Origin: Gammaproteobacteria bacterium
GTDB taxonomy: Bacteria > Pseudomonadota > Gammaproteobacteria > Eutrophobiales > Eutrophobiaceae
DNA: 41,047 nucleotides
Direction: 5' to 3'
NCBI GenBank assembly: GCA_016179185.1
Contig: JACORW010000023.1
Location: forward strand, 1 to 41,047
Under the pieces are notes generated by a model that was not told the DNA's origin, made no database searches, and saw only the letters and a list, made by a program, of their open reading frames with translations. The position numbers were made by a program, and so were the translations under genes. This document shows positions 1 through 41,047 of this stretch, piece by piece. Numbering within the stretch: the stretch's first letter is position 1; every line of letters begins with the position of its first letter.

Positions 1-803
1 AGAACGGATGGCACGGAATACCAGACGCTGATCCGGTTCGATTCAATGAACTGGATCAGGCTGGCCGGGAAAAATGCCGCCATCTCCGGCACCAGATGCA
101 CCGTGGCGCCGATCTTCACGCTCACGAACAGATCCAGGATCGAGAGATCGAAATGGAACGGCGCGTGATTGGAGAACTGATCGTCCTCGCGAACATCGAA
201 ACACTCGCTTACCCAGTCAATGAAGGCCAGTGCATTGCGATGGGAGATCATGACGCCCTTGGGCACGCCGGTGGAGCCGGATGTGTAAAGAATGTAGGCG
301 AGATCGGATTCGATGGCGGGATTTTCCGGGGCCGCGCCGGTTTCAGCATCGGCGTCCCGGTGCAGCCGCCAGCGCATCGGCCCATCCTCGGCGGGCGTCT
401 CGGGGGATCCGTCCATGAGCAGCACGAGCTCCACACCCCACTGACTGAAGAGGCCGGGCGTGAGGGCCTTCACCTTGGCGGAAGTGGTCAACAGATGGCG
501 GACCGCGCAATCCCGCAGGATCAGCCCGAGGCGCTGCGCAGGCGCCATGGGATCCAGCGGCACGTAGGCGGCGCCCGCCTTCAGGATCGCGAATATGCCC
601 AGCACCGTTTCCACGGACTTGTTCAGATAAATCCCGACGCGATCCCCGGGTTGCACGCCTTCCCGGCGCAGCAGCCCGGCAAGGCGATTGGACTCATCCT
701 CCAGTTGCCCATAGGAAAGCGCACGGCCGGCGCAGGTGACGGCGGTCTTCCCCGGAACTCGCGCGGCCGTCGTGCTCAGCAGGTGCGACAGAAGATAGGC
801 CAT
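1..803 (-). CDS. NRPS-type amino-acid adenylation domain protein (3' part outside the window)
   Basis: This gene reads on the minus strand from an ATG at 803 and is still open at base 1, so about 267 N-terminal residues are visible. It starts MAYLLSHLLSTTAARVPGKT. The adenylate-forming core motif YTSGSTGVPKG lies at about residues 173-183, followed by SHRNALAFIDWV and the NHAPFHFDLSILDLF segment typical of NRPS and D-alanyl-carrier-protein-ligase-type adenylation domains. The family activates a carboxylic or amino acid as acyl-AMP and loads it on a carrier thiol or CoA. The residues that set substrate specificity are mostly beyond the window, so no substrate is proposed. It is divergent from the MFS/halogenase genes, which suggests a specialised-metabolite locus (inference). 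A GGAG sits rather far upstream, about 12 nt from the ATG. An acyl-CoA ligase role is a possible alternative. Confidence 0.85.
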   Translation of the reverse strand, partial: MAYLLSHLLSTTAARVPGKTAVTCAGRALSYGQLEDESNRLAGLLRREGVQPGDRVGIYLNKSVETVLGIFAILKAGAAYVPLDPMAPAQRLGLILRDCAVRHLLTTSAKVKALTPGLFSQWGVELVLLMDGSPETPAEDGPMRWRLHRDADAETGAAPENPAIESDLAYILYTSGSTGVPKGVMISHRNALAFIDWVSECFDVREDDQFSNHAPFHFDLSILDLFVSVKIGATVHLVPEMAAFFPASLIQFIESNRISVWYSVPSV

Positions 804-940
804 GTTTGTCGAGACTCCGTGACGGGGGGACAAATATAAATTCAGTGACTTATAAAAACCTCGTCGGCAGAGTGGCCGGCGATTGAGGCTTGGGGACAGC
901 GTGCCAGGACCCCGGACCTGTTCAAATGCCGGTAAATCTC

Positions 941-1004
941 TATGTGATGCAATTCACACTTGGCGGCGATTCTATGTGATGCAATTCACACTTGGCGGCG
1001 ATTC
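941..1004. repeat. Two tandem copies of a 32-bp unit
   Basis: Copies at 941-972 and 973-1004 are identical. Each begins TATGTGATGCAATTCACAC and ends GGCGGCGATTC. The duplication doubles a CRP-like palindrome in the gap between two divergent genes. A 32-bp period is about three helical turns, so both sites lie on the same DNA face. Confidence 0.95.
943..990. promoter_or_regulatory. Two perfect CRP/Crp-Fnr-type boxes
   Basis: TGTGATGCAATTCACA occurs at 943-958 and again at 975-990. Each matches the CRP half-site pattern TGTGA-N6-TCACA exactly. They lie about 140 bp upstream of the adenylation gene start at 803 and about 160 bp upstream of the MFS start at 1150. A weak -10-like TACATT at 1031-1036 would put a start about 60 bp from the centre of the second box, a spacing usual for CRP-activated promoters. 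That assignment is tentative. A CRP-family activator is inferred from the pattern only. Confidence 0.7.
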
Positions 1005-1149
1005 CATCACAGTCGTCCCGCGCAGTCTGGTACATTCCGGGGTATGAGGAACCTCACTCAATCGTATTGTTCTCCGGTCAGGAGTATACCACCCAGCCGT
1101 AATGAAGCCCGTGCCCCACAGGGGTACCGCCAACTTTAAGGAGCAGTCA

Positions 1150-2772
1150 GTGGATCGAAGAGATACATCAACGCTTGGCGGGATAACGTTCCATCACCCC
1201 GGCGCGTTCTGGTTCGGGGCGATGGCCGTCACCGCGGGTGTGCTGTTGCACCTGCCCATGTACCTGATGGGCCGTGATATCGGTTACAGACTGACCGGCA
1301 TGCCAATGGACACGCCGATGATGTTGGGAATGGCGGCCATCATCATCGGGTTGCTTGCCAGCCTGTACGGTCTGTTTCCACGGATCGCCGCCGCAAACCC
1401 GGCTTCGGCGCAGATCCGGATCAGCGCGCTGGATGATGCCCCGCTCACCGCGGCCCATTTCGGCCTGCTGGCGGCCATGGCGATCGCCGTGACCATTGAC
1501 CTGATGAAGCCGACGGCCCTGGCCTTCGTGATGCCCGGCATGACGGTGGAATACGGCCTCAAGTCACCGCTGAATCCGGGCGGCACGATCCCGGCCGTAT
1601 TGATCGCGTTCTCGGGGATCACCGGCACCGTGCTGGGGTCGTTTTTGTGGGGCTGGCTGGGGGACCGAATCGGCCGGCGCGCTTCGATTCTCTACGCCGG
1701 TATCGGATTCATCGCCACCTCCATCTGCGGAGCGATGCCGGATTTCTACTGGAACGTGGCGATGTGCTTCCTGATGGGACTCGCCGTGGGGGGCATGTTG
1801 CCGATCTGTTACGCGCTGCTCGCGGAGACCATCCCGGCCCGGCACCGGGGCTGGCTGATGATCCTGATCGGCGCGGACATTGCCGGGGCCTACGTTCTGA
1901 CAAGCTGGCTCGCCGCGGCACTTGTGCCCGAGTATAGCTGGCGCATCCTGTGGCTGATCGGCATGCCCACGGGCGTGGTATTCATCCTGATGAATCGCTG
2001 GATCCCGGAGTCCCCGCGCTTTCTGCTTGCGAACGGGCGCGGGGCCGAGGCGCGCGTGGTCATGGCGCGGTACGGAGCCAAAGTGCTCGAGTCTGCCGAA
2101 GCGGACGAACCGCCCCAGGATTCCTCACTGAGCGGGTGGCGCGATCTGGCGCGCGGTAAATACCTGGGCCTCACCCTCGTGGTCGGCTGCCTCGGGCTGG
2201 GAGTGGGGCTGGTGCTGTTCGGCTTCAATCTGTGGATCCCGACCAATCTGCGCCGTCTTGGTTTCGCGGAGGCCGACACGCTGTTGCGCAACGCGGCGCT
2301 GATGGGGCTGCCGTTCACGGTTGCCGTCGCGTGGATGTACGGCTTCTGGAGCAGCCGCAAGACCATTATCGTGCTCACGTCCCTGACTGCCGCCGCGCTG
2401 CTCGGGTTTGTTCTCGCCGGCGATGCCATCGTGAGCAACCGGGCGCTGCTTTACCTGTTGCTGATCGTGCCGGTGTGGGGGATCAGCTCGGTGACGGCGG
2501 TGTTGTCGGTTTACAGTTCGGAGATCTATCCGACGCGGGTCCGTTCCAAGGGCACCGGGTTCGCGGCCGGGATGAGCAAATTCGGCGGCGTGGCCATCAT
2601 TGCCGCGGTATTGTCGGGCTTCGCAACGCCGTCCCTTGCCACCGTGGCCCTCGTCGGCGCGGTGCCCATGGTCCTCGCGGTGATTGCGGTGGCCTGTTTT
2701 GGCGTCGAAACGTGCAGGCAGCGGCTGGAAGACATCACGGCCGGCGGCACCACAGCAGTTGAACCCGGTTAG
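1150..2772 (+). CDS. MFS transporter
   Basis: A 540-residue integral membrane protein of the major facilitator superfamily. It carries the MFS loop-2/3 signature WGWLGDRIGRRASILY and a sugar-porter-like WIPESPRFLL after the sixth helix. Roughly twelve or more hydrophobic segments are visible, including one or two extra near the N-terminus before a soluble stretch at about residues 75-100. The start is the GTG at 1150, because AAGGAG at 1138-1143 stands six bases upstream. An in-frame ATG at 1102 has no comparable site and would add 16 non-hydrophobic residues. The halogenase-like gene follows 31 bp later on the same strand, so the two are probably co-transcribed. Export of, or resistance to, a halogenated product is a reasonable inference. 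The substrate is not readable from the sequence. Confidence 0.9.
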   Translation: MDRRDTSTLGGITFHHPGAFWFGAMAVTAGVLLHLPMYLMGRDIGYRLTGMPMDTPMMLGMAAIIIGLLASLYGLFPRIAAANPASAQIRISALDDAPLTAAHFGLLAAMAIAVTIDLMKPTALAFVMPGMTVEYGLKSPLNPGGTIPAVLIAFSGITGTVLGSFLWGWLGDRIGRRASILYAGIGFIATSICGAMPDFYWNVAMCFLMGLAVGGMLPICYALLAETIPARHRGWLMILIGADIAGAYVLTSWLAAALVPEYSWRILWLIGMPTGVVFILMNRWIPESPRFLLANGRGAEARVVMARYGAKVLESAEADEPPQDSSLSGWRDLARGKYLGLTLVVGCLGLGVGLVLFGFNLWIPTNLRRLGFAEADTLLRNAALMGLPFTVAVAWMYGFWSSRKTIIVLTSLTAAALLGFVLAGDAIVSNRALLYLLLIVPVWGISSVTAVLSVYSSEIYPTRVRSKGTGFAAGMSKFGGVAIIAAVLSGFATPSLATVALVGAVPMVLAVIAVACFGVETCRQRLEDITAGGTTAVEPG

Positions 2773-2803
2773 CAGCCGGGAGCCCAAGCGTGCGTGCTCA
2801 ACC

Positions 2804-4105
2804 ATGCCTGTAATGCCACCTGACAAGTGTGACGTAGTCGTCATCGGCGGCGGCCCGTCAGGGTCCATGGCCGCCTCTCACCTGGCCAAGGCCGGGTTCT
2901 CCGTCGTGCTGCTGGAAAAGGCCCGGCACCCGCGCCCGACCGTCGGCGAGAGCCTGATCCCGCATTTCTGGAAATACACGGACATGATGGGCGCGAGCCG
3001 CGCCATCGAGGAAGACGGCTTTGTCAAAAAAGGGGGTGGCCTTGCCCTCTGGCACGGCGCCATCCGGCAATTGCGCTTCTGCGACTTTGGTTATTCCCGC
3101 CCGGCCCTGCACGTGGAACGGGACCGGTTCGATCTGTTGCTGCTGAATCAGACCCGCGCCAACGGAGCCCAGGTATTCGAGGAAACCGCGGTAACCGGTC
3201 TCGACGCCAACCTGGACGCGCCGCTGGTCCGGTATCAAACCGTGGATGGGGACGACGGCCAGATCCGCGCCGCCTATGTTGTGGACGCCAGCGGCCAGTC
3301 CGCGATCGTCGCGCGGCAACTGGGCATGCGCCAGTTCGATCCGGACATTCGATTTCTGTCGCTGTGGGGGTATTACCGCGGCGGACGGTACGTGGACATC
3401 GAAGGGCATGTATACCCGTTCGCCAGCCGGCATGAACACCGCCCGGCCACGTTTACCTCCTCGATCGGCGACTGGGGCTGGGTCTGGCACATCACGATGC
3501 GCGACAAGATCAGCGTGGGCGTGATCCTTTCCCCGGAACGGCTCAAGGCCTTCAAGGCCGTGCGCGACACGCCCGAGGCAAAGTTCCAGGGCCTGGTGGC
3601 CGAATGCCCGGTCATCGGGGACCTGTTGCGCGACGCCGAGTTCGAGGGCGAGATGTTCGGCATCAAGGACTATGCCTACAAACCGATGGAGCTGGCCGTC
3701 GGCAATTGTTACCTGGCGGGAGACGCGGCCGCGTTTGTGGATCCCATCAATTCCGCCGGCGTCGTATTCGGCATGTACGCCGGATTTGCCTCGGCATGGT
3801 CCATCGTCGAGTCGTTTCGAAACCCGGGACGCAGCGAAGAATACCGGCGCCGCTACTGCAAGCTCTATGGGGACCGGCTCGCCCTGTTCCGCCTGCTGGC
3901 GCTGCCGCCGGATGCCGTCGGCGTCGAGCGGGCCATCGAGGCAGCCGGCGACGTCGTGACGATGACCAGCACCAGCGAAATCCAGTTGATGTTGCTGACG
4001 GCAATACTCAACCTGCGCTCGGACGGCATCTTGCGGGTCCTCGGAAAATTCGGGCTGAAGAATTCCGTTCCGTTCCGGGCCATTCCGCTGCCGAATGTTG
4101 CCTGA
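2804..4105 (+). CDS. Flavin-dependent halogenase-like FAD oxidoreductase
   Basis: A 433-residue protein opening with the FAD-binding Rossmann motif VVVIGGGPSGSM at residues 11-22, followed by EKARHPRPTVGES. It resembles the flavin-dependent halogenase superfamily. GESLIP is followed by GFVKKGGG with lysines at 75-76, where PltA-like halogenases carry the catalytic lysine. WVWHI at 226-230 matches the halogenase WxWxI motif, but T231 replaces the usual proline. The late FAD motif LAGDAAAFVDPINSAGV is clear. These enzymes use FADH2, O2 and halide to form lysine-bound hypohalous acid. No flavin reductase is present in the window. The start is one of two close ATGs (2804 or 2813), both weakly supported. 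A non-halogenating FAD monooxygenase remains possible because of the missing proline. Confidence 0.75.
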   Translation: MPVMPPDKCDVVVIGGGPSGSMAASHLAKAGFSVVLLEKARHPRPTVGESLIPHFWKYTDMMGASRAIEEDGFVKKGGGLALWHGAIRQLRFCDFGYSRPALHVERDRFDLLLLNQTRANGAQVFEETAVTGLDANLDAPLVRYQTVDGDDGQIRAAYVVDASGQSAIVARQLGMRQFDPDIRFLSLWGYYRGGRYVDIEGHVYPFASRHEHRPATFTSSIGDWGWVWHITMRDKISVGVILSPERLKAFKAVRDTPEAKFQGLVAECPVIGDLLRDAEFEGEMFGIKDYAYKPMELAVGNCYLAGDAAAFVDPINSAGVVFGMYAGFASAWSIVESFRNPGRSEEYRRRYCKLYGDRLALFRLLALPPDAVGVERAIEAAGDVVTMTSTSEIQLMLLTAILNLRSDGILRVLGKFGLKNSVPFRAIPLPNVA

Positions 4106-4178
4106 CCAATGACGACTGAAGCGATACTGAGCGGCATCTCCGTTGTGTTCCCCACCTAGCCATACTTCGACACTTGCG

Positions 4179-4253
4179 GGCCGGCCTTGCGCCGGCCGGG
4201 CGCACAAATAGAAAGGCCGGGAGGATGCCGGAATCCCGGCACCGTCCCGGCCT
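4179..4253. terminator. Two hairpins between convergent genes
   Basis: GGCCGGC at 4179-4185 pairs with GCCGGCC at 4191-4197 across a five-base loop. A second, cruciform-like structure has outer arms AGGCCGGGA (4214-4222) and TCCCGGCCT (4245-4253). Inside it, TGCCGG (4226-4231) pairs with CCGGCA (4236-4241). They lie between the ends of the halogenase (+) and RTX (-) genes and could stop transcription from both sides. There is no long T-run. Confidence 0.6.
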
Positions 4254-4267
4254 GAAGTTTCGTTCCG

Positions 4268-7200
4268 TCAGGCCAGGTCGAAGTCCGCCTGCACCAGCAG
4301 GGAGTCCACGGTCGCAATCAAAGTCAGTTCGCTGGCGCTTATTGCATTCGCGGCCACACCGTCCTCCGAGTAGTAGTAGATGCCCGTTTGCGTCGCGCCG
4401 GTGACAAAAATCAATCCATCTTGTCCGGCGATGGCGGTGACCAGCCCGGTCGTTGCGGCAAGGATAGTCGCAAAACCCGCCTCCGTCAGATCGGCATCCG
4501 TAAACCCGGTCAACTGCCATGCCTCGTGCGGGGTGTTGAAATTGACTGCTCCGTTGGTGGTCCCGAACGTGAACATATCATCGGCCGTTTTGTCGTCCAA
4601 TGTGGTATTCGCGGGCCCGATGAACTGAATGAAGTCGGAGCCGGTCACGAATTGGGAGATGGAGTCAAAACCGGTGTTGGCCCCGGCCGCGCCACCGTCC
4701 GCGGTACTGGTGTACTGAACCACATCCCCATCGCCGTCCGCGGCCCCGACCAGAATGACATCGGCGCCGGCCTCGCCGCGGATCGTATCCACGCCATCGC
4801 CGCCATCCAGCGTGTCAGCGCCGGTGCCGCCGAACAACGTGTCGTTGCCGGCGCCGCCGAGCAACGTGTCGATGGCGCCGCCGCCGTTCAGCGTATCGTC
4901 GCCTGTGCCGCCATCCAGCGCATTGGGGGTGCTGTCGCCAGTGAGCGTGTCATTGCCCGCGCCACCGGTGACGTTTTCAAACCCGCTGAGGGTATCCACC
5001 GCATCGCCGCCGGTCATCGTCTGCGTACTCAGGTCGACGTTCACCGCCACGGTCTGGTCGGAGTAGTCCACGGTATCCGTGTCCGCGCCGCCCACCAGAT
5101 CATCACTGCCCGCACCACCCTGGATGACATCATTGCCGGCGCCGCCGTCAAGCATATTGACGCCGGAATCACCGAACAGCACGTCATTGCCGGCGCCGCC
5201 GAGGACATCTTCAATGCCGCTCAGCGTGTCATCGCCGTCACCTGTCGCCGTGCCCGCATCCAGATTGACCGTCACGCCGGTACCCACGGCACTGTAATCC
5301 GCCGTGTCAATATCGGCACCACCGTCCAGAACATCGTCGCCTGCGCCACCCACGAGCACATCGTCACCCGCGCCGCCATTCAGCGTGTCGTTGCCCATGC
5401 CGCCGTTCAGCGTGTCGTCGCCGGCGCCACCGCTCAGCGTATTGTCTGTGGCGTCACCGGTGAGCACGTCATTGCCCGTACCGCCGGTGACGTTCTCGAA
5501 GTTGCTGATGGTATCCACCGCATCGCCGCCGGACATGCTGTTGTCGCCCAGATTGACCGTCACGTCCGCGGACTGATCCGAGTAATCCAGCGTATCACCG
5601 GTGCCCGTACCGCCATCCAAGATGTCGTTGCCGGCGCCTCCCGAGATCACATCGTCGCCTGCGTCGCCTGCGATCACATCGTTGCCCGCGCCGCCGTCCA
5701 ATGCATTGGCATCGCCGTCGCCGGTGAGCACGTCGTTACCCGAGCCACCGGTGACGTTTTCAACGTCGCTCAGGGTGTCGATCCCCGCGCCACCGGTATC
5801 CTGCGCCGTGCTGACGGCCAGGTTCACCGTGATCGCGGACGAGGCGCTGCTGTAATCGGCTTCATCCGTATCCGCGCCGCCGTTCAGGGTATCGTTACCG
5901 GAGCCGCCCACCAGCACGTCGTCGCCGGCGCCGCCATTGAGCGTATCGTTGCCGGCACCACCGTCCAGCGAATCCGCGCCGGCGCCGCCGGTCAGGGTGT
6001 CGTTGCCTGAACCGCCGATGAGCGTATCCGCGCCGTCGCCGCCGAGTACGCTCTCGATATTGCTCAACGTATCGGTGCCGTCGCCGGTGGCGGTGCCGCC
6101 ATTCAAATTGACGGTCACACCGGTACCCACGGCACTGTAGTCCGCCGTGTCGAACCCGTCGCCGCCGTTCAGCGTGTCATTGCCCGCGCCGCCGGACAGC
6201 GTGTCGTCACCGGCCCCGCCGGACACGGAGTCGTTGCCCGTGCCGCCCGCGAGGACGTCGTTGCCCGCGCCGCCGTCGATGACATCGTCACCACCGCCAC
6301 CATTGACATTGTCGGCGCCGGTGCTGCCGGTCACCGTGTCAGCCGCAGTACCGCCGACGAAGAGCTCGATGCTTACCAGCGTGTCGGACCCTTCGCCGCT
6401 GACGGTACCCGCGCCCAGATCCACCGTGAGCGCAGCGGTAGCCGCGCTGTAATCCGCGGTATCATTGTCCGCCCCGCCGGTCAGCGTGTCGTTCCCGGCC
6501 CCGCCGGACAGCACGTCGTTGCCCGCGCCGCCGTCAATCGAGTCATCGCCCGCGCCGCCGGAGAGCGTGTCATTGCCTGCGCCGCCGCTGATGGTTTCCG
6601 AAGCGGAGCCGCCGATGATGGAGTCATTGCCGGTGCCGGCCAGGAACGTCTCGATGCCGCTCAGCGTGTCTACGCCCGCGGCGCCCGTATCCTGGGCCGT
6701 CGTGAGTCCCAGGTTTACCGTCAGGTCCCCGGTCTCGGCGCTGTAATCCGCCGTGTCGGAATCCGCGCCGCCGGCCAGCGTGTCATTGCCCGCGCCACCG
6801 TTGAGGGTGTCATCGCCCGCGTTGCCGTTCAGGGTGTCATCGCCCGCCGCGCCGATCAGCGTGTCATCACCCGCGCCGCCGTTCAACGTGTCGTTGCCCG
6901 CGCCGCCGGTGATGGAGGCATTGACGGTGATGGAAAAAGTGGCCGGGGAGGTCGTTGCCGTGCCGTCGGTCACGGTGAAATCAAAGCTGCCCGCAACGGA
7001 ATCCGCCACGTTCTGCACGAACACGATGAGACCAGCGTCCAAATCGGCCTGCGAGAAGGTCGTGATGGCCACCGTCGGGGCGCTTGCCAGCGCCACAATG
7101 CCGCCGGTCACGTTGGAAACCGTATAGTCCAGATCCGCGGCCGCATTGTCCGCGTCGGTAACACCCAGCAGGCCGGTCAGATCCAGCGTGGCGCCTTCAT

Positions 7201-8851
7201 TGATCTGCGCGCCCTCATTGGCCGCCACCGTCGGGGCATCGTTGCCCGGCAGGTTAATCAGGCTCTGGTCCACGTCCGGGTGCACCAGCAGCGTCGCACT
7301 GCCGCTGGTGTACGAGTTGAACATCACCCCACCGACGTCCACGTCCGCGCCCGCGGTCCACTCATCCGCCGTCGCAATGACCGAATCCCCGGCGCCGCCG
7401 TCAATGCGCAGCGTGTTGGTGGTATCGGAAAGGGCATTCAACGACGTCTTGTCCAGCGTCACCGAATTGCCGCCGCCTGCAAGGTCAATGATCTCCAGGT
7501 TCTTCAGCGTCGTCCCGGCAAGCGTCGTGATGTCCAGCGCCGTGTCGCTGCTGCCTTCGAGACTCAGCGTGTCATCGCCATCCCCGCCGTTCACCTTGGC
7601 GTCATCAGCGTCGTACACCAGCGTGTCATTGCCGCCACCGCCCTTCAGATTGTCGTCCCCTTCACCGCCGTCCAGGACGTCATCGCCGCCGCCGCCCTTG
7701 AGTGTGTCGGCGCCGGCGCCACCATTCAGTACATCATCGCCACTCTTGCCCAGCACTGTATCGTCACCAGCCGAGCCGGTGATGTCGTCGCCCTCACCAG
7801 ACCCGGAGATCTGCGAGATGTTCTCCAGCGTCATGCCGCTGAAGTCCCACTCCACGGCCGTGTCACCGGCCGCGATCTCGGTCCCGTACTCTTCATCGCC
7901 CGAGATCACTTCCAGACCGGTGCTCGCAGCACTGAACCCGTCCGCCAGCTCCACCGAGTCCACACGGCTCACGTCCAGCGTGTCCGTGGCGTCATCGGTG
8001 CCGCCGTCAAAGATAATGTCGTCCGCGATGCCGTCCCCGTCCTCCACCCGATAGACGTCGTTGCCGGCGCCGCCGTCCATGTCGTCCACACCGTTGCCGC
8101 CGATGAGCAGGTCATCCCCGTACTCACCGTCGAGAATATCGTCGCCGCCGCCGCCCTTGACGGTGTCGTCGTCATCACCGCCGGAGAGCGTGTCATTGCC
8201 GCCACCACCGGCCAGGTTGTCCGCGCCGCCGCCACCATTGATGACGTCGTCACCGCCACCGCCCTTGATCTTGTCATCGCCGGCGGAGCCGGTTATCGAA
8301 TCATCCGCCCCGGAACCCTTGATCAGGCTGATATTGCTCAGCAGCATGCCGGTGAAATCCCAGTTCACCCCCACGTCCCCGCCGAACAGGGTGGTGCCGT
8401 CCTCATCGTCCCCAAAAATCTCCTCCAGACCCGTGGAGGCCGCATCGAAATCGTCGGACAGGAGCAGATCGGTGACCCGCGAGGCATCGAGCTGGTCCGT
8501 GCCGCTGGTGCCGGAATCGGCAAATGTATCCGCCGTGCCTTCGTCCTTGGAGGTGATGCGATAAATGTCGTTGCCCTCGCCACCGTCCACGGTGTCTGCA
8601 CCCTTGCCGCTGTTCAGCAGATCATCGCCATCGCCGCCGTCCATGGTGTCGTCGCCGCCGCCGCCCTTGAGCGAGTCGTTGCCGTTGCCGCCGTCCAGGA
8701 TGTCATTGCCGCCGCCGCCGACAAGCGTGTCGCCTTCCTCCAGACCATTGAGGATGTCATCACCAGCGAGACCTTTGATCAGGTCGCTTTCGGGGCCGGT
8801 TAAGTCGCCATTCAGTGTGTCAGGACCTGTGGTGCCGAAAATGTCGCTCAT
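4268..8851 (-). CDS. Giant RTX calcium-binding protein, probable type I secretion substrate
   Basis: A 1527-residue acidic protein built mainly of glycine-rich nonapeptides (GGxGxDxUx), such as GGAGNDTLNGGAGDD. RTX blocks at about 1-100 and 170-260 flank two copies of a module containing the motif AASTGLE and a WDF(S/T)GM segment. A cadherin-like region starting NDAPTVAANEG lies at about 540-650. A long RTX region follows, in which a module beginning Dx(A/L/V)DYS occurs seven times, each followed by a TVNL-type strand and an (I/F)E segment. The last ~130 residues are non-repetitive and end VDSLLVQADFDLA, like type I secretion signals. There is no Sec signal. RTX repeats fold into calcium-stabilised beta-rolls outside the cell. 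AAGGAG stands five bases before the ATG. No ABC exporter or outer-membrane channel gene is in the window. No enzymatic domain was recognised. Confidence 0.92.
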   Translation of the reverse strand: MSDIFGTTGPDTLNGDLTGPESDLIKGLAGDDILNGLEEGDTLVGGGGNDILDGGNGNDSLKGGGGDDTMDGGDGDDLLNSGKGADTVDGGEGNDIYRITSKDEGTADTFADSGTSGTDQLDASRVTDLLLSDDFDAASTGLEEIFGDDEDGTTLFGGDVGVNWDFTGMLLSNISLIKGSGADDSITGSAGDDKIKGGGGDDVINGGGGADNLAGGGGNDTLSGGDDDDTVKGGGGDDILDGEYGDDLLIGGNGVDDMDGGAGNDVYRVEDGDGIADDIIFDGGTDDATDTLDVSRVDSVELADGFSAASTGLEVISGDEEYGTEIAAGDTAVEWDFSGMTLENISQISGSGEGDDITGSAGDDTVLGKSGDDVLNGGAGADTLKGGGGDDVLDGGEGDDNLKGGGGNDTLVYDADDAKVNGGDGDDTLSLEGSSDTALDITTLAGTTLKNLEIIDLAGGGNSVTLDKTSLNALSDTTNTLRIDGGAGDSVIATADEWTAGADVDVGGVMFNSYTSGSATLLVHPDVDQSLINLPGNDAPTVAANEGAQINEGATLDLTGLLGVTDADNAAADLDYTVSNVTGGIVALASAPTVAITTFSQADLDAGLIVFVQNVADSVAGSFDFTVTDGTATTSPATFSITVNASITGGAGNDTLNGGAGDDTLIGAAGDDTLNGNAGDDTLNGGAGNDTLAGGADSDTADYSAETGDLTVNLGLTTAQDTGAAGVDTLSGIETFLAGTGNDSIIGGSASETISGGAGNDTLSGGAGDDSIDGGAGNDVLSGGAGNDTLTGGADNDTADYSAATAALTVDLGAGTVSGEGSDTLVSIELFVGGTAADTVTGSTGADNVNGGGGDDVIDGGAGNDVLAGGTGNDSVSGGAGDDTLSGGAGNDTLNGGDGFDTADYSAVGTGVTVNLNGGTATGDGTDTLSNIESVLGGDGADTLIGGSGNDTLTGGAGADSLDGGAGNDTLNGGAGDDVLVGGSGNDTLNGGADTDEADYSSASSAITVNLAVSTAQDTGGAGIDTLSDVENVTGGSGNDVLTGDGDANALDGGAGNDVIAGDAGDDVISGGAGNDILDGGTGTGDTLDYSDQSADVTVNLGDNSMSGGDAVDTISNFENVTGGTGNDVLTGDATDNTLSGGAGDDTLNGGMGNDTLNGGAGDDVLVGGAGDDVLDGGADIDTADYSAVGTGVTVNLDAGTATGDGDDTLSGIEDVLGGAGNDVLFGDSGVNMLDGGAGNDVIQGGAGSDDLVGGADTDTVDYSDQTVAVNVDLSTQTMTGGDAVDTLSGFENVTGGAGNDTLTGDSTPNALDGGTGDDTLNGGGAIDTLLGGAGNDTLFGGTGADTLDGGDGVDTIRGEAGADVILVGAADGDGDVVQYTSTADGGAAGANTGFDSISQFVTGSDFIQFIGPANTTLDDKTADDMFTFGTTNGAVNFNTPHEAWQLTGFTDADLTEAGFATILAATTGLVTAIAGQDGLIFVTGATQTGIYYYSEDGVAANAISASELTLIATVDSLLVQADFDLA

Positions 8852-8900
8852 AACCGCTCCTTTATTATTTAGAGGGGGGAAAAGAGGTATTGGAGCCGCC

Positions 8901-8930
8901 TAGATACGCCACTTTGAGGCCGAAAGTCAA
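8901..8930 (-). promoter_or_regulatory. Sigma70-type promoter of the RTX gene
   Basis: On the minus strand TTGACT (8930-8925) and TATCTA (8906-8901) are separated by 18 bp. The predicted start near 8894 gives a leader of about 43 nt ahead of the RTX ATG at 8851. This suggests the RTX gene is transcribed independently of the upstream oxidoreductase gene. Confidence 0.6.
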
Positions 8931-8973
8931 TCCGGATATGCGGACCTGCGACACAATTAAAATCTGGGGGTAA

Positions 8974-8994
8974 AAATCACCCCGCCGGTGATTT
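8974..8994 (-). terminator. Terminator overlapping the AOR stop codon
   Basis: On the minus strand AAATCACC (8994-8987), a five-base loop and GGTGATTT (8981-8974) form an 8-bp stem running straight into a short T-run. The stop codon at 8979-8977 lies in the descending arm. It separates the oxidoreductase transcript from the RTX promoter. Confidence 0.6.
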
Positions 8995-10722
8995 CGTGAA
9001 CAGCGACTCCGCCGCCAGCTGCCGGACTTTCGCTAACGCGATGATTTCCGGGGAAATATCGAATTTCAGCGCCCGATCCGGGCCGATCCCCTCCTCGCGC
9101 AGGCAGTCCGCCAGCACGTCATCGGCCGCGGTGAATCCGGCGCGGTCATTGAACGCCCATTCGTCCGCCAAGCATTGCCAGCCCAGATCCGCCATCTGCT
9201 GGCGGCCGACCTCTTCGCCGAAATACAGGCTCAAAAACCGCCGCGTCTCGTCCAGCGTCGGGCCGAGAAACATGCAGAAGCCGGAGGAATCGCACACGGC
9301 ATTGATGATCTGGATCTCCTGGGAGGCTTTTGCGGCAGCCTCGCCGGTCAGTTCCGGATTGATCACCAGGCCGGCGGTGTGATCGGCGCCCATTGCGCTG
9401 GTGCAATAGGTAATCCCCGCGGCCTTCAGCGGGCGCGGATCCCAGGCCGGCAGTGCCTGCCCCTTGCCCACCGGGATGCGCTTATGGTGCCGCGCGGTGC
9501 CGACGGACAGGGCGCCATTGCCCACGAGCCGGCCCAGATCCGAACCGGCATTCACCTCCTCCCGCAGCAGGTTTTTCGCGCCCTCGGCGTCTCCCCAGTT
9601 CATGCCGCCGGAGTCCATCAATACCGCGATGGCGGCGCCGGTTTCGATGGTGTCGAGGCCCAGTTCGTCGCACAGCCGGTCCAGATCGGCGACGTCTTCC
9701 CAGTTGTTGATGTCGCAGCACGATCCCAGCAGCGTCAGCGTTTCAAACTCCAGCGCCGAGGTCTTGTAGTTGCCGTCCTTGTCATGCACGACGTTGGAGC
9801 ATCTGACGATGCAGCCGGTCATGCAGTTGTGCATGCCGCCGCCGCGGGCCTCGAAGGTCTCATTGATCCTGGCGCCGTCCAGACCCTCGAAATGCGGGTT
9901 GCGCCCGTCGGTGCGGTTCTTGTATGGAAATGTATGCAGCATGTTCGCGATGGGAACCACGGCGCTGGTGCCGCGCTTGAAGGTCTCGTGGCGCGGGCCG
10001 GCGAGGTAATCCTTGCTGAACTCCTTCATGTAGCGGGCAAAACCTTTCGGATCCGCCGGCGCGCGCAGCGGCGCCTTGCCGGGGTCCACCAGCACCCACT
10101 TCAGGCATTTGGACCCCATGACTGCGCCGACGCCGCCCCGGGCGGCGTGCCGCGCGGGGTGCCTTCCCCTGGTGCGGTCCGTGCAGCCCACCGATGCCCC
10201 CTTCAGCATCATCTCCCCCGCCGGGCCGATGGTGATGGCGGAGGCGGTTTCCGGATGCCCGGCCAGCGCTTTTTCGCAGGCCGCGTAATTCCACATACCT
10301 TTATATTGTGTGGCGTCCTCCAGCCTGACCCCGTCGCCATTCACCACCAGGCCCCAGCGCCGGCTCATATTCGGCGGCTGCCCCGTGACGACAATGGCGC
10401 GGTAGCCCAGCTTCATCAGGTCCTGGGCCGGTTCGCCGCCGGCGTTGGCCTCCTTGATGCCGCCGGTCAGCGGGCTCTTGCAACCCACGGACAGGCGCCC
10501 CGACGTGGGTGCGGAGGTGCCGGACATGATGCCCGGCGCCAGCACCAGGATATTCTCCGGTCCCAGCGGGTCGCACTTGGGATTGCATTCATTGAGGAGT
10601 ATGCGCGCCGACAGCGCCCGTCCGCCGAGCAGTTTCCATTGCTTCGGGTAAGGCTCGATTTTCACGGTCTGATCCGTCATGTTGACGCGGATGATCCTGT
10701 CGTTTTCCCAACTCATGGCCAT
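8977..10722 (-). CDS. Aldehyde:ferredoxin oxidoreductase family protein (tungsten enzyme)
   Basis: A 581-residue protein of the AOR family. These enzymes oxidise aldehydes to carboxylates with a tungsten bis-pterin cofactor and a [4Fe-4S] cluster. The N-terminal domain has LGGRALSARIL and the cofactor-region stretch SGRLSVGCKSPLTGG. ARGGVGAVMGSK lies at about 194-205. Candidate cluster cysteines are C300, C304, C308 (CMTGCIVRC) and C483 (DSSGFC). The pterin-linked motifs are DELGLD (352-357) and DSSGFC. The first cysteine spacing is CxxxC rather than the CxxC of archaeal AOR. GGGAGG lies nine bases upstream of the first ATG, and a second ATG six bases later is less favoured. No ferredoxin or pterin synthesis gene is adjacent. 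The P450 gene is divergent. The substrate is unknown. Confidence 0.88.
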   Translation of the reverse strand: MAMSWENDRIIRVNMTDQTVKIEPYPKQWKLLGGRALSARILLNECNPKCDPLGPENILVLAPGIMSGTSAPTSGRLSVGCKSPLTGGIKEANAGGEPAQDLMKLGYRAIVVTGQPPNMSRRWGLVVNGDGVRLEDATQYKGMWNYAACEKALAGHPETASAITIGPAGEMMLKGASVGCTDRTRGRHPARHAARGGVGAVMGSKCLKWVLVDPGKAPLRAPADPKGFARYMKEFSKDYLAGPRHETFKRGTSAVVPIANMLHTFPYKNRTDGRNPHFEGLDGARINETFEARGGGMHNCMTGCIVRCSNVVHDKDGNYKTSALEFETLTLLGSCCDINNWEDVADLDRLCDELGLDTIETGAAIAVLMDSGGMNWGDAEGAKNLLREEVNAGSDLGRLVGNGALSVGTARHHKRIPVGKGQALPAWDPRPLKAAGITYCTSAMGADHTAGLVINPELTGEAAAKASQEIQIINAVCDSSGFCMFLGPTLDETRRFLSLYFGEEVGRQQMADLGWQCLADEWAFNDRAGFTAADDVLADCLREEGIGPDRALKFDISPEIIALAKVRQLAAESLFTKSPAG

Positions 10723-10809
10723 GGACGTCTGCCTCCCGGTTTTACCTGTCAGCGCGGCTGCAACATTGGAATGAGAATATACGGTAATCCAGTCCTTTGG
10801 CAGCCCTTT

Positions 10810-10822
10810 GGGGTCAGACCCC
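10810..10822. repeat. Short palindrome GGGGTCAGACCCC
   Basis: A 6-bp inverted repeat with a one-base centre, 16 bp before the P450 start. It shares the GGGGTCAGA core with the larger hairpin at 30350-30375. This kind of sequence occurs as short extragenic palindromes in many proteobacteria. No transposase linked to it is visible. Confidence 0.6.
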
Positions 10823-10837
10823 CCAATAATTTTGCTT

Positions 10838-12040
10838 ATGATTCAAGACACTCTTGATTTGAGGCACCTGCCGGAGGGGTTCTATGAAGACCCCTATCCG
10901 ATCTACCGCGCGCTGCGCGAACGGGAGCCGGTGCATCGCTGCGCCGACGGGACCTGGTTCCTGACCCGGCATGGGGACCTGCACCGGGTCTACCGGGACC
11001 CGCGCCTGTTCAGCTCCGACAAGAAGCAGTTGTTCAAGCCCCTGTTCGGCGACAGCCCGTTATACGAACACCACACCACGAGCCTGGTATTCAACGACCC
11101 GCCGCTGCACACCCATGTGCGCAAGGCCATCGGCGATGCGCTGGCTCCGCGCACGATCACCGCCCTGGAGCCCGGACTGCGGGCGCTGGTGGAGCGGTTG
11201 CTGGGCGAATTGCAGGCGCGCAGCGAATTCGATCTCATCGAGCACTTTGCCAGCGTCATTCCCGTGGAAGTGATCGGCAACCTGCTCCGGATCCCGCACG
11301 CCGATCGCGGCCGGTTGCGGCGCTGGGCCGGCGCCATCCTCGGCGCGCTCGAATTCGGACTGCCATCGGAAAAGAAGGCGCTCGGCAACGCCTGCGTCGT
11401 CGAATTCCTGGATTACCTGTGCGACTTTGTCGCCGAGCGGCGCGGGAACCTGAGCGACGACAGCGACGACATCCTGAGCCGCCTGATCCGCTGGGAATCC
11501 GATGGTTTCCGGCTCTCCGAGCAGCAGCTTTATCACCAGTGCATTTTCCTGTTGAACGCCGGCCACGAAACCACGACCAACCTCATCGGCAACGGCGTGC
11601 ACGCGCTGCTCTCGCACCCGGACGAACTGGCGCGCCTGCGCGCCGATCCCGGCCTCATCGGTTCCGCGGTGGAGGAGTTCCTGCGCTACGAGAGCCCGGT
11701 GCAGCTTGGCAACCGCGTCGCGACCGCGGACACCGAGATCGGCGGGGTCGGCATTGCCGCGGGCGCCGGGCTGACGCTGTGCATCGGCGCCGCCAACCGC
11801 GACCCGGCGGTGTACGCGGATCCCGATCGCCTGGATGTCGGGCGCAATCCGCACGATCATCTGGCCTTCGGCGGCGGCATTCACACCTGCGCCGGCCTGA
11901 ACGTGGCGCGGGTGGAGGCGCGCATCGCGATCCCGGCGTTGTTGCAACACTTCCCGGAACTACGCATCAACGGCACGCCGGTGCGCGATCGCCGGGCACG
12001 GTTCCGGGGCTTCCGATCCGTTCCCGTGGCAACGATGTAG
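10838..12040 (+). CDS. Cytochrome P450
   Basis: A soluble bacterial P450 of 400 residues. The I-helix oxygen-activation motif is AGHET (241-245), the K-helix ExxR is E280-R283, and the haem-binding loop is FGGGIHTCAG with C351 as the proximal thiolate. FNDPPLHTHVRK (85-96) is the usual C-helix region, with H91 and R95 near the haem propionates. It would hydroxylate or otherwise oxidise a small molecule using electrons from a ferredoxin and reductase, neither of which is encoded nearby. The start is taken as the ATG at 10838. A TTG at 10808 would extend the protein through the GGGGTCAGACCCC palindrome, which is unlikely. No strong ribosome site is seen. It is divergent from the AOR gene by 115 bp, and the substrate cannot be told. 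Confidence 0.92.
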   Translation: MIQDTLDLRHLPEGFYEDPYPIYRALREREPVHRCADGTWFLTRHGDLHRVYRDPRLFSSDKKQLFKPLFGDSPLYEHHTTSLVFNDPPLHTHVRKAIGDALAPRTITALEPGLRALVERLLGELQARSEFDLIEHFASVIPVEVIGNLLRIPHADRGRLRRWAGAILGALEFGLPSEKKALGNACVVEFLDYLCDFVAERRGNLSDDSDDILSRLIRWESDGFRLSEQQLYHQCIFLLNAGHETTTNLIGNGVHALLSHPDELARLRADPGLIGSAVEEFLRYESPVQLGNRVATADTEIGGVGIAAGAGLTLCIGAANRDPAVYADPDRLDVGRNPHDHLAFGGGIHTCAGLNVARVEARIAIPALLQHFPELRINGTPVRDRRARFRGFRSVPVATM

Positions 12041-12042
12041 AG

Positions 12043-12115
12043 GGCCGGCTGAAAGCCGGCCCCACACCAGGGGGAAGATGTCAGGGAGAATTTGTGGGGC
12101 CGGATTTATCCGGCC
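12043..12115. repeat. Extragenic palindrome pair (TGTGGGGCCGG family)
   Basis: GGCCGGCT/AGCCGGCC (12043-12061) followed by CCCCACA, and TTGTGGGGCCGGA/TCCGGCC (12092-12115) in the opposite orientation. They can form two separate hairpins or one long cruciform. The pair sits between the convergent P450 and DUF6494 genes. A partial third motif TGTGGGGCCG follows at about 12137. Confidence 0.85.
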
Positions 12116-12155
12116 GGGATGCTGACTGGCCCGAGTGTGGGGCCGAGGTTATCCC

Positions 12156-12362
12156 CTACTCGAGATCAATGGTGCCGCTGAATTCCACTTCCAGCCCGAC
12201 GCCGGCGATGGAAAGAACCATGGTCGCGGGCAGCGACTCGCGTCCGGTAATGCGGCGATCGGCGATGGCACGGGAAATCGCCGCTTCGATTTCGTGCTGG
12301 GACTTGACGCCGACGGTTTTCAGAAATTTGCGGATGCTGAGGTTCAATGTTTCGTCGTTCAT
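12156..12362 (-). CDS. DUF6494-type small protein
   Basis: A 68-residue cytosolic protein beginning MNDETLNLSIRKFLKTVGV and containing SQHEIEAAISRA. It resembles the short uncharacterised family DUF6494, recognised from its N-terminal pattern, and its function is unknown. An upstream GTG at 12374 is rejected, because the GGAGG ribosome site overlaps that start and stands five bases from the ATG at 12362. It ends IAGVGLEVEFSGTIDLE, probably beta strands. It is 71 bp downstream of the NTF2-like gene on the same strand. Confidence 0.75.
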   Translation of the reverse strand: MNDETLNLSIRKFLKTVGVKSQHEIEAAISRAIADRRITGRESLPATMVLSIAGVGLEVEFSGTIDLE

Positions 12363-12433
12363 GGCCGCCTCCACTGTACTGCTCTGTCACCTTGAGCTTA
12401 CCTGACCGCAACGGAGTTCGCTTACGGTTACCG

Positions 12434-12832
12434 TCAAGGCCTGAGCCGGGCCCAGTTCTCTTCCTGCGGCACGTCCATGACGAACAGCCAGCGACCGTCG
12501 GGCTGGCGGCGTACGACCTCGATGCTTCGGCCGCCGAACGTGGCCGGTTTGCCGTCCGGGCCCGTGCCGCTGGCGCGCCAGCGGGCCCGCGTCACGGCCA
12601 GATCGCCAATCCCGCAGGGGACGGATTTGACTTCTTCCAGTACAAAACGGGCCTTCGCGGCCAGGTAGCCTTCCATGATCTTGCGGATGGCGGCGTGGCC
12701 CACGACCACGTCGCCGGAATCGGTGACGAAACTGGCGTTGGGTTCGTACAGCGAGACTGCGTCGTCCACGTTGCCTGCGTGCAGCGCCTCGATCAGCAGC
12801 GGGTCGCATTGCTCCGGTTTCAGCGCGCGCAT
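12434..12832 (-). CDS. NTF2-like / SnoaL-type protein
   Basis: A 132-residue protein with the cone-shaped NTF2-like pattern. An N-terminal helix with LIEALHAGNVDDAVSLYEP is followed by ASFVTDSGDVVVGHAAIRKIMEGY and C-terminal strands ending GRWLFVMDVP. This is the architecture of the DUF4440/SnoaL-like superfamily, whose members range from small-molecule isomerases to binding proteins. No catalytic assignment is possible. The ATG lies only two bases after the stop of the YbjQ gene, so the two are almost certainly co-transcribed and coupled. Confidence 0.8.
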   Translation of the reverse strand: MRALKPEQCDPLLIEALHAGNVDDAVSLYEPNASFVTDSGDVVVGHAAIRKIMEGYLAAKARFVLEEVKSVPCGIGDLAVTRARWRASGTGPDGKPATFGGRSIEVVRRQPDGRWLFVMDVPQEENWARLRP

Positions 12833-12834
12833 GA

Positions 12835-13158
12835 TCAGCCCTCCACGGTGACGGCCGTGCCGCTGACGGCCACCATCAACATGCCGTTGCTCTGGCCGAG
12901 GACTTCGTAATCCAGATCCACGCCGACCACGGCGCTGGCACCCATGGCCTGGGCGCGCTGTTCCAGTTCCTTCAGCGCAATATCCCGCGCCTTCTGCAGT
13001 TCAGCTTCGTAGGTGGCGGATCGCCCGCCGACGATGTCGCGCACCGTGGCGAAGATGTCCTTGAACACATTGGCGCCGAGAATGGCCTCGCCGGAGACAA
13101 TGCCGAGATACCGGGTAATTCGTTTCCCGTCAATGCCGGGTGTAGTGGTCAGGATCAT
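12835..13158 (-). CDS. YbjQ/UPF0145 family protein
   Basis: A 107-residue protein of the UPF0145 (YbjQ) family. It has the family stretch [18 protein letters not shown], a middle helix rich in Glu/Lys/Arg with [18 protein letters not shown], and [13 protein letters not shown] near the end. Family members form small oligomers and are annotated as putative heavy-metal-binding. No cysteines are present here, so metal binding is not supported by this sequence. The ATG at 13158 is preferred over the TTG at 13161. An AGGGGG lies a few bases upstream. It is the first gene of a pair with the NTF2-like gene. Confidence 0.88.
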
Positions 13159-13204
13159 CAATGTCCCCCTTCTGTGCGCCTGGGCTTGCCTCCGCAGACC
13201 CCGA

Positions 13205-13771
13205 TTATTTGATTGTGGCCGTGGAGAGCAGCGCCTGCACGTTGGTCAATTCCTTGTCGAAATATACCATGCGTGTTCCTTGGTACAGCACGAGTTGCAG
13301 ATTGCCGCCGCGAACCGCGCCCACCGCCAAGGCCTTTCGCGTCAGTCCGTCCGACGTCACCATCTCGAAGCTGTATTCGAAACCCGTTTCTCCGGCGAAT
13401 GACGTGGGCTTAAGCCTGCCGGACGGCGAAATCGTGGCCTGGAACATTTTCGCCACGGTCCTTTCCAGTACATCCACGATTTCGTCGGGGAGCATGTCGG
13501 CGCGGAACACGGGAAAATCACCCTCCTTCGCCGTACGCACCAGCGGCTCTCCATCCTCGACATCGGCGAAGAACGAAATGGAATTCAGGGTTATTCCATC
13601 GGCGGTCCACGTCGGCAGATTCCCGGGCGAATTCATTGTTGGCGCGCGATTCCACTGTTGCGCCGGGACCAGAACCAGCGAACCAATCGTCTGTGGACCG
13701 GTGCCCACGACGTTGTACTGGCTGCAACCGGCCGCCAGCAATGCGCAGAATAAGACACGGCTGATTTTCAT
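13205..13771 (-). CDS. Predicted lipoprotein, unknown function
   Basis: A 188-residue protein with a lipoprotein signal peptide: [16 protein letters not shown], lipobox LAAGC, lipidated cysteine 16. The mature part is mixed alpha/beta, with no domain I can name. It contains [18 protein letters not shown] and ends in a helix, [18 protein letters not shown]. It starts four bases after the stop of the M48 protease gene, so it is the third gene of a three-gene envelope operon. A role with the protease at the outer membrane or periplasm is inferred from context only. Confidence 0.8.
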
Positions 13772-13775
13772 CTCG

Positions 13776-15002
13776 TCACTCCCCCAGTGTCAGGTAATAT
13801 TCGACCATTTCCCGGTCGGGCGCCTCCGGCACCGCAGCCAGGTATTTTCGCAATTCGTCCCTCGATTCCGCGTATCTTTTCTCCTTGAGAAGCAAAGTTC
13901 CGAGTGCGCGGTGGACATCCGGCGGACAATCGGGATGGGTCAGGGCCTCGGTAAATATGGAGCTCGCCTGGACGACGTCGCCTTCCTTTCCCCTGGCACG
14001 CACGGCCTCGCCGAGAAAATACGTCACCAATCCGGGCGCCCTCCCGGCGGCCTTTATCCGCTCGAGCAACTGGATCGAGCTGCCCGGTTCATTGCGGTTC
14101 AGCTCGTCCTCAAGAAACAATCGCAAGTTGGGCCGGATTGCCGACTGGAACGCGTCAGCCCCGATCTCGCCGCCAACGCCGGATTCGAACTGACCGATAT
14201 ACCCGGAGATTTCCGAGATCTTGTCGGCTCTCGACTTTGGCAGCGGATGGGTCATGAAGAACAACGACGGACGCGGACTATCCGATTCATCCGCCTCCAG
14301 CTCCTCTATCAGGTTCGTCCATACCCTCGCCCCTGCGGCAGCGGCGAGTCCGGCATCTGCAACCAGTTGCACGCCGTAGCGATCGCTTTCGCTCTCATCT
14401 GAGCGGCTGTATGCCAGATAAGCAAGGATGCCGGCCAGTTCTGCAAGACTGCCGCCTCCACTGGCGACATTTGGAGCCAGCTGTCCCGCCTGCACAGCTG
14501 CGGACAGACCGATGGACAGCACCGAAAGAAAGGCGGTCGTGTTTTTAAGTCTCTTGAAGTTGTCCAGGGAATGGCGGCGCAGGTAATGACCCAGCTCATG
14601 CCCAAGCACGGATGCGAGCTGCGCCTCATTTTCCATGCGCAACAACAGTCCAGTCCAGACCTGCATCATGCCATTGGGCGACATGGTCGCATTGAATTCC
14701 GGAACACGCAGAATATAGACGCGGATGTCCCCGCAATATTCCGGCACCAACCGGCAGACAAGATCCCTGATGTAGCCCTCGAGCTCGGGATCCCGCAGCC
14801 GGTTCGGAGAGTTGCGGATCCGGGACTCCGCCTCGTCCATCAGCATCCACAATCCCGACTCTGTCGCGTCTGCGCCCGGGGCAAATCCCGGCGCGACCAC
14901 GGGCTGCAGTCTGTCAATGGAATCGGCATGAACCGGCGGCATGGGGGAAATACCGGCCGCTATTGCTGCCAGCGAGCACAACCCGATATCCCGAACACTC
15001 AT
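13776..15002 (-). CDS. M48-family periplasmic metalloprotease
   Basis: A 408-residue protein with a Sec-type signal peptide cleaved near PPVHADS (about residue 27). The zinc site is HELGH (135-139) and the third ligand is the Glu of ESESD (E203, ExxxD), as in M48 peptidases of the BepA/LoiP/YfgC type. The region ATMSPNGMMQVWTGLLLRM before the active site is typical. A C-terminal stretch with TPR-like helices (about 300-400) follows, as in BepA, which acts in outer-membrane protein quality control. The start codon overlaps the stop of the upstream lipoprotein gene (TAATG), so translation is coupled. It lies between two predicted lipoproteins that may be partners or anchors. Confidence 0.9.
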   Translation of the reverse strand: MSVRDIGLCSLAAIAAGISPMPPVHADSIDRLQPVVAPGFAPGADATESGLWMLMDEAESRIRNSPNRLRDPELEGYIRDLVCRLVPEYCGDIRVYILRVPEFNATMSPNGMMQVWTGLLLRMENEAQLASVLGHELGHYLRRHSLDNFKRLKNTTAFLSVLSIGLSAAVQAGQLAPNVASGGGSLAELAGILAYLAYSRSDESESDRYGVQLVADAGLAAAAGARVWTNLIEELEADESDSPRPSLFFMTHPLPKSRADKISEISGYIGQFESGVGGEIGADAFQSAIRPNLRLFLEDELNRNEPGSSIQLLERIKAAGRAPGLVTYFLGEAVRARGKEGDVVQASSIFTEALTHPDCPPDVHRALGTLLLKEKRYAESRDELRKYLAAVPEAPDREMVEYYLTLGE

Positions 15003-15766
15003 TATCGTGGAAGCGTCTCCAGCAAAGTCTTGATTGTCCTTGCAGCCGGCTCGGGAGTCCGGAGATCGCCGGCCGCGCTTTGCAGAAAATTGAACCAGAC
15101 GACATTCCCGCTCTGCAGATCAACCAGCGAGGCGAATCCGATCTGTTGCCCGCCTGCCAGGCCTATCCCGACCAACGCGGCCGCGAACTGCAGAAAAATG
15201 CGACCGGAACTGCTGTAACTGTCACGCATGTAAATGAACAGGGCGTAATCGGCTCCCGTCCTGTTCCGCAACAACTCCACATCCGACCCGAGCGTCCAAT
15301 CGAAGACATCCTTTTTCGTCGGCAAAGTGACGACAAACTTGTGAAACAGGATGGCCTGGCCCACGGCGCCATTGAGCGCCTCCAGTTCATGCAGCCTCGC
15401 CGCATCCGGATCCGCTTCCGCGGGCTGCTGATGCACAAGAAATTCAATCTGCCTGGTTTGTTCGACGTTTTTCACGGCACTGGTGATATTTGCCTTGGCG
15501 GCCTCCGTCCACGCCGAGTGCGGTTCGAGGACACCCCCCGCAGTGAGCACGGAAAGCTGAACGTCGAGGGGCATCATCACGATCTTCAGCGGACCCGACG
15601 TTGATTTCAGCGCGGTGACGGATGCCACGTGCTGAGTTGTGGCGCATGCCGACAGCAATGCTGCGCCAATGACTGGAACGATGATCTGCCGATGAAAGTT
15701 CCAGCCACGCGTCAGACGCGCGGCACGAGAGCGATTGGAATGTCCGGACCACTGAAAATCAGGCAT
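15002..15766 (-). CDS. Predicted lipoprotein, first gene of the M48 operon
   Basis: A 254-residue protein with an unusually long N-terminus before a lipoprotein signal. VPVIGAALLSACATT gives a lipobox LLSAC with cysteine 41. No later Met is available, so the start at 15766 is kept. GGGGGAG lies just upstream. The mature part has alternating strands and helices, including IVMMPLDVQLSVL and ADYALFIYMRDSYSSSGR, and a hydrophobic AALVGIGLAGGQQIGFASLVD followed by LQSGNVVWFNF. This resembles envelope lipoproteins annotated only as hypothetical. Its stop overlaps the protease start, so it is very probably functionally tied to the M48 enzyme. Confidence 0.75.
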   Translation of the reverse strand: MPDFQWSGHSNRSRAARLTRGWNFHRQIIVPVIGAALLSACATTQHVASVTALKSTSGPLKIVMMPLDVQLSVLTAGGVLEPHSAWTEAAKANITSAVKNVEQTRQIEFLVHQQPAEADPDAARLHELEALNGAVGQAILFHKFVVTLPTKKDVFDWTLGSDVELLRNRTGADYALFIYMRDSYSSSGRIFLQFAAALVGIGLAGGQQIGFASLVDLQSGNVVWFNFLQSAAGDLRTPEPAARTIKTLLETLPR

Positions 15767-15976
15767 GGTCTCCCCCGGAATCCTGTGCTTTTGTCAGCAA
15801 GGTCGCCCGTCGATACCCGGACTCCCTTCGTCGCCACTATACGCCTGACTCACCGGCCCAGACATGGGCGGCAGAGTATCCCGAAATACTGCTGCGGTGC
15901 TTAAGCCGGCACCTTCGCCCGGGATCCGTACCGCACCAGCACAGTGAAATTTTTGATCTGTCCCGGATATTGCCGA

Positions 15977-16726
15977 TCATTGGGGCAGCGCCTGGCGCGG
16001 CGGCGGCAGCGGCACCGGGCCGCCACCCAGTTTGAATGCCAGAATGCGGCCGTCGTTCACATAAGCCTGCACAGCGGTATCCTCCTCGAATGCGCCCATG
16101 GAACCACCACCCCATCCGGCCATCACCGCGATGTACTGCTCGCTGTCCACGGCATAGGACATCGGCGCGCCGATGATGCCCGTTCCGGTGCGGATGGATT
16201 TCAGGCGCACGCCGCTCGGGGCGTGATAAGCGTGTAAATAGCCGCTGCCCGTGCCCTGAAACACCAGGTTTCCCGCCGTCGCCAGCACGCCGCCGTTCCA
16301 GATCCCCGGTCGCAGCGGCACATGCCAGGCCTGTGGCTGCCAGATGTGGGCGCCGGCCGGGGACGGAAAAACGATGCGCGGCTGTTGCTCGTAGTCCGCG
16401 AGTCCGGTCTCCACCGGGCGGCCGGTCTTCATGTCCACGTGGCTGGCCCAGTTGGCGGTGGCGATCTTGTCCGCCGCGAGCAGTTCGCCGGTGGCGCGAT
16501 CCAATACATAGAATAAGCCGTTCTTGGGTGCCTGCATGAGCACCTTGCGCATCGCGCCGTCGAACTCGACATCGGCCAGCGTGATGGACTGCGTCGCGGT
16601 GAAATCCCAGTTCTCGCCGGGCACAGTCTGATAGCGCCACTTCAGCCGCCCGGTGTTGATGTCGAGTGCCAGAATGGAGGCGAGGAAAAGATTATCGCCG
16701 CCGCCGGGGCTGCGATGGAAACAGTT
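15977..16726 (-). pseudogene. 5'-truncated PQQ-dependent alcohol dehydrogenase remnant
   Basis: The minus strand encodes the middle-to-late part of a quinoprotein ethanol/methanol dehydrogenase propeller: SPGGGDNLF, LALDINTGRLKWRYQ, PGENWDFTATQ, NGLFYVLDRATGELLAADK, WNGGVLATAGNLVFQGTGSG and VMAGWGGG. In complete enzymes several hundred residues precede this part, including signal peptide, PQQ and calcium ligands. Here an in-frame TGA (16729-16727) stands a few codons before the first conserved segment, and no upstream homology is visible. The frame ends shortly after the propeller (ILAFKLGGGPVPLPPPRQALPQ), with no cytochrome c domain. It cannot make a working dehydrogenase and looks like a deletion scar. 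An internal ATG-like start would give only a fragment of about 215 residues. Confidence 0.82.
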
Positions 16727-16906
16727 TCATTTTTCCGTCAGTTATCGGGCTGAAGCTGTGTTCCGGAATATGCTACACGCACACAACGGTCGGTCCGATC
16801 TGCAATTCGGAACAGGGCGCGCACCGGGGGTATACTGAATCCGTTCGTTCAGTCCAGAGTCTACGGCGAAAAAAGAGAATAGTTCGATGCGCCGGAGAAG
16901 TCATCC

Positions 16907-19144
16907 ATGAGGGCGTGCGCACCGTGGCTGGTGTGTGCAGCCGTCTTGCTGGTCGCGGCATCGCACCGCGTCCATGGACAATCCGACGAACAGGCATCCG
17001 CCATGCCTGCGTTCAGGGCGTTCCTGGCCCAGAAAAAATCGGCGCCCGCCACCTTCAGAATCAGCCGCCCGGTGGAAGATGCCATCACACGCATCGGGAC
17101 TCACGGTATCACCCGCGCCACGGCCCGGATCATGGAGGCATCGGGACTCTCCGAACGCCGCGTGCGCATTGACGACGAGGCGCGCATCCAGGTCTACGTG
17201 CAGGTTACCAATGTGGACGACGCCGGCCTCGCCATGCTCCGCGCGCTCGAGGCCGACATCGAGATCGCCAACGCAAAGCTCGGGATCATCCAGGCCTGGG
17301 TCCCCTACGATCGGATCCGGGAGGTTTCCGAACTTCTGTTCGTGCAGCGCGTGACCCAGCCCGACTATGCTGTTCATCGCAGCGGAAGTGTGCAGACAGA
17401 GGGCGATGCCATCCTGCGGGCGGATGAACTGCGCGCGCTGGGCTGGGACGGGACCGGAGTCAAGGTGGGCATCATCTCCGACGGGCCACGGGGCCGCGCG
17501 TTGGCCCAGGCCTCCGGCGACTTGCCGGCAAATGTCGCCCTCTACGGCTCCTGCACGACGGCAAAGGCCATCCCTTCCCAGTGCGTGCCTGAACTGCTGT
17601 GCAGCGAGGGGACGGCGATTGCCGAAATCATCCATGACATCGCGCCGGGCGCCGAGCTCGCGATTGGGGCCGGGATCACGGAACTGGAATTCATCCAGAG
17701 CGTGGACGATCTCGTCAATGACTTCGGCGCCGATATCGTCGTGGATGACATCGGGTTTTACGCCCAGCCCTTTTTTGAGGACGGCATCGTCGCGGAGGCC
17801 GTGGCGGAAGTCACCGACCAGGTGCTGTACGTCTCCGCCGCCGGAAACAGCGGGATCGGCCACCACGAGGCGCAGTTCTCCCCGATGTCCTTCCAGGGTG
17901 ACACGCTGCACGATTTCGGGCTGGGAACGGTTTTCGGCCCGGATGCCACGATGGATATCCGCATAGACCCCGGGGGGTCCGCGGTGCCCCTGCTGCAGTG
18001 GAACGACCGGTTCGGCGATTCGGGGAATGATTATGATCTCTTTCTGTTGAACGCGGCGGAAACGGACCTGCTGTGCCCGCAATGCGGCAGCGCGGAGTTC
18101 CAGACCGGAACACAGGATCCGTTCGAGGCATTTTGTTATTACAACGCGACACAAACCGAAGTGCGCGGAAAACTGATTGTCAGCAGGGCAAGCGGGAGCA
18201 ACCGGAGGCTGGAGCTCTTCCTGCTCGGCAGCGCGATCCCGGCCGAATACAACCAGCCGGGCGGCAGCATCTTCGGTCATCCCGCCGTCAGGGACGCAAT
18301 CGCGGTCGGGGCCATTGACGCCGCCGATCCGGGCCAGAACAACGTCGAGCCGTACAGTTCGCGCGGCCCCGCCCGCATAGATTTTCCCAGCGTCGTCAGC
18401 CGCCCAAAACCCGACCTCGCCGGGATTGACGGCGTCTCAGTTACCGGGGCGGCCGGCTTTCCGTCGCCGTTCTTCGGCACATCCGCCGCGGCGCCCCATG
18501 TGGCCGCGGTGGCGGCGTTGTTAAAACACGCCGTGCCCCTGGCCACGCCGGAAATACTCCGCGACGCACTGAAAGACAGCGCCGTTGACATCGGGGCCGC
18601 GGGACGGGACAGCCTGTCCGGCACCGGGCGAATTGATGCGGTCGCGGCGCTGGAGGCCATTGATGTTCCGGATTCCGATGGCGACGACGTCGCGGACGGA
18701 TCGGACAACTGCCCGCTTGTGTCAAACGCGGACCAGCGCGATACGGACGGCGACATCCAGGGTGACGCCTGCGATCAGGATGACGATAACGATGGGTTGG
18801 GCGATACCGCGGACAATTGCTCCCTGACGCCGAACTCCGGACAGGAGGATTTCGATGTGGACGACGCCGGCGACGATTGTGACGCTGACGATGATAACGA
18901 CGGCATGGCGGACGATTACGAGATCGCCAATGCCCTGAACCCGAGGGACGCCGCCGATGCCGCCCTGGATCCGGACGGCGATGGACTGAGTAATCTCCAG
19001 GAATCGGCCTACGGCAGCGCCGCCGGCAACACCGACAGCGACAGCGACGGCATCGCCGACGGCGTGGAGGCCGCCGCCGGCCGCCATCCCGCGGCCAACG
19101 AACCGGCGCTGATCAAGATCCTCGACGAGATCCTGAACGAATAA
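16907..19144 (+). CDS. Secreted subtilase-fold (S8-like) protein with TSP3 repeats
   Basis: A 745-residue exported protein with a signal peptide cleaved after SHRVHGQ (about residue 25). A propeptide-like region precedes a subtilase-like catalytic domain: Asp192 in VGIISDG, Asn314 in VSAAGNSG (oxyanion hole), Ser526 in [10 protein letters not shown]. Where subtilisins have the catalytic His (HGTHVAG), this protein reads EGTAIAE, with E234 followed by [11 protein letters not shown]. The putative triad is therefore Asp-Glu-Ser. The C-terminus (about 613-730) consists of acidic thrombospondin type-3-like calcium repeats ([29 protein letters not shown]). There is no obvious cell-wall or membrane anchor. 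GGAG lies about ten bases before the ATG, and a TATACT at 16831-16836 is a possible -10. Peptidase activity is likely but unproven because of the Glu. Confidence 0.85.
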
Positions 19145-19146
19145 GG

Positions 19147-19384
19147 CCGGCTGAAAGCCGGCCCCACAGGAACCGGCCCCACAGAAACCGAACCCTTGTG
19201 GCGCCGGGTTTACCCTGGCCTGCGATCACCCGGCTGAAAGCCGGCCCCACAGTAACCGGCCCCACAGGAACCGAACCCTTGTGGCGCCGGGTTTACCCTG
19301 GCCTGCGATCACCCGGCTGAAAGCCGGCCCCACAGGAACCGGCCCCACAGAAACCGAACCCTTGTGGGGCCGGGTTTACCCGGC
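19147..19384. repeat. Three tandem 83-bp copies of an extragenic palindrome unit
   Basis: Units start at 19147, 19230 and 19313 with CCGGCTGAAAGCCGGCCCCA, exactly 83 bp apart. The third is slightly shorter. Each contains an inward CCCCACA arm, a spacer with two ACCGxxCCC words, and the opposite arm CTTGTGGxGCCGGGTTTACC. In the first two units the second arm is degenerate (GGCGCCGGGTTTACCCTGGCC), while the third is a clean palindrome. They fill the gap between the convergent protease and mgtE genes. Confidence 0.95.
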
Positions 19385-19391
19385 TGGTCCA

Positions 19392-20630
19392 TCACCAGAC
19401 CAGCACCGTCGCGAGCCCCAGCAACAGCCCCATGCTCACGACATCGGTGGCCGTGGTCAGGAAAATGCTCGAGGCCGTGGCCGGATCGGCGCCGACGCGT
19501 TTCAGCGTGATCGGGATCAGGGCGCCGCACACGCCGCTGGTGACGCAGGCGCCGACCAGCGCCAGCCAGACGACGAACGCCAGCAGGAACGCGTGTCCGG
19601 AGCCGTTCTTGCTGGCGTAGGCGAACATCCCGAGGCCGGCAATCAGGCCGGTGAATGCACCATTCATCGCGCCCAGCAACGCCTCCTTGGTCACCAGTCT
19701 CCTTTCCTCTCCGGGTTTCAGTTCGCCGAGGGTGATGCCGCGCAGCGTGACCGCAAGCGCCTGGCAACCGGTGTTGCCGGACTGGCCGGCGAGCACCGGC
19801 AGAAACGCCGCCAGCACCACGAGCCGCTCCACCGTGCCCTCAAAAAAACCCACGACGGCGCCGGCCACGAAGGCAGTGAGCAGATTCAGTTGCAGCCACG
19901 GGTGGCGGAACTTGAAACTCTGGAACCAGTGCGTGCTCAGGCGCTCCTCCTTCTCGACGCCGACCATGGTGCCGGCCTGGGCGGTGAACTCGAACGCCTG
20001 TTCCTCGAACATCGCCTGGCCGCGCACCAGCCCGACCAGCACGCCACTTGCGTCGCACACCGGGTAGACGGGGTAATGCCGATCCAGCACCAGCTTCATG
20101 GCTTCCGCGAGCGGCTGCGTGGGCGTGAGAAAAAACGGATTGCGCAGCATGATGTCGCCGAGGCGCGCCTCGGCGGGGGAGAACAGCAGATCGCGCATCG
20201 TGATGATCCCGATCAGCCCGCCGCCGCCGTCAACCACGTAACCATAGGTAATGAAGGCCTTCTGCACCAGCGTGCGCAGCTCGTTCACGGTCTGCGCGAC
20301 GGTCATGTCCGGCGGGAACACCGCCAGCGCCGGCTCCATCATGCGGCCGATGGTGTCCTCGGGATAGGCGGCATTGCCCGCCCATTGCCGCGCCCGTTCC
20401 GGCGACACGGTTTTCATCACCGCGTCCACGAGGCCGCCGGGCAATTCCGCCAGAATGTCCTGCGTGAACGCCGGATTGAGGGACAGCAGCACGCTCCCGA
20501 TCACGTCTGCCGGATGCTCGCCGAGCAGCGCCGCCGCTTCCGCCGTGGGCCGCGACTTGACCAGCGGTATCAGCATGTCGCGCGGCGATTGCGCCGCCGG
20601 AATTGTTTTTGTTGCGCTGCTGTCAGTCAT
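19392..20630 (-). CDS. mgtE: Magnesium transporter MgtE
   Basis: A 412-residue MgtE-type Mg2+ channel. It has the cytoplasmic N-domain (LGEHPADVIGSVLLSL), two CBS domains (about 100-220, with YGYVVDGGGGLIGIITMRDLL and YPVYPVCDASGVLVGLVRG), then five transmembrane helices. The pore signature PVLAGQSGNTGCQALAV and the last-helix motif ATASSIFLTTATDVVSM are intact. In known MgtE the CBS and N-domains sense cytosolic Mg2+ and gate the pore. It is slightly shorter than typical members (about 450). GGAGG stands six bases before the ATG. It follows the FAA-hydrolase-family gene by 84 bp on the same strand and may be transcribed with it. Confidence 0.95.
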   Translation of the reverse strand: MTDSSATKTIPAAQSPRDMLIPLVKSRPTAEAAALLGEHPADVIGSVLLSLNPAFTQDILAELPGGLVDAVMKTVSPERARQWAGNAAYPEDTIGRMMEPALAVFPPDMTVAQTVNELRTLVQKAFITYGYVVDGGGGLIGIITMRDLLFSPAEARLGDIMLRNPFFLTPTQPLAEAMKLVLDRHYPVYPVCDASGVLVGLVRGQAMFEEQAFEFTAQAGTMVGVEKEERLSTHWFQSFKFRHPWLQLNLLTAFVAGAVVGFFEGTVERLVVLAAFLPVLAGQSGNTGCQALAVTLRGITLGELKPGEERRLVTKEALLGAMNGAFTGLIAGLGMFAYASKNGSGHAFLLAFVVWLALVGACVTSGVCGALIPITLKRVGADPATASSIFLTTATDVVSMGLLLGLATVLVW

Positions 20631-20713
20631 GGCCGCCCTCCAGGGGTCGAGGCAAAATGGGGAAATGCTCCTCCGGCGACAGTGTGATCGGTGCAGTGAC
20701 CGTGGTCAACGCT

Positions 20714-21889
20714 TCACACCAATCCGCGCGCCGCCAGATTGCGCAGCAGATCGGCAACACCGAAATTCCACGGCGGGATTCGATCCGTGAAATTGATCCG
20801 GTTCACGAGGCTTCCCAGCGCCGGCGTGCTGATTTCCACCAGGTCGCCGACGCGATGCGTGAATCCCAGTCCCGGTGCATCCCGATCCGCCGTCGGCGCA
20901 AACATTGTGCCCAGAAACAACATCAGGCCGTCCGGGTAGGAGTGATGTGCGTTGATGGTCTGGCGCACCAGTTCCTCCGGATCCCGGCTGATCTGCGCCA
21001 TGTGGCTGCTCGCGCTCATTTGAAATCCATCCGGCCCTTCTACGCGCAACGACACCGTGCAGGATCGAATCACATCGAGCGTGAAGTCTCCATGGAACAG
21101 GCGGATGAACGGCCCGATGGCGCAGGCGCCGTTGTTGTCCTTGGCCTGGCCGAGCAACAGCGCGCTGCGTCCCTCCACGTCGCGCAGATTTACATCGTTG
21201 CCCAGCGTCGCGCCGACAATGGACCTGTGCCGGTTCACTGCGAGAACGATCTCCGGCTCGGGGTTGTTCCAGCGCGAGGCCGGATGGATGCCGACCTCCA
21301 TGCCGTGGCCCACCGCCGACAACGGCTGCGCCTTGGTGAATACCTCGGCATCGGGACCAATGGCCGCTTCCAGGTACTGGGACCACATCTTGCGCTGCTG
21401 TAACGCCTGCTTAAGCTGCGCCGCCGCGTCGCTGCCGGGGCGCACCGCGCGCAGATTGGCGCCGATGCCTTGCAGCAGTTCACCGCGCAGGCGTTCCGCC
21501 CGCTGCGGATCGCCGCCGGCGCGCTCCTCGATCAGGCGCTCCATGAGGCTGACCATGAAGGTGACGCCGCAGGCCTTGAGCGCCTGCAGATCGCACGGGG
21601 CAAGCAGCGCCGGCGCGGCGCCGCTGCCGCCGATACAGGGCGATGTTTCCAGCACGACCTGCAACGGCAGCGAAGGCGCGCCGGCCCGCGCCTGTAAAAG
21701 CTCCGCCGCCGGATCCGCCCGGTTCAGGAGTTCACTCACCGTCGGAAAGAATTTGCTTACGTCATGCAGTTGATCGCCCTGCACCGTGACGACGGCGGGT
21801 CCGGCCACGGGACCCGCAATCCATACCCGCCCCACCAGCACGGCATCCGGATCGGGAAGGCAGTTGATGACGGCATCGCGCGGCTCCAT
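20714..21889 (-). CDS. Fumarylacetoacetate hydrolase family protein
   Basis: A 391-residue protein of the FAA hydrolase superfamily, distinct from the fahA copy at 24154. The metal-binding core is PEPEIVLAVN (E211, E213) and GNDVNLRDVEGRSALLLG (D232), followed by KDNNGACAIGPFI. The N-terminal half has GVTFMVSLMERLIEERAGGD. The superfamily hydrolyses C-C bonds in 2,4-diketo acids, or acts as isomerase, decarboxylase or dehydratase on acylpyruvate-like compounds. The precise substrate is not known. It sits 32 bp after the MarR gene and near hmgA, so a link to aromatic or sugar-acid catabolism is likely. The start is the ATG at 21889 with only a weak ribosome site. Confidence 0.85.
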   Translation of the reverse strand: MEPRDAVINCLPDPDAVLVGRVWIAGPVAGPAVVTVQGDQLHDVSKFFPTVSELLNRADPAAELLQARAGAPSLPLQVVLETSPCIGGSGAAPALLAPCDLQALKACGVTFMVSLMERLIEERAGGDPQRAERLRGELLQGIGANLRAVRPGSDAAAQLKQALQQRKMWSQYLEAAIGPDAEVFTKAQPLSAVGHGMEVGIHPASRWNNPEPEIVLAVNRHRSIVGATLGNDVNLRDVEGRSALLLGQAKDNNGACAIGPFIRLFHGDFTLDVIRSCTVSLRVEGPDGFQMSASSHMAQISRDPEELVRQTINAHHSYPDGLMLFLGTMFAPTADRDAPGLGFTHRVGDLVEISTPALGSLVNRINFTDRIPPWNFGVADLLRNLAARGLV

Positions 21890-21921
21890 GCGATCACTTT
21901 ACGTGGACGATGGCGCCGATA

Positions 21922-22398
21922 CTATCTGCGGAGCCGCGTCTGGTTCGGATCCGGCGGATCGACGTTCAACCGGCTCAGCAAATCCAGCAACCATTTGCGT
22001 TCGGCGATTGACAGGTCTGCGGCCAGACGGGACTCGTACCCCCGCGCCAGTGGAATGATCCGTTCGTAGACGCGGCGGCCGCGGGCCGACAGCTCCAGCA
22101 CCGAGCGCCGGCGATCCACACTCGCAATCGTGCGGCGGATGCGGCCATTCTGCCGCAGCCTGGCCACGGCGCGGCTCACCGTCACTTTGTCCATCTCGGT
22201 GCGCGCGCACACTTCGTCCGCGCACAGCCCGGCTTCCTGCCCCAGCACCGCCATGACACGCCACTCCGGCACCGACAGATCGAACCGGTCCGAATACAGC
22301 GCGGCGAAGTTGCGGCTGACGCGGTTGGTCAGCGCGGACAACCGGTACGGCAGGAAATCATTCAGGTCAAATAGAACCAGAGTCGGGTCCTTTTTCAT
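21922..22398 (-). CDS. MarR-family transcriptional regulator
   Basis: A 158-residue winged-helix regulator. The recognition region reads CADEVCARTEMDKVTVSRAVARLRQNGRIRR, and the wing contains SVDRRRSVLELSARGRRVYERI, both classic MarR features. The DKVTVSRA helix and D-x-R-R-R wing resemble MarR regulators of homogentisate and aromatic pathways. The ATG at 22398 is chosen, and a GTG two codons upstream is possible. It is encoded just downstream of hmgA on the same strand. A dyad TAGTT-N8-AACTA in the hmgA promoter (24117-24134) is a plausible operator for it, which would make it the repressor of the hmgA/fahA divergon, relieved by a pathway intermediate. That is inference. Confidence 0.9.
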   Translation of the reverse strand: MKKDPTLVLFDLNDFLPYRLSALTNRVSRNFAALYSDRFDLSVPEWRVMAVLGQEAGLCADEVCARTEMDKVTVSRAVARLRQNGRIRRTIASVDRRRSVLELSARGRRVYERIIPLARGYESRLAADLSIAERKWLLDLLSRLNVDPPDPNQTRLRR

Positions 22399-22407
22399 GG
22401 ACACCAG

Positions 22408-22512
22408 TGTGGGGCCGGGTTCATCCCGGCTATTTCACTGGCCGGCGTGAAGCCGGCCCCACAAGCCATGCCGGCTGCGAGCAATCCCTGTGGGGCCGGG
22501 TTCATCCCGGCC
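22408..22512. repeat. Extragenic palindromes between MarR gene and hmgA
   Basis: Three hairpin arms of the TGTGGGGCCGG family: TGTGGGGCCGGGTTCATCCC at 22408, GGCCGGCGTGAAGCCGGCC followed by CCCACA at about 22440-22463, and a second TGTGGGGCCGGGTTCATCCC at 22490-22509. The block ends four bases before the hmgA stop and begins ten bases before the MarR ATG. It leaves almost no room for a separate MarR promoter. Confidence 0.9.
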
Positions 22513-22515
22513 GTC

Positions 22516-23856
22516 CTAAGGCCTGCCCGTGAAATTGCTTTCCAGCCCCTGCCAGCAAAGCAGGTAATCCTTCTGCCGTTGCGGGCATTCGAGCGCGAAG
22601 CGCGTCGGGTGGATCACGTAGCGCGACTCGAACATGAATGCCATGGTGTCCTCCATGCGTACCGGTTCCAGCGCCGCGCCCGAGCCCTTGTCAAAGGCAT
22701 CGCGGTCCGGTCCGTGCGCCGACATGCAGTTGTGCAGGCTCGCGCCGCCGGGCACGAAGCCCTCCGGCTTGGCATCGTAGAACCCGTAAATCAGCCCCAT
22801 GAATTCGCTCATGACATTGCGGTGATACCAGGGCGGGCGGAAAGTGTTCTCCGCCACCATCCAGCGCGGCGGGAAGATCACGAAGTCCACGTTCGCGACA
22901 CCGGCCGTGTCCGACGGCGAAGTCAGCACCGTGAAGATGGACGGGTCGGGATGGTCATAACTGACCGTATTCATGACGTTGAACCGCGCGAGGTCGTACT
23001 TGTACGGGACGGAGTTGCCCACCCACGCCACCACGTCCAGCGGCGAGTACTTGAGTTCCGCGGCATACAGGTGACCGCCGAACTTGCACATCAGTTCGAA
23101 TTCGCCGGCCTGGTCCTCGTAGCGCGCCGCCGGGGCCAGGAAATCACGGTTGTTGGCATAGCCGTCGGAACCCACGGGTCCACGCTCCGGCAGGATGAAC
23201 GCGGCGCCGTAGTTCTCGCAGATGTAGCCGCGGCTCGGCCCATCCGGCAGGTCCACGCGGAACTTCATGCCGCGCGGAATAATCAGAATTTCCCCCGGGG
23301 CGGCTTGCAACGCGCCGCACTCGGTGAAAACGGTGAGCCGGCCCTGCTGCGGCACCAGCAGCAGTTCGCCGTCGGCGTTGTAGAAATAGCGCCCGTCCAT
23401 GGAACGGTTCGCCATATATATATGTATGCCGATACCCTGTTGCGTGGCGACATTGCCGTTGGCGGCCAGCGTCACGAGTCCCTGCACGAAATCCGCCGGC
23501 GCGGCCGGGATCGGGAACGCGTCCCAGCGCAACTGGTTCGGCGGCGCGTTCACCTCCGTGACCGGGCCGCTGCGCAGCAGGCCGTCATCCATGGGACGGA
23601 AGTCTCCCTGCGCCGCCGATGGCCGGATACGGTAGAACCAGGTGCGGCGGTTGCCCGCCCGCGGGACCGTGAAGGCAGTGCTGCTGAACTTCTCCGCATA
23701 CAGCCCGTAGGGGCATTTCTGCGGCGAGAACCGGCCGACGGGCAGCGCGCCGGAGAGCGCCTCGGAACTGTGCTCATTGCCGAAACCGGCCTGGTACAGG
23801 TACTGTGCGCCGGCGGCCTGCTTTGCGCCGGGGGTGGTCTTCATTACGCTTGCCAT
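22516..23856 (-). CDS. hmgA: Homogentisate 1,2-dioxygenase
   Basis: A 446-residue protein matching homogentisate 1,2-dioxygenase along its whole length. It opens with [20 protein letters not shown], and the cupin-like core has [12 protein letters not shown]. The iron ligands fit the known set: H345 (WYHRN), E351 (SEFMG) and H381 in [10 protein letters not shown], with spacings of 6 and 30 as in the human enzyme. It opens the homogentisate ring with O2 to maleylacetoacetate in tyrosine/phenylalanine breakdown. AAGGAGG stands five bases before the ATG at 23856. The longer open frame running back to 24816 crosses repeats and the fahA gene and is rejected. A sigma70-like promoter at 24140-24113 would give a leader of about 250 nt. 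No hpd gene is in the window. Confidence 0.97.
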
Positions 23857-23873
23857 GGGTGCCTCCTTAATCT

Positions 23874-24111
23874 CGTGCATGTTTCCGGCAGTGACGCCGA
23901 CCGCCATGGACGACCGCCATGGACGACCGCCGTGGACGACCGCCATGGACGACCGCCATGGATTGCGGAAGTGCAGAAAATGCCTGGAGCAATTTTCTGC
24001 GGGCGGAAGTGCAGAAAATGCCTGGAGCAATAATCCCGTGCATGTTTCCGGCACTGACGCCGACCGCCATGGATGGCGGAAGTGCAGAAAATGCCTGGAG
24101 CAATTTTCTGC
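23874..24111. repeat. Complex direct and tandem repeats in the hmgA leader
   Basis: Four and most of a fifth copy of a 13-bp unit (CCGCCATGGACGA) run from 23901 to 23962. Three copies of a ~29-bp unit (GCGGAAGTGCAGAAAATGCC followed by TGGAGCAAT) start at 23965, 24003 and 24076. In the first and third, GCAGAAAAT pairs with ATTTTCTGC (23973-24000 and 24084-24111) as a 9-bp hairpin. A unit CGTGCATGTTTCCGGCA followed by TGACGCCGACC recurs at 23874 and 24037. All of this lies between the predicted hmgA transcription start and its ribosome site. Confidence 0.92.
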
Positions 24112-24112
24112 C

Positions 24113-24140
24113 AGTATAGTTACATTTGAAACTAATTCAA
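24113..24140 (-). promoter_or_regulatory. hmgA promoter with embedded dyad operator
   Basis: On the minus strand TTGAAT (24140-24135) and TATACT (24118-24113) are 16 bp apart. The inverted repeat TAGTT-N8-AACTA (24117-24134) fills the spacer and touches the -10, as expected for a repressor that blocks polymerase. An 18-bp dyad suits a MarR dimer. On the plus strand TATAGT at 24115-24120 could serve as the -10 of fahA, so both divergent genes may be controlled here. Confidence 0.65.
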
Positions 24141-24153
24141 TGGGTGGTCTTTC

Positions 24154-25146
24154 GTGAAGCTTGCCAGCCTCAAAACCGGCGGCCGTGACGGCACGCTGGT
24201 GGTGGTCAGCCGCGATCTTGCGCGCGCCGTGGCCGTGCCGGCCATTGCCCCCACGCTGCAGGCGGCGCTGGACGACTGGGCCGCCCTCGCCCCGCGCCTC
24301 GAGACCGTGTACCGGCGTGTGCAGGCCGGCGGCATGTCGGGGGAATTTGCCTTCGACCCGCGCGCCGCCGCGGCGCCGCTGCCGCGTTGCTATCACTGGG
24401 CCGACGGCAGCGCCTATGTGACCCACGTGGAACTGGTGCGCAAGGCCCGCGGCGCGGACATGCCGGAATCCTGGTGGACCGATCCGCTCATGTACATGGG
24501 CGCCTCCGATGCCTTCATCGGCCCCTGCGACGACATCCCCGTGCAACGCGAGGACTGGGGCATTGACTTCGAGGCCGAGGTGGCGGTGATCACCGATGAC
24601 GTTCCGTCCGGGGTTTCGATTGACGGCGCAAGGCGGCACATTCAACTGCTGATGCTGGTCAACGACGTGACACTGCGCAATCTCGTGCCGGCGGAACTGG
24701 CCAAGCAGTTCGGCTTCTATCAATCCAAACCCTGGACCGCCTTTACGCCCGTGGCGGTGACGCCGGATGAACTGGGCGCAGCCTGGGACGGCAGCAAGCT
24801 GCATCTGCCGCTGCACGCCGCGCTGAACGGCAGAAAAATCGGCTCACCCGACGCCGGCGTGGACATGACGTTCAGTTTTCCGCAACTCATCCACCATGCC
24901 GCGAAGTCCCGCTCACTCATGGCCGGCACCGTGATCGGCTCCGGCACAATTTCCAATGTCGGCAGCAAGGACGGATCCTGCTGTCTCGCAGAGGTGCGGG
25001 CACTGGAGACCATTGCCCATGGCGCGCCCAAAACGGAATTCATGAAGTACGGGGATCGCATCCGCATAGAAATGTTCGATGCGGACGGCGCCTCCATTTT
25101 CGGCGCCATCGATCAGCGGCCGGTGGCTTATCAGCCTCCGTACTGA
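24154..25146 (+). CDS. fahA: Fumarylacetoacetase
   Basis: A 330-residue fumarylacetoacetate hydrolase of the shorter bacterial type. The catalytic/metal core is [16 protein letters not shown] (E140, E142) and [13 protein letters not shown] (D171), and the C-terminal [21 protein letters not shown] is typical. It splits fumarylacetoacetate to fumarate and acetoacetate, the last step of homogentisate breakdown. The start is a GTG at 24154 with a weak GGTGG before it. The protein begins [15 protein letters not shown] as in homologues. It diverges from hmgA and is followed 211 bp later by maiA. The gene is complete and shows no anomaly. Confidence 0.95.
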
Positions 25147-25220
25147 CGCAGAGCGTAACGTGGTGGCGCGCAATCATGAGTAACCGCGAACGATCCGGTC
25201 CGGCCCGCTGGATGCCGAAC

Positions 25221-25324
25221 GGACGGGTGGCGCCGGGTACTGCCGCCCGCGCGCAGCGGAAGGGCCCCACCGGGGGATGGGTGGAACGAGCACGGACGGC
25301 AGTATCCGGCGACAGGACCCGTCC
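25221..25324 (+). ncRNA. Candidate structured leader RNA of maiA
   Basis: Outer arms GGACGGGT (25221-25228) and ACCCGTCC (25317-25324) pair perfectly. Inside, CGCCGGGTACTGCCG (25231-25245) pairs with CGGCAGTATCCGGCG (25297-25311) over 15 bp with one G-U wobble, and the two stems are offset by an asymmetric internal loop. The 51-base apical part can form further small stems (CCGC/GCGG, CCACC/GGTGG). It ends 34 bases before the maiA start. It matches no riboswitch or ribozyme class that I recognise. It could equally be an inverted-repeat element. Confidence 0.5.
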
Positions 25325-25357
25325 GCCAATTGCGCCACATTGCAAGAGGGATTCTGA

Positions 25358-25993
25358 ATGAAGTTGTACGGCTACTGGCGTTCCAGCGCGGCGTACCGGA
25401 TCCGGATTGCGCTCAATATCAAGGGGCTGGAGTATGAAAATGTTCCGGTGCATCTGTTGCGCGACGGCGGCGAGCAAAACCGGCCGGAGTATCTCGCGCT
25501 GAATCCCCAGGCCCGCGTACCGACACTGGTGGACGGCGACCTGACCCTGGGCCAGTCCGTCGCAATCCTCGAATATCTGGAGGAAGAGTATCCCTCGCCG
25601 CCGCTGTTGCCGCCGGATCCGCCGGGGCGGGCACGGGCACGGCAGATCACCCTGGCCATCGCCTGCGACATCCATCCGCTGAACAACGTGCGCGTGCTGA
25701 AATACCTGGAGACACAATTCGGCGCAACCCAGGAAGGGCGGGATAACTGGTACCGGCACTGGATCCGCGACGGGCTCGCGGCCGTGGAGAAGATGGTGTC
25801 GGCGCGCGGGCCCTGTTGCCTCGGCGAACAGGTGACGTTCGCGGATGTCGCGTTAATCCCGCAGCTCTACAACGCGCGCCGCTTCAGGACGCCGCTGGAC
25901 GACTGCCCGCGCCTGCTGGCGATCGAACAGCACTGCCTGAAACTGCCCGCCTTCGATCGCGCGCGGCCGGAGAACCAGCCGGATGCCGTTTGA
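25358..25993 (+). CDS. maiA: Maleylacetoacetate isomerase
   Basis: A 211-residue zeta-class glutathione transferase. The N-terminal thioredoxin-like domain opens MKLYGYWRSSAAYRIRIALN, carrying the SSxxxR glutathione-binding loop (residues 9-14), followed by NPQARVPTLVDGDLTLGQSV with the cis-proline and glutathione contacts. The helical C-terminal domain contains IACDIHPLNNVRVLKYL and VTFADVALIPQLYNARRF. It converts maleylacetoacetate to fumarylacetoacetate with glutathione as cofactor, between HmgA and FahA. An AAGAGGG lies about seven bases before the ATG. The 211-bp gap from fahA holds a strong hairpin. Confidence 0.95.
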   Translation: MKLYGYWRSSAAYRIRIALNIKGLEYENVPVHLLRDGGEQNRPEYLALNPQARVPTLVDGDLTLGQSVAILEYLEEEYPSPPLLPPDPPGRARARQITLAIACDIHPLNNVRVLKYLETQFGATQEGRDNWYRHWIRDGLAAVEKMVSARGPCCLGEQVTFADVALIPQLYNARRFRTPLDDCPRLLAIEQHCLKLPAFDRARPENQPDAV

Positions 25994-26004
25994 CATCCGA
26001 ATCC

Positions 26005-26111
26005 TGTGGGGCCGACTTTAGTCGGCCATCATCAATCCCGGCCGGGTAAACCCGGCCCCACAAGATTCACAACCAACCGAGTCACTCCTGTGGGGCCGGC
26101 TTCAGTCGGCC
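26005..26111. repeat. Extragenic palindromes between maiA and the enoyl-CoA hydratase gene
   Basis: Three arms of the same family: TGTGGGGCCGACTTTAGTCG at 26005, GGCCGGGTAAACCCGGCC followed by CCACAAG at about 26040-26063, and TGTGGGGCCGGCTTCAGTCG at 26089. The first and third differ from other copies by compensatory changes (GCCGAC/GTCGGC), which keep the stem. The block lies between two convergent genes. Confidence 0.9.
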
Positions 26112-26121
26112 ATCATTGCAG

Positions 26122-26898
26122 TCAATCGCCGTTGAATTCCGGTTTGCGCTTTTCCAGGAACGCCTCGATGCCTTCCCTGCAATCGGCGCTGTCTATGCAA
26201 AGGTGCTGCAGCGCCGCCTCCTCCCCGATGGCCTGGGCGTAGTCCCATCGCCCGGCGCCGCGCATCAATTGTTTGGATCGCGCCAACGCCAGCGGCGCGC
26301 GCCGGGACAGGTCATGGGCCCAGGTACGCGCTGCGTCCGCCACTTTGTCGTCCTGCGCCAGCCGGTTTGCCAGCCCCAATGACAGGCAGTCGGCGGCGGG
26401 CAACTTTTCACATTCGATCGCCATTTGATAGGCGCGCCGGTAGCCCAGCGCGCGGGCCAGCAGCCAGGTGGCGCCGCCGTCCGGAATCAGCCCGATATTG
26501 GCAAACGGAGACAGCAGGAAGGCGTTCTCTCCCATGACCACCAGATCGCAGACCAGGGCATAGGACAATCCGATCCCCGCGGCGAATCCATTAACGGCGG
26601 CGATCACCGGCTTGGCCATGTCACGGAGATTCAACAGGCTGGGCCCGTATTCCCCGTTCAGGGACCGTTCCACGTCGGCGCCGTTTCCGAATCCCGCCTT
26701 CAGGTCGGCGCCGGCGCTGAAACAGCGCCCCGCCCCGGTCAAGACGACGACGCGGACCGCGGCATCGTCCCGCGCCCGGTCCGTGGCTTCGATCAATTTG
26801 AGCCGCATGTCCTGGTTGAAGGCATTCAGCGACTCGGGACGATTCAGCGTGATGATGGCGATGCTTGCGTCGCGCTCGTACAGAATCGGTTCAGTCAT
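26122..26898 (-). CDS. Enoyl-CoA hydratase/isomerase family protein
   Basis: A 258-residue crotonase-fold protein. The two oxyanion-hole strands are SAGADLKAG and NGFAAGIGLSYALVCD. NIGLIPDGGATWLL (135-148) carries an Asp (D140) where PaaG-type isomerases have their catalytic Asp, rather than the Glu pair of classical hydratases. This suggests an isomerase or PaaG-like activity on an aromatic or unsaturated acyl-CoA (inference). It lies convergent with maiA and divergent from acetoacetate-CoA ligase. The neighbourhood favours a role in aromatic or fatty-acyl CoA catabolism. The ribosome site is weak, and MTEPILYERD is a usual N-terminus. Confidence 0.88.
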   Translation of the reverse strand: MTEPILYERDASIAIITLNRPESLNAFNQDMRLKLIEATDRARDDAAVRVVVLTGAGRCFSAGADLKAGFGNGADVERSLNGEYGPSLLNLRDMAKPVIAAVNGFAAGIGLSYALVCDLVVMGENAFLLSPFANIGLIPDGGATWLLARALGYRRAYQMAIECEKLPAADCLSLGLANRLAQDDKVADAARTWAHDLSRRAPLALARSKQLMRGAGRWDYAQAIGEEAALQHLCIDSADCREGIEAFLEKRKPEFNGD

Positions 26899-27011
26899 GG
26901 GGGCATCCAGTATTGTTGAGATCAGCCGATTACGGTTACGAATTTCCGCACAGATTCATAATCCCACAAAATCCTGCCCGCCGGATCATTCTCCGCCGAC
27001 CATCTTCCGCC

Positions 27012-27041
27012 TTGACAGCGGGCGGGCCGGACTTCTATATA
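27012..27041 (+). promoter_or_regulatory. Strong sigma70-like promoter abutting the aacS start codon
   Basis: TTGACA at 27012-27017 and TATATA at 27036-27041 are separated by 18 bp. Transcription should start near 27047-27049, two to four bases before the ATG at 27051. No ribosome-binding sequence precedes that ATG, so the mRNA may be leaderless. Confidence 0.6.
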
Positions 27042-27050
27042 CCTCGCCTC

Positions 27051-29012
27051 ATGAGCCTCCTGTGGCAGCCCTCCCCGCGTCACGTTGAATCCGCCCGGAT
27101 CACCGCGTTTCGCCGCCTCGCCGGCGAGCGCGCCGGGCGCGAGTTCACCGATTACGCCACACTGCATGCGTGGTCCATCTCGGATCGCGCGGCATTCTGG
27201 TCCGCGGTGTGGGATTTCTGCGGCGTCATCGCCTCGCAGCGCGGCGAGCGCGCGCTGGTGGACGGGGACCGCATGCCCGGCGCCCGCTTCTTTCCCGATG
27301 CGCGGCTGAATTTTGCCGAAAACCTGCTGCGCTGCCGCGACGATGGCGACGCGATCGTTTTTCAATGCGAGAACGGCACCGGCGCACGCCTGTCCTGGCG
27401 CGAGCTTCATGACGAGGTTTCGCGCACCGCGCAGTGTTTCCGTGCGGCCGGCATCCGGCCCGGCGACCGCATCGCCGCCATGCTGCCGAACATTCCGGAG
27501 GCAGTCGTCGCCGCGCTCGCCGCCGCCGCGGCCGGCGCCGTATGGTCCTCCTGCTCTCCGGACTTCGGCGCACAGGGCGTGCTCGATCGGTTCCGGCAGA
27601 TCGAGCCGAAATTGCTCATCACCTGCGACGGGTATTTTTACAACGGCCGGCAGATCGATACCATTGACAATGTGCGCGAGGTAGCGGCCGGGCTGCCGGA
27701 CGTGAAGCAAGTGCTGCTCGTGCCGTTTCTGCGCAATACCACCGGCGCGACACTGACTACCGGCGGCATCCCGCGTACACGGCTGCTGGCCGAAGCCGTG
27801 ACAAGATTCACCCCGGGCGAAATCGAGTTTAACCAGCTTCCGTTTTCGCATCCGCTGTACATCCTGTTCTCCAGCGGCACCACCGGGCTGCCCAAGTGCA
27901 TCGTGCACAGTGCCGGCGGAACCCTGCTCCAGCATCTGAAGGAACATCAACTGCATTTCGACGTCCGGCCCGATGACCGGGTGTTCTGGTTCACGACGCT
28001 CGGCTGGATGATGTGGAACTGGCTCGTGTCCGCGCTGGCCTCCGAGGCGAAAGTGCTGCTGTTCGACGGCGCGCCGACTTACCCGGACGGCAACGTGCTG
28101 TTCGACTTTGCCGATCAGGAACGCATGACACACCTGGGCGTATCGGCGAAGTACATCCAGTCCATCGAGAAGGCAGGCGTGACGCCGGCGCGGACCCACC
28201 AGTTGTCCGCGCTGCGGATCATCGGCTCCACCGGCTCCACGCTTTTGCCCGAGTCCTTCGATTACGTGTACCGCGACGTCAAGAAAGATGTGTGCCTGTC
28301 ATCGTTTTCCGGCGGCACGGACATCATCTCCGGGTTCGTCGGCGGCGGTCCCGCGCTGCCGGTGCACCGCGGCGAGATCCAGGCCCGGACGCTGGGCATG
28401 GCCGTGGAGATCTGGAACGATGCCGGAAAGAAATTGATCGGAGAGAAGGGCGAGCTGGTCTGCACGCGCGCCTTCCCGTCCATGCCCATCGGCTTCTGGA
28501 ATGACGGCGACGGCGCGCGCTATCGCGCCGCGTACTTCGAGAAATTTCCCGGCGTCTGGGCCCACGGCGATTACGCCGAGGAAACGCCCGATGGCGGATA
28601 CATTATATATGGGCGGTCCGACGCCACCCTGAACCCCGGCGGCGTACGCATCGGCACGGCGGAGCTGTACCGGCAGGTGGAACGATTCGAAGAAGTGGTG
28701 GAAAGCGTAGCCGTCGGCCAGGAGTGGGACGGCGACACGCGCATCGTGCTGTTCGTCGTGTTGCGGGACGGCAGGACGCTGGACGAGGGCCTGGTCGCGC
28801 GCTTGAAAGCGCAGATCCGCGACGGCGCCAGTCCGCGGCACGTGCCGGCGAAGATCCTGCAAGTCGCGGAAATCCCCCGCACGCGCAACGGCAAGATCAC
28901 CGAACTTGCGATCCGCGACGTCGTGCACGGGCGGCCGGTGACGAACGCCGAGGCGCTGGCGAATCCCCAGGCGCTGGAACATTTCCGCGGCCGGGCGGAA
29001 CTGCAGACCTGA
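27051..29012 (+). CDS. aacS: Acetoacetate-CoA ligase
   Basis: A 653-residue adenylate-forming enzyme with the acetoacetyl-CoA synthetase layout. The N-terminal ACS-type domain has WSAVWDFCGV and PGARFFPDARLNFAENLL. The P-loop is YILFSSGTTGLPKCIVH, followed by FWFTTLGWMMWNWLVSAL and SGGTDIISGFVGG. The hinge is YIIYGRSDATLNPGGVRIG, and the C-terminal acetylation-prone lysine lies in PRTRNGKITELAI. It makes acetoacetyl-CoA from acetoacetate, ATP and CoA, and thereby consumes the acetoacetate released by FahA a few genes away. The ATG at 27051 matches the family N-terminus (MSLLWQPSP). The open frame upstream to 26865 lacks homology. It probably has its own promoter. Confidence 0.95.
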   Translation: MSLLWQPSPRHVESARITAFRRLAGERAGREFTDYATLHAWSISDRAAFWSAVWDFCGVIASQRGERALVDGDRMPGARFFPDARLNFAENLLRCRDDGDAIVFQCENGTGARLSWRELHDEVSRTAQCFRAAGIRPGDRIAAMLPNIPEAVVAALAAAAAGAVWSSCSPDFGAQGVLDRFRQIEPKLLITCDGYFYNGRQIDTIDNVREVAAGLPDVKQVLLVPFLRNTTGATLTTGGIPRTRLLAEAVTRFTPGEIEFNQLPFSHPLYILFSSGTTGLPKCIVHSAGGTLLQHLKEHQLHFDVRPDDRVFWFTTLGWMMWNWLVSALASEAKVLLFDGAPTYPDGNVLFDFADQERMTHLGVSAKYIQSIEKAGVTPARTHQLSALRIIGSTGSTLLPESFDYVYRDVKKDVCLSSFSGGTDIISGFVGGGPALPVHRGEIQARTLGMAVEIWNDAGKKLIGEKGELVCTRAFPSMPIGFWNDGDGARYRAAYFEKFPGVWAHGDYAEETPDGGYIIYGRSDATLNPGGVRIGTAELYRQVERFEEVVESVAVGQEWDGDTRIVLFVVLRDGRTLDEGLVARLKAQIRDGASPRHVPAKILQVAEIPRTRNGKITELAIRDVVHGRPVTNAEALANPQALEHFRGRAELQT

Positions 29013-29027
29013 ATCCGCGAAGCACCC

Positions 29028-29303
29028 TTGTGGGGCCGGGCCGCTCCGGACGTCCTGTCCTCGCGCGGCATACCCCACGTCCTATGGGTAGCCGCTCCGG
29101 ACATCCTGTCCTCGGCTTTGGCTCCTGCGTCGCCCTACCGCCTACATCCATGTAGGCGTCTCGCGGCATTTCCCACGTCCTGTGGGTCGTTTACCCGGCC
29201 GCGATGCTGATGAATTTCAGATACTGATGGCCGGCTGAAGCAGGCCCCACAAGAACTGGAAAGTGAAGGCGAACTTGTGGGGCCGGGTTTACCCGGCCGC
29301 GAT
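29028..29303. repeat. Extragenic palindrome region, with one copy interrupted
   Basis: CTTGTGGGGCCGGG (to 29040) and TTTACCCGGCCGCGATG (from 29190) are the two halves of one family member, now 149 bp apart. The intact copy at 29275-29303 reads CTTGTGGGGCCGGG directly followed by TTTACCCGGCCGCGATG. Between them, at 29229-29252, is GGCCGGCTGAAGCAGGCC followed by CCACAA, a member in the opposite direction. The block lies between aacS and the WYL gene. Confidence 0.88.
29041..29189. mobile_element. 149-bp hairpin-array element inserted in a palindrome
   Basis: The insert carries two direct repeats (CCGCTCCGGAC at 29041 and 29092) and at least five small hairpins whose loops follow RTCCW. They are GGAC-GTCCT-GTCC (29048-29060), CCCA around GTCCT (29074-29088), GGAC-ATCCT-GTCC (29099-29111), CGCCTAC-ATCCAT-GTAGGCG (29139-29158) and CCCAC-GTCCT-GTGGG (29172-29186). 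It has no ORF and no clear target-site duplication. It resembles non-coding extragenic repeat arrays rather than an insertion sequence. Confidence 0.6.
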
Positions 29304-29349
29304 GCGGCCTTGTACCCCGATCCGGCGTAAATTTGACTACACTTGCGCG

Positions 29350-30420
29350 ATGGATCGCTTCGATCGGATCTTTGCCCTGCACCGGATCCTCGCCGGGCGG
29401 CGCACGCCCATCTCCCGGCAGGAGTTGCAGGAAAAACTGGAATGCTCCCGCGCTACCATCGGTCGGCTCATCGAAGACATGCGTGCTTTCCTGAGCGCGC
29501 CCATCGAATACGACCGCGAGCACAACGGCTACCGCTACAACCACGCCGAAGCGGAGATGTACGAACTCCCCGGCCTGTGGCTGAATTCCTCCGAACTCTT
29601 CGCCCTGCTCGTCTCGCAGAAACTGCTCGCCGAGGTACAGCCGGGCCTGCTCGCGCCGCAGCTCGACCCCCTGCGGGAGCGCATCCACGGCATCCTGCGC
29701 ACCCGCCGCGTCGGACATCCACAGACGGAACGGCGCATCCGTATCCTGCAGATGGCGGCGCGCCCGGCCGACCTGGAGAAGTTCCAGAAGATCGCCACTG
29801 CCCTGCTGGACCGCAGGCAACTGCACATCTTCTACCGCGGCCGGGCGCGGGATGAATTTTCCGAACGCGACGTTTCGCCGCAGCGGTTGGTCTACTACCG
29901 TGACAACTGGTACCTGGACGCCTGGTGCCACTGGCGCCGGGGGCTGCGCAGTTTCTCCGTGGATCGGATGGAACCGCGCTACGTTTCGGAAGATCCTGCG
30001 CGCGAAGTTGACGAGGAGTCGCTCGAAGCGCATTACACCGCGGCTTACGGCATCTTCGCCGGCCCCGCCGATAAGACGGCGATCCTGCGTTTCAGTTCGA
30101 AGGCGGCCAAGTGGGTCGCCGACGAACATTGGCATTCAAAGCAGGCGGGAAAGATGCTGCCTTCCGGTGAATACGAATTGCGCGTGCCCTACGGCAATCC
30201 CACGGAACTCATCATGGACATCCTGAAATACGGCGAGCGCGTGGAAGTCATGGCGCCGGCGGCGCTGCGGCGCGAAGTGGCGCGGCGACTGCGGGAGGCG
30301 GCGGAGGGCTACCGATCAGTTAAGTTGACCGTGAGCCCAAAAGTACACAGGGGTCAGAGCTTCAGCTCTGACCCCAATCCGACGATTATCAAACCAGGCA
30401 AGGCGGCAGGCACGTCGTGA
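29350..30420 (+). CDS. WYL-domain transcriptional regulator (YafY/DeoR type)
   Basis: A 356-residue regulator. An N-terminal winged helix (MDRFDRIFALHRILAGRR, then ISRQELQEKLECSRATIGRLIEDMR) is followed by the WYL domain (FYRGRARDEFSERDVSPQRLVYYRDNWYLDAWCHWRRGLRSFSVDRM). A WCX-like C-terminal dimerisation/ligand region follows, with LRVPYGNPTELIMDILKYGERVEVMAP. WYL proteins bind nucleic acids or nucleotides and often control defence or DNA-damage genes. The ATG at 29350 gives the family N-terminus. An upstream start would run through a palindrome. The last 34 residues after LREAAEGY are encoded by a repeat hairpin and look like a non-native tail. Its target is unknown, and the adjacent stretch is accessory. 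Confidence 0.9.
   Translation: MDRFDRIFALHRILAGRRTPISRQELQEKLECSRATIGRLIEDMRAFLSAPIEYDREHNGYRYNHAEAEMYELPGLWLNSSELFALLVSQKLLAEVQPGLLAPQLDPLRERIHGILRTRRVGHPQTERRIRILQMAARPADLEKFQKIATALLDRRQLHIFYRGRARDEFSERDVSPQRLVYYRDNWYLDAWCHWRRGLRSFSVDRMEPRYVSEDPAREVDEESLEAHYTAAYGIFAGPADKTAILRFSSKAAKWVADEHWHSKQAGKMLPSGEYELRVPYGNPTELIMDILKYGERVEVMAPAALRREVARRLREAAEGYRSVKLTVSPKVHRGQSFSSDPNPTIIKPGKAAGTS
30350..30375. repeat. GGGGTCAGAGC hairpin inside the WYL gene 3' end
   Basis: GGGGTCAGAGC (30350-30360), loop TTCA and GCTCTGACCCC (30365-30375) form a perfect 11-bp stem. It shares its GGGGTCAGA core with the palindrome at 10810. It lies within the last 70 bases of the WYL reading frame. Confidence 0.85.
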
Positions 30421-30548
30421 AACTGGCCAGCTTCACCGCCATTGTGGCGGCACTGCAGAAGGTTCTGCGCCGATCCTATCTGTCACCGGAAGAGATCCGC
30501 GCGCTGCGGGAAAGATCAGGCGCCGATAAAATTCGCGGCGGCCAGTGA
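30417..30548 (+). pseudogene. 43-residue ORF, possible nucleotidyltransferase N-terminal remnant
   Basis: GTG at 30417 overlaps the WYL stop by four bases (GTGA). The product is 43 residues, beginning MKLASFTAIVAALQKV and ending SGADKIRGGQ. The first 15 residues resemble the start of small AbiEii/MNT-type nucleotidyltransferase proteins that couple to an upstream gene. The conserved GG motif that should follow is missing, so an internal deletion is suspected. It may instead be a real small coupled ORF. Recognition rests on a short match and is weak. Confidence 0.3.
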
Positions 30549-30660
30549 CCCTTCAAACCCTGCCGAATCGCAGCGCAAAATCAATGCGGCGGGAGGGCAG
30601 ACCAAACCGCGGTCGACGCCGCGTTGATCCAGCGCATACTCCATCCACCGGGCATTTGAG

Positions 30661-32415
30661 ATGCAGAAACCGCCTCTTGCTCGTTTGATTACGACGAGGC
30701 GTCTCCAGAACCTGGCTGGCGAACGCTCCTACAAACGCGGCTGTGCGTACTTCGAGGCAGGCGCGGTGGAACGTCTGGTCGTACGTAAGGAAAGAATCAC
30801 CGCCCGCGTTACCGGTTCCGAACTTTACACTATCAAACTGTGGCCTGAGGGTCGCGACCTTGATTGGGACTGCACCTGCCCGATGGGCGAAGACGGTGCT
30901 TTCTGCAAGCACGCTGTAGCCACCTGTCTGGCCTGGCTCGCAGCCCGGAAAGAGGGAACCGCAGTCGACACCGATTCGGACCTGGAGATCCTCCGCCAGC
31001 ATCTCGAACACCGCGACAAATCCGACCTGGTCGAAATCATCCTGGCGCGCGCCGAAGAAGACGAGCCATTCGCCACAGCGTTGTTGATCGACGCCCAGCG
31101 TCAAGGCGTCACCAACCCAATCGCGGTCCACAAACTCATCCGCGACGCGCTCTCCGCGCGCGGCTTCATCGACTACCGGCACATGCGGACCTTCGCCGCC
31201 CGCGCAGCGGTGATCCCAGAATTGCTGCGTGGGCTGCTCCGAGGCAAGAACGCCGGAACCGCCCTGGAACTGGCCACAGACGCCGCCCACAGAGGGCTGA
31301 AGACTCTGCTGCAAGCAGACGATTCGGACGGCGTGTTAGGCGGGATCGTGTCGGACATCGCGGCGATACACCTGGAAGCCGCCCGCAAGAGTCGCCTGGC
31401 ACCGGAAAAACTCGCCGAGATGTTATTCAGCCTTCAATGCGCCGATGGTTTCGGCTTCTTCACTCTCGAAAGCTATCTGCCCCTCCTCGACAAACCCGGT
31501 CTCGCCGCCTACCACAAACTGGCGACGCAGGTCTGGAACAAGATCCCGGCGCTCGTCCGCGGAGATGACAAGCTCGACGAGGAAGACAATCACCGCTTCG
31601 AGATCTCGCACATCATGCAGACCCTGGCGAAGCTGGACGGCAACACCGACGCCCTGATCGAGGTTCTGCGCCGGGACCTCACGCAACCCTGGCATTATCT
31701 GAAAATTGCCGAGCTGCTCGCCCAGGTCGGCCGGCATGACGAGGCATTGCAGTGGGCCGAACAAGGCAGCGCCGCCTTTGCCGGACAACTCATGCATCCA
31801 CTCGACGATTTCCTGGTCGCGGCCTACCAGCGTGTAAAACGCCACGACGACGCCATCGCCCTGCGCTGGTCGCGCTTCGAGGCACACCCCTCGCTAAATG
31901 CGTACCAGCAACTCAAGGCTGCCGCAGACAAGATCAAAGACTGGCCCGCGTGGCGGGGAAGGGCCTTGGTCGCACTGAACAAGAAGAGGTCAGCGATGGG
32001 CCGCAGAGGGAAACCCGGCGCATGGGTGGGAACGGATGACGGGGGAACCGTCCTGGTGCAGATCCATCTGTGGGAAGGCAACCCACGCGCCGCGGAGGAA
32101 ATGGCGCGCAAGACATCGTGCCATGCGCTGCTCTGGCTGGATATTGCCAAGGCGCTGGAAACCGACAGCCCGGAAGAAGCCATCGCCATCTACCAGGCGC
32201 AGATCGAACCCATCGTGAACCGCACGAGCAACGATGCCTACGACGAAGCAACTAGAATCGCCAGCCGCGTGCGTGAACTGATGGTCAAAGCGGGCCGTGC
32301 GGGCGAGTTCAATCCCTGGCTCGACCGCCTCCGCACGCTGCACAAAGCGAAGCGGAATTTCATGCAGCGGTTGCAGCGGTTCGCGGGAGAAAGCCTTGCA
32401 ATCATACCGCCATGA
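30661..32415 (+). CDS. SWIM zinc-finger protein
   Basis: A 584-residue protein. An N-terminal SWIM zinc finger (about residues 75-95) reads DCTCPMGEDGAFCKHAVA, giving the CxC-x8-CxH ligand set. The rest is a long helical, TPR-like region (LLAQVGRHDEALQWAEQG, AIAIYQAQIEPIVNRTSNDAYDEA). SWIM domains bind DNA or proteins. Proteins of this layout are common in bacteria and have no settled function. The stop overlaps the start of the following gene by four bases (ATGA), so the two proteins are made together. No strong ribosome site precedes the ATG, but the first residues (MQKPPLARLITTRRLQNLAGERSY) fit the family start. Confidence 0.9.
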   Translation: MQKPPLARLITTRRLQNLAGERSYKRGCAYFEAGAVERLVVRKERITARVTGSELYTIKLWPEGRDLDWDCTCPMGEDGAFCKHAVATCLAWLAARKEGTAVDTDSDLEILRQHLEHRDKSDLVEIILARAEEDEPFATALLIDAQRQGVTNPIAVHKLIRDALSARGFIDYRHMRTFAARAAVIPELLRGLLRGKNAGTALELATDAAHRGLKTLLQADDSDGVLGGIVSDIAAIHLEAARKSRLAPEKLAEMLFSLQCADGFGFFTLESYLPLLDKPGLAAYHKLATQVWNKIPALVRGDDKLDEEDNHRFEISHIMQTLAKLDGNTDALIEVLRRDLTQPWHYLKIAELLAQVGRHDEALQWAEQGSAAFAGQLMHPLDDFLVAAYQRVKRHDDAIALRWSRFEAHPSLNAYQQLKAAADKIKDWPAWRGRALVALNKKRSAMGRRGKPGAWVGTDDGGTVLVQIHLWEGNPRAAEEMARKTSCHALLWLDIAKALETDSPEEAIAIYQAQIEPIVNRTSNDAYDEATRIASRVRELMVKAGRAGEFNPWLDRLRTLHKAKRNFMQRLQRFAGESLAIIPP

Positions 32416-32807
32416 ATCCTCAAACGAAGTTGCCTGAACCGAAACGCCCGGCATTTAACCATGCCCGAGAACACCGCATCGAACAGGAGATCGTCGCCGA
32501 TGCCTATACGTCCGAGGAGCGCGCGATCAGCTGGCACTGCTACCTCGACGACAAGCTGCGCTTCCCTTTCAAGGCGAAGTGCATTGCAGCGCGCGAAATT
32601 TCGCCTCTCAAGAAAGGCGAGGAAATCGAGGTGCTCGGCATGGCCTCTGAAGACGACTGCATGCATGAAATGTTCGTATCGATCCGGTTCGCTGGCCGCA
32701 AGCTCGGCGTGCCGCTCGCGCAGATCGAACCGATCGGCGCGGACGCGGCAACGCGCGAGGCGGTGGCGGACTGGCGCTACTGGCAGCGGATGGGGAGGGA
32801 GTTCTGA
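32412..32807 (+). CDS. CcbP-like calcium-binding protein
   Basis: A 131-residue acidic protein resembling the cyanobacterial calcium-binding protein CcbP (Pfam Calci_bind_CcbP). The pattern REHRIEQEIVADAYTSEERAISWHCYLDDKL, then FPFKAKCIA, then LKKGEEIEVLGMASEDDCMHEMFV and ADWRYW is the family's. CcbP binds Ca2+ through acidic surface residues, without EF hands, and lowers free Ca2+ in heterocyst-forming cells. The role here is unknown. The ATG overlaps the SWIM gene stop by four bases. This SWIM/CcbP pairing suggests a functional link. Confidence 0.85.
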   Translation: MNPQTKLPEPKRPAFNHAREHRIEQEIVADAYTSEERAISWHCYLDDKLRFPFKAKCIAAREISPLKKGEEIEVLGMASEDDCMHEMFVSIRFAGRKLGVPLAQIEPIGADAATREAVADWRYWQRMGREF

Positions 32808-32951
32808 AAAGGCCATGGCGGAATATTGCTTCGTCCAATCCGGAAGGTCAGAGTGGCAGATCAGCGCGAGCGGCCGCTGCCGCCGGGCCGTCTGGCGGAA
32901 CTTACGCGTGGCGGATAGAATCCTTACTTGGTATTACTCTGGAGCAACCTG

Positions 32952-33212
32952 ATGACAACGATATCCGTAACCAGCAAGGGCCAGGTCACTATCCCCAAAC
33001 GGATCAGGCACGCACTTGGCATCACACCTGGAAGCAAGGTCGAGTTCGATCTTGCTCAGGGCGGTGCCCGCGTCAGATTGGTGAAAAAGCAGGTCCCGTC
33101 GCGCGTAGAGGAAGGCCCGGCAATTCTGGACTATACGGGCCCACGGATTCCCACGGCACGGATGCATGGGGGTTTCGCGATGAAGAAGGTGGCAGGGCGT
33201 GCGCGCCGTTGA
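32952..33212 (+). CDS. AbrB/MazE-type antitoxin (first VapB-like)
   Basis: An 86-residue protein with an N-terminal swapped-hairpin AbrB domain: SVTSKGQVTIPKRIRHALGITPGSKVEF. The C-terminal tail is basic (MKKVAGRARR) and would wrap the toxin. A GGAG lies eight bases before the ATG at 32952. The end overlaps the toxin gene by 14 bases. AbrB-type antitoxins bind their own promoter and neutralise the PIN toxin. The upstream TCCTTAC resembles the operator half-site of the second module. Confidence 0.9.
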   Translation: MTTISVTSKGQVTIPKRIRHALGITPGSKVEFDLAQGGARVRLVKKQVPSRVEEGPAILDYTGPRIPTARMHGGFAMKKVAGRARR

Positions 33213-33600
33213 TACAAACATACTCGCCCGCTACTACCTGCGGGACGACCCGGCGCAGGCTCGTCTCGCCGAAAAGCTCCTCGCCGCCGGCGGCGTGTTC
33301 GTTCCCAAAACTGTCTTGCTTGAGCTCGAGTGGGTACTGCGCTCAGTGGCCGAGCAGCCAGCGGGAAAGGTAGCGGACTGCCTTGCGCACCTGATCGCCC
33401 TGCCAGAAGTCACGATCGAGGATCATGGGCAGGTGGAAGTCGCATTGCGTCATTGCCGGGAGGGTGCCGACTTTGCTGACGCGCTGCATCACGCGGCAAG
33501 CCATGCATGCAGCGAAGTCCTTACGTTCGACGACCGGCGTTACGTGCGCCGGGCGGCAAAGCTGAAGTTCAAGCCACCCGTCCGGTTGTTGGTGGATTAA
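33199..33600 (+). CDS. PIN-domain toxin (first VapC-like)
   Basis: A 133-residue PIN-domain ribonuclease. The metal-binding acids are visible: the Asp of RAVDTNILARYY near the N-terminus, the Glu of LLELEWVLR, the Asp of DFADALHHAASHA and the Asp of LTFDDRRYVRRA. VapC-type toxins cleave tRNA or rRNA to stop translation. The start is a GTG at 33199 inside the antitoxin gene, so translation is coupled. The gene is complete. Together with 32952-33212 it forms an intact type II module. Confidence 0.93.
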   Translation: MRAVDTNILARYYLRDDPAQARLAEKLLAAGGVFVPKTVLLELEWVLRSVAEQPAGKVADCLAHLIALPEVTIEDHGQVEVALRHCREGADFADALHHAASHACSEVLTFDDRRYVRRAAKLKFKPPVRLLVD

Positions 33601-33934
33601 TCGGCAACCCCGACCTCAATCCCTGGCGGAAAAGGCCATCGACTGGGTACAGCGGCCGGAATCGCGGCTGTGACTATGGGCCAGGATCGGCGGATGACCT
33701 GCCTTCCGGAACACTGTCCCGATGTGGATACCCTGCGTTACCGCGTCCACGCCCAAAGCGCATTCACACTGCCCTGCGGGAAATCATTGGCGCCGACTGG
33801 GTGCTGTCGCGCATCCAGCGCGAGGGCGAGACCGCCGGATTTGAGCGGATCCAGTTGCAGGCCAGCGCCCGGGTTTCCCCGGAATTGAAGTCATAAAGGG
33901 GTCGGAGTGGCGGAACGATCGCTTGCGTATTGCT
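33601..33934. other. Gap between the two toxin-antitoxin modules
   Basis: 334 bases with no gene I can support. One plus-strand frame stays open to a stop near 33896 and ends with a protein-like stretch (IGADWVLSRIQREGETAGFE), but it has no ribosome site or recognisable family. It may be the tail of a deleted gene. Confidence 0.5.
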
Positions 33935-33974
33935 ATTCCTTACCGTAAAGTAAGGAATCATACCTTGGGTAAGG
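33935..33974. promoter_or_regulatory. Operator/promoter of the second toxin-antitoxin module
   Basis: ATTCCTTAC (33935-33943), six bases and GTAAGGAAT (33950-33958) form a perfect 9-bp inverted repeat. A second, smaller one (CCTT-GGGT-AAGG, 33963-33974) follows directly, and its AAGGA also serves as the ribosome site for the ATG at 33978. Such dyads just before an AbrB-type antitoxin gene are usual autoregulatory sites. Confidence 0.7.
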
Positions 33975-33977
33975 ATA

Positions 33978-34214
33978 ATGACTGCGACACTCACCAGCAA
34001 AGGTCAGGTAACGGTTCCAAAAAAGATCCGGGAAATTCTGAAGTTGCGGCCGGGTGACCGGCTGGACTTTCTTGTGGAGACCGATGGCACCGTCCGCATC
34101 GCGCCGGTCACCGCTTCGGTGAAAGACCTCAAGGGTATCGTGCCGAAGCCGTCAAAATCTCTGTCCCTTGAGGAAATGGACCGGGCCATCGCGGCAGGCG
34201 CTGCGAAGCGATGA
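33978..34214 (+). CDS. AbrB/MazE-type antitoxin (second VapB-like)
   Basis: A 78-residue protein with the AbrB domain ATLTSKGQVTVPKKIREILKLRPGDRLDF, followed by a tail with LSLEEMDRAIAAGAAKR. The sequence is similar to, but clearly distinct from, the first antitoxin 1 kb upstream, so cross-talk cannot be assumed. AAGGA lies close before the ATG, within the putative operator. Its last four bases overlap the toxin start (ATGA). Confidence 0.93.
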   Translation: MTATLTSKGQVTVPKKIREILKLRPGDRLDFLVETDGTVRIAPVTASVKDLKGIVPKPSKSLSLEEMDRAIAAGAAKR

Positions 34215-34609
34215 TCGGTCTTGATACGAACGTGCTGGTGCGGTACATCGTCCGCGACGATGCGAAGCAGACAGCAGCGGCGACGCGATTGATCGAATCG
34301 CAGTGCACGGCAGAAACACCGGGATTCGTATCGCAACTGGTATTGGCGGAATTGTTCTGGGTTCTCTCGCGCGGATACGAATATCCAAAATCCGTGCGCG
34401 TGGAGGTCTTTACGAAATTACTGGGGTCGGCCGAACTTGAAGTGGAAGACGCAGCCGACGCATGGGTGGCACTGAGAGCATTTGCGGCTGGCCCAGCGGA
34501 TTTTGCGGATTTGTTGATTGGACTGCGAGGCCGTTCCGCGGGGTGCGAAACCATCTTCACTTTCGACAAAAGCGCGGTGAAATCCGGCTTTCACACTCTT
34601 CTGCCCTGA
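34211..34609 (+). CDS. PIN-domain toxin (second VapC-like)
   Basis: A 132-residue PIN-domain ribonuclease with MIGLDTNVLVRYIVRDD, LVLAELFWVLSRGYEYPK, DFADLLIGLRGRSAG and TFDKSAVKSGFHTL. These supply the expected Asp/Glu metal ligands. Its length and motifs are those of VapC toxins. It starts with ATG overlapping the antitoxin stop. It differs from the first toxin in most positions, so the two modules are unlikely to be a recent duplication. Confidence 0.93.
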   Translation: MIGLDTNVLVRYIVRDDAKQTAAATRLIESQCTAETPGFVSQLVLAELFWVLSRGYEYPKSVRVEVFTKLLGSAELEVEDAADAWVALRAFAAGPADFADLLIGLRGRSAGCETIFTFDKSAVKSGFHTLLP

Positions 34610-34625
34610 AAGGGCAAATGAGTTC

Positions 34626-34643
34626 CCCGGCGCCATTGCCGGG
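34626..34643. terminator. Hairpin between convergent toxin and P460 genes
   Basis: CCCGGC (34626-34631), a six-base loop and GCCGGG (34638-34643) form a GC-rich stem in the 46-bp gap between two convergent genes. There is no T-run, so terminator function is only probable. Confidence 0.45.
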
Positions 34644-34655
34644 CACTGTACCGGA

Positions 34656-35348
34656 CTAACCGCTCTTCCGGCGCAGGTGTTCCGGGATCTGCTTCCGCAT
34701 GACGGGATAGAACTGGACAAATGTGCCGTCGAAGACGCCCTGCCTGAGGTGGCACTGCACGCACGGATTGCCCGGGGGCAAGGCCGGCGCTTCGCTGTCG
34801 TCCTTTGCGAACGGATAAAACGCCCGCCCATCCTCGAACAGGCCCTTGTCAATGAGATGGATCTCGAATGAATCGAGATCGCCCTGGGTCAGCCCGGACT
34901 CCTCGCCTTCGTTGCGCTGCGTGGCATAAAAAGACAGCAGAAACATCGTCCCATCCGCGTACGCGCCGTGTTCCTGGAAGTATGCATACGCAGAGGGCTC
35001 CATGGAAACCACCTGGAACATGCCCGGCCGCTCCGGATCGAACTCACCGGCGTTGTATCCCAGGCCCACGGATGCGCCCATGAACACCCACCGATCCGGG
35101 TCCTGCGGGCGCAGCAACCGGCCCGAGTCCGAAAACCTGGCCGCGTGAAGACCGGCGGCCGTTGACCCGGCCGCGGCGCGTTGTGCCCCCGCCTCATCGT
35201 TGCTCCGATCCGGCGCCAGATGCGCCGCCGCCCTTGCCAGGCTGGCAGGGTTTCGCGCCAAGTAGAATGCGGCCACCCCAAGCGAGACGGCTGCTACCGC
35301 CGCAACAGTCACCAGAATCCCGCGTCTTCCCGTTCCCGGCATCGGCAT
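34656..35348 (-). CDS. Membrane-anchored cytochrome P460-like protein
   Basis: A 230-residue protein with an N-terminal transmembrane segment (about 10-31) and a periplasmic domain like cytochrome P460: DRWVFMGASVGLGYN, FQVVSMEPSAYAYFQEHGAYADGTMFLLSFY and the single haem c site CVQCH (C196, C199, H200). It ends FDGTFVQFYPVMRKQIP. P460 cytochromes oxidise hydroxylamine or bind NO through a Lys-crosslinked haem. Many relatives have no known substrate, and I cannot locate the cross-linking lysine with confidence. It diverges from the DUF692 gene by about 60 bp, which may be coincidence or a shared control region. Confidence 0.8.
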   Translation of the reverse strand: MPMPGTGRRGILVTVAAVAAVSLGVAAFYLARNPASLARAAAHLAPDRSNDEAGAQRAAAGSTAAGLHAARFSDSGRLLRPQDPDRWVFMGASVGLGYNAGEFDPERPGMFQVVSMEPSAYAYFQEHGAYADGTMFLLSFYATQRNEGEESGLTQGDLDSFEIHLIDKGLFEDGRAFYPFAKDDSEAPALPPGNPCVQCHLRQGVFDGTFVQFYPVMRKQIPEHLRRKSG

Positions 35349-35410
35349 CGCTCGTCCCCCAGTCGGTTCCTTCCCGGCAGCATGAACCGGGTCGAAGCGG
35401 ATACTATGTT

Positions 35411-36403
35411 ATGGCCGTCCGCGAGCAAATCGTTGACGGTGACATTGCCCCGGGAGTTGGCGAGAATCTGGTGCATGTGCAGGCATTGCATCAGGGCAGG
35501 TACGGTTTCATGGGCGCGCAGATAGAAGCACTGCCCGTGCTCGGCGTGGGCGCGAGCCTGAGCCTGTCCGCGCAGCCGGATCCGGTGGCGCTGGTGCAAG
35601 CCGCCGGCGGGCCGAGTTTTGTGGAATACGCCGGGCGCGCCGACGTGGAGGACGTGCGCGCCGAAGTCGATCGCATCCGTGCCGCGGGAACGCCGGTCCT
35701 GTTCCATCCCTCGTACATCAACTTCTGCGGCACATTCCCGAACTCGCGCGCGTGGCTCGAGGCCACGGCGCGGCACATCGCCGCCGTGGGATCGCCGTGG
35801 TTCGCCCAGGACTGCGCCTACTGTTTCTGGCAGGAAGGGCCGGGCTATTCGACGCAACTCGGGTATTTCATCCCCACGATCCTGAATGAGGCCTCACTGC
35901 GGCGCGCCATCGAACGGGTGCGCGAGGTAAAGGCTCAGGTACCGGTCGTTGTGGCAATCGAGCCGCCGCCGATGGCGTTTGCCGTCGGCAAGATGCCGCT
36001 GTTCAGGTTTTTCGGCACGGTCGCGCGCGAGGCGGACTGCGCCATCCTGCTGGACATGGGCCACCTGGTGTCCTACGAGATGGCGAGTGGCTGCCGCGTC
36101 CGCGACACGCTGGCGGAGTTGCCGCGCGAGCGGGTCATCGAGGTGCACATCGCCGGCGGGCGGCTGGAACCGGGCACTTCCGGCCCGATCTACATAGACG
36201 CCCACGAACGCGCGATCCTCGATCCGACCTGGCGCATGCTGGAGAACATGCTGCCGGAACTGCCGGCGGTACGAGCCGTATGCTTCGAGTGTGAAGGCGC
36301 ATCGGAGGAAACCGTGCTGACCACCCTGCGCCGCGTGCGCAGCATCGTGCGCGGGCGCAGCGCCAATCCCGCGCTGGTGGCGCGCGCCGGGGCGGTCAAT
36401 TGA
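35411..36403 (+). CDS. DUF692-family (MNIO) multinuclear iron enzyme
   Basis: A 330-residue TIM-barrel protein resembling the DUF692/MNIO family, such as MbnB and TglH, which use two or three iron ions to modify cysteine or other residues of peptides. Candidate metal ligands fall in the expected order: H99 (LFHPSYINF), E184 (AIEPPP), D215 and H218 (LLDMGHLV), H246 (EVHIAGG), D263 and H265 (YIDAHERAI) and E293 (FECEGA). It is a divergent member, since the usual N-terminal GxGLR motif is replaced by GVGASLSL. The start is uncertain: the ATG at 35411 is used, but the ATG at 35510 would also keep the barrel. The next gene overlaps by four bases. No precursor peptide was recognised. Confidence 0.78.
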   Translation: MAVREQIVDGDIAPGVGENLVHVQALHQGRYGFMGAQIEALPVLGVGASLSLSAQPDPVALVQAAGGPSFVEYAGRADVEDVRAEVDRIRAAGTPVLFHPSYINFCGTFPNSRAWLEATARHIAAVGSPWFAQDCAYCFWQEGPGYSTQLGYFIPTILNEASLRRAIERVREVKAQVPVVVAIEPPPMAFAVGKMPLFRFFGTVAREADCAILLDMGHLVSYEMASGCRVRDTLAELPRERVIEVHIAGGRLEPGTSGPIYIDAHERAILDPTWRMLENMLPELPAVRAVCFECEGASEETVLTTLRRVRSIVRGRSANPALVARAGAVN

Positions 36404-37323
36404 GTTTCCCGGAACAGGAACGCGCGCTGTTCGACCTGCTGTTCGACCGCCCGCTGCGGGACCGATTCTGCCGCGACCCTGTCCACGCACTGTCCGGTTA
36501 CGATCTCGACGCCGAAGAGCGCAGGGATTTCACCGTAATCCGGCCGGATGCCCTCGCACTGGACGCGTACCTGCGCGCAGATTTTATTTTGTCGCATCTG
36601 TGTCGGGCCTTTCCCCTCGCGTTCAGCATCGCCTCGTCGTTAGCCGCCGGACTGGACCTGTTGCGGGGGCTGATTGACACGCGGACCATGCGCACGCCGC
36701 CGGACGACCGGCCGGCGACGTTCGGCACGCGCCTGCGGGAGAAAATGTCCACCGAGGTATTCACGTCCGACCGAGAGAAGGCGGCCGTGCTCGCCATTGT
36801 CGAGGCCGAACTGGGCATGGCGATGACTGCCGGCGCTTTGCGTCGAAGCATGGCGGCGGGTACCCCGGTGCCGCCGCCCGCGCCAGTCGCACCGGGTGCG
36901 GACTGGAAACTGCGGCCGCTGCAATTGGCAACCTTTGTCAGTGCCACCGTGTTGCCGCAGTCGTACCCGGCCTTGAAACAAGCGCTCCGGCCGGCCGGGG
37001 ATTCAGAGCTCTGGGCGCAACTGAGCAGGAATCCCCTGCCCGCCTCGGTTCGCGCGAGCACCCTGGAAAAGGAGGATCCGCGCGTGTTGCTGGCGCGGGC
37101 GCGGGCAAGCCGTCCTTCCGCTTGCGATGTGGATGTTAATCATGCAACCGTGGAGCTCAGCGAGGGTTTCGCGCCGCTGTTCCAGCACCTGGACGGGAGG
37201 ACCAGTGCCGGGGAGATCCTCGCGCAGATGCGCCGCGTCGGCACGCCGGAGGCACTGCTCCAGGGAATCGAGGCCGCGTTCCGGCAGTTGCTGGATGCGG
37301 GTATGTTGAAGGTTGGAAGGTGA
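36400..37323 (+). CDS. MNIO partner protein with PqqD-like C-terminus
   Basis: A 307-residue protein starting at a TTG that overlaps the DUF692 stop (TTGA), so the two are translationally coupled. The N-terminal part (LFDLLFDRPLRDRFCRDP, then LSGYDLDAEERRDF) resembles helical partner proteins found beside DUF692 enzymes. A proline-rich linker (VPPPAPVAPG) follows. The last ~70 residues (VELSEGFAPLFQHLDGRTSA, then EILAQM, then LLDAGMLKVG) look like a PqqD/RRE winged-helix domain. RRE domains bind leader peptides in RiPP pathways. This supports, without proving, a peptide-modification role for the pair. A four-base overlap and no plausible later start support the TTG. Confidence 0.7.
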   Translation: MSFPEQERALFDLLFDRPLRDRFCRDPVHALSGYDLDAEERRDFTVIRPDALALDAYLRADFILSHLCRAFPLAFSIASSLAAGLDLLRGLIDTRTMRTPPDDRPATFGTRLREKMSTEVFTSDREKAAVLAIVEAELGMAMTAGALRRSMAAGTPVPPPAPVAPGADWKLRPLQLATFVSATVLPQSYPALKQALRPAGDSELWAQLSRNPLPASVRASTLEKEDPRVLLARARASRPSACDVDVNHATVELSEGFAPLFQHLDGRTSAGEILAQMRRVGTPEALLQGIEAAFRQLLDAGMLKVGR

Positions 37324-37355
37324 GGAAAAGAAACAAAAATGCGGTAGTTCGTGCA

Positions 37356-37383
37356 CTTGTAGCTTGTGGCTTGTAGCTTGTAG
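37356..37383 (+). repeat. Four tandem heptamers upstream of the STAND/BTAD regulator
   Basis: CTTGTAG, CTTGTGG, CTTGTAG and CTTGTAG lie head to tail with no spacer. A TATACT follows at 37398-37403, 71 bp before the regulator start. The CTTGTAG words give TTGTAG hexamers 14 and 21 bp before it, so neither is an ideal -35. Confidence 0.8.
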
Positions 37384-37473
37384 CTGTTCGGGGAAACTAT
37401 ACTGACTGGCAATTCTTGGGGGGCCTGTACGTCGGTCAATCATTGACTCGGATGCCAACGGCCTGGTCACGAT

Positions 37474-40400
37474 ATGCACATGCTCAGATCGTCATCGCTG
37501 GCAAAGATCACCGCTCCCAGCTACACGAGCGTCTATCCCCGGGAGCGGCTCTTCAAGATACTGGATCGGGCCCTGGACCGGACCGCGGTATGGGTCATGG
37601 GGCCGCCGGGTTCCGGCAAGACCTGCCTGGTCAGCAGTTATCTGCGTGCACGCGGTCTGCGCGATCACTGGTACCAGGTAAATGACAGTGACGCTGATAT
37701 CGCCACGTTCTTTTTTTACATGCGTCTTGCCGTACCGCGAGTGACTCCCCGGCGCGGAACCCCGCTTCCCCTGTTGACGCCGGAATACCTGCGCGGTGTT
37801 CTGGCGTTCACCCGGCGCTACTGCCAGAACCTGTTTCAGCGGCTCAAACCGCCCTTTGCCCTGGTGTTCGATAACTACCAGGAAGTTCCCGACACCGCCG
37901 CTTTTCACGAGGTCGTTTGCGCGGGCGTGGGCGAATTGCCGCCCGGCGCCAAAGTGATTTTCATCAGCCGCAAGGAACCCCCGCCGGCACTGGCGCGGCT
38001 GCGCGCCAACGAGGTCATGGCCACCATCGGCTGGAATGAATTGCAGCTTACTGCGGAGGAAGCGCAGGGAATCGTGACGCAACGAGGCAAGGACGAACAA
38101 TTGCGCGATCACTGTCGCGAACTTCTGAACCGGACCCAGGGCTGGGTCGCCGGACTGATCCTGCTGTTGGAACAGTCCCGGCTCGAAGGCGTGGCCGTAC
38201 AGAGCCTGTACGATTACATCCCCGAAGAAATCTTCGATTACTTCGCCGGCGAGATTTTTCTGAAGACGGATGAGTCCACGAAAAACGTCCTCCTGAAGAC
38301 GAGCTTTCTGCCCAGCATGACGAAAACGATGGCCGAAGAGCTGAGCGGGGAAACGCGCGCCGGACAGATCCTTGCCGAAATGAGCAGAAACAACAATTTC
38401 ATTACCCGCTTCCTGCAAACCGAACCGGTGTTCCAGTTCCACCCCCTGTTCCGGCAGTTTTTGCAGGAGCACATCCGCAAGGTCATGACGGCCGAAGACA
38501 TGGCAGGCCTGCGCGGCAAGGCTGCCTCCCTTCTGGAAGAGCACGGCATGATCGAAGATGCCATCAAACTCCTGCTGGAAGCCGAGAACTGGGATGACCT
38601 CACCGCCAGCATCCTCAAGTGGGCGCCGCTCCTGGTCGAGCAGGGACGCATGCAGACCCTGGAGGAGCACCTGTTGCGCATACCGGCGCCGTTTCTCGAC
38701 CAGTTCCCCTGGCTTCAGTACTGGCTGGGGATCTGCCGCCAGCCCTTCAATCCGGCGGAAAGCCGCGCTTATCTGGAACGGGCATTCGCGATATTCCGTG
38801 CCCGCAAGGACGCCATCGGGACCTTCCTGTCGTGGCGTGAAACCGGCATTTCCATTCTGGCGCATGAATCCGGGATCTACCGGGAACTCGATCCATGGAT
38901 CGCAACGCTGGATGAATTGATGCGTGAATTCCCCGAGTTTCCGTCGCCGGAAATTCATGATCGCGTGGCCACCTCCATGTTCGTCGCCCTGACGATGCGG
39001 ATGCCACAGCACCCGATGATCGAGGCGTGGGAAAAACGCGCCTTGGCCATCTTCCGCAACAGCACCAACCCGAAAATCCAGGCCGAGATCGGCGCCTACC
39101 TGGCGCTCTACTACCTGATGTCGGGTAATTCTCCGGGCGCGGAAGCGGAGGTCAGTGGCCTGCGCACGCTGACCCAGTTGCGCGGGGCGCCGCCCATCGC
39201 CCTGATCCTCGGGCGTGCCGCGGAAGCCCTGTTTCACTGGCGGGTCGGCCAGTTCGAGGAATGTCTTGAGGCGGTCTCCAAGGGCCTGCTGGTCGCCGGC
39301 AACACCGGCGTGCATCTGTGGGACTGGCTGTTGCTCGGCCAGGGACTGAGCAGCGCGCTTTCGCTGGGCGATCTGGAAAAGGCGAAGGAGTTTTTACGGG
39401 ACATGGCGCCGGAAGAATCACACCGGCTGGAGGTCTGTTATTACAAATACCTGGCGTCCTGGGAAGCCTATCTTCAGGGCAATCACGCGCTGGCCCTGCA
39501 ACATGCCGAAACCAGCCTGACCGCCGCGACCGAAATCGGCGTCCCGTATTTCGAGGGTCTGACACGCCTTGCGCTGGCCATCGTAAAGCAGGCCCTGCAT
39601 GACACCGTTCAGGCCGACCGGCTTGTCGAAGAGGCATTGCAGATCAGCGCGCGCATCAAAAGCACAATCCTCGAGTTCATGTGCCTGTTATATCAATCTC
39701 GGTTTGCCTTCGATGCAGGAAAGGACAGCGAGGCATTGGCAGCGCTGCGCCAGGCCATGGCCATCGGCAAGACCAATGATTATCTGAATTTTTCCTGGTG
39801 GCTGCCCGACACCATGTCCTGCCTGTGCGCGCGGGCACTGGCACACAACATCGAAGCCGAATATGTCAGGAAACTGATCACCAGGCGCAGGCTGCAGCCG
39901 GACGCCTCGGTGCAGGAAACGGAGAACTGGCCATGGGAGATAAAGATCTACAGCCTGGGACGATTCGAGATCTTCAGGAACGGGTCGCGCATCACATTCA
40001 CCGGAAAAACGCAGAAGAAACCCCTGGAGCTGCTGAAATATGTGCTCGCCTTCGGCGGCCGCGACGTAGCGGAGGAAAAAATAACGCACGCTCTGTGGCC
40101 GGATGCTGAAGGCGATGCCGCGCATCAGTCCTTTTCCAGCGCATTGCATCGCCTGCGCAAATTACTGGGAAGCGACAAGGCATTGCGGCTTATGGATGGC
40201 AAGCTGAATCTGGATCCGGCGTGTTGCTGGGTTGACTATTGGGCCTTCGATCGGTTCCTGGATCTCGGCAGGGAAGCCGCGCGCTCCGGCGCTGCGAGCC
40301 TGACGGAGGGACAGCAGCAGGTACGCCAGGCCATGGCGCTCTATGGAGGTTCGTTCTTGCCCGGGGACACCGAGGCGCAATGGAGCGTCAAGACCCGCGA

Positions 40401-40686
40401 TCGCCTGCGCCACAAATTCATCCAGTACGTGGGACGGCTGGCGGAAGGTTTTGAAAAGTCCAATGACTGGAAGTCCGGAGCGGAGCTCTACAAAAAGGCG
40501 CTGGAGGCGGACAATCTCGCGGAAGAATTTTACCGCGGACTGATGCGCTGCCATCTACACCTGAACATGAAGGCCGAGGGGCTGGCCATCTTCCAGCGCT
40601 GCAAGACACTGCTGTCCGTCGTGCTGGGCGCCAAACCCTCCGCCGAAACGGAGGCCGTGCACAAATCACTCTCCGCGCTGTCGTGA
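37474..40686 (+). CDS. STAND ATPase / BTAD (SARP-like) transcriptional regulator
   Basis: A 1070-residue signal-transduction ATPase. The P-loop is MGPPGSGKTCLVSSYL (GPPGSGKT at 43-50), the Walker B-like strand is FALVFDNYQEVPD, and MalT-like sensor segments follow (GWVAGLILLLEQSR, FQFHPLFRQFLQEHI). The middle (about 350-800) is TPR-like, for ligand or partner sensing. The C-terminus has an OmpR-type winged helix (about 820-910: KIYSLGRFEIFRNGSRITF, then TQKKPLELLKYVLAFGGRDV) and a bacterial transcriptional activation domain (about 920-1065). This layout is MalT-like at the N-terminus, but with a SARP-type DNA-binding end instead of LuxR. An alternative ATG lies two codons later. It stands 150 bp after the MNIO pair and could control it (inference). 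Confidence 0.9.
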   Translation: MHMLRSSSLAKITAPSYTSVYPRERLFKILDRALDRTAVWVMGPPGSGKTCLVSSYLRARGLRDHWYQVNDSDADIATFFFYMRLAVPRVTPRRGTPLPLLTPEYLRGVLAFTRRYCQNLFQRLKPPFALVFDNYQEVPDTAAFHEVVCAGVGELPPGAKVIFISRKEPPPALARLRANEVMATIGWNELQLTAEEAQGIVTQRGKDEQLRDHCRELLNRTQGWVAGLILLLEQSRLEGVAVQSLYDYIPEEIFDYFAGEIFLKTDESTKNVLLKTSFLPSMTKTMAEELSGETRAGQILAEMSRNNNFITRFLQTEPVFQFHPLFRQFLQEHIRKVMTAEDMAGLRGKAASLLEEHGMIEDAIKLLLEAENWDDLTASILKWAPLLVEQGRMQTLEEHLLRIPAPFLDQFPWLQYWLGICRQPFNPAESRAYLERAFAIFRARKDAIGTFLSWRETGISILAHESGIYRELDPWIATLDELMREFPEFPSPEIHDRVATSMFVALTMRMPQHPMIEAWEKRALAIFRNSTNPKIQAEIGAYLALYYLMSGNSPGAEAEVSGLRTLTQLRGAPPIALILGRAAEALFHWRVGQFEECLEAVSKGLLVAGNTGVHLWDWLLLGQGLSSALSLGDLEKAKEFLRDMAPEESHRLEVCYYKYLASWEAYLQGNHALALQHAETSLTAATEIGVPYFEGLTRLALAIVKQALHDTVQADRLVEEALQISARIKSTILEFMCLLYQSRFAFDAGKDSEALAALRQAMAIGKTNDYLNFSWWLPDTMSCLCARALAHNIEAEYVRKLITRRRLQPDASVQETENWPWEIKIYSLGRFEIFRNGSRITFTGKTQKKPLELLKYVLAFGGRDVAEEKITHALWPDAEGDAAHQSFSSALHRLRKLLGSDKALRLMDGKLNLDPACCWVDYWAFDRFLDLGREAARSGAASLTEGQQQVRQAMALYGGSFLPGDTEAQWSVKTRDRLRHKFIQYVGRLAEGFEKSNDWKSGAELYKKALEADNLAEEFYRGLMRCHLHLNMKAEGLAIFQRCKTLLSVVLGAKPSAETEAVHKSLSALS

Positions 40687-40733
40687 AGCAATCATTTCTC
40701 CCCGGTTCCGGCCGCCGGTATCCGATCTGAACA

Positions 40734-40781
40734 TCAGGCAAATCTCTTCACACCGGCCTTGGCATCCAGAACGAAACTCAC
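40734..40781 (-). pseudogene. Remnant of a PIN-domain toxin
   Basis: GTG at 40781 overlaps the stop of the broken antitoxin (GTGA), as in intact modules. It reads MSFVLDAKAGVKRFA then stop. MSFVLDA is a typical VapC start carrying the first catalytic Asp, but nothing of the PIN fold follows. An internal deletion has joined the start codons to unrelated sequence. Confidence 0.55.
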
Positions 40782-41020
40782 GCACGCCCCTTTTCAATCA
40801 GGGCTTTGATGTTCACGCCGCGCACCGGGTCCGAGACCATGAACGCCTAGATTCTCTCCGCCGCAACGGATTTGTCTTTTGGTACCGCACCCATACTTGG
40901 CACCAGGTCAGCAACCGCTTCTCCGCGATTTGTGATGGTGAAACTCTTGCAGGCCTTCACCTGCCTGAGCAATTCCGGGAGCCTCGTTTTCGCGGCATAT
41001 GAACCAATTTGAGTTTTCAC
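40778..41020 (-). pseudogene. Phd/YefM antitoxin gene interrupted by an amber codon
   Basis: From a GTG at 41020 the frame reads a Phd/YefM antitoxin: MKTQIGSYAAKTRLPELLRQ, then SFTITNRGEAVADLVPS. A TAG at 40849-40847 interrupts it after VAAERI. In the same frame the sequence continues AFMVSDPVRGVNIKALIEKGRA to a TGA at 40780-40778, which is the expected C-terminus. A single base change therefore probably created the stop, unless there is a sequencing error. A TTG at 41029 is an alternative start. Confidence 0.75.
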
Positions 41021-41047
41021 GGCTCTCAACTGCGGTAATGTATGTAT

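Follow-up and report, generated by a model that had tools for sequence, protein, structure and literature searches.

Nested mobile modules with GGA-tipped hairpins in Gammaproteobacteria and their possible tie to CsrA/RsmA

Palindromic repeats, GGA hairpins and the locus at hand

Short, non-coding, palindromic repeats of the REP, BIME, REPIN and MITE types lie between genes, in tens of copies per genome and with a mosaic make-up, and in the Rickettsia palindromic elements (RPE) a small palindromic unit is inserted in frame in coding genes. The modules that we describe here have much in common with the first group, being short, non-coding, palindromic, intergenic, multi-copy and mosaic, but they differ from it in combining variable stems with an invariant loop and in the nested insertion of units of 46-51 bp. 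With RPE they share in-frame palindromic insertion, here in the gene pglX, where 48 bp make 16 codons, but they are shorter, of other sequence, mostly intergenic and found in Gammaproteobacteria. Their host palindromes, such as ATTCCCGCG..GCGGGAAT, presumably resemble neisserial dRS3, and the intergenic mosaic elements of Neisseria, in which dRS3 palindromes go with RS units, are likewise mosaics of small repeats; in our case, by contrast, the unit splits the palindrome and bears GGA-tip hairpins. A rather different likeness is to the sRNAs of the CsrB/CsrC/RsmX/Y/Z type, strings of GGA hairpins that sequester CsrA/RsmA, and it consists in several GGA-loop hairpins, a pair of sites at bridging distance and a SELEX-like tip. 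Unlike a CsrB/RsmZ-type sRNA gene, the modules are dispersed mobile copies inside other repeats and have no Rfam match, and their dispersal argues against a single sRNA locus. Our literature search on CsrA/RsmA with palindromic repeats, transposable elements or decoys, and on the module strings, found no description in the journals within its scope, which took in few of the subscription titles.

The source genome amounts to 2.58 Mb in 115 contigs and is 86% complete, and the window, by which we mean the whole stretch of 41,047 nucleotides that was analysed, is its contig C104. A preliminary description of this DNA had proposed that a palindrome found intact nearby is split here by a non-coding insert of 149 bp, and direct reading confirms it. 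The insert (29041-29189) lies between an AMP-binding, acyl-CoA synthetase-like gene (26865-29012) and a WYL-domain gene (29350-30420), and it separates the halves CTTGTGGGGCCGGG and TTTACCCGGCC of a REP-type palindrome, which are contiguous at 29274-29305 in a plus-strand copy that reads directly as the unoccupied form. The left half, also on the plus strand (CTTGTGGGGCCGGG, 29027-29040, family D9), has its intact counterpart at 29274-29287, and the right half on the same strand (TTTACCCGGCCGCGATGC, 29190-29207) belongs to family D5. For the palindrome family, this intact copy counters the view that the outer halves had never been contiguous; an orthologous empty site for the window copy itself was sought and none was found, and the WYL neighbour had no match in the one genome of the same genus. 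More copies of the host palindrome family occur in the window at 12040-12122, 19145-19384, 26035-26115 and 29229-29310, and near the end of the WYL gene (30350-30375) there is a perfect 12-bp inverted repeat, GGGGTCAGAGCT/AGCTCTGACCCC, with a two-base centre.

Five small hairpins with a shared RTCCW-type loop had been reported within the insert, and all five are where they were said to be (29048-29060, 29074-29088, 29099-29111, 29139-29158 and 29172-29186), together with a short sixth, GC-AGGA-GC, on the minus strand at about 29120-29127; they are, however, parts of a nest of two kinds of module rather than five free units. Read on the minus strand, the insert consists of a first copy of a 51-nt core unit C with the 47-nt module A nested in it, and then a second C (51+51+47 = 149). 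This second copy occupies 29041-29091 on the minus or GGA strand, with hairpins CCCATAGGACGTGGG and GGACAGGACGTCC, and is recognised from dispersed C units in the source genome. The first is divided, on the minus strand too, into a 3' part at 29092-29111 (hairpin GGACAGGATGTCC), identified from uninterrupted C units elsewhere in the genome, and a 5' part at 29159-29189 (hairpin CCCACAGGACGTGGG), placed by direct reading and by comparison with unit C. Between the two parts, on the same strand, lies module A (29112-29158; CGCCTACATGGATGTAGGCGGTAGGGCGACGCAGGAGCCAAAGCCGA), whose two GGA sites are 21 nt apart and which is backed by its row in alignment A2 (L001:1592-1638) and by covariation. The 51 nt of unit C read C[GT]ACCCACAGGA..GGACAGGATGTCCGGAGCGG, and A interrupts them after GCCGCGAGA.

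That all this is beyond chance follows from the repetition of the insert elsewhere in the genome, where its best other copy has an E value of 1.1e-64, and from the folding of both its strands, which is better than that of 200 shuffles (z -3.2 and -3.3). Unit C occurs without A in the source genome, for example at L010 and L012, and with A in the sister genome G001, where a module B of a layout similar to A sits inside A in its turn (e.g. L064-L067 and L070), a case of nesting by serial insertion. The array is made up of non-autonomous mini mobile elements nested in one another, each about 46-51 bp long and with two GGA-tipped hairpins on one strand.

Spread and mobility of the modules

Further arrays are to be found both in the source genome and among its relatives, which is where the preliminary description had thought to look. 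A query of 310 bases around the insert gives 106 matches in the source genome, REP parts counted in, and the array part is present there at about 20 distinct places; a match is found in 20 of the 40 genomes searched, the source genome and relatives together. Further afield, the exact 26-base pattern of module A picks out 47 stretches when 84,980 species genomes are searched, and the record titles include Pseudomonas, Pseudoalteromonas, Vreelandella, Thiohalomonas, Acidiferrobacteraceae and Ectothiorhodospiraceae. A 17-base pattern from the tail of A, which gives chance matches too and fetched some loci without a module hairpin, is found in 22 of 369 genomes of the class and 15 of 398 of the phylum (reversed-pattern controls, 2 of 369 and 2 of 398), and it matches 45 times in the single-contig genome G562. 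Outside Gammaproteobacteria we have one family of the phylum (f207), by pattern match only, and the phage collection that we searched gave no match. Mobile, nested modules of 46-51 bp with two GGA hairpins are spread over the Gammaproteobacteria, and in module A their structure is conserved.

At the junctions of module A, 107 of 117 left flanks have A as their last base, and 93 of 117 right flanks start with G. The host sequences are widely different, and with the module taken out many of them look like ordinary intergenic palindromes; insertion into other palindromes, as proposed for the window, is a recurrent event. The BREX methylase gene pglX provides both filled and empty alleles. It is filled in the Moellerella plasmid NZ_CP093250.1 (L282:3004-3051), in a Salmonella plasmid and in two E. 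coli chromosomes (of 5426 genomes), and it is empty in three other aligned homologues, from E. coli, Klebsiella michiganensis and Salmonella Saintpaul, in which exactly 48 bp are absent by comparison with the Moellerella gene; the copy of Salmonella Panama has an extra deletion upstream. The target duplication is 0-2 bp, depending on how a repeated GA is assigned, and the module sits in frame, leaving the reading frame uninterrupted. A non-autonomous mobile element is recognised by alleles with and without it and by precise edges, as we have them in pglX and at the junctions, and precise edges together with a clean 48-bp empty site tell us that module A moves without a gene of its own. An element copied or moved in just this manner had been suggested at the outset, and the dispersed non-coding copies speak for it as well; the empty sites by which the suggestion was to be judged exist both as intact palindrome copies and as the empty pglX alleles.

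Where do the modules land? A spanning stem of at least 6 bp is present at 17 of 110 junctions; moving the point 4 nt upstream raises this to 31 of 110, and points at least 14 nt away give 1-8 of 110, which makes insertion at hairpin tips a preference that is common and not universal. For unit C, a flank stem of at least 6 occurs at 19 of 40 junctions as against 25% with shuffled partners, a weak control, since one REP family supplies many of the hosts, and the 40 include some internal tandem junctions. In most insertions the module follows an A that belongs to the loop of a small hairpin or lies immediately 3' of it, within intergenic repeats; at times the modules enter one another or genes. 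We identified no nuclease or transposase that goes with the modules; the source genome has two matches to Y1 transposases, and the modules would presumably be moved in trans.

A constant tip on changing stems

Each RTCCW loop of the insert corresponds to WGGAY on the minus strand, or to CA(N)GGA(N)G if the closing pair is included. In the 107 distinct A modules that we aligned, the loop A is present 107 times and the GGA is intact in 105, the closing pair is mostly C-G, and the positions on either side of the GGA are free (T73 G24 A7 C3 before it, T92 C9 A6 after it). With compensatory pairs in their stems, these modules bear out the preliminary claim of constant loops on changing stems. Its companion, that the RTCCW loop is a recognition element, survives in part: the loop is constant, but the informative form is on the opposite strand, where the tip (CANGGANG) takes the form of a Csr/Rsm ligand, and this makes an RNA-binding protein at least as likely a reader as a nuclease or transposase.

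The stems of module A covary. Paired cells make up 91.2% (shuffle mean 81.8), a percentage raised by the dropping of rows with fewer than four of the five inner stem pairs before the tip and covariation counts. Double changes occur in 7 of the 11 pairs and in 102 cells, compared with a shuffle mean of 26.6 and with 0 of 500 shuffles as high. On all five measures the covariation exceeds all 500 shuffles, which do not keep relatedness, and it collapses when the partner is slid by 1-3 columns. Pair 6-15 is a good illustration (AU 46, GC 35, CG 23, GU 2), and compensatory changes exchange GC for UA in the second, small hairpin, which surrounds the second GGA; the conservation of that second GGA is biased, because most loci were fetched by patterns or a query containing GCAGGA, and the first GGA lies outside those patterns. 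In columns 2-3 with 18-19 of alignment A2, a tandem G-A/A-G mismatch replaces G-C/C-G in 42 of the 107 modules, and the module A of the window (29112-29158) has the G-C/C-G form of these outer pairs.

The tip can also be looked for genome-wide. In a 387-kb sample of the source genome, drawn mostly from contigs with matches to the insert query, the hexaloop A-N-GGA-N on a stem of at least 5 occurs in 34 hairpins and ranks first of 256 classes (mean 6.25); under the tighter pattern CA(N)XYZ(N)G the core GGA accounts for 40 hairpins, 7 of which are array-type, the next core for 16 and the mean is 4.6. The 24 distinct hexaloop sequences of this sample sit on many unrelated stems, the longest of them 15 bp. 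The same A-N-GGA-N class ranks third in G562 (24 of 1678) and 34th in the unbiased part of genome G011, where sorting the hairpin loops by exact loop sequence gave no enrichment of GGA loops either. The effect is therefore strong in the source genome, moderate in G562 and not seen in G011 beyond its modules, and the flat result in G011 means that the signal is not universal among carriers. At L340:16330-16820 (source contig C13), five different GGA-tip hairpins stand within about 500 bp, one of them with a 15-bp stem.

As to which strand acts, G.U pairs outnumber A.C on the GGA strand by 16 to 7 (p 0.047), or by 15 to 7 if distinct hairpins are counted (p 0.067), a weak excess that is no more than suggestive. 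The figures become 9 and 4 (p 0.13) when stem positions 2-3 are left out and were 22 and 6 in an earlier, looser set, and both strands fold equally well.

The tip as a candidate CsrA/RsmA ligand, and its competitors

According to PMC7652899, the SELEX consensus for CsrA is RUACARGGAUGU, with ACA and GGA fully conserved and the GGA in a hairpin loop; most SELEX loops have six nt, AC being paired with GU, and the CsrA dimer bridges two sites that are 10-63 nt apart, with an optimum above 18. In the module tip, too, a hairpin loop holds the GGA, and the consensus ACANGGANGU is followed. Set against these data, the GGA-to-GGA spacing counted from the sequence, 21 nt in A and 24 nt in C, is within the range of the dimer, the hairpin GGGTACAGGGATGTACCC of module B contains the SELEX consensus letter for letter, and the module stems are longer than those of the usual SELEX hairpins. 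The source genome has one csrA, with the leucine 4 and arginine 44 that PMC7652899 highlights, and a csrA is present in 52 of the 55 genomes examined, including all 42 with a completeness of 90% or more and a contamination of no more than 5%; a match is absent in three carriers, G022, G123 and G628, which are 83, 73 and 68% complete. Of course, csrA is also common in genomes without modules, and since 313 of 369 genomes of the class have it, co-occurrence is not discriminating: the reading requires csrA, but its presence is not evidence of a link. Rfam searches of the whole window at the gathering threshold, and of 28950-29330 at a relaxed threshold, returned nothing relevant and no CsrB/RsmZ on the array; a PrrB_RsmZ match at E 5 falls outside it.

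Our reading of the tip is that it may be a CsrA/RsmA ligand acting as RNA, and we would give this about an even chance. Judged from the sequence, the transcribed GGA strand would bind CsrA/RsmA, which would preserve the six-base loop with its tip C-A-N-GGA-N-G on changing stems, and a single CsrA dimer would bridge both GGA sites of a module. Docking sites would in this way become part of transcripts that read through from neighbouring genes, and would recruit or titrate CsrA. The explanation as a whole, mobile mini-elements whose tip would be kept for CsrA/RsmA binding, seems to us evenly poised between right and wrong. A bolder version would be a transposable CsrA sponge, in which mobile two-site platforms set the level of free regulator through their copy load and read-through, rewire it as copies move, and in which unrelated palindromic elements of Gammaproteobacteria converged on the tip; we offer it tentatively, as a possibility with the balance against it.

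The main competitor, close to the recognition element of the preliminary description, holds that a mobilising enzyme recognises the tip on a folded single-stranded DNA or RNA intermediate of the GGA strand, so that the likeness to CsrA sites would be coincidental. The elements are mobile and insert with a duplication of 0-2 bp, insertion favours hairpins, at their loop or 3' side, GGA itself is the most frequent triplet of the left flank (30 of 110), two junctions lie in the GGA tips of other modules (L094 and L242), and orientation is mostly indifferent to genes, all of which suits such an enzyme. Against it, we came upon no associated transposase, and an accidental match to an independent consensus of 12 bases is hard to get. 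Y1 elements of the IS200/IS605 type are known for an orientation bias towards the lagging strand of replication, and in G562, one genome, the 45 copies show no significant bias of this kind (18 leading versus 27 lagging by GC skew). On balance, we think this explanation a real but rather unlikely one.

Gene orientation, for which we relied on the calls of a simple in-house caller, bears on the other two explanations. In the source genome and G001, with duplicates and arrays without both called neighbours left out, 12 arrays are tandem sense, 11 antisense, 13 convergent and 1 divergent. This avoidance of divergent promoters is what passive repeats display, and with the relatedness of the copies it would fit ordinary BIME- or REP-like repeats whose stems are perfected by quasi-palindrome correction and gene conversion and whose tip is a functionless founder effect; yet a founder effect does not explain one tip on unrelated stems, nor free N positions beside an invariant A and GGA across families of the class, and we consider it improbable. 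Other loci, which partly overlap the first tally because some are G001 contigs under public names, divide into 20 sense, 10 antisense, 8 convergent and 6 divergent. This weak sense excess (20:10, p 0.10), the sense orientation of all 4 GGA-tip hairpins that lie within called genes in the source sample, and the match to the CsrA consensus could be taken for classical cis-regulatory CsrA sites, kept at particular genes in sense orientation. The remaining samples have no sense bias, however: the 30 loci of G562 comprise 5 sense, 5 antisense, 11 convergent and 4 divergent, with 3 inside genes and 2 without both neighbours, and the other GGA-tip hairpins of the source sample stand at 7:7. Since the samples do not agree on a sense bias, a point against fixed cis-regulation, and since closely similar elements adjoin unrelated genes, we find this explanation very improbable indeed.

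If the tip is a CsrA/RsmA ligand, then selfish palindromic DNA spreads sites for a major post-transcriptional regulator of Gammaproteobacteria, which would be the RNA counterpart of transposons that spread transcription-factor sites and would explain why one loop is kept on short palindromes with different stems. The CsrA-ligand reading has the further attraction of being directly testable in laboratory strains. Should the tip be read by a mobilising enzyme instead, we would be dealing with a new way to move 50 bp of DNA with almost no target duplication.

Several copies are found in larger surroundings. In G562, L295:891-1735 and eight similar loci share a non-coding repeat that reaches about 830 bp; its two arms hold module A and further hairpins with the CANGGANG tip, in both orientations. 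Around 1450-1700 of L019 (source contig C6), a copy of the array lies within a larger inverted repeat with ends CAGGTTGATGCAAAAC, a carrier that is MITE-like and distinct from REP. On the Catenovulum plasmid NZ_CP109967.1 (L283:2002-3370), module A is about 280 bp past the 3' end of an annotated IS110-family transposase gene, and at a Vreelandella locus (L112) the module sits in non-coding sequence similar to the Catenovulum context.

Follow-up and report, generated by a model that had tools for sequence, protein, structure and literature searches.

The two-gene locus and its products

The window analysed in this study is a whole contig of 41,047 nucleotides from a gammaproteobacterial draft genome (86% complete, 2.58 Mb). 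It contains two overlapping genes that encode an MNIO enzyme and a partner protein, with the following features:

35411..35509, forward strand: in-frame extension upstream of the enzyme gene, probably not part of the translated enzyme
35510..36403, forward strand: MNIO (DUF692, PF05114) enzyme with an HDE-class iron site, 297 aa, ATG start (from PF05114, orthologue alignments and the AF2 model)
35705..35707, forward strand: codon of H66, a site 1 ligand at the position of TglH H71, invariant in 26 orthologues
35810..35812, forward strand: codon of D101, site 1, where His (TglH H107) is replaced by Asp, an invariant Asp in the orthologues
36062..36064, forward strand: codon of H185, site 3, where Asn (TglH N187) is replaced by His, an invariant His in the orthologues
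36400..37323, forward strand: partner protein, 307 aa, TTG start, overlapping the enzyme stop by 4 nt (TTGA)
36406..36600, forward strand: N-terminal LigA/Os1348 (NHLP-clan)-like helical domain of the partner, residues 3-67
37075..37314, forward strand: C-terminal PqqD/RRE-like winged helix of the partner, residues 226-305

The reading frame of the enzyme is open from 35162, and a preliminary description of this DNA had placed the pair at 35411-37323. All orthologues share the N-terminus MxxxIxxLPTLGVGASLSLS and begin at the residue encoded by the ATG at 35510, so this codon was taken as the start of a 297-aa protein. When the longer frame was used as query, no orthologue alignment extended upstream of residue 32-34, and a start at 35411 was rejected because homologues lack any extension reaching that far. 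Thus, the end at 37323 and the two-gene content of the earlier description stand, and the enzyme start has to be moved to 35510.

The enzyme belongs to the MNIO superfamily, as had been proposed. It matches PF05114 with 87.6 bits (curated cut-off 25), and a Foldseek search with its AF2 model (pLDDT 88) gave TglH as the best PDB match (8hi7_B, E 1.3e-14). The top matches (8hi7, 8hci, 3bww, 7dz9, 7fc0 and 7tcr) indicate a TIM barrel like that of TglH and MbnB, the leading folds being TglH, HsMNIO (3bww) and MbnB, with TIM-barrel isomerases next. All cut-offs of the named MNIO subfamily models were missed by far, including those of ApyH (88 bits, cut-off 400; the best NCBIfam match), BufB (68 bits, cut-off 310), HvfB (53 bits, cut-off 360), MbnB (23 bits, cut-off 325) and ChrH (22 bits, cut-off 600), which agrees with the previous view that this enzyme is divergent. 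No other MNIO was found in the window's draft genome.

The partner was modelled by AF2 with 29 orthologues (pLDDT 94.3, pTM 0.91), and residues 3-152 are helical in the model. Its N-terminal domain was matched by NF038399 in 22 of the 29 orthologues and by LigA in 11, with weak E-values, and it also matched the partner of an MNIO in locus L094 (search E 5.5e-4, hhalign E 2.3e-6). In that locus (L094:1201-3193, minus strand), a 199-aa membrane protein with a Cys/Gly-rich tail is followed by a canonical MNIO and the 176-aa partner. The C-terminus of the window partner was predicted with high confidence to have the order beta-beta-alpha-beta-alpha-alpha-beta, a PqqD-like winged helix. Matches to PqqD (best E 3.9e-5) and to ApyI (best E 8.7e-6, beginning at about residue 163) were obtained for some orthologues, those to ApyI reaching at most 25 of the 200 bits required. 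The only RiPP-related match of the partner in a Foldseek search of the PDB was the RRE of PbtF (8t19_A, probability 0.60, E 1.7), and the modelled fold is therefore described as PqqD/RRE-like but divergent, with weak Foldseek similarity. The winged helix suggested for this end of the protein is thus borne out by the model, and profile searches showed that the partner is not a DUF2063 protein.

Two other readings of the partner were rejected. The resemblance of its N-terminal domain to Os1348 and Frankia peptides could suggest a fused precursor; however, the domain is LigA-like, it occurs in MNIO partners such as that of L094, and neither a core peptide nor a conserved Cys follows it. Members of the Os1348 family elsewhere in the same genome were limited to weak matches at chance level. 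The seemingly invariant Cys242 was dismissed as a modification target, since L080 and L085 carry another residue there.

Iron-site ligands and related enzymes

The iron ligands of TglH are H71, H107, E151, D184, H216 and E258, and its third iron is bound by D184, N187, D229 and H231 (PMC10880893). The aligned residues of the enzyme are H66, D101 and E151 (site 1), D182, H213 and E260, and H185, D230 and H232 (site 3), all of them invariant in 26 sequences. The preliminary description held that all likely iron ligands are present in a barrel departing from usual DUF692 motifs. Indeed, all nine positions are occupied and no ligand is lost on alignment, but the canonical set itself is absent: two invariant residues are swapped, which turns the His-His-Glu of site 1 into His-Asp-Glu and the Asn-Asp-His of site 3 into His-Asp-His. 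Written as one string, the set is HDEDHHDH in all orthologues checked and in two plasmid-borne enzymes (L126 and L127), and HHEDNHDH in 78 of 78 other MNIOs sampled, which have His at the position of D101 and Asn at that of H185; this comparison set consisted of 74 proteobacterial sequences (a few rows being the same gene twice) and L128-L131. In the phylogenetic tree, the nine HDE-type rows were separated from the rest by a branch with support 100/98, although the clade includes long branches and its exact extent is less sure than the residue pattern.

The enzyme PbsC, which converts Phe to ortho-Tyr as a Phe ortho-hydroxylase (PMC12257519), has the AlphaFold 3-predicted ligands His97, Asp133 and Glu178, Asp213, His247 and Glu290, and His216, Asp260 and His262 (PMC12257519). 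Compared with this published prediction, and not by sequence, the residue types of our enzyme are the same and the spacing is closely similar, with D101 corresponding to Asp133 and H185 to His216. In MbnB, the two-His iron (site 1) holds the thiolate of the substrate Cys (PMC13419390), and it is at this site that the His to Asp change falls.

The two closest plasmid relatives of the enzyme both carry the HDE set. The std-like cluster around one of them (L127:5837-13360, Piscinibacter gummiphilus plasmid) encodes a carbamoyltransferase-YcaO fusion and TfuA; its 57-aa ORF lacks Cys and ends in SNKARQKPW, with an SNK motif also seen in SNKEWQE of StdA (PMC13174530). In the std pathway, homocitrulline is hydroxylated by the MNIO. 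The Piscinibacter cluster, which also encodes a MoeB-like protein beside the MNIO, appears to be a betaproteobacterial relative of the Streptomyces pathway. The other relative (L126:6498-11566, Streptomyces europaeiscabiei plasmid) is located near a 53-aa ORF with four FPFR repeats. Its MNIO is fused to approximately 230 extra residues and is accompanied by a YcaO-nitroreductase protein and LuxE/LuxC homologues; the repeats of the small ORF read (D/E)FPFR, and the cluster may make an uncharacterised RiPP with an aromatic core.

A non-Cys substrate is likely for the enzyme, since its swapped set is that predicted for PbsC and is also found in the enzyme of the std-like cluster. The association of the HDE set with substrates other than Cys is a good lead but not proof: it comes from PbsC, the one characterised enzyme (its ligands predicted by AlphaFold 3), from L127, assigned by synteny, and from L126, where a neighbouring ORF prompted the guess. 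Scoring of single-residue variants of our enzyme with the ApyH model gave +4.7 bits for D101H and -4.6 bits for H185N, whereas the BufB model gained from both changes. ApyH, which acts on Asp, therefore seems intermediate, with His at the position of D101 and His at site 3. Since ApyH is a non-Cys enzyme with an apparent His at the former position, the rule is not universal. A search for ApyH in Burkholderiaceae genomes found none.

Known MNIO systems resemble the pair to different degrees. PbsCD/BipEF (biphenomycin) share, besides the predicted ligands, an RRE partner, whose gene follows the MNIO gene in bip; unlike our pair of only two genes, they are part of multi-enzyme clusters with precursor peptides, an arginase and a B12-rSAM. 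Similarly, the StdDE-like enzyme of Piscinibacter has an RRE-type partner gene beside it, but belongs to a full cluster with YcaO-TfuA, carbamoyltransferase and precursor, its partner has no detectable kinship to the window partner, and the two enzymes share 28% identity. ApyHI (aminopyruvatide; C-terminal Asp) is related through the best profile match of the enzyme and the C-terminal half of the partner in several orthologues, with both cut-offs (400 and 200 bits) far from reached; the apy cluster contains a precursor, a P450, an rSAM and a methyltransferase that the pair lacks. The Cys-acting systems TglHI, MbnBC, BufBC and HvfBC have the barrel, the overall ligand geometry and the enzyme-partner gene pair in common with it, but differ in their canonical HHE/NDH set, in linked and mostly Cys-rich precursors, and in DUF2063 or other partners. 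Finally, the window partner falls within the broad class of PME-type 2 partners (Antoine et al. 2025, PMC12452194), which also combine an alpha-helical N-domain with an RRE-like domain and are encoded directly after the MNIO; it differs in being 307 aa long, with a long central helical region, a LigA/Os1348-like N-terminus and no recognisable precursor.

Distribution, gene context and search for a linked precursor

In a species-level genome collection, we identified the pair in 31 further loci, all from Gammaproteobacteria: the window's own family (some members labelled Thiotrichaceae), Moraxellaceae (including the cultured Agitococcus lubricus DSM 5822), Methylococcaceae, Immundisolibacteraceae and Pseudomonadales. 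It is rare, with four strong matches of the partner across 369 genomes of the class. Viral contigs lacked the pair, and plasmids contained neither a close enzyme nor a partner. The enzyme gene precedes the partner gene in 31 of 31 loci, the junction reading ATGA in most orthologues, and the pairwise distances of the two proteins are correlated (r = 0.90), with a mean of 0.35 for the enzyme and 0.51 for the less conserved partner. The proposed coupling of the two genes is supported.

The enzyme tree follows taxonomy (Moraxellaceae grouped together with support 98/91, and the window sequence joined that of its genus mate), and the gene contexts are widely different. In one clade (11-13 loci), the pair is located between tgt and yajC-secDF, a distance that is mostly 48-149 bp in relatives without the pair; in L061 and L068, it is upstream of queA. 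Queuosine and Sec genes were rejected as functional partners, this being a matter of location only, as other loci lack them. In one genome of the window's family (L051, G020:C25), all that is left is an enzyme copy decayed by internal stops, while a genus mate (G006) retains an intact pair, and the system is therefore dispensable. The pair is a two-gene unit that has been kept, lost and relocated without a third gene.

Several neighbours in the window were also considered. Two tandem pairs of MazE/AbrB-type antitoxin and PIN-domain toxin (32928-33600 and 33978-34609) lie just upstream, followed by a cytochrome P460-family protein (34656-35348, minus strand, CxxCH near the C-terminus) divergent from the enzyme, and a MalT-like ATPase/TPR regulator with a BTAD domain (1070 aa, 37474-40686) lies directly downstream. 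All were rejected as partners because they are not common to the other loci. Zinc-type alcohol dehydrogenases adjoin the pair in unrelated genomes (upstream in L063 and L087, downstream in L089 and L093), and MsrB and glutathione peroxidase are encoded upstream of it in some Moraxellaceae loci; either association may be due to chance.

Few sources of new peptide chemistry are growing as fast as the MNIOs, and to our knowledge almost all work on them relies on finding the precursor adjacent to the enzyme. We scanned 32 loci in six frames from -4 to +6 kb, considering ORFs from 22 aa with BLAST at E 0.01, a design that a very short or fast-evolving peptide may escape. Beyond housekeeping synteny, no conserved small gene, Cys-rich or other, was found by the pair in the 32 loci; nor did they contain biphenomycin-like neighbours (precursor, arginase, B12-rSAM) or a conserved linked precursor gene of the kind by which a RiPP cluster is recognised. 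As a positive control, the same scan of 74 canonical MNIOs picked up small proteins rich in Cys, in several groups and just upstream of the enzyme, as well as DUF2063-type partners and a DoxX-sized gene. The preliminary description had reported no Cys-rich short ORF nearby and had considered that the substrate may be remote or a larger protein, and both points are supported. The missing Cys-rich ORF is no puzzle by itself, because the ligand set is that of non-Cys MNIOs.

That a dedicated precursor is linked to the pair but too short or variable for such scans is quite improbable. RiPP precursors can be shorter than 40 aa, which leaves some room given the size floor of 22 aa and the reliance on BLAST similarity, and in L085 several small ORFs precede the pair and an ABC transporter follows it. 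However, the insert between tgt and yajC in one clade consists of the pair itself and short intergenic gaps, no kind of small ORF is shared between the different contexts, and precursors of canonical MNIOs were found by the same scan.

Proposed function of the pair

Taken together, we consider it probable that the two genes make up an HDE-class MNIO-RRE oxidase working in trans, with a residue other than Cys as its target. Enzyme and partner would form a heterodimeric MNIO-superfamily oxidase that depends on iron and O2. In it, the RRE-like C-domain of the partner would bind a segment of the substrate and bring this segment within reach of the tri- or di-iron barrel. The enzyme may then hydroxylate, or oxidise in some other way, a residue other than Cys, such as an aromatic one; non-Cys oxidation is the most likely chemistry because sites 1 and 3 are as in PbsC-type hydroxylases. 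The substrate would be encoded elsewhere, either as a host protein already in the genome or as a distant, unlinked precursor. No substrate was found for the pair, and a RiPP system, with a cleaved peptide product, may be one candidate reading beside a host-protein modifier. The unit has been inherited vertically for a long time with no linked substrate, and the enzyme is highly conserved; both points favour a host protein, or a conserved precursor encoded at an unlinked site, over a dedicated cluster peptide.

A bolder and rather doubtful version is that the pair is a maintained protein-modification device and not a natural-product system, with the MNIO docking onto a conserved host protein via the RRE partner and hydroxylating a residue other than Cys; if true, it would provide the first case of a cellular housekeeping protein as an MNIO substrate. 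An enzyme-partner pair has long been kept across several gammaproteobacterial lineages without an adjacent precursor, and the two-residue change of the iron site (His to Asp and Asn to His), tied to non-Cys enzymes, offers a readable and testable sequence rule.

It is unlikely that this is an ordinary Cys-modifying pair, such as one for bufferin- or oxazolin-like metallophore maturation, with a Cys-rich precursor elsewhere in the genome. Cys is the target of most MNIOs, stand-alone bufferin precursor genes are known, and many relatives contain a second, canonical MNIO. Nevertheless, the ligands differ from those of all 78 canonical MNIOs sampled, precisely where the Cys thiolate is bound, the partner is of a non-DUF2063 type, the window's genome has this MNIO alone, and the precursor stays adjacent in canonical relatives.

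It is very unlikely that the oxidase function has been lost and that the pair instead serves, for example, in regulation, acts as a decoy, or uses an AP-endonuclease/isomerase-like barrel for the chemistry of sugars or cofactors: isomerases do come next among the fold matches and another cluster is known to contain PesX, an MNIO-like protein without catalytic activity, but all nine ligand positions hold invariant metal-binding residues, the enzyme is more conserved than its partner, and PbsC is active with the same predicted ligand set.
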